Below are positions 1 through 37,466 of a stretch of DNA of 37,466 nucleotides, in pieces; position 1 is the stretch's first letter, and every line of letters begins with the position of its first letter. The notes under the pieces were generated by a model that ran no database searches, was not told the DNA's origin, and was given only the letters and a program-made list of their open reading frames with translations. The position numbers and the translations under genes were made by a program. The stretch spans positions 1 to 37,466 of the forward strand of contig JAKBJA010000166.1 in NCBI GenBank assembly GCA_021836225.1, read 5' to 3'. This DNA is from Pseudomonadota bacterium. GTDB lineage: Bacteria > Pseudomonadota > Gammaproteobacteria > Burkholderiales > Thiobacillaceae.

Positions 1-116
1 AAACACCGGAATGCCGAACTTTTCACATTCCGCTCCCGTAAGGTGGGAGCTACCGCCTGTTGCGCTTCCTGCACTTCTGCAAGAAGGCCCGCTAACTCCA
101 GTGCGAGACCATGCAC
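1..116 (-). CDS. Partial leftward ORF running off the left edge, unknown
   Basis: This minus-strand reading frame stays open from a GTG at 114-116 (or a TTG at 144-146) to the left edge. Its translation is helical and rich in Ala, Glu and Leu, with the segment LAGLLAEVQEAQQAVAPTLR. A good minus-strand promoter lies just upstream at 155-183, which is the main reason to take the frame seriously. There is no convincing ribosome binding site, and two plus-strand frames are also open over the same stretch. I recognise no family. It would be the N-terminus of a gene belonging to the integrated element. Confidence 0.25.
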   Translation of the reverse strand, partial: MHGLALELAGLLAEVQEAQQAVAPTLRERNVKSSAFRC

Positions 117-154
117 CCGCGGGGGCTTCTTGGATACCTCATCCAAGAGCCGCC

Positions 155-183
155 ACTATACCTGGCCACCGCTCGCGCGTCAA
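155..183 (-). promoter_or_regulatory. Sigma-70 type promoter facing left
   Basis: On the minus strand, TTGACG (178-183) and TATAGT (155-160) are separated by exactly 17 bp. The predicted transcript would begin near 148 and run off the left edge. A 7-bp perfect inverted repeat (CTTGGAT at 129-135, ATCCAAG at 141-147) lies in the first bases of that transcript and could form a leader hairpin. Transcription itself is an inference. Confidence 0.6.
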
Positions 184-252
184 CTGTAAGTTGTTGATTT
201 ACTTGATTATTTTGTATATATACATTTTACTTAGTTGCAATTCTCAACTAAG
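181..252. promoter_or_regulatory. AT-rich operator-like cluster of palindromes
   Basis: Three palindromes sit upstream of and over the leftward promoter. CAACT-gta-AGTTG (181-193) overlaps its -35 box. TGTATATATACA (213-224) is a perfect 12-bp palindrome. CTTAGTTG and CAACTAAG (230-237 and 245-252) form 8-bp arms around 7 bases. The half-site AGTTG/CAACT recurs in the first and third, as expected for binding sites of one dimeric repressor. The regulator is not in the window. Confidence 0.35.
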
Positions 253-310
253 CCCCCCTGGAACGGCTCGCAAGCATGGGCTCGCCAAGTGAGCGCACTT
301 CGCGCACTCC

Positions 311-342
311 CAAGAAAAATGCCGAGGATCGCTCCTCGGCAT
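311..342 (-). terminator. Intrinsic terminator of the small RNA at 311-500
   Basis: A perfect stem ATGCCGAGGA/TCCTCGGCAT (319-328 and 333-342) with a four-base loop is followed, on the minus strand only, by a run of T (315-319) and then CTTG. The plus-strand side lacks a clean T-run, so it ends leftward transcription. Confidence 0.8.
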
Positions 343-350
343 TCTTCGGA

Positions 351-499
351 CTTGCAAGCTGCCCAGAGGGCAGTGAACACAACAACGCCCTAAGGGCAGA
401 TGAAACACAGACTTTCTAAGCTAGCCAGAGGCCAGTGAACTCACAACGCCCTAAGGGCAGATGAAACGGACTTCCCAAGCTGTCCAGAAAGCAGTGGAC
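351..499 (-). repeat. Three degenerate type I-F-like CRISPR repeats, regularly spaced
   Basis: The units lie at 351-378, 413-440 and 472-499 (28 bp each, offsets 62 and 59 bp; type I-F arrays typically have 28+32). In minus-strand sense the middle unit begins GTTCACTG and ends CTTAGAAA, which from memory are the conserved ends of type I-F repeats, around a stem CTGGCC-TCT-GGCTAG. The 351-378 unit has the classic perfect stem CTGCCC-TCT-GGGCAG. Units 351-378 and 413-440 match at 22 of 28 positions; 472-499 is more degenerate. The intervening segments are not unique spacers: 382-406 and 443-467 are identical over 25 bp. I therefore list this as CRISPR-like repeats and not as a functional array. 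Confidence 0.6.
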
Positions 500-506
500 T
501 GACATA

Positions 507-535
507 CCTATCTCAAAGCGAATAGCAACTGTCAA
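507..535 (-). promoter_or_regulatory. Promoter of the CRISPR-like small RNA
   Basis: On the minus strand a perfect TTGACA (530-535) is followed after 17 bp by GATAGG (507-512), a weak -10. Transcription would start near position 500, at the first base or two of the first hairpin unit. A 7-bp inverted repeat with a T-rich loop (GCGAATA 545-551, TATTCGC 559-565) lies just upstream of the -35 and could be an operator, or a weak terminator for the ankyrin gene. Confidence 0.5.
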
Positions 536-637
536 CACTGTCGCGCGAATATTTTTTGTATTCGCCACGCTTTTCGGTGTCGTCTGACTACACAAATTAC
601 CAAAGTGTCTTCATCATCCTCAATAAATGCGTGCCAA

Positions 638-1600
638 TCACTCATTTATTCCCTCCGGATAACCCTTCAATGCCTCTTCCTTCGAGATATGCTGACGGTA
701 TAGCGAATGGAACATACCCTTTGCTTCAAGGTATGCCCTTGCTTCGAGCATCGCTGCCTCGGTCGTGTCGGCGTATTTGAGGATGTGATCGATAGACATC
801 ATGTGCCTTGCATATTTTTTTTCATCGCCAAAAGACATTTTGCAGGTGCTGCAATACGGGCTTCCGAAGCGCAGGTATACCCCATTCTTCTGAAGGTAAT
901 AGTTAGGGTTTCCTTCATGTTCAAAGTGGGCATCATGTAGGCTGAGCGCACCTTCGATAGCATCGCTCATCGCATCGAGGCTGAGGGACGGGCGTCTGCC
1001 AGCTTTAAATTCGCGCGCCAGAAGGCGAATCCTGTGTGCTTCTACCTGTTCCTGAAAATATCCCTTAAATGGCGCACGCAGATAGTTGATTGGCAGCTTC
1101 TTCTGTTTGTTGCGCAACTTCACATCAGCACCAGCGTTAAGAAGAATGTCAAAAATCGAAATTCCATATCCGATAGCGGCCTGGTAGTGCAAGGGCGCGC
1201 CATAGTCAGACCGCGCATTTACATCAGCACCATGCTTGATAAACACTTCCGTCAAATAGCTGGATTTAGCGACCACGGCCCAATGTAGCGGTGTCTCGCC
1301 ATATTTGTTGGCTACATCGACACCGCCAATTTTATTGATGACGCTTTCCAATTCTGCATATTCCTGTTCTGCTTCTTCCTGATCCACATCTTCCAGTTCA
1401 TCCCTAGCCGCTTCCACGGCAACCAGCAAATGCAGCTCGGATGCCGAATCCACCTCGTTCTTGTATATAGCCGACTTCTCCTTGCCGGCCGCATAATCCT
1501 TGAAGAACTTCTTCAGCTCCGCAACGCGATCCACAGTCGTCGCATCAGTTGTTTTCTTTGGTGCAGACCGTGCGGGCGCGGGTTTTCTTGCGGTTGGCAT
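638..1600 (-). CDS. Ankyrin-repeat protein with C-terminal C2H2 zinc finger
   Basis: This is a 320-residue cytoplasmic protein. A basic Ala/Pro/Lys-rich tail (1-18) is followed by a helical acidic segment (24-95). Two recognisable ankyrin repeats follow at about 100-130 (YGETPLHWAV...HGADVNAR) and 131-164 (YGAPLHYQAA...AGADVKLR). Residues 250-272 fit C-x2-C-x12-H-x5-H exactly: C250, C253, H266, H272, with the hydrophobic F257 and Y263 of a classical C2H2 or U1-type finger. Such fingers are uncommon in bacteria. The start is an ATG with AGGAGA six bases upstream. It is the last gene of the helicase-methylase cluster, 33 bp after the Res-like gene. By inference it could be an adaptor or immunity protein that binds a partner through ankyrin repeats and nucleic acid through the finger. 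Its role is unknown. Confidence 0.8.
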   Translation of the reverse strand: MPTARKPAPARSAPKKTTDATTVDRVAELKKFFKDYAAGKEKSAIYKNEVDSASELHLLVAVEAARDELEDVDQEEAEQEYAELESVINKIGGVDVANKYGETPLHWAVVAKSSYLTEVFIKHGADVNARSDYGAPLHYQAAIGYGISIFDILLNAGADVKLRNKQKKLPINYLRAPFKGYFQEQVEAHRIRLLAREFKAGRRPSLSLDAMSDAIEGALSLHDAHFEHEGNPNYYLQKNGVYLRFGSPYCSTCKMSFGDEKKYARHMMSIDHILKYADTTEAAMLEARAYLEAKGMFHSLYRQHISKEEALKGYPEGINE

Positions 1601-1633
1601 AGTGTCTCCTTGGACTGTTTGTTAGTAAGGTGA

Positions 1634-4600
1634 TTAAAGCGCCTCGACCAATCGGCGAATGTATTCCGTATCGTTCTTCATCAGCAAGATGTTGATCTCC
1701 AGAAATTCTTCGAGCTTGGTGAGACCGAAGCCCTTCTGCAGATTCCCAATCTGCGTGGGTGAGACGATGAAGCTCGACAGCGATACCTTGTCGTCGCCAA
1801 GCCGCTTCTCAATATCCTTGATCGTCTTGAAGAACTGAACCTTTGGACTGAACTTGCCCTCGTGGATCAAGCCGTGCGGTTCGATAAACGCAATATGCTG
1901 TTTGGCGCCATCCAGCACCCACAGGATGAAATCGGGATAGAAGCCGCCGGCCTCGAAGAAGCCAATACCCCCTCCCCTTGCCTTGTTCCTCAGCAGGAAG
2001 AACTCCTTGCCATCATGTTTAGTGCCACTTGCGGTCAGGTAGGCGTGCAGGTCTTTCACAAAATTGAACTCGCTGTCCTTCAGCGCCACGGGCAGCACCT
2101 TGATCCGCGATGTCGCCGCCACGCCATCAGGCATGTGCAACAGGGGGGAGTAAAGGTGAATCCCGCCCAGCAAGGCACGGGGAGGATTCCCGCTTGTGCT
2201 TGGCTCGTCTTGTAGCGGTGCAGCGCTGCCCGATTTCTTGAGGGACTGCGCCAGTTTCTCTACATCATCGGCGAGCTTCTTCAGATCGGCGATCAGCGCG
2301 GTCTCGCTGGAGTCCACCATCATTTGCCATCCATCGCCCGACTGCGGGAGGTTTTCGTCTTCCACCGTCAGCTCGCGATATTCGAGGCGGCGCTCGAAGA
2401 ACGCATCGACCTGGTTATTGAACAGCGACTCCATCAGGCGCTTCAGCAGCGTGGTGATAATCACCTGCCACTGCCGCACTTCGGCCCATGTGCGAGGCTG
2501 CATTACGGAAGCAGGGGCATACAGCGTATACCAGCCGTTCTTGCCATCTTCGAAGAGCAAAGGCAAGTCGGCCCGTTGTATGAGCATGTTCTCGTAGCCG
2601 CGCACACGCTTGTAGGCTTCCAGCTCAAAGAACACCGCATTCCAATCCACCAGCGTGAGCTGGTGGCTGCGAAACAGTTGCGTCTGCTTGGCCGCAGCCT
2701 GTGCAACATCTGCCTTTCCAACTGCCACCGCCTCGATGCGGGGATACCAGTCCAGCTCGATCTGGCGCGCCATGAGCTTGGGCGGCAATGGCAACTTCAG
2801 GATGGGGAGCGGCGCGTCTTTCTTGAAATCGTATTCCTTGCCGTCGTCCTTCTTGCGTTTGGGCCGCAGCACCTTCAAGCGTTTGCCGAAGTCGCGCGTG
2901 GTGTGCATCGGCATCTCGATGACTTCCTTGCTTTCGTTTCCCGGCAAGCCTTCCTCTGCAAGGTAATCACGGAAGCGCTGCATGAACTCGGCCTCGATGC
3001 CGAACACCTGCAAGGTCTCCAGCCAATGGATATTGGCTGGGCGTGGCACATTCACGCGCGTGCATCGGCTGCTGCGCTTCAAGCTCCAATCGAAGCCCTT
3101 GAGTCGCACACCACGGCCGAACAGCTGGATGATCTGTGAGCCCTCCGACTTGCCGACATGCATCAGGCCCAGGGTCGAAACCCGCCAGCAGTCCCAACCT
3201 TGGATGAACTTCTTCGCGCCGATGAGGATATTCACCGATGACTGGCTATCCGATGCCGACGCAAACAGGGGCCGATCATCGAATTCACTATCGACGATCT
3301 CAACCCTATCTTTGGGAATCTGTTCGCCGATATGGTCGGCCAGTCCCTTGGCATCGCCCACATTGATCAGGCCGAAAGGATGCTCGGCATGGCCGACGCG
3401 CAAGTGGATCTCGCCGCTATCGCCCTTGATGCGGGTAATCCGCAGGACGCCATTCGCCTTGGTGTGGAAGACTTCTTCGAGGATCAGACGATAAATCTCA
3501 TCGGATGATTTGCCGCCGCCCAGCATGGCCTGCAATACCGGGAAGCAGTTGCCGAAAATGTCGTTGCCGTTGGCATCGACCATTCCGTTGGCCGCACCCG
3601 ATTGAGTCAGCAGCAGCTGGATGTCCTTCTTGCTGGTAATAGGGTCGGCGAGGAAGTTGCCGAGGAAATCGACAATCTTCGCCACATCGGACACGGACGC
3701 CTGCTCTTCCTTGGTGCCCCCACTCGCCTTGGACACGCTACCGCCAACGAACACCCAAAGCGGTTTCTCCAGATGAAAGGGGCGTAGCGCCAGGGCCTCG
3801 CGGTCATAGAGTCGAAGCTGCTGGAAGTAGGCCAGCAGGCAGGCCGTCAAATAGCGCCGAGCATCTGCCCCATCCTCGGCAAGGTTGAGGATGCTGTAGT
3901 CCTTGCCGAACCCATCCTCGTAGAAGTAGCGGTAGGAATAATCGAACAGGACGCTTTTCGCATAGGCCTGAGTAATCGTCTCATTCCCCGCTGCGGCGAC
4001 GGCCTGAGCGAATGTTGCCGAATACTCGAAGACGAAGCCACGCGAGGAAATGGCCTCGCGGCGCTTCAGCCAGCCAGACTCTTCATCGCTTCCCAAGCCC
4101 TGGTGGCCCTCGTCCACCAGCAGCAGGTTGTTGTCGCCGAACTCCGAGACAGCCACCGTGTTTTCCCGCCTCACCTCGCCGAGCTTGGTGATCTCGATCA
4201 CATCGACGCGCGCAAGGTTGGGCGACCCCAGCAAGTCTGCGCGAAAGCGTTGCGTCGAGAGACCGTTCAGCTCCATTTCCCGCAGGTGCTGTTCGGTCAG
4301 GGATTCGTTGGGCGTCACGAGCACCGACCGCGAGAATTCATTCTCGCGACCCGACGCCTCCGCATAGTGCCGAAACTGGATCACATTCGCGTGCATCAGC
4401 AGCGTCTTGCCGCTGCCGGTGGCGTTCTGAAAGCATAGCCGGTTAAGGTCAGCAACCGTAAAAGGCTCAATCGTCGTGGGCAACGACGCATCGGCGCGCC
4501 ACTGGTTGAAGCGAACGAGGAAATCATTCAGCGAGTCGAGCAACTCCGCCGGCTGGTGAAAGAACAGGTCCAGATAGCGCTCAGCGAACAACAGCGAAAG

Positions 4601-4996
4601 CCATTGGTAATACTTCCAGACGATGGGCCGCAAACCCTTGGCCATACGAGAATCGTTCAGCGCCTTGGTATGGGCAAGGATGTTGTCCTCATAGCTCGCC
4701 AGTTCGGCGGAATCAAACTTCGCCGATGCTGGCCAGTTGGCGTTCAGCTCATGGAAAAAACGATGTCGTCCATCCGCATGCAGCCCCTCAAGCTCCTCAT
4801 CCAGGATCGGATTCGATAACTTTCGGATGGCCGGAATGGTGCGGTCTTCCGCGTCCGTATGCACTGCCAGCGGGTCGATACCAAACTGCTCGATCATCCA
4901 TGCGTTCAATACCAGCTTGTGGATGAAGGGATCGCTTTGCTTGCCTGAGCCCTTCGCTGCCTTGGCAACCTTGGTTGTCTTCTTCGCGGCTGCCAT
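1634..4996 (-). CDS. Type III Res-like DEAD/DEAH helicase with degenerate PD-(D/E)XK nuclease motif
   Basis: This is a large superfamily 2 helicase-nuclease related to the Res subunit of type III restriction enzymes. Numbered from the upstream ATG at 5005, Walker A is ATGSGKT (195-201), motif II is DEGH (298-301), a DEAH variant seen in Res proteins, and motif VI is QLFGRGVRL (about 618). Near the C-terminus YPDFILW (1023-1029) followed after about 16 residues by FIEPHG (1040-1045) fits a PD-(D/E)XK nuclease core, except that the catalytic Lys of ExK is His. The N-terminus is Lys/Ala-rich. I prefer the ATG at 4994-4996, because GGAGG lies nine bases before it but directly abuts the ATG at 5005. 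With that start it begins right at the methylase stop, the usual mod-res order. It probably translocates on or cuts DNA lacking the partner methylase's mark; the altered motif makes cleavage uncertain. Confidence 0.85.
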   Translation of the reverse strand: MAAAKKTTKVAKAAKGSGKQSDPFIHKLVLNAWMIEQFGIDPLAVHTDAEDRTIPAIRKLSNPILDEELEGLHADGRHRFFHELNANWPASAKFDSAELASYEDNILAHTKALNDSRMAKGLRPIVWKYYQWLSLLFAERYLDLFFHQPAELLDSLNDFLVRFNQWRADASLPTTIEPFTVADLNRLCFQNATGSGKTLLMHANVIQFRHYAEASGRENEFSRSVLVTPNESLTEQHLREMELNGLSTQRFRADLLGSPNLARVDVIEITKLGEVRRENTVAVSEFGDNNLLLVDEGHQGLGSDEESGWLKRREAISSRGFVFEYSATFAQAVAAAGNETITQAYAKSVLFDYSYRYFYEDGFGKDYSILNLAEDGADARRYLTACLLAYFQQLRLYDREALALRPFHLEKPLWVFVGGSVSKASGGTKEEQASVSDVAKIVDFLGNFLADPITSKKDIQLLLTQSGAANGMVDANGNDIFGNCFPVLQAMLGGGKSSDEIYRLILEEVFHTKANGVLRITRIKGDSGEIHLRVGHAEHPFGLINVGDAKGLADHIGEQIPKDRVEIVDSEFDDRPLFASASDSQSSVNILIGAKKFIQGWDCWRVSTLGLMHVGKSEGSQIIQLFGRGVRLKGFDWSLKRSSRCTRVNVPRPANIHWLETLQVFGIEAEFMQRFRDYLAEEGLPGNESKEVIEMPMHTTRDFGKRLKVLRPKRKKDDGKEYDFKKDAPLPILKLPLPPKLMARQIELDWYPRIEAVAVGKADVAQAAAKQTQLFRSHQLTLVDWNAVFFELEAYKRVRGYENMLIQRADLPLLFEDGKNGWYTLYAPASVMQPRTWAEVRQWQVIITTLLKRLMESLFNNQVDAFFERRLEYRELTVEDENLPQSGDGWQMMVDSSETALIADLKKLADDVEKLAQSLKKSGSAAPLQDEPSTSGNPPRALLGGIHLYSPLLHMPDGVAATSRIKVLPVALKDSEFNFVKDLHAYLTASGTKHDGKEFFLLRNKARGGGIGFFEAGGFYPDFILWVLDGAKQHIAFIEPHGLIHEGKFSPKVQFFKTIKDIEKRLGDDKVSLSSFIVSPTQIGNLQKGFGLTKLEEFLEINILLMKNDTEYIRRLVEAL

Positions 4997-4997
4997 C

Positions 4998-7900
4998 TCA
5001 GGCATCCTCCCCCGCCCACATGCGGCGCTGGAATTCCTCTTCCAACAGGCGGACCTCGCCGTATTTGCCCAGATTAGGCAGGTTGTGGGTGCCGTTAATG
5101 TAAATGATGTCGTAGAGCGTCTTATCTTCGCGGCGCGTCGGATCGAACTTCATCTGCTGGGACAGGAAGGCCTCAAGCGCGGCGGCATCCTGCTCGGGGT
5201 CGTCGGTCAGCGTGCGCCATAGCACCAGCACGCTCTGGCGGTGCCGGTCATCACCCGGCTTGGTTCGCACATATCCCTCCACTGGCCGGAACCACCAGGC
5301 CCCATCCTTTGCCTCGGTGAGGGTTTCCACCTGCAAGCGGGTGTTGGCGTCCTCCGGCAATAACGGGTCAGGATTACGAACGAAGGTCGCCGCAAAGCGC
5401 CGACCGGCGTGTAGCTTGTCAACATGCAGGCCGACAAGCCAGTTGAAGGTCTCCACCAGATCGACATTACGTTTTTCTCGCTCGTCGGAACCGGGTTTCT
5501 TGATTTCCAATTGGTAGGCCGTTGGATCGCGGAACTGCGCCACATTGAGCAGGCTTTGGCTGCCTTGAGTTTCAACATCGAGCATGTATCGCAAAAGGTA
5601 ATTGCGATTCATGGCTTCATCGCCAGCCTTAGCAATAGCTGCGCCACCATCGTTTAACGACAGATTATTTATACAGTCCTCATAGGATTCGAGGCGAATA
5701 ATCTTGATGGCTTGAGATACACCAGTATTGTGGGCTACCGGCTTTCCGTTCTTCCATTCCGTCGCATACGCCACTTTCTGAATTCTTGGTTTTAAAACAG
5801 AGGAGAAATATTCACCCTGCTCTACAAGGATATATTTTCTCTGCCCTTTATCATCACGATTCAGGTTAATTACGGCTTGGCCTGTCGTTCCCGAGCCCGC
5901 AAAGAAATCCAAGACCAAGGCCTCCGGATTCGAGGAAGTATTGACAAACAATGTGTCATAGACTGCATGAACACTCTTTGGAAATGAGAACTCCGAGGAA
6001 TCCCCGAATAGCAATTTGAGGTGCTTGGTTCCATGCGATGAGGCATCATACTTTGGCCCAACCCAAACACTTTTTGGACGGGTTCCTTCTTTGATTCTGT
6101 CAATAATCTGGACTTTCCAATCGCCCTTGCGATTCTTTGTAAACTTGATTTCCCCTTTCTCTAAATGCTCAAGAAATGAGGGGATGGTCTTCCGCCAAAC
6201 CCTATTTTTTCCTTCGCTGTCTTGGGGCAAGATTTCGACAGCCCCGTCAAACATCTCAATTGATGCCGTATCAGTTTCAGGGTTGTAGTAAATCGGGTAA
6301 AAAGAATTCGGTCGTTCCTCTGGCGTTGAGAACCCACCAGTTCTTAGAAAGTCTCTCCATTTGAAGCTCTCTTCCCCATCACCTTCACTATATTGAGCAA
6401 CCTGATCTGCACTTAGCGGGAAGAAATCAATTGCAGCGCAAGAATGGTTTTTTGCGTAAAAGAGAATATATTCGTGGCTAGTTGCCAAGTATTTGTCATT
6501 TGTCCGCCCCGATGGCTTGATCTCAATTACCAGATTTCCAAGTCGATTCTCTAGGCCGAATACACCATCTAGAGTGTTCTGGAGATAGGCCATTTCCAGG
6601 TCGTCGATAGCGCAGCACAATACCGCAGTCTCTTGCATTAAGTTGGTTGCAAGCCGAGCGCGGCTATCGACCATGGATAGCCACGATGAGTGCTTATAAG
6701 CATTCTTATAAAGAAAGCTCTCCTCAGAGGTGTTGTATGGCGGATCAATGTAAACACAGCTCGTGCTTTCCCGATAACGGCTATCCAACATCCGTAGTGC
6801 CTGGAAATTCTCAGAATGAATAAGCAATCCATCACATTGCCGATCAAGCTCCTCGATCTCTTGCAGGATCATATTGGTTAAGGAAGGCCCAAGAATTTCG
6901 GTGTCTACGGTTAAGAATGGATTCGCCCGTAAGAACTCAACTGTCAGAGGAACCGAGTAGGCTGGCGACACGGCATCTCCCTTGATTTCGTCAATTGCAA
7001 ACAGCCTTACCCATTCATCGCGCTGCTGATCACTAGCAGCGATCTGGGGATAGAGTTTCTCTGGAATGCGATCTAGCGTGATGCAGTAATGAGTCTCGAC
7101 GACAAACTTCTTCTTTAGCCAAAGCTTCTTCTGGAAGTCTTCGAGCTGGGCAAGGAAGTCGACAAGGCGCTGAGACAACAAACGGATGGCCTGAGCCTTC
7201 TCCAGCGCGTTCTGCATGGCTTTCATCCGCGCTTCGGTCAGCCCACCTTGCACATCGGCATCCTCGCCGCCCACGAAGTCATCCAGTTTCAGGACTTCGT
7301 TCTTCAAATAGAAGTCCAGCTCGCGCCGGAGGAAGCCGCCAAGGTCCTTGTGGATGAAATAATCCATGGTATTGCTGGCGGTGTATTGGCCGACATAGCG
7401 GGCCAGCAGCGGTTGCTTCTTATCCTTGCCCTTTGGCACATCGCTGCTCAGCACCGAGTGATATTCCTCTGCCAATGCCTTGCTATCGCCCGTCTCCCCC
7501 GCCAGGGCGTCGAGCACTTTCTGCACCAATTGATCGTTGCGCTTTTCTTGCCACTTCCCTTTCTGTCCAGTCTTCTCGGAGTCAGGCCGGTAATTGATTC
7601 GCACAACAAGCTCTTTGCCTTCCCAGGCAATGGGGGTTTCGTCGTCAAGGATGAAGTAGCGTTCATCCTTGTCGCTCGCCTTCACATTGTTGTGAGCGCC
7701 CTCGGCAGCATCGACGATGCGGAAGTGAACCTTGATGGCTTGGCCGTTAGCGGCGGCATCGTCAAAGAGCTGGCGACTGATGCCTTTCTCGTCCTTTTGC
7801 AGCGCCTTGCGCGGGTCGAAACTGAATTCCGCGAAGTTCTGTGTGGTCTTGATGTAATACTGATCCTTGTTGGCCCAATGCTGCACGACCTCGGCGCCGT

Positions 7901-8363
7901 CATAGGGCACCGCATAGGTTTCCGCGCCGCCCGCCGCCCCCTTGCCATATCGGCGCAGGGACATGAAATCGCCTTGGTCGTAATAGCGCGAGAAGAAGCG
8001 ATGCAGATGATCGTAAATCTCGGCGTCCTCGCCGCCGGTCAAGCGAACTGCATCATAGCGGGCGCGTGCTTGTTGCACCTTGGGCGCCGCCTCGGGGTCG
8101 GGCGCGCCGAACTCGATAGCCTGCTGCCGAGCAGCTTCGTATTCCTGCTTCGCCGCCTCTTCCTGCCGCGCGCCTCGACTGGCGAATACCTTGTCGATGA
8201 GCTGGTCGAATTCGGATTCGAGGAAGGTTTCCACCTGGGCACGCTTGGCGTGCATGATCCGATAAAGACCAAAATCCAGATCGGGTTGATCAAGCTGGAA
8301 CATTTCCCGCATCAGGCTCAGCAGGCGCTGTTTCTTTTCGTTCATCTTGGTATCAGTTGCCAT
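4998..8363 (-). CDS. Adenine-specific DNA methyltransferase, type III Mod-like, long N-terminal extension
   Basis: About 1120 residues, much longer than ordinary type III Mod (around 650). Numbered from a TTG at 8384, catalytic motif IV is YIDPPYNT (545-552) and the AdoMet motif I is LDFFAGSGTTG (825-835). DPPY before FxGxG is the beta-class order of N6-adenine and N4-cytosine methylases. The target recognition region should lie between them (about 600-800). The first ~500 residues are an extension with a helical start and no motif I know. The TTG overlaps the helicase stop; I chose the ATG at 8361-8363, although its ribosome site is weak. Base composition falls sharply in the middle of the gene (about 5600-7000), suggesting an exchanged specificity cassette. 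It would mark host DNA and set the specificity for the Res-like gene that follows. Confidence 0.88.
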   Translation of the reverse strand: MATDTKMNEKKQRLLSLMREMFQLDQPDLDFGLYRIMHAKRAQVETFLESEFDQLIDKVFASRGARQEEAAKQEYEAARQQAIEFGAPDPEAAPKVQQARARYDAVRLTGGEDAEIYDHLHRFFSRYYDQGDFMSLRRYGKGAAGGAETYAVPYDGAEVVQHWANKDQYYIKTTQNFAEFSFDPRKALQKDEKGISRQLFDDAAANGQAIKVHFRIVDAAEGAHNNVKASDKDERYFILDDETPIAWEGKELVVRINYRPDSEKTGQKGKWQEKRNDQLVQKVLDALAGETGDSKALAEEYHSVLSSDVPKGKDKKQPLLARYVGQYTASNTMDYFIHKDLGGFLRRELDFYLKNEVLKLDDFVGGEDADVQGGLTEARMKAMQNALEKAQAIRLLSQRLVDFLAQLEDFQKKLWLKKKFVVETHYCITLDRIPEKLYPQIAASDQQRDEWVRLFAIDEIKGDAVSPAYSVPLTVEFLRANPFLTVDTEILGPSLTNMILQEIEELDRQCDGLLIHSENFQALRMLDSRYRESTSCVYIDPPYNTSEESFLYKNAYKHSSWLSMVDSRARLATNLMQETAVLCCAIDDLEMAYLQNTLDGVFGLENRLGNLVIEIKPSGRTNDKYLATSHEYILFYAKNHSCAAIDFFPLSADQVAQYSEGDGEESFKWRDFLRTGGFSTPEERPNSFYPIYYNPETDTASIEMFDGAVEILPQDSEGKNRVWRKTIPSFLEHLEKGEIKFTKNRKGDWKVQIIDRIKEGTRPKSVWVGPKYDASSHGTKHLKLLFGDSSEFSFPKSVHAVYDTLFVNTSSNPEALVLDFFAGSGTTGQAVINLNRDDKGQRKYILVEQGEYFSSVLKPRIQKVAYATEWKNGKPVAHNTGVSQAIKIIRLESYEDCINNLSLNDGGAAIAKAGDEAMNRNYLLRYMLDVETQGSQSLLNVAQFRDPTAYQLEIKKPGSDEREKRNVDLVETFNWLVGLHVDKLHAGRRFAATFVRNPDPLLPEDANTRLQVETLTEAKDGAWWFRPVEGYVRTKPGDDRHRQSVLVLWRTLTDDPEQDAAALEAFLSQQMKFDPTRREDKTLYDIIYINGTHNLPNLGKYGEVRLLEEEFQRRMWAGEDA

Positions 8364-8380
8364 GTCGTGTCTCTCGGTGC

Positions 8381-11275
8381 TCAAACCACCCTGAATCGCA
8401 GGGTGAACAGGTTATTGGTTTCGGTGTGTTGCTGGATGCGCTTTTCGAGCTGGTCGATCAATTCGTCGCGCCGCTCGATGATTTCGTCCTCGACGGAGAA
8501 GATGTCCTGCCGCTGACGGCGCTGACGGCGTTCCAGTTCGCGCAGCTCGTTCTGGATGGCGGATTGCTCTTCCAGCGTGGCGGCTTTGCGGGCATCGCGT
8601 TTCAGCTGGGCGATGCGTGCCTTGGTTTCGCGCAGACCTTCCTCGGCCGCCAGCAGCTTGTCGTCCGCCCACTTCTCCAGCTTGTCGCGCTCTTCGTTAA
8701 ACAGCTTCTGGTTGGCTTCCAGCAGCTCGGCGATGCGTGCCTGGGTAAGCCGTTCGGCATTGGCGGCAAGTGCCTCGGGTGCCGCCGCAGTCGTAGGCGC
8801 CACCTTGCCTGCCGCCTGCACAGAAAATAGTTTTTCGCAGGTCTCCTGATCGAGCGCCTGACCGTCGTCGGTGAGGGCCGAAAACAGCAGCGATTCGGAT
8901 GTGTCGAAGGCAGCGACAGTCAAATGGTTGAGCGTTAGCCACCCGCTCTTGCCGCGTAGCTGGTCGATGACCGAAAGCCGCGTCGGATGGTGGCTGTAAT
9001 CGAAGGTGAGCTCGGCCGGAGGCGTGGCCGCTGTCCTGGCACTGTCCAGCACCCATTCACCCAACGGATGATTGAGACGGTAGGCGTGAGCGAGCATGTC
9101 AGGCTGTGCGCCACCGCGAACAAGCTGATAGCGGCCGACCGGAGCCTCTGGCAGCGGCGAGCGAGTCAGCGAAAACGCATAGTTGGCTTCCTCGAACCGA
9201 GCGCCGCAATGGGTTTCGCGTTCGAGGATGTGCTGGGTTGCGCCCCAGAACCATCTGCCGATCTTGTCGAGGCGCGCTTCGGCCTCGTCCAACCGCAGTT
9301 TCAGGCGGTCATGCACATCCTCGTCGAAATGCTCCAGCAGCTGGGTCTGGGTTTCTCGGATGCGGTTGCCGATGTCTTCCTCCAGCTCCGACTGCAAGGC
9401 GGCGAACGCGGCTTCGATGTCGGCTGGCTGGCGGCAGGTGTCGTAGATTTGCAGGATGCGGCGCTCGAAGTCGATGCCGTTTTCGATACGCCCCAGCACT
9501 TCGTCGGAAGCACCGAATACGCCGGAGAACAGGTTGAACTTCTCGGTCAGCAGTTCCAGCACGCGCTGGTCGGCCTGGTTGCGGGTATTGAGGAAGTTGA
9601 TGACCACCACATCGTAGCGCTGGCCGTATCGGTGGCAGCGACCGATCCTCTGCTCGATGCGCTGCGGGTTCCACGGCAGGTCGTAGTTGATGATGAGGGC
9701 GCAGAACTGCAAGTTGATGCCTTCGGCCCCGGCCTCGGTGGCGATCATGATGTCCGCGCCGTTGCCATCCATGCGGCGGAAGTGGTCGATCAGGGCTGTG
9801 CGGCGATCCACCTGCGGCGAGCCGCTAATTCGGTCGCTGCCCTTGTTGGCTTCCATCCATTCCTGATAGATGCGCGTGGAATCTTCGCCTGTATTGGTGC
9901 CACTGAATGAAACCAGTTTGTTGCCGTAGCCGTTGGCGGTGAGGAAACGGAAAAGGTAGTCCTGCGTGCGACGCGACTCGGTGAAGATGATGGCCTTGCG
10001 TGGGGCCTTCAACTCGTCCATCTTGCTGAAGCCAAGATCGAGAGCAGTGAGCAATGCCTGCGCCTTGGTATCGGTCTCGATGCGTCCGGCCGCGTCGATG
10101 AAACTGTTGATTTCGGCAATCTCTAGCCGCACGGCGGCAGGATCGAACTTGGCGGGTTCGCGTTCGGCCGTTTCCTCATCCTCATCGCCGGGCTCTTCGA
10201 GGTAGTCTTCCTCGATGTCCTCATCCTCGATCAGCTTCTCCAGCAGACCGTCGTCGATATCGCCCTGCCCTTCGAGCAGTTTTTCCAACCGCCCTCGGAT
10301 GGTGGTCAGTGTGGCGACCACGGCGTGGGAGCTTGAGGCCAGCAGCTTGCGAAGAATCAGGCCCGTGAGGTGGCGCTGCTGCCGAGGCAGTGCGTAAGAG
10401 TCTTCCTTGGCGAGGAAGGCGGATATGGCTTCGTAGAGACCTTGCTCGTCATCGGTTGGGTTGAAGGGCTGTGTCAGGGCCTTGCGCTCGGTGTAGCGGA
10501 CATATTCCAGCACCTGCTTGCGCAGGGTTCGCTTGGCAAAGGTTTGCAGCCGGTCGCGCAAGCTGGATAGTGCTGCCCCCGAAGACATGAATTGTTTGCG
10601 GAAGGCTGCCTCATCGCCAAAAAGATGATCGTCGAGGAGTGTCGAGAGGCCATAAAGCTCAATCAAGGAGTTTTGCAGCGGCGTCGCCGTCAGCAGCAAC
10701 TTCTTCCGGCCGTCGAAGGCACGGCGCAGGGCCTGTCCAGTGCGATTGTTGGCGCGATGTGCATTGCGCAGCTTGTGGGCCTCGTCGATCACAACCAAGT
10801 CCCAAGGGATCGCCCGCATTTCCGCCTCCAGCTTGGCGGCGAACTGGTAGGAGACAATCACGACCTGCTTGCCAGCCAGGCTTTCCAGAGTCGATAAGGC
10901 CGTGCCGGATCGCAGCTTTCGCAGGCTGACGGCATCGAGAACGGTGGCGCGAAGTGCGAATTTTTCCAGCAGCTCCTGAGCCCACTGCTTGCGAAGGCTG
11001 GCGGGGCACACGACAAGCAAGCGCCGCCTCCGCTCGGCCCAATACTGGCAAAGCACTAGCGCTGCCTCGATGGTCTTGCCGAGTCCCACCTCGTCGGCCA
11101 GCAGCACGCCTTGCTGAATCGGGTTGCGCAAGGCGAACAGCGCCGCGTCGATCTGGTGAGGGTTGAGATCGACGCTGGCATCAAACAACGATTGGGAAAG
11201 GCGATCCACACCGTCGGCGTCGTGGCGCCGAGTCAGCTCGTATGCGTAATATTTGGCGTGGTAGGCAGAAATCAC
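8381..11275 (-). CDS. SNF2/RapA-like helicase, first gene of the defence-like cluster
   Basis: This 964-residue SF2 ATPase has motif Ia/Walker A LADEVGLGKTIEAALVL (59-75), motif II VVIDEAHKLRN (about 160-170), motif III LLLTATPLQNS, and motifs V-VI EGINLQF and QRIEQRIGRCHRYGQR, the SNF2/RapA signature. An acidic stretch (about 330-365) interrupts the two RecA lobes. The last ~110 residues are a charged coiled coil. No nuclease domain is visible. The start is GTG, with AGGGG about eight bases upstream. It overlaps the methylase gene, so the two are probably translated together. SNF2 proteins accompany methylases in class 1 DISARM (DrmD), but the DUF1998 and PLD partners of DISARM are missing here. 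Its likely job is remodelling or translocating on target DNA for the methylase and Res-like partners. Confidence 0.88.
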   Translation of the reverse strand: MISAYHAKYYAYELTRRHDADGVDRLSQSLFDASVDLNPHQIDAALFALRNPIQQGVLLADEVGLGKTIEAALVLCQYWAERRRRLLVVCPASLRKQWAQELLEKFALRATVLDAVSLRKLRSGTALSTLESLAGKQVVIVSYQFAAKLEAEMRAIPWDLVVIDEAHKLRNAHRANNRTGQALRRAFDGRKKLLLTATPLQNSLIELYGLSTLLDDHLFGDEAAFRKQFMSSGAALSSLRDRLQTFAKRTLRKQVLEYVRYTERKALTQPFNPTDDEQGLYEAISAFLAKEDSYALPRQQRHLTGLILRKLLASSSHAVVATLTTIRGRLEKLLEGQGDIDDGLLEKLIEDEDIEEDYLEEPGDEDEETAEREPAKFDPAAVRLEIAEINSFIDAAGRIETDTKAQALLTALDLGFSKMDELKAPRKAIIFTESRRTQDYLFRFLTANGYGNKLVSFSGTNTGEDSTRIYQEWMEANKGSDRISGSPQVDRRTALIDHFRRMDGNGADIMIATEAGAEGINLQFCALIINYDLPWNPQRIEQRIGRCHRYGQRYDVVVINFLNTRNQADQRVLELLTEKFNLFSGVFGASDEVLGRIENGIDFERRILQIYDTCRQPADIEAAFAALQSELEEDIGNRIRETQTQLLEHFDEDVHDRLKLRLDEAEARLDKIGRWFWGATQHILERETHCGARFEEANYAFSLTRSPLPEAPVGRYQLVRGGAQPDMLAHAYRLNHPLGEWVLDSARTAATPPAELTFDYSHHPTRLSVIDQLRGKSGWLTLNHLTVAAFDTSESLLFSALTDDGQALDQETCEKLFSVQAAGKVAPTTAAAPEALAANAERLTQARIAELLEANQKLFNEERDKLEKWADDKLLAAEEGLRETKARIAQLKRDARKAATLEEQSAIQNELRELERRQRRQRQDIFSVEDEIIERRDELIDQLEKRIQQHTETNNLFTLRFRVV

Positions 11276-11295
11276 TAAGCGAGCCCCTAGTCTTC

Positions 11296-11418
11296 CTAGA
11301 GGCTATCGGTGGCGGACACGGCTTGCTCTATCAGCCGTGCTGATGAGCATCCACCCTCGTTTTTTATCAGACAAAACGCGCATCCTCCCCATACTGCCCC
11401 CTTATTCGTTTTGGGCAT
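11296..11418 (-). CDS. Possible 40-residue leader ORF upstream of the SNF2 gene
   Basis: An ATG at 11416-11418 opens a 40-codon frame ending 20 bp before the SNF2 start. It contains CAFC and a third Cys nearby. A GGAG about ten bases upstream could serve as ribosome site. It lies in the only long gap of the cluster (11276-11483), which also has a 7-bp inverted repeat (11317-11323 and 11333-11339). There is no homology I recognise, and chance is a real possibility. Confidence 0.15.
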   Translation of the reverse strand: MPKTNKGAVWGGCAFCLIKNEGGCSSARLIEQAVSATDSL

Positions 11419-11483
11419 TCTATCGCGACTCCGGATGCCCCCGATACTCGGAATTATTAGGGTGCAGGCGAGATGCGGGTCCC

Positions 11484-13058
11484 TTACTGGATCGCGAGGG
11501 TTTTTATCAAGTAGCCGGGGAACTGCCTTGCAAGCTCAAGCGGAGAGGATGCGTTTGGCAACGACAAGCCGCCTTTCATGCGTTCAACGATTTCGCCCTT
11601 GATGATTTCTAGCGCTTCCGCCTCGCTTTCCCCCGCCGCCGAGAGCCCAAAATCAGGACTGAAGACAGCCGTTTTCCCCTCTGCCGCCTCAATCAGGATG
11701 GGATACGCCTTGGACGCGGAAGTGGTCTTACTCATATTCTCGGCCACCTTCTTGGCGATGCCGGAAGCATAGTGCTGCGTCATCCGGCTGTCTTTGTGTC
11801 CGACCGCCAAGCGCAAACCGTGCTCGGTTTGGATGCCGTTCTTCTGCGCCTTGCGATTTTCTAGTGGCTTTGCGTGCTGTTCCTCGACATGCCGCACGGT
11901 CAGCCCGGCCAATTCCGCAGCAGCCACCGGCGATGAGAGGGTTTCGAGGATACGGGAAATGTATTCATGCCGAAGGTCGTGAAAGCGGAAGCCCTGCAAC
12001 CCCGCCTTTATCCGAACACGCCTGTAGACGCTTCTAAATCCATCAGCCGTATAGCTGAACACTCGCCCGTCGGTGCTCTTGTCCTTTTCACACTGCGCGA
12101 GGATTTCGCGCGCTTCGGCCGTTAGTGGAACCTTCCTTGGCTCCTTCGACTTCGTCTGCTCGGCCCGCAAGCTAATGAAGTCATCGCCAATCTGATCCCA
12201 GGTTAGGGAGAGGATTTCCCCCCGCCGCATCCCGGTCGCCAGGGTCAAGGCCACAATTCTGAGCATTTCGGGATTCCGGCATGCGCGAAGTGCCGCAAAG
12301 AGCCGCTCCTGCGCATCTTCCCCGAAGTCCTCAAGTCTGACGGCACGCCGCTTGTCAGCCCCTTCAAGTTTCTTGAGGACAGAGCGGATCTCAAAGGGGT
12401 TCTCGCCCAAGGCTTTCGCCCCTTCCTCATCACCTTCATAGAGGGTATTGAAAAAGCTGCGGAGAAACGAGACATCCCGTTTTACAGTCGAGAGGGAAAC
12501 CTGTTTTTGCCGTTCCTCGATATACGAGTTGGCTGTCTTGCGGGTGATTTCTGAAAGCTGGAGAGTCCCGAACTCTCTGCGCAAATCAGGGATACGGGAC
12601 GCCACTAGCGCCACACGCCCGGTCAGGGGCTCTCCGTTTTTTCCGACCGCGTTGCCAACCTCGACCTTGACGCGCTTGATGACCTCTATTCGCGAAACCT
12701 GCGTTGTCCACCATTTCTTCTTCGCCTCGGGTGCGTCGTCGGGGGGTTCCGGGTAGTGTTTGGCGGCGTGGTGATCGAGATAGCTGCTCAGGCTCAAAGG
12801 CCCGGTGAGAAAATCCTTGATTCCTAGCGCAAGCGCTTTTCGCCGGATTGCATCCTTGTCGGCCTGTTCCATAAGCAGAGCCTGACGGCCCTTCTCGCTC
12901 TTGGTGTCAGCCAGGAATTTCTCGGCGTCCTCAAGCGTCTCGAATAGCTCGTCGGCCTGAAAGGTTTTGCGCTGGATGCGCACGCGATAGCGGATGGATT
13001 TCGACTTGTCGGCGTTGCGCCAGTCGATGAGCTGAATGCCCCGAGAAAGTTTGGCCAC
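11484..13058 (-). CDS. int: Tyrosine-family site-specific integrase
   Basis: This 524-residue recombinase would integrate and excise the element. The catalytic domain shows all the expected residues: Arg in ATGMRRGEILSLTWDQI, the HxLRH box in RFHDLRHEYISRI, the later GH in LAVGHKDSRM, and the nucleophile Tyr in MTQHYASGI. The N-terminal half holds an arm-binding-like segment (about 1-60) and a helical core-binding domain (about 135-220). The start is GTG, with AGGAG five bases upstream. It is read in the same direction as the broken tRNA-Val 110 bp upstream, whose promoter now faces it. The SNF2 cluster follows 208 bp downstream on the same strand. Assignment to the family is firm; the direction of the remaining element is inferred. 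Confidence 0.95.
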   Translation of the reverse strand: MAKLSRGIQLIDWRNADKSKSIRYRVRIQRKTFQADELFETLEDAEKFLADTKSEKGRQALLMEQADKDAIRRKALALGIKDFLTGPLSLSSYLDHHAAKHYPEPPDDAPEAKKKWWTTQVSRIEVIKRVKVEVGNAVGKNGEPLTGRVALVASRIPDLRREFGTLQLSEITRKTANSYIEERQKQVSLSTVKRDVSFLRSFFNTLYEGDEEGAKALGENPFEIRSVLKKLEGADKRRAVRLEDFGEDAQERLFAALRACRNPEMLRIVALTLATGMRRGEILSLTWDQIGDDFISLRAEQTKSKEPRKVPLTAEAREILAQCEKDKSTDGRVFSYTADGFRSVYRRVRIKAGLQGFRFHDLRHEYISRILETLSSPVAAAELAGLTVRHVEEQHAKPLENRKAQKNGIQTEHGLRLAVGHKDSRMTQHYASGIAKKVAENMSKTTSASKAYPILIEAAEGKTAVFSPDFGLSAAGESEAEALEIIKGEIVERMKGGLSLPNASSPLELARQFPGYLIKTLAIQ

Positions 13059-13094
13059 GCACGCTCCTTTTGGCTATTTTTTGGCAAAAAAACT

Positions 13095-13112
13095 AGCGAT
13101 TTTGAGCGATTT
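13095..13112. repeat. Direct repeats AGCGATTT one helical turn apart beside int
   Basis: AGCGATTT occurs at 13095-13102 and 13105-13112, exactly 10 bp apart, between the integrase start and the attachment site. Nearby are two TTTTGGC copies and an inverted repeat around 13131-13150. Helically phased short repeats here are typical of integrase arm or excisionase sites, but I have no binding evidence. Confidence 0.3.
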
Positions 13113-13167
13113 ATGCCTTTTCTTGTTTTTCGTCCTTTATAAATCAAGGACTTACAAATCGGCACTA

Positions 13168-13208
13168 ACCATGTCAAGGTGGTGCTCTAACCAGCTGAGC
13201 TACGCGCC
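13168..13208 (-). tRNA. 5' half of tRNA-Val(GAC), cut by element integration
   Basis: The minus strand reads GGCGCGTAGC, the D-arm TCAGCTGGTT, AGAGC, then the anticodon stem and loop CCACC-TTGACAT-GGT, which is the first 41 nt of a bacterial tRNA-Val with anticodon GAC. After GGT the sequence turns into TAGTGCCG and shows no variable loop, T-arm or acceptor 3' strand. The break falls at the anticodon stem, a known crossover site of tyrosine recombinases. The integrase gene follows directly. The missing half, or a rebuilt complete gene, should be at the other end of the element, left of this window. Confidence 0.85.
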
Positions 13209-13221
13209 TAATGCGGGGCGC

Positions 13222-13251
13222 ATCATAACCGAAACGCCACGCGCGTGTCGA
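13222..13251 (-). promoter_or_regulatory. tRNA-Val promoter, now facing the integrase
   Basis: TCGACA (13246-13251) and TATGAT (13222-13227) are separated by 18 bp on the minus strand, followed by a GC-rich discriminator typical of stable RNA genes. It lies 14 bp upstream of the tRNA 5' end. With the tRNA broken, transcription would continue into the element towards int. Confidence 0.6.
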
Positions 13252-13267
13252 GTCGGCGCGGGTTTTT

Positions 13268-13837
13268 TTAGCCTTGATTCAAATTGAGCGGCCAGCGGCG
13301 GACCACCTCGTAGTGCGCGCCATCGGATTCGGTGACGGATTTCACCAGCACGAAATCCTTGATCAGCCAGCGCACGGGCGCACACTCCGGGACCTCACCC
13401 CCCAGGGACTTCCGCAGCAGGGTGACGTGCGGCACATGTGGACGCGCATCGATGGGGAAGCCGGCATTCTGCAGGGCGGTGTTCAGCGCGCCGACCAGCT
13501 CCAGGTGCTGCGGCGGCGCCTCTCTGGCGCCGAACCACCCGATGCGGTTGTGCCGCCAGTAGCCAGCCTGGTCGAGGATGAGTTCGAATGCATCGGTCTT
13601 GACCGTGTCGGCGCAAGCGGCCAGTGATTCGAGTTGGTCGACCGGCGTGCTGCCGATAAAGGCCAGGGTGATGTGCAGGGTATCGGCGCGCATGCGGCGG
13701 CCGCCCCAGTGCTGGTGCAGCCACTTGCCGGCGCGGTTGAGGGCGTCGCGGGTGGCGTCGTCCGGCCACAGGGCGAAGAACAGCCGTAGCGTGCCGGGTT
13801 CGCCTAGACGGGGCTCGGTCGGAACCGGTTCAACCAC
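13268..13837 (-). CDS. thpR: RNA 2',3'-cyclic phosphodiesterase (2'-5' RNA ligase family)
   Basis: This 189-residue member of the 2H phosphoesterase family has both HxTx motifs in place: LHITLAFIG (about 56-64) and PHVTLLRKS (about 140-148). The family opens 2',3'-cyclic phosphates on RNA or joins 2'-5' linked RNA halves. The GTG start (13835-13837) overlaps the ispF stop by 8 bp, so it is the last gene of the ftsK-ispD-ispF-thpR operon. The stop lies just outside the element boundary and tRNA promoter. Length and motif spacing are normal. Confidence 0.9.
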
Positions 13838-14312
13838 GCTCGATCAGGCACACCGCCTCGGCGGCGATGCCTTCGCCGCGGCCAGTGAAGCCGAGCTTTT
13901 CGGTGGTGGTGGCCTTGACGTTGACGCGGTCAAGGGCGACACCGAGGTCGTCGGCGATGTGCGCCGTCATGCGCGCGATGTGCGGGGCCATCTTCGGCGC
14001 CTGCGCAATGATGGTCGCGTCAACGTTGGCGACCTGCCAGGCGCGCTCGCGCAATTGTTCGGCCACACGACGCAGCAGGATGCGGCTGTCGATGCCGGCG
14101 AACACCATGTCGGTATCCGGAAAATGCCGGCCGATGTCGCCCAGCCCCGCCGCACCCAGCAGCGCGTCGCAGATCGCGTGCAGCAGGACGTCGGCGTCGG
14201 AATGGCCCGCCAGCCCCAGATCGTAGGGAATCTCGACGCCGCCGACGATGAGTTTTCTGTTCTCGGCGAAGGCGTGCACGTCGAAGCCGTGGCCGACCCG
14301 GATATCACTCAT
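13830..14312 (-). CDS. ispF: 2-C-methyl-D-erythritol 2,4-cyclodiphosphate synthase
   Basis: This 160-residue MEP-pathway enzyme makes the cyclic diphosphate from CDP-methylerythritol 2-phosphate. The N-terminal [11 protein letters not shown] supplies the metal ligands Asp and His of [22 protein letters not shown] (36-54) holds the third His and the family signature. The length is standard. The start overlaps the ispD stop by 8 bp and the stop overlaps thpR, so translation is probably coupled. The trimeric enzyme is cytoplasmic. IspD next door makes its substrate's precursor. Confidence 0.97.
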
Positions 14313-15002
14313 TCATTTTCCCCAGAATCAGGCCCGCCAGTTCCAGGTCCTGCGGATAGGTAACCTTGAGGTTGCGGCTGTCGGACTCGACCAGCCTCGG
14401 TTGCAAGCCAAGCCGTTCGATGGCCGAAGCCTCGTCGGTCATGTCGCCGCCGGCGGCGCGCAGCGCTTCGACCAGCGTGCCATGACGGAACATCTGCGGC
14501 GTTTGCGCCTGCCACAGGCCGGCACGCGGCACAGTCGCTTCGGCGCGTGCGCCGGATTCAGTATTGGCTGCGGCGCGCTTGAGGGTATCCGCCACCGGGA
14601 CGGCGAGCAGACCGCCCACCGGGTCATCCGCCACTTCATCCAGCAACTTGCCCAGCAATTCGTCGGGCAAACAGGGGCGCGCGGCGTCGTGCACCAGCAC
14701 CCAATCGTCAGCAGCGCAGACCCTGGACATGACGTCGAGGCCGTTCAGCACCGTTTCGGCACGGGTCGCGCCGCCACAGCGCAGCACCTCGATGCGTTCT
14801 TCCCAACCCTGCCATTCGTAGTTGTTCCAGCGCTTATCGGTGGGCGACAGCACAACGAAAATCTTCGACAGGCGAGGCTCGCGTGCCAGCACCATCATCG
14901 CGTGCGCAATCATGGGAACCGAATTGAGCGGCATGTACTGCTTTTCAATGCTCCCGCCCATGCGTGAACCCGAGCCGGCGGCGGGAATCAGTGCGTAAAA
15001 AC

Positions 15003-15006
<4 letters not shown>
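14305..15006 (-). CDS. ispD: 2-C-methyl-D-erythritol 4-phosphate cytidylyltransferase
   Basis: This 233-residue enzyme joins CTP to methylerythritol 4-phosphate in isoprenoid precursor synthesis. The N-terminal nucleotide-binding loop [20 protein letters not shown] contains the conserved Gly-rich turn and Lys. [11 protein letters not shown] (about 123-133) is the second signature. The ATG overlaps the ftsK stop in an ATGA junction, and the gene runs into ispF. Having ispD and ispF side by side is common in proteobacteria; linkage to ftsK is less usual. Sequence and length are normal. Confidence 0.97.
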
Positions 15007-18345
<3,339 letters not shown>

Positions 18346-18346
18346 G

Positions 18347-19006
18347 ATGAAGCGCAGCCGCAGTGCGCTTGCGCCCGCCTCGTTCGAGGCGCTGGCGCGC
18401 ATGCGCCGCGTGCTGCGCGAGCAGGCCGCCACGCCGGCCTCGCTGCACCAGGCCCCGCATAAACCCAAACCCGCAGCGGACGGCGCGATGCTGTTCCGCC
18501 GCGCCGTCGCCGACGCGACTCCCCTGCCCCCTTCCGATCGCGCGGACATCGCGCGTCCGCGCCCCAAACCCGTCGCCCATCAACGGCACGCAGACGAGCA
18601 GCAGGTACTGGTTGATGCGCTCGCCGATCCGTGGGACTGGGAAGCCGCCGTTTCCACCGGCGAGGAACTGTTCTTCTCGCGCCCCGGCGTGCCCACCGCG
18701 GCGATCAGAAAACTGCGGCGCGGCGGCTGGGTCATCAAGGGCGAACTCGACCTGCACGGCCACACCGGGGACGAAGCCCGCGTCGCGCTGGCCGCCTTCC
18801 TCAACCGCTGCATGATCGAAGACCGGCGCTGCGTGCGCATCATCCATGGCAAGGGCCACGGCTCTAAAAACCGACTGCCGGTGCTGAAGAACAAGGTGCG
18901 CCACTGGCTGATGCAGCGCGAAGACGTGCTCGCCTTCTGCCAGGCGCGCACCGTCGACGGCGGCGCCGGCGCGGTCATCGTGTTATTGAAATCCTCTACT
19001 CGTTAA
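18347..19006 (+). CDS. Smr-domain protein
   Basis: A 219-residue protein ends in a Smr (MutS2 C-terminal-like) domain: ELDLHGHTGDEARVALAAF with the LDxHG motif and IIHGKGHGS with the HGxG motif, at about 130-215. Smr domains of this kind act as nicking or RNA-cleaving endonucleases; in stand-alone proteins such as E. coli SmrA/SmrB they act on DNA or on mRNA at collided ribosomes. The N-terminal half is Ala/Pro/Arg-rich and probably flexible. The start ATG lies 1 bp after the trxB stop, which fixes it; a longer frame would overlap trxB. Confidence 0.9.
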   Translation: MKRSRSALAPASFEALARMRRVLREQAATPASLHQAPHKPKPAADGAMLFRRAVADATPLPPSDRADIARPRPKPVAHQRHADEQQVLVDALADPWDWEAAVSTGEELFFSRPGVPTAAIRKLRRGGWVIKGELDLHGHTGDEARVALAAFLNRCMIEDRRCVRIIHGKGHGSKNRLPVLKNKVRHWLMQREDVLAFCQARTVDGGAGAVIVLLKSSTR

Positions 19007-19020
19007 CAGAAAGACACGCC

Positions 19021-19476
19021 ATGAGCGAACCCGTCATCAAGGACTTCGAACTGCCCTCCACCGGCGACACTACCTTCAAGCTGTCCAACCACCGCGGCAA
19101 GAATGTTGTCGTCTACTTCTACCCGAAGGACAACACCTCTGGCTGCACCCTCGAAGGTCAGGAGTTCCGCGATCTGTACAAGGATTTCGCCAAGGCCAAC
19201 ACCCTCGTCGTCGGCGTCTCGCGCGACAGCATCAAGTCGCACGAAGGCTTCAAGGGCGCCCAGGGCTTTCCGTTCGAGCTGCTGTCCGACAAGGATGAAA
19301 CCGCGTGCGAACTGTTCGGTGTGATGAAGCTGAAGAACATGTACGGCAAACCGGTGCGAGGTATCGAGCGCAGCACGTTTGTGTTCGATGTGGATGGGAA
19401 ACTGGTTAAGAGCTGGCGCGGGCTGAAGGCACCGGGGCATGCGGCGGAGGTGTTGGGGTTTGTGCAGACGCTTTGA
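19021..19476 (+). CDS. bcp: Thiol peroxidase of the PrxQ/Bcp type
   Basis: This 151-residue peroxiredoxin reduces peroxides with electrons from thioredoxin. The peroxidatic site reads YPKDNTSGCTLEGQEFRDL (about 39-57), with Cys in the P-x3-T-x2-C pattern and Ser where Pro is common. No Cys lies five residues later, so it is of the 1-Cys-like variety or uses a distant resolving Cys (one is near residue 97). It sits 14 bp after the Smr gene, and thus with trxB, which regenerates its reductant. The dispersed repeat begins 17 bp after its stop. Confidence 0.93.
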   Translation: MSEPVIKDFELPSTGDTTFKLSNHRGKNVVVYFYPKDNTSGCTLEGQEFRDLYKDFAKANTLVVGVSRDSIKSHEGFKGAQGFPFELLSDKDETACELFGVMKLKNMYGKPVRGIERSTFVFDVDGKLVKSWRGLKAPGHAAEVLGFVQTL

Positions 19477-19493
19477 GCGCGTGACGCCCGATT

Positions 19494-19823
19494 TGTCATT
19501 GCGAGCGAAGCGAAGCAATCCAGTTAAAGGTAAGTGCGAAGCACCGCCCAGTTGTTGGGTTTTCACCCGCTGAGGACCGTTGGCCGGGGGTAGGCCGGCG
19601 GCTAGTCACTTTCTTTGTCCTCGCCAAAGAAAGTAACCAAAGAAAGGCGACCCCGACATACCCGAATTCCCGAAGATCAAGCGCGTCGGGTGGGCGGCAA
19701 AGAACTCGCCCCGCTTTTGTAGTGTTAATTAGTTTGGGAGCGGTGCTCAAACACCTTCGCCGCTGATCCACCCGACACGCTTGATCTTCGGCGGGTCTGT
19801 AAGGGGGTGAAAGTCAAAACCAG
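19494..19823 (+). repeat. Dispersed repeat, copy A, with a copy-specific long stem
   Basis: This ~330-bp unit begins TGTCATTGCGAGCGAAGC and ends near GTCAAAACCAG. It is matched by copy B at 19910-20239 on the other strand. Shared blocks include AAGAACTCGCCCCGCTTTTG and a 25-bp block ending CGCCGCTGATCC. Between them copy A has a 23-bp stem with one mismatch: 19671-19693 starts CGAAGATCAAGCG and 19768-19790 is its complement. Frames inside it encode phrases often annotated as short hypothetical proteins, which I regard as spurious. Together the two copies fill the 723-bp gap between bcp and the DinG-like gene. Confidence 0.8.
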
Positions 19824-19909
19824 TTTGACTATGAGCAGTCGTCTCGAACCGGATCGAGTGCTTCGCAGTGAGGCTCACCCATGTATGCAAACCGTTCCGT
19901 CATCACCGG

Positions 19910-20239
19910 CCTGGTTTTGACGTTTTCCCCTTGCAGCCACGCCGAGAATCGGCCCTGCCGGGCGGATCAGCGGCGAAGGTGTTTGAGCCCCGCTCACAAA
20001 ATAAAACAACCCAGCAAAAGCGGGGCGAGTTCTTCGACGCCCGTTCGGCAGGGCCGATTCTCGGGAATTCGTGGCTGTCGGGGGCGCCTTCTTTTGGTTA
20101 CCTTTCTTGGCGAGACAAGAAAAGTGACTAGCCGCCGGGCTACCCCCGGCCAACGGTACTCAGCGGGTGAAAACCCAACAACTGGGCGGTGCTTCGCGCT
20201 TAGCCTGTACTGGATTGCCTCGCTTCACTCGCAATGACA
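19910..20239 (-). repeat. Dispersed repeat, copy B, inverted, with a different self-complementary stem
   Basis: Read on the minus strand from 20239, this copy aligns with copy A over nearly its whole length, with outer arms 19494-19672 and 20062-20239 forming a large imperfect palindrome. At the place of copy A's stem it has an unrelated but perfect 18-bp stem: 20046-20063 and 19943-19960, minus-strand sense CGAGAATCGGCCCTGCCG. Flanking blocks are conserved while the stem is not. The 86-bp centre between copies (19824-19909) holds nothing I recognise. The outer end overlaps the 3' end of the DinG-like gene (from 20200). Confidence 0.8.
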
Positions 20240-22179
20240 GGCGGAGCTTCATGCGAAGCAAAAAACCGTTCCACCACTTCCAGCTTCCGCGTCCGCGTCA
20301 TCGCCGGCAGCGCATTCAACAACAAGCGTCCATACGGCTTGTCCGCCAGCCGGGTGTCGCAAATCATCAGCACCCCGCGGTCGGTCTCGGTGCGAATCAG
20401 CCGCCCCGCGCCCTGCTTCAGGCTGATCGCCGCATGCGGCAGCTGATAGTCCATGAACGGCTTGCCACCGCTCTTCTCGGCCTGGGCGATGCGCGCAGCG
20501 ACGACCGGATCGTCCGGCGGCTGGAATGGCAGCTTGTCGATGATCACCACCGACAGCACATCGCCGGGCATGTCGACGCCTTCCCAGAAACTCTGACTCC
20601 CCAGCAGTACGGCGTTACCAGCCTGCTGGAAGCGCGCAAGGAGTTCGTTCTTCGGCGCGTCGCCCTGCACCAGCAGCGGAAAGTCCCAGCCACGAAACTT
20701 GAAGGCATCGGTCAGCAGGCCGCGCGCCTTCTCCAGCGCGCGCAGGCTCGTGAAGAGGATGAAGGCGCGCCCCTGACTCACCTCCAGCACCGGTAGCGCA
20801 GCTTCGACTACGGCGTCGGTGAATTCGGGCGTATTGGGCGCGGGCAAACCCTGCGGCACATAGAGCACGCCCTGGCGCGGGTAGTCGAAGGGGCTGTCGA
20901 CGCACAGGGTGTCCGCGGTCTCGATGCCGAGCCGGGTTTTCAGATGAGTGAAATCACCGCCGACGGAGAGCGTGGCAGAGGTGAGGATCCACGCCTGCGC
21001 GCGCTCGGTGAGCTTGGCGCCGAACATCGCACCGACGGACAGGGGCGTGGCGTGCAGCAGCAGCGAACTCAATGTGGTTTCCAGCCAGCGCACGCGTGGA
21101 TGCTCGGGGTCTTCGTCGCGCTGCCAGCTGGCCAGGGTAGCCTGCACCGCCAGCGCACGCTCGAAGCAGTTCTTCAGGTCGGCGTCGCGCTCGGCCTGGG
21201 TTTCCAGCAGCTTCGCCGTTTCATCCAGTGCCGCTGACAGCGCCTTTAGCGCATCCGGCCATTTCTCGTAGCGCGCCAATTCGGCGAACGTCGATTTGAT
21301 GGGGTTCTGCGGGAAGGCCAGGCGCAGGTCGCGCGTGGCTTTGGTCAGGTCCTCGGCGGCGCGGCGCAGGGAGGGGAAGTCGCCCGCCTTCACCGCAGCG
21401 AGGCGTTTGGTGTCGCCAGCCAGGTCGAGCAGCTGCGAAGTGGACAAGGTTTCACCGAAAAACTGCGCGGCGGTTTCGGCGAGCTGATGCGCCTCGTCGA
21501 GGATCACGGTGTTGCACGCTGGCAAGAGCTCGGCGACGCCTTCGTCCTTCAGCCACAGGTCGGCGAAGAAGAGATGATGATTGACCACCACCACCTCGGC
21601 CTCGAGCGCAGCCTTGCGCGCGGCCATCACGAAGCAGTCCTTGAAGTGGCTGCATTCGCTGCCGAGGCAGGTGTCGCGGCTGGAGATGGCGTAATGCCAG
21701 GCGGTGGCGTCCTCGGGAATGCCTTCGGCTTCGGCGCGGTCGCCACTGCCGCTGGTTTCGGCAAAGCGGGCGATTTTCTGCAGCCAGGCGGCATCGTCGC
21801 GGTTCGCGAAACGGCCGTCGCTCAAATTGCGTTGCAGATGATGGTGGCAGACATAATTGGCGCGCCCTTTCAGCAGCGCCACCTTGACCGGCGATTTCAG
21901 CGCGCGACGCGCGGCCGGGAGGTCGCGATGGAATAGCTGGTCCTGCAGCGCCTTGGTGCCGGTGGAGATCACGACCTTGCCGCCCGACAGCAGTGCGGGA
22001 ATCAGATAGGCCAGGGTCTTGCCGGTGCCGGTGCCGGCTTCGGCCAGCAGCACGCTGTTGTCGGCGACCGCACGCTCGACCGCCTCGGCCATGGCCAGCT
22101 GCTGCGGCCGTGCGCGCCAGCCTGGCAGTACCGCGGCACAGGCGCCATCGGGGGAAAAGATGCGTGTCAGATCAAACAT
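20200..22179 (-). CDS. dinG: DinG/YoaA-family ATP-dependent helicase
   Basis: About 659 residues, a 5'-3' XPD-like SF2 helicase that resolves R-loops and replication blocks. Walker A is LLAEAGTGTGKTLAYLIPAL. The Fe-S cluster cysteines are visible in NYVCHHHL and CLGSECSHFKDC. Motif II is VILDEAHQL, and the C-terminal lobe has LGSQSFWEGVDMPG and QGAGRLIRTETDRG. I chose the ATG at 22177-22179 (MFDLTRIFS); the frame opens 11 codons earlier, and neither start has a clear ribosome site. The last residues, VIASEARQSSTG, are encoded by the terminal part of repeat copy B, so the native C-terminus was replaced or extended. YoaA and DinG are hard to separate here. Confidence 0.9.
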   Translation of the reverse strand: MFDLTRIFSPDGACAAVLPGWRARPQQLAMAEAVERAVADNSVLLAEAGTGTGKTLAYLIPALLSGGKVVISTGTKALQDQLFHRDLPAARRALKSPVKVALLKGRANYVCHHHLQRNLSDGRFANRDDAAWLQKIARFAETSGSGDRAEAEGIPEDATAWHYAISSRDTCLGSECSHFKDCFVMAARKAALEAEVVVVNHHLFFADLWLKDEGVAELLPACNTVILDEAHQLAETAAQFFGETLSTSQLLDLAGDTKRLAAVKAGDFPSLRRAAEDLTKATRDLRLAFPQNPIKSTFAELARYEKWPDALKALSAALDETAKLLETQAERDADLKNCFERALAVQATLASWQRDEDPEHPRVRWLETTLSSLLLHATPLSVGAMFGAKLTERAQAWILTSATLSVGGDFTHLKTRLGIETADTLCVDSPFDYPRQGVLYVPQGLPAPNTPEFTDAVVEAALPVLEVSQGRAFILFTSLRALEKARGLLTDAFKFRGWDFPLLVQGDAPKNELLARFQQAGNAVLLGSQSFWEGVDMPGDVLSVVIIDKLPFQPPDDPVVAARIAQAEKSGGKPFMDYQLPHAAISLKQGAGRLIRTETDRGVLMICDTRLADKPYGRLLLNALPAMTRTRKLEVVERFFASHEAPPVIASEARQSSTG

Positions 22180-22293
22180 TTTTGGACCGGATTTCAGGTC
22201 GAAGTGTAACATTCAGCACAAGCCGAACTGGTTCACTTCAGTTTCACCCGCTAAATACCGTTGGATTCATAGATTCCGTCTGCCGGTCCTTCC

Positions 22294-23148
22294 ATGCGCA
22301 TTTACCTGCTCTGCCTGCTTATATCGTTTTTCCCCGCTGCGGCCCACGCAGAGATTGCCCAGCAGGAAATGCGCCCCGGTATCTCCGCCAGCGCCGAATA
22401 CCTGGTCGGCGAGCGCAGCAAGCCTGCCGTACTGCTGCTGCACGGCTTTTTGCAAACACGCGAATTTTCCACTGTGGCTACGCTGGCACGCGGCCTGCAG
22501 GATGAAGGCTATTCGGTACTGTCGCCCACGCTCAGCCTCAATATTCCCAACCGGACACAAAGCCTGGCTTGCGAAGCAGTGCATAAGCACAATATGGAGG
22601 ACGATGTGGCCGAAATCGGGCGCTGGGTGACCTGGCTGAAATCGCGTGGCCACCGCTCGATCGTACTGGTCGGCCATAGTTTCGGCAGCCTGCAGTTGCT
22701 GGCCTATCTCTCGGCCAAACCGGATTCGGCTGTAAAAGCCTATATCGGTGCTTCGCTGATCGAAGCCCAGATCGGTACGGCAAATCGCCCCGCGCTGATC
22801 GCACAGCTGGAAAACCGTGTGCATGGCAAGCAGCGCGCGCTGGTCACCCAGACCTTGTCATTCTGCAAAAAGTATCCCTCGACCCCTGAAGGCCTGCTGT
22901 CATACGCTCGCTGGGATCAGGCACGCGTGCTGGCCGCGTTGCGGCAATCGCCGGTTGGCGTAAATCTCATCATGGGTGAAGAGGACAACATGCTGGAACG
23001 CGGCTGGCTCAAGGCGCTGCAGCATATGCAGGCACCCATGGTGATTGTGAAAGGCGCCAGCCATTTCATGGATGGCGCGCATGAATTTGATCTGCTGGAA
23101 CACACGCTCGAATCATTGGAACGCATTCAACAGGCCCCCTCCCGATGA
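22294..23148 (+). CDS. Exported alpha/beta hydrolase
   Basis: 284 residues with a Sec signal peptide (MRIYLLCLLISFFPAAAHA, probable cut after AHA). The fold is marked by the oxyanion HG of LLLHGFLQ, the nucleophile elbow VGHSFGSLQ, an acidic residue in GEEDNMLE, and the His of KGASHFMDGAH, giving a full Ser-Asp/Glu-His triad. The substrate is unknown; the family includes esterases, lipases and peptidases. Its stop overlaps the start of the GGDEF-EAL gene (ATGA at 23145-23148), so the two are translated as a unit. It would act in the periplasm or outside the cell. Confidence 0.8.
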   Translation: MRIYLLCLLISFFPAAAHAEIAQQEMRPGISASAEYLVGERSKPAVLLLHGFLQTREFSTVATLARGLQDEGYSVLSPTLSLNIPNRTQSLACEAVHKHNMEDDVAEIGRWVTWLKSRGHRSIVLVGHSFGSLQLLAYLSAKPDSAVKAYIGASLIEAQIGTANRPALIAQLENRVHGKQRALVTQTLSFCKKYPSTPEGLLSYARWDQARVLAALRQSPVGVNLIMGEEDNMLERGWLKALQHMQAPMVIVKGASHFMDGAHEFDLLEHTLESLERIQQAPSR

Positions 23149-25412
23149 AATGGCCGGACTCCGTCTCCATCAAGCAGATCGCGCTTGCCTTCATCACCGG
23201 GCTGATGGTGCTGGTAAGCCTGATCGGGGGCTTTGCCGCCTATCAAACGCGTGCCGTCACGCATAGCCTGGAACAACAAAACCTGGACGCGGCGAAGTCC
23301 GAACTGTCTGCCGCCGTTCAGCGGCTGCTGAGCCGTACCGAAGAACAGGCCGTCAAGCTTGCGTACTGGGACGAAACCCGGCAACAACTGGTGATGCCCG
23401 AGTATTACACCTATTGGCGGGATCAGCGGGTATACGAAAGCGGCATGCTGAATAACCGCTATGTTCGGACTGCGTTGTACGACCACTCGGGCTTGTTGCT
23501 TGAACCCAGCCCGGAAAAATCAAGCATGCCGGCCAGGCTGCCAGCCAGCATGCTGCCGCATCAGAACTCCGGCTGGTTGATCGACGAGGCAGGCGCTGTT
23601 GCGTTGTATTACGCGTTTCCGGTATACAGCGACGAGCAGCGACAGGCCCTGCTCGGCCACGGACTGATCCGGCTCGATTTCATGCCGGCCCTGTTGCAGC
23701 AGGACACACTTCATTTTATAGACACATCCAGCGTCAGCCTGGCACTCAAGCCGGGCGAAACGCTGGCTGTGTCGGATCTGTTTCCGCGCCTGCGTTTCAG
23801 TGCCCGTCCGGATCCCGAACAACTGCGTTTCCAGACCATCCTGTCGCGCACCCTGCTCGCGCTGTTTGTGCTGCTTGTGGTCACGGCATTGCTTGTCTTC
23901 CTGGCGTACAACCGTCTGCTGGTGCGTCCGCTGGAGCGACTTTCAGAGCTCATCGATGCCATGCAGCACGGCCGGTTCAGCCCCAATCCGTCGCGTTCGC
24001 AGACCATGCGCATCAGCGAACTGGATAATATCCGCCGTTCACTCTACGACTACCAGCTGCAATTGCGCGAGTTGCACGGCTCGATGGAACACCAGAACCG
24101 TGAATTCCACACTCAGGCGCGCCAGGATGCGCTGACCGGATGCCACAACCGGCGTGCCTACGAGGAAGACTGGGAAAACTTCCGCCAGGAACTGAAAACC
24201 GCACCGCAGGGCGTGGCGTTCCTGCTGTTCGACTGCGACCGCTTCAAGACCATCAACGACACCTACGGCCACGCCAAGGGCGACCGCGTGCTGTCCATCA
24301 TTGCCGATGCACTGGTGATGGCATTGCGCGCCAACGATCGCCTGTATCGCCTCGGCGGCGACGAATTCGCCACGTTCCTGTCGCGCACCACGCCGGCCCA
24401 GGCCAAGCAGATCGCGCAGCGCTGCCAGAGCCTGCTCGATGCATCCGCCTTCAGTGACCTGGGAATCGTCGAACCGGTCGGTATCAGCATCGGCATCGCC
24501 TTCTGCGCGCCCGATCAGCTTGAGCAAATCGACGAACTGCCCAAGCAGGCCGACATTGCCATGTATACCGCCAAGCAGCCCGGGCGCAACCGCATCGCAC
24601 TGTATGGCGAAGACACCGAGCGCGCCTCGCAGACATTGGTGGCGAGCCGGGAAACCAGCGCACTGTTCCAGGCGCTGGCCACGCCCGGCATGGTTGAAAT
24701 GCATTACCAGTCCATCCACAGCCTGCCCGGACGCAAAGTGGATTATTACGAAGCACTGGCACGCATCCGCTACCACGGCGACCTCATCATGCCGGATGCG
24801 TTCCTGCCGGTCGTCAGCAGCCGCCGCCTGGAAACCGAGTTCGATCTGGCGGTGCTGCATCAGGTCGATGCCGACCTGTCGTCAGGCCAATTGCCGGCCG
24901 GATGCGGTATCTCGATCAACCTGTCGGCCCTGAGTATTTCGCACCCTGAAATCGTCTCGCACCTGCTGGAACTGTCGCGCCACAATGCCAGCCACCCGCT
25001 GATGCTGGAAATCACCGAAACCTCGCTCATCACGCAGATGGCCGAGGTGCGCACCTATCTCGATCTGTTGCGCACGGTGAATTACCGCATCGCCATGGAT
25101 GACTTTGGCACCGGCTATTCGCCGCTGCGCTACCTGGTGGACTTGCCGGTGGATGTGGTCAAGTTCGACATCTCGCTGGTGAACAAGCTGGGCCATGACA
25201 ACCGCGCCGGCAAGGTGGTTGCCGACTTCGCCCGCATGATGAGCGACGCGGGCTATTCACTGGTGGCCGAGGGAGTGGAAACCGATGTCGTGCTGCGCAA
25301 GGTCGAGAGCCTGGGCATTGCCCACGTGCAGGGTTATTTGCTGAGCTTGCCCGTTCCTTTGGCAGAACTAGCCGCCAGCCTTGCCAGCCAGGGGACAGCA
25401 TGTAATGTTTGA
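23145..25412 (+). CDS. Membrane CHASE4-like/HAMP/GGDEF/EAL cyclic-di-GMP protein
   Basis: 755 residues. TM1 (about 12-32) and TM2 (about 236-258) flank a periplasmic sensor with the WDETRQ...YTYWRDQRVYES pattern of CHASE4-like domains. A short HAMP-like linker leads to a GGDEF domain with intact LGGDEF (about 402-407) and an inhibitory RxxD site (RAND) five residues before it. The EAL domain keeps EALARIR (about 535), the Asn of INLSALS, LEITETSL, MDDFGTGYS, VVKFD and AEGVE, so phosphodiesterase activity is expected. Both activities may be live and controlled by periplasmic input. The overlap with the exported hydrolase gene suggests a shared signal. It ends 9 bp from the convergent UbiB-like gene. 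Confidence 0.92.
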   Translation: MKWPDSVSIKQIALAFITGLMVLVSLIGGFAAYQTRAVTHSLEQQNLDAAKSELSAAVQRLLSRTEEQAVKLAYWDETRQQLVMPEYYTYWRDQRVYESGMLNNRYVRTALYDHSGLLLEPSPEKSSMPARLPASMLPHQNSGWLIDEAGAVALYYAFPVYSDEQRQALLGHGLIRLDFMPALLQQDTLHFIDTSSVSLALKPGETLAVSDLFPRLRFSARPDPEQLRFQTILSRTLLALFVLLVVTALLVFLAYNRLLVRPLERLSELIDAMQHGRFSPNPSRSQTMRISELDNIRRSLYDYQLQLRELHGSMEHQNREFHTQARQDALTGCHNRRAYEEDWENFRQELKTAPQGVAFLLFDCDRFKTINDTYGHAKGDRVLSIIADALVMALRANDRLYRLGGDEFATFLSRTTPAQAKQIAQRCQSLLDASAFSDLGIVEPVGISIGIAFCAPDQLEQIDELPKQADIAMYTAKQPGRNRIALYGEDTERASQTLVASRETSALFQALATPGMVEMHYQSIHSLPGRKVDYYEALARIRYHGDLIMPDAFLPVVSSRRLETEFDLAVLHQVDADLSSGQLPAGCGISINLSALSISHPEIVSHLLELSRHNASHPLMLEITETSLITQMAEVRTYLDLLRTVNYRIAMDDFGTGYSPLRYLVDLPVDVVKFDISLVNKLGHDNRAGKVVADFARMMSDAGYSLVAEGVETDVVLRKVESLGIAHVQGYLLSLPVPLAELAASLASQGTACNV

Positions 25413-25421
25413 GGCAGAGTG

Positions 25422-27101
25422 TCAGTGCTTGCCCGAGCGCCAGATGGAAAAGATGATCCACAGACTGTTGAAGAACGCGATCAGGAATCCCAGCAGACCG
25501 AACAGGGGCAGGCCGAACAGCTGAGGCCCTCCCTCCACCGTCATGATGATGCTGGAGCCCACCACCAGCGACGCCGTCAGAATGCCCATGGTCAGCCGGT
25601 TGCTGGCGCTGTCCAGCTGATGGCCGAACTGGTCCAGCCGCTTGAGGTCGAGGTCAACCTTGACGCGCCCCCGCCGCATGTCCCGCAGCAGGTGCCGCAG
25701 GTCGCGCGGCACGTCGGCCATGACCTCGAGCGTCTCCCGCACACTCCTGCGTCCACGCTCCCATAGTGCCTGCGGCGTATAGCGCTGCTGAATGATGCGT
25801 TCCACGAACGGGGTCACATGGTCGATCATGTGGAACTCGGGGTCGAGCTGCTGGCCAAGGCCCTCCAGCGTGATCAGCGTCTTGAACAGCAGGGTGAGGT
25901 CGGCCGGCAGCACCAGGTTGTTGTCGCGCATCAGGGCGGTGATGTCATTCAGCAGCGCGCCGACCTTGACGTCCTTGAGCTGCAGGTTGTCGTAGTTCTG
26001 CAGAAGCTCCACCACATCGTAGGCCAGGCGTTCTTCATCACGCACCGACTCGCCGCTCCAGTCGAGCAGCACCTGCAGCACGCCCTGCTCGTCAGTGCGC
26101 GTCAGCGCGTGCAACAGATCGATGAGCTGATTGCGGCGGGGATTGGTCAGCATGCCGATCATGCCGAAATCGATCATGCCGATGCGGTTGTCCGGCAGGA
26201 ACAGGACGTTTCCGGGGTGCGGGTCGGCGTGGAAATAGCCATGCTCCAGCACCATGCGCAGCACGGTATCGGCGCCCCGCGCAGCCAACAGCTTGGGATC
26301 GAGCCCCTGCGCATGCAGCTTGTCGGGCGCAACGCCGGCCATGCCGACGATTTCCTCCTGCACATTGACACGGTCGTTGGTGAACTCCCAGTAGACCCGG
26401 GGAATCTTCACCAGCGGATCGTCGGCAAAGTGGCGCGCGAACTGGTCGATGTTGCGCGCCTCCTTGGCCAGGTCGAGTTCGCGATTCAGCGAGCGACGGA
26501 ACTGCGAGACGATATGCACCGGATCGTAGCGCCGGGAATCCGGCACCTCGCTTTCCAGCAATTTTGCAGCGTGTTCCAGAATGCGCAGATCGGCCCGGAT
26601 CACCCCTTCGATGCCGGGACGGCGCATTTTGACGACGACCGGCGTGCCATCCTTGAGCGTGGCGCGATACACCTGCGCGATGGATGCCGCGGCCAGCGGC
26701 ACCGGGTCGAACCCGGCGAACACCTCGGCGGGTTCGCCCTTGATGGCGGCCACCAGGCCGGGATGCAGAATTTCATAGGGCACCGCGGGCACCTGGCTAT
26801 GCAGTTTTTCGAATTCGGCAATCCAGTGCGGCGGAAACATGTCCACCCGCGTCGCCAGCACCTGGCCCAGCTTGACAAAAGTCGGCCCCAGTTCCTCCAG
26901 CGCGCGGCGGATGCGCACCGGCGCTTCGAGTTGGCTGATCTCGCTGGTGCTGTGCCAGTGCAGAACCCGCCCGGCGCGTTCCAGTACGCCGCTGATGCCC
27001 AAAACGCGCACCAGGTCGCCCCAACCATAGCGAATCATCACCGAGGCGATTTCATGCAATCGCGGCAGGTCGCGCACGACCGAAATGGTTTCCCAAAGCA
27101 T
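25422..27101 (-). CDS. UbiB/ABC1/AarF-type atypical kinase, membrane-anchored
   Basis: 559 residues. The ABC1 family marks are present: LGPTFVKLGQ (KxGQ, about 73-82), the Ala-rich loop AAASIAQVYRA in place of a Gly-rich loop, VVVKMRRPG with the lysine, FHADPHPGNVLF (about 295), and IDFGMIG. Two C-terminal membrane segments (about 505-555) match UbiB of ubiquinone synthesis, where the protein is an ATPase that mobilises lipid intermediates. It is not beside ubiE or ubiJ here, so it may be a paralogue and I give no symbol. It starts at ATG 27101, with a 193-bp MITE-like element beginning 35 bp upstream. Confidence 0.9.
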   Translation of the reverse strand: MLWETISVVRDLPRLHEIASVMIRYGWGDLVRVLGISGVLERAGRVLHWHSTSEISQLEAPVRIRRALEELGPTFVKLGQVLATRVDMFPPHWIAEFEKLHSQVPAVPYEILHPGLVAAIKGEPAEVFAGFDPVPLAAASIAQVYRATLKDGTPVVVKMRRPGIEGVIRADLRILEHAAKLLESEVPDSRRYDPVHIVSQFRRSLNRELDLAKEARNIDQFARHFADDPLVKIPRVYWEFTNDRVNVQEEIVGMAGVAPDKLHAQGLDPKLLAARGADTVLRMVLEHGYFHADPHPGNVLFLPDNRIGMIDFGMIGMLTNPRRNQLIDLLHALTRTDEQGVLQVLLDWSGESVRDEERLAYDVVELLQNYDNLQLKDVKVGALLNDITALMRDNNLVLPADLTLLFKTLITLEGLGQQLDPEFHMIDHVTPFVERIIQQRYTPQALWERGRRSVRETLEVMADVPRDLRHLLRDMRRGRVKVDLDLKRLDQFGHQLDSASNRLTMGILTASLVVGSSIIMTVEGGPQLFGLPLFGLLGFLIAFFNSLWIIFSIWRSGKH

Positions 27102-27135
27102 CGTTATTGTTTGTAATCAGTCATGCCGTGAGTCT

Positions 27136-27328
27136 AGCCCGGATGTTTCATAAATTCGCGTGATGCCCTGAAGGATACCGGGCTACGCCCATAATCACGC
27201 AGGATTTTGGTTGATAGGGAAATTTTGAGAAGAAGTGTCGTAGTTATTCATACGACCGACTGAGCAAAATCTTTTCTATCAATCAAAAGACCAGCGAGGG
27301 GCGCGTTAATTTATGAAACATCCGGGCT
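27136..27328. mobile_element. 193-bp MITE-like palindromic element
   Basis: Perfect 21-bp terminal inverted repeats (AGCCCGGATGTTTCATAAAT plus one base) lie at 27136-27156 and 27308-27328. Inside are further nested pairs: TTTTGGTTGATAG at 27205-27217 against 27276-27288 (one mismatch) and GTCGTA/TACGAC at 27237-27242 and 27251-27256. It has no coding capacity. The ends resemble insertion-sequence termini I remember from proteobacteria (possibly IS1380-like), but I cannot confirm this. No clear target duplication is visible. It fills the 275-bp gap between the UbiB-like and DUF6781 genes. Confidence 0.7.
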
Positions 27329-27376
27329 GGCCGCAAGCGGTGCAGCGGAGGCATTTCCGCTGCCATTTAGATGGTA

Positions 27377-28066
27377 TCAGGAACGCAGACGTTCGCTCTG
27401 CCGTTTGAGCGAGTCGGACAAGGCCTCCAGAATGCCGCTCGCCACCTGCGACAGGCGCTCGGTGGCCGTGCTGGCTGTGTCGCTCAAGCCGGCGCGCCCT
27501 GCCTCGCTGCCGGCTTTTACGCCGCCCGCCAGTTGTTGCAGCGCCTCGCGTACCTGCTCGCCGGTGCGGGTGCCGCTGTGTTTCAAATGCTCGCTCAGGG
27601 TTTCGAGTTCTTCCTTCAGCTTGCCGCCGGACTGTTTGGCGGTCTGCTTCAGGGTATCGACAAACTGCGACTCGAGGTCGCGCAACTGTTCCAGGCTGGC
27701 TTTCAGTTCAGTGTCCTTGAATGCCTTCCCCTGTTCGGCGGCTTCGCGCAGGGTATAGGACGCTGCCTGCGCGGCACTGCCGACGGCATCATCGAGGCCG
27801 GACACAGCCTGCTTGAGCCCTTCCTTGATCTCGCCGCCGCGCGCGCTCAGTCCGCTTCCTACGCCAGACGTGATCACGCTGACGATCTCGCGCATGTCGT
27901 TCAGCGCCACCCGGCGCTCGTGCAGCGCACGCGCAGTCAACTCGCGCACACGCTCGCGCAGGTCAGGCCCGGAAACCGCAGACGCGGCCTCGTCGCGCAA
28001 TTGCACGAGTTGCGCATTTTCAGGGATACTGGTTTCGCTTGCAGCAGGTGTGTGCGCGTCATTCAT
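27377..28066 (-). CDS. Coiled-coil DUF6781-type protein
   Basis: 229 residues with no membrane segment: almost wholly amphipathic helix, rich in Ala, Glu, Gln and Lys, with heptad-like stretches (TLKQTAKQSGGKLKEELETL) and a shape reminiscent of apolipoproteins or phasins. From memory it matches the DUF6781 family found in betaproteobacteria; the function is unknown. The ATG at 28064-28066 has GAGGA seven bases upstream, which decides the start over a longer open frame reaching 28486. It is divergent from the NlpC/P60 gene, sharing a 72-bp gap. Confidence 0.75.
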   Translation of the reverse strand: MNDAHTPAASETSIPENAQLVQLRDEAASAVSGPDLRERVRELTARALHERRVALNDMREIVSVITSGVGSGLSARGGEIKEGLKQAVSGLDDAVGSAAQAASYTLREAAEQGKAFKDTELKASLEQLRDLESQFVDTLKQTAKQSGGKLKEELETLSEHLKHSGTRTGEQVREALQQLAGGVKAGSEAGRAGLSDTASTATERLSQVASGILEALSDSLKRQSERLRS

Positions 28067-28138
28067 GGTGAAGTCCTCAAGTAAAGATTCGCTGGATTTG
28101 GCCGTTTTCCATCTCACTATAGAGCAGATTTTTAGCCC

Positions 28139-28618
28139 ATGACCCCTGTCGCGCTGTTGTCCCTGTTGGCTTTGCTGATGGTGCCGACCGCCCACGCCAA
28201 CACACCGCCGGAAGACATTCCGATCTACGCGGTCAGTCTGGTCGGCAGCCCCTATCGCCTGGGCGGCACATCGCCCGAGACCGGGCTCGACTGCAGTGGT
28301 TTCGTCGGCCATGTGTTCAGGCAGACTGCCGGCGTGGTGCTGCCGCGCGACAGCCGTGCGATCAGCGAAGTCGCCCGGCCGCTGGCGAAAGCTGAACTTC
28401 TGCCGGGTGATCTGGTCTTTTTCAATACCCTCAACCGAGCGTTTTCCCATGTCGGCATTTATGTGGGCGATGACCGTTTTGTGCACGCAGCGAGCAGCCG
28501 CACAGGTTCGGTCATGGTCTCCAACCTCAACGACCGCTACTGGCGCGAACGTTTCGACGGCGCACGTCGCGTCCTGCCCCCAAGCCAGGACCAGCCGGCA
28601 GATGCAGCCTTCGAATAA
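28139..28618 (+). CDS. Exported NlpC/P60 (C40) cysteine peptidase
   Basis: 159 residues with signal peptide MTPVALLSLLALLMVPTAHA. The C40 domain has the catalytic Cys in GLDCSGFVGHVF (about 44-55), His in SHVGIYVGDDRFVHAASSR, and the usual polar third residue after it. Such enzymes cut D-Glu-diaminopimelate bonds in peptidoglycan stem peptides. It overlaps the next exported protein by 17 bp. The ribosome site is weak and the start rests on the signal peptide. Confidence 0.9.
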   Translation: MTPVALLSLLALLMVPTAHANTPPEDIPIYAVSLVGSPYRLGGTSPETGLDCSGFVGHVFRQTAGVVLPRDSRAISEVARPLAKAELLPGDLVFFNTLNRAFSHVGIYVGDDRFVHAASSRTGSVMVSNLNDRYWRERFDGARRVLPPSQDQPADAAFE

Positions 28619-29267
28619 AGCCCTGTTCTGCCGCCTCTGGCGCGGCCTGGCGCTGCCCGCAGCCTTAAGCGTCAGCCTGGCTCACGCCGCAGCCGACCTT
28701 ACTTTTGAGAGCGCCGAGGATGTCAATGAAGGCAGCCTGCATTTCCTGGAAACCCTACCGGACAAGCCGCTTCATCATCACCAGAATCGCATCCGCATCG
28801 ACAGCGACAGCCTGAGCTCGGGCTGGGTCAGCCTGTCGCAATGCCACGACAATCTCGACCCGGTGCCGCGCGCGCAAATAACCTTTCGCGAGGGCTTTGT
28901 GCGTGACCTCAGGGTGGACACGTTCACCCACATCGAAGATGCCTGGATCGAGGGTGCCAGCGTGCAGTTGCGCAATGTCGAGCGCGGTGCGCGACTTTGC
29001 CTCTCGGCACAAACCCGCGCCTTGCGCAACAACGGCAACGGGTATTTCAACCTGCTCAACGGTCCCTATATGCGCAAGTTTCTCGACGGCTATTATCCGA
29101 TGCGGGTATCGCTGGAAGTCGATTTCCCTGCGCAGTTGCTTACGCTGATCGATATCGAGCCGTCCGCCCAGCCCGGACTGAAACTCGACGAGCGTCCGGG
29201 TACCATCCGCATGGATGCGGTGTTCGAAGGTGCATTGATAACGTTGATCCAGTTCGAGCGGCCTTGA
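28602..29267 (+). CDS. Exported protein of unknown function
   Basis: 221 residues beginning MQPSNKALFCRLW with a signal peptide that probably ends at SLAHAAA. The mature part is beta-rich with two Cys (in SQCHDN and ARLCLSA) that could form a disulfide. Motifs such as RNVERGARLCLS and FLDGYYPMRVSLEVDFP are well preserved but recall no named family. The ATG lies inside the end of the NlpC/P60 gene (17-bp overlap), so it is probably translated with it and acts on the cell envelope. The frame is open farther upstream only because it shadows the peptidase gene. Confidence 0.65.
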   Translation: MQPSNKALFCRLWRGLALPAALSVSLAHAAADLTFESAEDVNEGSLHFLETLPDKPLHHHQNRIRIDSDSLSSGWVSLSQCHDNLDPVPRAQITFREGFVRDLRVDTFTHIEDAWIEGASVQLRNVERGARLCLSAQTRALRNNGNGYFNLLNGPYMRKFLDGYYPMRVSLEVDFPAQLLTLIDIEPSAQPGLKLDERPGTIRMDAVFEGALITLIQFERP

Positions 29268-29302
29268 TGTGACACGATCCAATCATTTTTTTCTTTTAGT
29301 TA

Positions 29303-29331
29303 TTGATAACGGTTATCATTTTTAGTACGAT
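29303..29331 (+). promoter_or_regulatory. Promoter overlapped by a Fur box
   Basis: TTGATA (29303-29308) and TACGAT (29326-29331) are 17 bp apart. A perfect 7-1-7 palindrome TGATAACGGTTATCA (29304-29318) covers the -35 and resembles the Fur consensus (GATAAT-like half-sites). Fur with Fe2+ would block polymerase, so the iron uptake genes would be expressed under iron limitation. Confidence 0.75.
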
Positions 29332-29365
29332 TACGCATACCGTAAAATTTGAGGATCAGCTCAAG

Positions 29366-30373
29366 ATGAAACCGACCCAACTGCTCGCCGCCCTGGCGCT
29401 CTCAGCCGCTGTTCTGCCCGCGCTGGCCGAAGAAGTCGTGGTGTATTCCGCGCGCAACGAACAGCTGATCAAGCCGCTGTTCGACGTCTACACCCGCGAC
29501 ACCGGCGTACAGATCAAGTTCATCACCGACAAGGAAGGCCCGCTGATGGCACGACTGAAGGCCGAGGGCAAGAACACCCCGGCCGACATGCTGCTGACGG
29601 TCGATGCCGGCAACCTGTGGCAGGCGTCGGAAGAAGGCCTGCTGCGCCCGATCCAGTCGAAGACCCTACAGGCCAACGTGCCTGCCCACCTGCGTGATCC
29701 GGACAACGAGTGGTTCGGCCTGTCGGTGCGCGCTCGCACCCTCGTCTACAACACCGGCAAGGTTAAGCCCGCGGACCTGTCGACTTACGAGGATCTCGCC
29801 AATCCGAAATGGAAAGGCCGTCTCTGCCTGCGCACCTCGAAGAAGGTCTACAACCAGAGCCTGGTGGCGATGATGATCACTGAATACGGCGAGGGCAAAA
29901 CCGAGGATATGGTTCGCGGCTGGGTCGACAATCTGGCCACCTCCCCCTTCCCCGACGACACCAAGGCGATGGAAGCCGTGGCCGCCGGGCAGTGCGACGT
30001 GACCCTGGTCAACACCTATTATTTCGGCCGCCTGATGGAGAAAAACCCCAAGCTGCCGCTGGCGATCTTCTGGCCCAACCAGAACCTGAAGAACAAGACG
30101 TCCGGCGTGCACGTCAACATCTCCGGCGCAGGCGTCACCCGCCATGCCAGGAACCCGGCCGGCGCTCAGAAGCTGATCGAGTGGCTGTCGTCCGACAAGG
30201 CGCAGAACCTGTTCGCAGACGTCAACCTGGAATACCCGGTCAACCCGAAAGTGGCGCCGGACAAGACGGTAGCGGCCTGGGGCAGCTTCAAGCAGAATCT
30301 CATCAACGTGAAGGAGGCTGGCAGCCTGCAGACCAAGGCCGTAAAATTGATGGATCGTGCCGGTTATAAATAA
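29366..30373 (+). CDS. fbpA: Ferric-iron ABC transporter, periplasmic binding protein
   Basis: 335 residues. The signal peptide [21 protein letters not shown] is followed by [18 protein letters not shown], the typical start of FbpA/FutA-type ferric-binding proteins. The double Tyr of NTYYFGRL (about 227) corresponds to the Fe3+-ligand tyrosines of the family. The ATG at 29366 follows GAGGA about ten bases upstream. A Fur-box promoter precedes the gene and the permease follows 8 bp after the stop. It would deliver Fe3+ to the FbpB/FbpC proteins in the inner membrane. Confidence 0.93.
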
Positions 30374-30381
30374 GGGCCATC

Positions 30382-32058
30382 TTGTCCGATCACACCGCAG
30401 TTCTCGCAAAAACGCCCTCAGCGGGCGTTTTTGTTTTACCTGACGCCAAACCCCGCCTCAGCGGCTGGATGCTGTTCGCCCTCGCAATCGCCGCGCTGGT
30501 GCTGGTTCCGGTCGTGGTCACCTTCTCGTCGTTTGCCAAGGTCGAGGGCGACATCCTTGCCCACCTGACCGAATTCGTCCTGCCCGAACTGGTGGGCAAT
30601 ACCCTGTGGCTGGTGCTGGGGGTGGGACTCGGCGTCAGCGTGCTGGGCGTCTCGCTGGCATGGCTCACGGCGATGTGCGAATTCCCCGGCCGCCGCGTAT
30701 TCGACTGGGCGCTGCTGCTGCCGCTGGCGCTGCCCGCCTATGTCACGGCTTTCGTCGCGATCGGTCTGCTGGACTTCACCGGTCCGCTGCAGACCTGGCT
30801 GCGCGAAAGCTGGAACGTCACCGGGCTGCCGGAGATCCGATCGCGCGGCGGCGTCATTCTGGTGATGTCGCTGGCGCTCTATCCCTACGTGTATCTCATC
30901 GCGAAAAACGCCTTCGCGACGCAGGGCGCGATCGCGCTGGAAGCCGCCCAATCGCTCGGTTTATCCCGAACCCAAGGTTTCTTCCGGGTAGCGCTGCCGA
31001 TGGCACGGCCGTGGATCGCCGCCGGACTGATGCTGGCGCTGATGGAGACGCTGGCCGACTTTGGCACCATGGCGATCTTCAACTACGACACCTTCACCAC
31101 TGCCATCTACAAGGCGTGGTACAGCCTGTTTTCGCTGGCGGCGGCAGCGCAGCTCGCCTCGATCCTGATCCTGTTCGTGTTGGTCGCAGTGGTGTTCGAG
31201 CAGCGCTCGCGCACGCAAATGCGCTACAGCACAGTGGGGCGCAGCGCGGCGCAGCGCCGCATCAATCTGTCGCCTGCGTTCGCCACGCTGGCCTTCCTGT
31301 ACGCCAGCGCAGTGCTGGCGATCGCCTTCCTCATCCCCGTCTCCCAGCTTGCGCTGTGGACGCGCGACGTCATCGCCGGGGACCTCGACGTCCGCTACTG
31401 GGCGTTTGCCTGGCATTCGGTGCTGCTGGCCGGCATCGGCGCATTGATGGTGGTGGCTGTGGCCTTGCTGCTCGCCTACGCCGGACGCCAGCGGCCCGGC
31501 TCGGCGATGGTGTGGACCCAGCGGCTGGCCACCCTCGGCTATGCCTTTCCCGGCGCCGTGTTGGCGGTGGGACTGTTCATCCCGGTGGCGGCGCTGGACA
31601 ACTGGCTGATCGACAGCGGGCGTGCCTGGTTCGGCTTCGACGGCACCGAAATCCTCAAGGGCACGCTGCTGGTGATGCTGCTGGCCTATCTGGTGCGCTT
31701 CCTCGCGGTGGGCTTCGGTCCCATCGACAGCGGCCTGCACCGCATCACCCGCAACGTCGACGAAGCCGCGCGCAACCTCGGCACCGGCGCCGCCAGCCTG
31801 CTGGCGCGCGTGCACCTGCCGATGCTGCGCGCCAGCCTCCTCACCGCCGCGGCGCTGGCCTTCGTCGACATCATGAAGGAAATGCCGATCACCCTGATGA
31901 CCCGCCCGTTCGGCTGGGACACGCTGGCAGTGCGGGTGTTCGAGATGACCTCGGAAGGCGAGTGGGAGCGTGCCGCGCTGCCTGCGCTGGCGATTGTCAT
32001 TGCCGGTATCATTCCCATCATTCTCCTGACCTGGCGCGGAGCGCATTCCCATGGCTGA
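30382..32058 (+). CDS. fbpB: Ferric-iron ABC transporter, fused double permease
   Basis: 558 residues with about 12 membrane segments in two homologous halves. Each half has an EAA loop that docks the ATPase: EAAQSLGLSRTQGFFRVALP (about 191-210) and DEAARNLGTGAASLLARVHLP (second half, about 457). The start given is TTG (30382-30384), with AAGGG six bases upstream. The first 20 codons contain a perfect intrinsic terminator (30408-30437), which is odd for a coding sequence; the alternative start is ATG 30469, directly at TM1. The stop overlaps fbpC by 8 bp. Confidence 0.9.
   Translation: MSDHTAVLAKTPSAGVFVLPDAKPRLSGWMLFALAIAALVLVPVVVTFSSFAKVEGDILAHLTEFVLPELVGNTLWLVLGVGLGVSVLGVSLAWLTAMCEFPGRRVFDWALLLPLALPAYVTAFVAIGLLDFTGPLQTWLRESWNVTGLPEIRSRGGVILVMSLALYPYVYLIAKNAFATQGAIALEAAQSLGLSRTQGFFRVALPMARPWIAAGLMLALMETLADFGTMAIFNYDTFTTAIYKAWYSLFSLAAAAQLASILILFVLVAVVFEQRSRTQMRYSTVGRSAAQRRINLSPAFATLAFLYASAVLAIAFLIPVSQLALWTRDVIAGDLDVRYWAFAWHSVLLAGIGALMVVAVALLLAYAGRQRPGSAMVWTQRLATLGYAFPGAVLAVGLFIPVAALDNWLIDSGRAWFGFDGTEILKGTLLVMLLAYLVRFLAVGFGPIDSGLHRITRNVDEAARNLGTGAASLLARVHLPMLRASLLTAAALAFVDIMKEMPITLMTRPFGWDTLAVRVFEMTSEGEWERAALPALAIVIAGIIPIILLTWRGAHSHG
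30408..30437 (+). terminator. Intrinsic terminator/attenuator between fbpA and fbpB
   Basis: A perfect 10-bp stem AAAAACGCCC/GGGCGTTTTT (30408-30417 and 30423-30432) with a 5-base loop is followed by GTTTT. It lies 35 bp after the fbpA stop but inside the 5' end of the permease frame. Most transcripts may stop here, giving more binding protein than permease, as is usual for such operons. Confidence 0.75.
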
Positions 32059-33118
32059 ACTGGTCCTCGATTCGGTGTCGCAGTCGTACGCCAAACGACA
32101 GATCATTTCCAACCTCTCCTTCACCCTGCCCGAAGGCGCGATCGGCTGCCTGCTCGGCCCGTCGGGCTGCGGCAAAACCACGGCGCTGCGCTGCATCTCC
32201 GGGTTCGAGCCGATCCAGCATGGTGAAATCCGCATCGGCGGCGAGGTCGTCAGCCGTCCCGGCTGGATGCTCGCCGCTGAAAAACGCCGCGTCGGCATGG
32301 TGTTCCAGGACTATGCGCTGTTCCCTCACCTGACGGTCGCAAAGAACGTCGGCTTCGGTCTGCGCGACGGTTCCAATGAATCGAGGCAGGCGCGCATCGA
32401 CGAACTGCTGCAATTGGTCGGGCTGGCCGGCCATGCCGGGCAGTTCCCGCACCAGCTTTCCGGCGGCCAGCAGCAGCGCGTCGCGCTCGCCCGCGCGCTG
32501 GCGCCGCGGCCGCGCCTGATCCTGATGGACGAGCCGTTTTCAAACCTCGACGTCGAGTTGCGCGAGCGCCTGTCGCTTGAGGTGCGCGACATCCTCAAGC
32601 GCGAGGCCACCACCGCGCTCATCGTCACCCACGACCAGCACGAGGCCTTCTCGCTGGCCGACTGGGTCGGCGTGATGCACGAAGGCCGCATCCAGCAGTG
32701 GGACACGCCCTACAACCTGTACCACGAGCCGGCCAACCGCTTCGTCGCCGACTTCGTCGGCCAGGGCGCGCTGCTCACCGGCGAGGTCATCAACGACCAC
32801 CAGGTGGAAATCGAGCTCGGCGTGCTGAACGGCCACATCCCGGTCGAATGTGGCGCCAGCGGCTGCGACGAATGCGTGCGCAGCTGCCACGTCGACGTGC
32901 TGCTGCGGCCCGACGACATCGTCCACGACGACGACAGCCTGCTGCTCGCCGAAGTCGAGAACAAGGCCTTCCGTGGCGCCGAGTTCCTCTACACGCTGAA
33001 GCTGCCGAGCGGCCAGCGCGCGCTGTCGCTGGTGCCCTCGCACCACAACCACGCGATCGGCGAAAAGATCGGCATCAAGCTGGCGGTCGATCACGTCGTT
33101 GCGTTCAGGCGGGAATAA
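32051..33118 (+). CDS. fbpC: Ferric-iron ABC transporter ATPase with C-terminal Cys cluster
   Basis: 355 residues. It has Walker A GPSGCGKTTAL (36-46), signature LSGGQQQRVALARAL (136-150), Walker B LILMDEPFSNLD (156-167) and the switch His of IVTHDQ. The C-terminal regulatory TOBE-like region holds four closely spaced cysteines, C267, C272, C275 and C279, followed by H280 (C-x4-C-x2-C-x3-C-H), a metal or Fe-S site pattern I do not associate with every FbpC. It overlaps fbpB by 8 bp; the histidine kinase starts 6 bp after its stop. Confidence 0.93.
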   Translation: MAELVLDSVSQSYAKRQIISNLSFTLPEGAIGCLLGPSGCGKTTALRCISGFEPIQHGEIRIGGEVVSRPGWMLAAEKRRVGMVFQDYALFPHLTVAKNVGFGLRDGSNESRQARIDELLQLVGLAGHAGQFPHQLSGGQQQRVALARALAPRPRLILMDEPFSNLDVELRERLSLEVRDILKREATTALIVTHDQHEAFSLADWVGVMHEGRIQQWDTPYNLYHEPANRFVADFVGQGALLTGEVINDHQVEIELGVLNGHIPVECGASGCDECVRSCHVDVLLRPDDIVHDDDSLLLAEVENKAFRGAEFLYTLKLPSGQRALSLVPSHHNHAIGEKIGIKLAVDHVVAFRRE

Positions 33119-33124
33119 GCGCCC

Positions 33125-35704
33125 ATGACGTCCATGCCGCGCTTTGGTAAATCGACCAGGCAGTCGAACACGCCCGTAAGCGCGCGCGTCACGTACCCGC
33201 TGCGCGGCCTGCTTTTCAATGTGGGCCTTGGTTTCACCATCGCCCTGCTACTGATGCTGGCGGTCATCGGGCTGGGCGTCACCGAGATGGCCCGCCTCAA
33301 TGCCGAACTGGAGCGGGTGGTTTCGTTCAATAACGTCAAAACGCGGCTGGCCTCGCAGATGCGCGACACCTTGCGCGACCGGGCGGTGCTGATGCACAAC
33401 ATCGTGGTCTCGATCGACCCCTGGGAAAAAGACGCGCTCTTCATTCAGTTCCAGGAATATGGCGGGCGCTACGCCGGGGACCGCAGCCAGCTGCTGAAGA
33501 TGCTCAGCACGCCTGAGGAAAAACAGCTGATGGCCGAACTGGATGCCATCACCCTCACCAACCAGCCGGTCATGCTCAGCGTGATCGAAGCTGCGCTCGA
33601 AGAGAACAATTACGGCGCACTGACCCTGCTGCAGGAAGAGGGCATCCCCCTGCAGAACCGCCTGGTCGAAGCGCTCGACAACATGACCCACCTGCAGCGC
33701 AAAGCCAACGAAGCTGCGCTGGGAAAAACCTTCACCGCCTACCAGGCCACCCGCAATCTGATGTTGGTGCTGGGCATCTTCGCCACGCTGCTGGCCACCC
33801 TGGTTGCCCTGCTGGTAGGCCGCCGCATGCTGACCCAGACAAGCCAGCTGGGAGCGGAAAAGCAGAAATACCAGACCCTGTTCGAGACCAACTCGGATGC
33901 CGTCGTCATCCTCGACGACAAGGGCTTTACCGATTGCAATCCAGCAACGCTGTCGCTGTTTGGCATGGACTCGGTCGCCGCCTTCCTCAACAGCACTATT
34001 GCACAACTCGGTGCGCCAGTGCAGGCAAATGGCATGACGGCCTACGACCACGCGATGCAGGCCATCGAACAGGCAAAAAAACAGGGGCATGCGGTGATGG
34101 ACTGGGAGGGACGGCGCCAGGACGGCTCGGTTTTCTCGGCCGAGATCGCCATGCACGCGATGCAATTGGAAGGCCGGCCGGTGATCCAGGCGATCATGCG
34201 CGACGTTTCAGAACGCCGCGCCGCTGAAGCCGCCCAGGAAGCCGCCCGCAAAGCCGCCCTGCAAATGGCGCACGCCAAATCGCAATTTGTCGCCAACGTC
34301 AGCCATGAAATACGCACCCCAATGCACGGCATTCTGGGGATGAGCAGTCTGCTGCTGAAAACGCCGCTCGACGGCCGTCAGCGCGAATACGTCTCCACCC
34401 TGAAAAACTCGGCGGAAAGCCTGCTCACCATCATCAATGACATCCTCGACTTCTCCAAGATCGATGCGGGCAAGCTGGACATCGAGCAGATTGCCTTCTC
34501 GCCGGTCGCGCTGGCACAGGGCGTGACCGCACTGTTCCAGGCGCGCGCGCTGGAAAAAAACCTGTGCCTGACGCTGTCGCTGCCCGATCAGGCGCCCGCC
34601 GCACTGCTGGGTGACCCCACCCGCATCCGTCAGATCCTGCTCAACCTGGTCGACAACGCCATCAAGTTCACCCAGTCGGGCGAAGTCGAATTGCATGCGA
34701 CTTTCGAAGCGGTTGATGACAAAATCGATTGCCGATTCAGCGTGCGGGACAGCGGTATCGGCATCAGCACCGATACCCAGGGGCGCCTATTTCAGGCCTT
34801 CTCTCAGGCTGACTCATCGACCACACGCCACTATGGTGGTACTGGACTGGGACTCGCAGTCAGCAGCCAGCTGGCAGAATTGATGGGCGGCCAACTCACG
34901 GTCGAGAGCTCCCCCGGCCAGGGGAGTTGCTTCACACTGTTGCTGCATCTTCCTGCCACGACCCTGCCGCTGGCGGAACTGCCGACCCAGCCGGTCACAC
35001 AGCTGCAGGGACACATTCTCGTGGTGGAGGATCACCCGGTGAACCAGAAAGTGCTTGCCCATCAGTTGCGCGAAATGGGCCTGCAATACGCCGTGGCGCC
35101 TGGTGGGGAGGAGGCACTGAGCATGCTGGCGGAGGATGACTTCGACCTGGTGCTGATGGACTGGCAAATGCCGGGAATGGACGGTCTGGAAGCCACCCGG
35201 CAGATCCGCCAGCTGCCGACGGATACCCGCCACATCCCCATTATCGCGCTGACCGCCAATGCCAGCGCAGGCTTTCGGGAAGCCTGCCTGGCCGCCGGAG
35301 CCAACGATTACATGAGCAAACCCTACAGCGAAGCTGCGCTGGCAGCTTCTTTGTTGCAATGGCTGCCGCAGCCCCGGCCTGCCGCAGCCCTCCCCCCGCT
35401 GCTCGATATTCCTGCCCTCCTCATACGCTATCCCGGAAATCCGGGGCTGGTGCAGGATCTGGAAAAGGTTTTCCTCAGCACCACCGAGGCCAGTCTGGCC
35501 GTACTCAGACGCGCGATCGAACAAGGCGATGCCGGGTCGTGTCGCAAGGAAGCACACGCACTGAAAGGTGCTGCAGCCAGCGTGATGGCCAGCGCCATCC
35601 AGGAAGGCGCCGCCCGCATCGAGGCCAGTGCAAAGAACGGTGATTTGGCCGCTGCCAAAGAAGCGCTGGCAATGCTGGAAGACCACTTTCGCGCACATGC
35701 CTGA
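33125..35704 (+). CDS. BarA-like hybrid sensor histidine kinase (PAS-HisKA-HATPase-REC-HPt)
   Basis: 859 residues. Two TM segments (about 32-56 and 213-235) enclose a helical periplasmic domain. A PAS domain (about 245-365) precedes HisKA with the phospho-His in VANVSHEIRTPMHG (about 393). The ATPase boxes are NLVDNAIKFT, VRDSGIGIS and GGTGLGLAVS. The REC domain carries the acceptor Asp in VLMDWQMPGMDG (about 677) and the Lys of YMSKPY. The C-terminal HPt has its His in EAHALKGAAA (about 808). It is a complete phosphorelay up to the HPt; the output regulator is not in the window. The start lies 6 bp after fbpC, so it may be read from the Fur-controlled promoter. Confidence 0.93.
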   Translation: MTSMPRFGKSTRQSNTPVSARVTYPLRGLLFNVGLGFTIALLLMLAVIGLGVTEMARLNAELERVVSFNNVKTRLASQMRDTLRDRAVLMHNIVVSIDPWEKDALFIQFQEYGGRYAGDRSQLLKMLSTPEEKQLMAELDAITLTNQPVMLSVIEAALEENNYGALTLLQEEGIPLQNRLVEALDNMTHLQRKANEAALGKTFTAYQATRNLMLVLGIFATLLATLVALLVGRRMLTQTSQLGAEKQKYQTLFETNSDAVVILDDKGFTDCNPATLSLFGMDSVAAFLNSTIAQLGAPVQANGMTAYDHAMQAIEQAKKQGHAVMDWEGRRQDGSVFSAEIAMHAMQLEGRPVIQAIMRDVSERRAAEAAQEAARKAALQMAHAKSQFVANVSHEIRTPMHGILGMSSLLLKTPLDGRQREYVSTLKNSAESLLTIINDILDFSKIDAGKLDIEQIAFSPVALAQGVTALFQARALEKNLCLTLSLPDQAPAALLGDPTRIRQILLNLVDNAIKFTQSGEVELHATFEAVDDKIDCRFSVRDSGIGISTDTQGRLFQAFSQADSSTTRHYGGTGLGLAVSSQLAELMGGQLTVESSPGQGSCFTLLLHLPATTLPLAELPTQPVTQLQGHILVVEDHPVNQKVLAHQLREMGLQYAVAPGGEEALSMLAEDDFDLVLMDWQMPGMDGLEATRQIRQLPTDTRHIPIIALTANASAGFREACLAAGANDYMSKPYSEAALAASLLQWLPQPRPAAALPPLLDIPALLIRYPGNPGLVQDLEKVFLSTTEASLAVLRRAIEQGDAGSCRKEAHALKGAAASVMASAIQEGAARIEASAKNGDLAAAKEALAMLEDHFRAHA

Positions 35705-35767
35705 CGCCGCATTGACGCACGCACCACGGCGCCTAGGATGAAAACATCAACATCCGGTAGACACCCC

Positions 35768-36475
35768 ATGACCCGCATTCTTTTGTTCGCTCTCGCCTGG
35801 CTTTGCAGCCTGCCGGCAGTTGCCGCCGACACGCCCGCAGCAGCCTCCGAACAAGCCCCACAGCAAAGCTGGATAGGCGTCACCCCCACGCCCTATGGCC
35901 CGGTGCTGATCCAGCGGGGCATGCCGCCGCCCTATCGTGACTACCAGATGAACCGTGTCCTCAGCCCAGAGGAAAGACAACGCTGGCTACAGATGGCGAT
36001 GCCGATGGTGGCCAACATGATGCAGATGGATGCACGCGAGGCGATGAACCATTTCGCCGTCAAGTACCAGGCAAAGCCTGGACTCAGCTTCGACGACGTG
36101 GTGCAGTCGATGATGCTGCGCGCCAACCAGGTCAATCTAAAATTCGTCGGCAACAACGCGATGTGGCGGGATTTTCAGGCCATGCTCGGCGACATGGACG
36201 CGCCGCGCGTCGAAGTCCTCAGCTTCTGCGACATTGCCATCGGCCGGGAACTGCTGAAAGTCCTGCCCGAGATGGTGGTGTTCTTCCCTTGCCGCATCGC
36301 CGTGATGGAGGACGCCAACAAGAACATCTGGGTACTGATGCTGGACTGGGACATCACCTGGCTCAATCTCGCCGGCAAGCAGCTCGGCATGACGCCGGAA
36401 CTGCGCAGCGGCTTCCTGTCCATCCGCGAAAAAATGGAAAGCGTGATGCGCGCCGGCGCCAACGGCGAGCTATAA
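35768..36475 (+). CDS. Exported DUF302-domain protein
   Basis: 235 residues with signal peptide MTRILLFALAWLCSLPAVAA. The C-terminal half (about 130-205) resembles DUF302: a Cys-containing strand VEVLSFCDIAIGRELLKVLP, then VFFPCRIAVME and VLMLDWDITWL. Function of the family is unknown; members are often exported and linked to redox or sulfur metabolism. The two cysteines may form a disulfide. An ATG ten codons upstream (35738) is possible, but MTRILLF gives the better signal peptide; neither has a strong ribosome site. It stands 63 bp after the histidine kinase. Confidence 0.7.
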   Translation: MTRILLFALAWLCSLPAVAADTPAAASEQAPQQSWIGVTPTPYGPVLIQRGMPPPYRDYQMNRVLSPEERQRWLQMAMPMVANMMQMDAREAMNHFAVKYQAKPGLSFDDVVQSMMLRANQVNLKFVGNNAMWRDFQAMLGDMDAPRVEVLSFCDIAIGRELLKVLPEMVVFFPCRIAVMEDANKNIWVLMLDWDITWLNLAGKQLGMTPELRSGFLSIREKMESVMRAGANGEL

Positions 36476-36508
36476 GCGCAGTACATCGCTGCCCAAAAAA
36501 GCTGAATG

Positions 36509-36525
36509 CCCGCCGCGCCGGCGGG
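36509..36525. other. GC-rich hairpin in the gap after the DUF302 gene
   Basis: CCCGCCG and CGGCGGG (36509-36515, 36519-36525) form a 7-bp stem. No T-run follows on the plus strand; on the minus strand a run of T comes seven bases later. It could be a weak terminator, but the evidence is thin. Confidence 0.25.
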
Positions 36526-36566
36526 ATGGCACCATATGGAATTTATTCCCATCGTGCCACAGCCGC

Positions 36567-37466
36567 ATGTTCCCATTCACTTCGTACTCGACTCTGCAAC
36601 GCTGCTTTGCCGACAGGCTCGCCGCTATGCTGGAAAGCCATCGTAGTCTCGGTGTCTACATCCTCGTGCTCGCCAACGCCGCCTACGACACCAGACTATG
36701 GGCGCAGCTCGCGCCCGCCCTGACGGCACGCCACGCCGAACTGGCCGCAACCCTCACTGAGACGCTCCGGCGCGGTCAGATTCTCACCGAGCCCGACGAC
36801 GACGTGATGGTGTTTCTGAAGCTGAACACCATCGGATTCGACCACTTGGGTCTGATGGAAAGCCGCCGCGCAGGCGCATGGGACGTGATGTTCAACCCCA
36901 TCCGCGCACTCCGCCCGCCGCGCATCAGCGGCCAGAAGTTCGAAGCCCTGCTGCACCCCTTTGACCCAGCCGGATTCCATTTCAACAAGCCTTTCCTTGC
37001 CAAGGAAATACTGTGGGAGAGCCAACTCGCCGGCAAGCCGGCGCGCCTGCTGTACAACAAGTTTCCCTTCGCCCGCCTGCACGGCCTGCTGGTGCCCGAG
37101 CCCTTGCGCGAGCTGCCGCAATACCTCACACCCGAACTGCACGGCTGGGCCTGGCACCTGTGCGCACACGCCGACATGCGCGGCCTCTGCCTCGGCTACA
37201 ACAGCCATGGCGCCGGCGCTTCGGTCAACCACCTGCATTTCCAGAGCTTCGTGCAGAAAGATCCGCTGCCGGTACAGGACCCGCGCTTTTCCCATAACGG
37301 CGGCCAAGAGTCCTATCCGCTGCCCTGTCGACGCTTTACCGAACCCGCCGACGCCTGGCTCGAAATCGACCGCCTGCACGAGCAGAACATTCCCTACAAC
37401 CTGATCTACAGCAAAAACTGCCTGCACCTCGTCGCCCGCGTGCCCCAGGACAGCGACAAGCTGGCT
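36567..37466 (+). CDS. HIT/GalT-superfamily phosphorylase or nucleotidyltransferase, partial at the right edge
   Basis: The frame from ATG 36567 is open to the last base: 300 codons without a stop, so the C-terminus lies outside. It contains VMVFLKLNTIGFDHLG, LLYNKFPFARLHGLLVP and the histidine triad-like VNHLHFQSF (HxHxQ, as in GalT and in GDP-hexose phosphorylases of the VTC2 type). The order fits ATP adenylyltransferase or GDP-D-glucose phosphorylase-like proteins. The substrate cannot be told from the sequence. The start is preceded by no strong ribosome site. It is separated by 91 bp from the DUF302 gene, on the same strand. Confidence 0.7.
   Translation, partial: MFPFTSYSTLQRCFADRLAAMLESHRSLGVYILVLANAAYDTRLWAQLAPALTARHAELAATLTETLRRGQILTEPDDDVMVFLKLNTIGFDHLGLMESRRAGAWDVMFNPIRALRPPRISGQKFEALLHPFDPAGFHFNKPFLAKEILWESQLAGKPARLLYNKFPFARLHGLLVPEPLRELPQYLTPELHGWAWHLCAHADMRGLCLGYNSHGAGASVNHLHFQSFVQKDPLPVQDPRFSHNGGQESYPLPCRRFTEPADAWLEIDRLHEQNIPYNLIYSKNCLHLVARVPQDSDKLA

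Follow-up and report, generated by a model that had tools for sequence, protein, structure and literature searches.

In the window (the whole stretch of 37,466 nucleotides that was analysed), three tandem 28-nt hairpin units separated by two spacers lie on the minus strand at 499 to 351. This locus is best explained as encoding a noncoding RNA carried by an integrated element, and we put its descent from a type I-F CRISPR mini-array or repeat unit at a probability of about 0.85. The locus is neither a usual working array nor a solitary-repeat Racr. Judged from its sequence, the RNA might act as a CRISPR-repeat mimic of the Racr-like kind, a reading that we hold tentatively and at somewhat less than even odds. 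An anti-CRISPR decoy would be the best among the functional options offered by the initial annotation, and decay of a mini-array is a close rival that comes second to it.

The units were compared with a type I-F consensus repeat, which is the reference for their scores out of 23 (non-loop positions). U1 (499 to 472) is the most degenerate of the I-F-like units, with 18/23; its ends are GTCCACTG...CTTGGGAA, and its upper stem has a C9.A17 mismatch above the C6-G20, U7-A19 and G8-C18 pairs, which are kept. U2 (440 to 413) reaches 20/23 with an intact 5' GTTCACTG and 3' CTTAGAAA, and in its stem the C9-G17 pair of the I-F repeat is replaced by G9-C17, so that both sides changed and pairing was kept. 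U3 (378 to 351), also at 20/23, has the perfect I-F stem CTGCC/GGCAG, the unusual loop CTCTG and the 3' end CTTGCAAG. The C6-G20 and U7-A19 pairs are found in all three units. Three units with I-F ends and stems had been described here; the 28-nt minus-strand units are there, but only U2 has both I-F ends (GTTCACTG...CTTAGAAA), and U1 is mismatched in the upper stem.

Outside the array, the best sites in the window reach 15/23, versus 18, 20 and 20 for the units. When the window was shuffled 200 times with its dinucleotides preserved, the top score was 18, and no shuffle held a pair of sites scoring at least 15 at a spacing of 55 to 65 nt. The I-F-like spacing attributed to the units is there, their starts being 59 nt (U1-U2) and 62 nt (U2-U3) apart. 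The proposed comparison with Rfam gave a divided answer: the CRISPR-DR4 model covers U2 and U3 over their full length, but at 21.6 and 18.8 bits (E-values of 0.034 and 0.25 for 451 bases searched) both stay below the gathering score of 35, and no Rfam family matches anywhere in the window at the gathering threshold. On three viral contigs, the same model gave 45.6 to 49.1 bits for repeats and 35 bits for one degenerate last repeat. A match to mmgR (E-value of 2.1) was set aside as chance.

A covariance model built from the window's units only, which we call R1, was run on 300 evenly drawn Burkholderiales genomes and matched 16 of them at an E-value of ≤0.01; one locus per matched genome was inspected, and all 16 contain repeated 28-nt units of I-F type. 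Cas6f (PF09618) is present in 20 of the same 300 genomes, and 13 genomes have both the match and Cas6f (hypergeometric, 2e-15); seven Cas6f genomes have no R1 match, and three matched genomes (G109, G202 and G372) gave no Cas6f hit. The loci in these three (L031, L020 and L030, respectively) are I-F-like arrays with no Cas6f (PF09618) found, and the repeats of G372 and G109 are variant. Run over the window, R1 detects nothing but the array, which is one of its own training sequences. At the level of sequence, we regard the I-F likeness of the units as real and beyond chance, as had been supposed, because no shuffle scored above 18/23 and because a model made from the window alone also finds I-F-type arrays and cas6f-bearing genomes.

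The two spacers, S1 (471 to 441, 31 nt) and S2 (412 to 379, 34 nt), have an identical 25-nt core (406 to 382 in S2) that carries its own hairpin, GCCC-TTA-GGGC in S2, a feature missed by the initial annotation. Among 742 distinct control spacers, taken from arrays picked by likeness to the I-F consensus, 711 are 32 nt long, 26 are 33 nt, 4 are 31 nt and 1 is 34 nt; neighbouring control spacers share at most 9 nt in 697 of 700 pairs, one further pair shares 11 nt, and two are full duplicates. The strength of the spacer hairpins is not unusual by comparison with control spacers, 26% of which reach the -6.3 kcal/mol of S2 and 15% the -7.9 kcal/mol of S1. Against its neighbouring repeat, S2 scores 24, which is reached by 1 of 743 control spacers; S1 scores an ordinary 13 against its own neighbouring repeats and 20 against U3 (10 of 2,000 shuffles). 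The idea that the spacers are more constant than the repeats was dropped for whole spacers (5/34 versus 14/56 positions differ, p = 0.30); for the 25-nt core alone, which was picked afterwards, it holds at p = 0.005 to 0.02.

These spacer features bear on whether the locus is a guide mini-array, whose crRNAs, either one or the two together, would direct the host I-F Cascade to a host gene or to another element. The parts required of a crRNA, namely the CTTAGAAA handle, a spacer and an intact 3' stem, are all there in U2-S2-U3, which with the hairpin behind it resembles the small I-F arrays of viral contigs, 16 of 20 of which have exclusively 32- to 33-nt spacers. However, the lengths here are 31 and 34 nt, and the spacers start differently (GTCCGTTT versus GTCTGTGT), so the shared core lies in different registers. 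In phages and plasmids, S2 has only 17- to 18-nt matches, at chance level; the window holds no PAM-plus-seed match for the spacers; and an exact 18-nt part of the core occurs in two GTDB contigs with no array seen around either. With near-identical spacers in different registers and no target found, the guide function suggested at first is disfavoured, and we consider it improbable.

The units have diverged both from known repeats and from one another. Their identity is at most 79% to the I-F consensus (22/28) and at most 21/28 to the commonest control-locus repeat; the loops CTCTG/TTCTG and the G9-C17 pair are absent from a set of 69 distinct control repeats, in which 61 carry G at position 11 and A at position 15; U1 and U2 differ at 8/28 positions and U2 and U3 at 6/28. 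The differences between units and the letters not seen in the control repeats would suit a decayed I-F mini-array with a terminator, in which about 60 nt were duplicated in tandem internally and which now drifts without function, and so would the broken stem of U1, the improbable canonical stems of the full fold and the failure to find a spacer target or conservation in the collections searched; canonical viral mini-arrays with a degenerate last repeat and a hairpin behind it, such as L063, are a possible source. Nevertheless, the 25-nt core is unchanged between its copies (the difference of whole spacers from repeats is not significant, p = 0.30), the stem change in U2 keeps pairing, and the complete RNA has a better fold than its shuffled versions (z = -3.27). 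It seems that decay is possible, although on the unlikely side.

When the complete RNA is folded computationally, the canonical stems have probabilities of 0 (U1), about 0.15 (U2) and 0.06 (U3), the S1 hairpin is probable, and U1-S1-U2 alone folds no better than shuffles (z = 0.01). Such improbable canonical stems would speak against easy recognition by Cas6f at equilibrium, and co-transcriptional folding could differ from the equilibrium fold. Taken alone, U2 and U3 fold as six-pair hairpins with three-base loops, unlike the pentaloop control repeats, and the hairpins of spacer and repeat are alike (1 of 2,000 shuffles for S2 and U3). Together with the Rfam scores below gathering, these features would be consistent with an unrelated structured RNA, such as a hairpin-array sRNA or a type III antitoxin RNA, that resembles I-F by chance. 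Against this stand the shuffle test and the coincidence of R1 matches with I-F genomes, and no toxin-like family was recognised in the ORFs adjoining the array, where the window ends 310 bases downstream; an unrelated origin of this kind is hardly probable. A type III toxin-antitoxin RNA would be followed by a toxin gene, and the ORF at the left edge, which the window truncates, has no family or plasmid match. For the CreA-like antitoxin proposed in the initial annotation, likewise, no toxin-like gene was recognised up to the truncated end of the window.

Behind U3 lies a terminator-like hairpin (347 to 314, minus strand) with its T run following or inside the stem, and the region from 352 to 311 folds at -25.6 kcal/mol (z = -6.65). 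The locus had been presented as a gene running from a TTGACA promoter to an intrinsic terminator, and this holds better at its end than at its start. The hairpin is strong, but the terminator rule lists the S2 hairpin (398 to 386) and not the one at 347 to 314, whose T run is in the stem. TTGACA exists at 535 to 530, and by eye it can be joined over 17 nt to GATAGG (512 to 507) as a weak minus-strand promoter candidate (535 to 507); GATAGG is the best -10 at 17 nt but has only 3/6 letters, the promoter scan lists no site at 535 to 507, and TTGACA shares bases with the stop codon of a short ORF lying upstream (645 to 532). Transcripts reading through from the genes upstream are just as likely as a separate promoter.

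That short ORF (minus strand, 37 aa) overlaps the end of the ankyrin gene and has no family match. P0002, a longer relative of the ankyrin protein, carries an additional C-terminal part, and the beginning of this part is what the ORF's first residues resemble. The idea of a sequence junction near 580 finds little support: the short ORF simply drifts away from P0002.

The ankyrin-repeat protein gene (1600 to 638) is the last long gene before the array and follows genes for a DrmD-like SNF2 helicase (11275 to 8381), a type III methyltransferase-like Mod (8384 to 4998) and a type III restriction enzyme-like Res (5005 to 1634), all on the minus strand. These four long ORFs overlap or lie at most 34 nt apart, on the same strand as the array, and the array comes 30 nt behind the stop of the last, short ORF, before the terminator-like hairpin, a link to the gene row that the initial annotation had not made. 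As the hairpins would end the DrmD-like/Mod/Res/ankyrin transcript, they could be proposed as a 3' UTR control element, in which cutting by Cas6f would make the stability of the message depend on whether the host has a I-F system. The common strand, the close packing of the ORFs and the place of the array before the hairpin favour such coupling, but R1 matches in none of six regions around Mod relatives, so the array is no fixed part of the Mod gene set, and we rate the coupling as very unlikely. Plasmids of several groups carry Mod relatives. In the four examined, from Hymenobacter, Conchiformibius, Aeromonas and Escherichia, SNF2- and helicase-type genes are adjacent to them, and the gene sets are similar to the DrmD-like, Mod and Res row at 1634 to 11275.

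The claim of a mobile element beside a defence-like cluster is upheld by a tyrosine-type integrase (13058 to 11484, minus strand) and a split tRNA-Val, together with the four defence-type genes directly upstream of the array on its strand. The 5' half of tRNA-Val(GAC) (13208 to 13169, minus strand) forms the element's right end, and these 40 bases were found, with 1 to 2 mismatches, in the tRNA-Val(GAC) genes of all six genomes examined; IspF-, IspD- and FtsK-like genes adjoin the element. For the FtsK-like protein, the top-scoring match in 145 genomes of the family of G001 (the genome with the Undibacterium locus L002) has 68% identity and that in G001 itself 66%, while in 75 class-level genomes the top-scoring match other than that of G001 has 59%; on these values, the host can be placed as Burkholderiales and no more closely. 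ARAGORN lists no complete tRNA in the window, and the tRNA-Val junction sequence has no second copy near the window's left end; therefore, the element probably extends beyond the left edge. No direct repeats beyond 12 bases join the left end to the integrase region. At the left end, an ORF on the minus strand (146 to 3), of which only the start is present, runs off the window behind a promoter-like site (183 to 155, 10/12) and has no Pfam, PHROG or plasmid match. It also proved correct that no cas gene is visible, since Pfam recognised no cas family in the 26 ORFs scanned within the window; a weak NCBIfam Cas3-core match (21.6 bits, cut-off 102.45) was traced to the DrmD-like helicase.

Searches for relatives of the whole gene (461 bases) by blastn against plasmids and phages gave no match, four patterns made from the units or the spacer core found 0 stretches each in viral contigs, and the array DNA was found in 0 of the 300 genomes of the order, in a search run without a genome known to match. 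Relatives of the ankyrin protein were found neither in viral contigs nor, at an E-value of 1e-20, in 274 genomes. Three general I-F patterns returned 28, 1 and 86 stretches of viral contigs, 87 loci in total; as the viral-contig patterns demanded exact I-F letters, diverged arrays like that of the window would escape them. Twenty of the 87 loci have two to four I-F-like repeats, at least one of them at ≥19/23. Where one of these small arrays has two or more spacers, neighbours have 3 to 7 nt in common, and a duplicated spacer of the window's type occurs in 0 of the 20.

Viral contigs do carry I-F loci with several repeats in a non-standard arrangement. At one of them, L069, the gaps are 32, 19 and 32 nt. 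Another, L084:1268-1380 (on IMGVR_UViG_2888680948_000003), lies between two ORFs and consists of a pair of I-F repeats with an 18-nt gap and a terminator-like hairpin behind them; it is a candidate two-repeat RNA anti-CRISPR. It resembles the window in the non-standard distance of its repeats and in the hairpin behind them, whereas its first repeat is canonical (48.6 bits), its gap is 18 nt and it has no duplicated spacer. On the viral contigs of L096 (1336 to 1440) and L101, an I-F repeat pair with a degenerate second repeat is separated by an identical 48-nt A+T-rich gap. Among the titles and abstract openings surveyed, from literature other than subscription papers and preprints, none describes a tandem, spacer-duplicated I-F repeat RNA.

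Viral mini-arrays and single repeat units are treated in a review (PMC11656645). I-F examples of such mini-arrays (L056, L063, L064 and L073) are like the window in their few spacers (one to three, and two in the window), a degenerate last repeat and a T-run hairpin behind it, but the repeats of the window are mutually diverged, and its near-identical spacers of 31 and 34 nt have no target in the collections searched. With the type I-F arrays of Burkholderiales, the window shares the repeat ends, the stem base and a period near 60 nt; it differs from them in that no cas genes were seen, the repeats are dissimilar and the spacers near-identical. An I-F array has near-identical I-F repeats and unrelated spacers of 32 nt (rarely 31 to 34), and the window has neither.

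According to PMC10651486 (Camara-Wilpert et al. 2023), Racrs are solitary repeats, C6 and G20 of RacrIF1 are needed for Cas6f binding and inhibition, and the Racr finder sets a minimum of 90% identity to known repeats and discards units with repeat-like flanks. The locus is like a Racr in the I-F-like stem with C6 and G20 in U1 to U3, and in its place in a mobile element, outside the long ORFs with a recognised family and with no cas genes seen beside it. It is unlike a Racr in having three tandem units rather than a solitary repeat, structured and duplicated spacers, and an anti-CRISPR activity that is putative. Its units also fall below the 90% identity rule (22/28 to the I-F consensus, and at most 21/28 to the commonest control repeat).

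The mimic reading draws on the repeat likeness, the co-occurrence of R1 matches with Cas6f, the kept C6-G20 and U7-A19 pairs and the U2 pair swap that preserves pairing, as well as on spacers unlike acquired ones, the mobile setting and the multi-repeat precedent of L084 on a viral contig. Against it are the diverged repeats, the improbable canonical stems in the full fold, the weak promoter, the absence of a whole-gene relative from the collections searched, the 0 of 6 Mod-relative regions, Cas6f in just 20 of the 300 genomes of the order and the publication of Racrs as solitary. If the RNA does act as a repeat mimic, it would be made from the 3' end of the gene row or from its own weak promoter, and a host Cas6f (Csy4) would bind, and perhaps cut, one or more of the I-F-like hairpins. 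The cleavage products would then occupy Cas6f and Cas7f and yield no useful guide, because the spacers are structured, depart from 32 nt in length and match no target in the collections searched. In this way the element might be protected from a I-F system of its host while it turns its own restriction-type genes on competitors; this presumes that the host meets such a system at all. More specifically, the locus might stand for a multi-hairpin RNA anti-CRISPR, made of tandem diverged hairpins with constant, structured and non-guiding spacers and produced together with a restriction-type gene row, which we regard as doubtful.

Were this true, an incoming defence island would bring immunity of its own and at the same time disarm I-F CRISPR in the host, and a multi-hairpin class would escape the search rule published for solitary repeats. 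If I-F is inhibited, diverged forms with several repeats, which the published rules throw out, would count among the RNA anti-CRISPRs, and defence islands could carry counter-defence RNAs that end their own gene rows.
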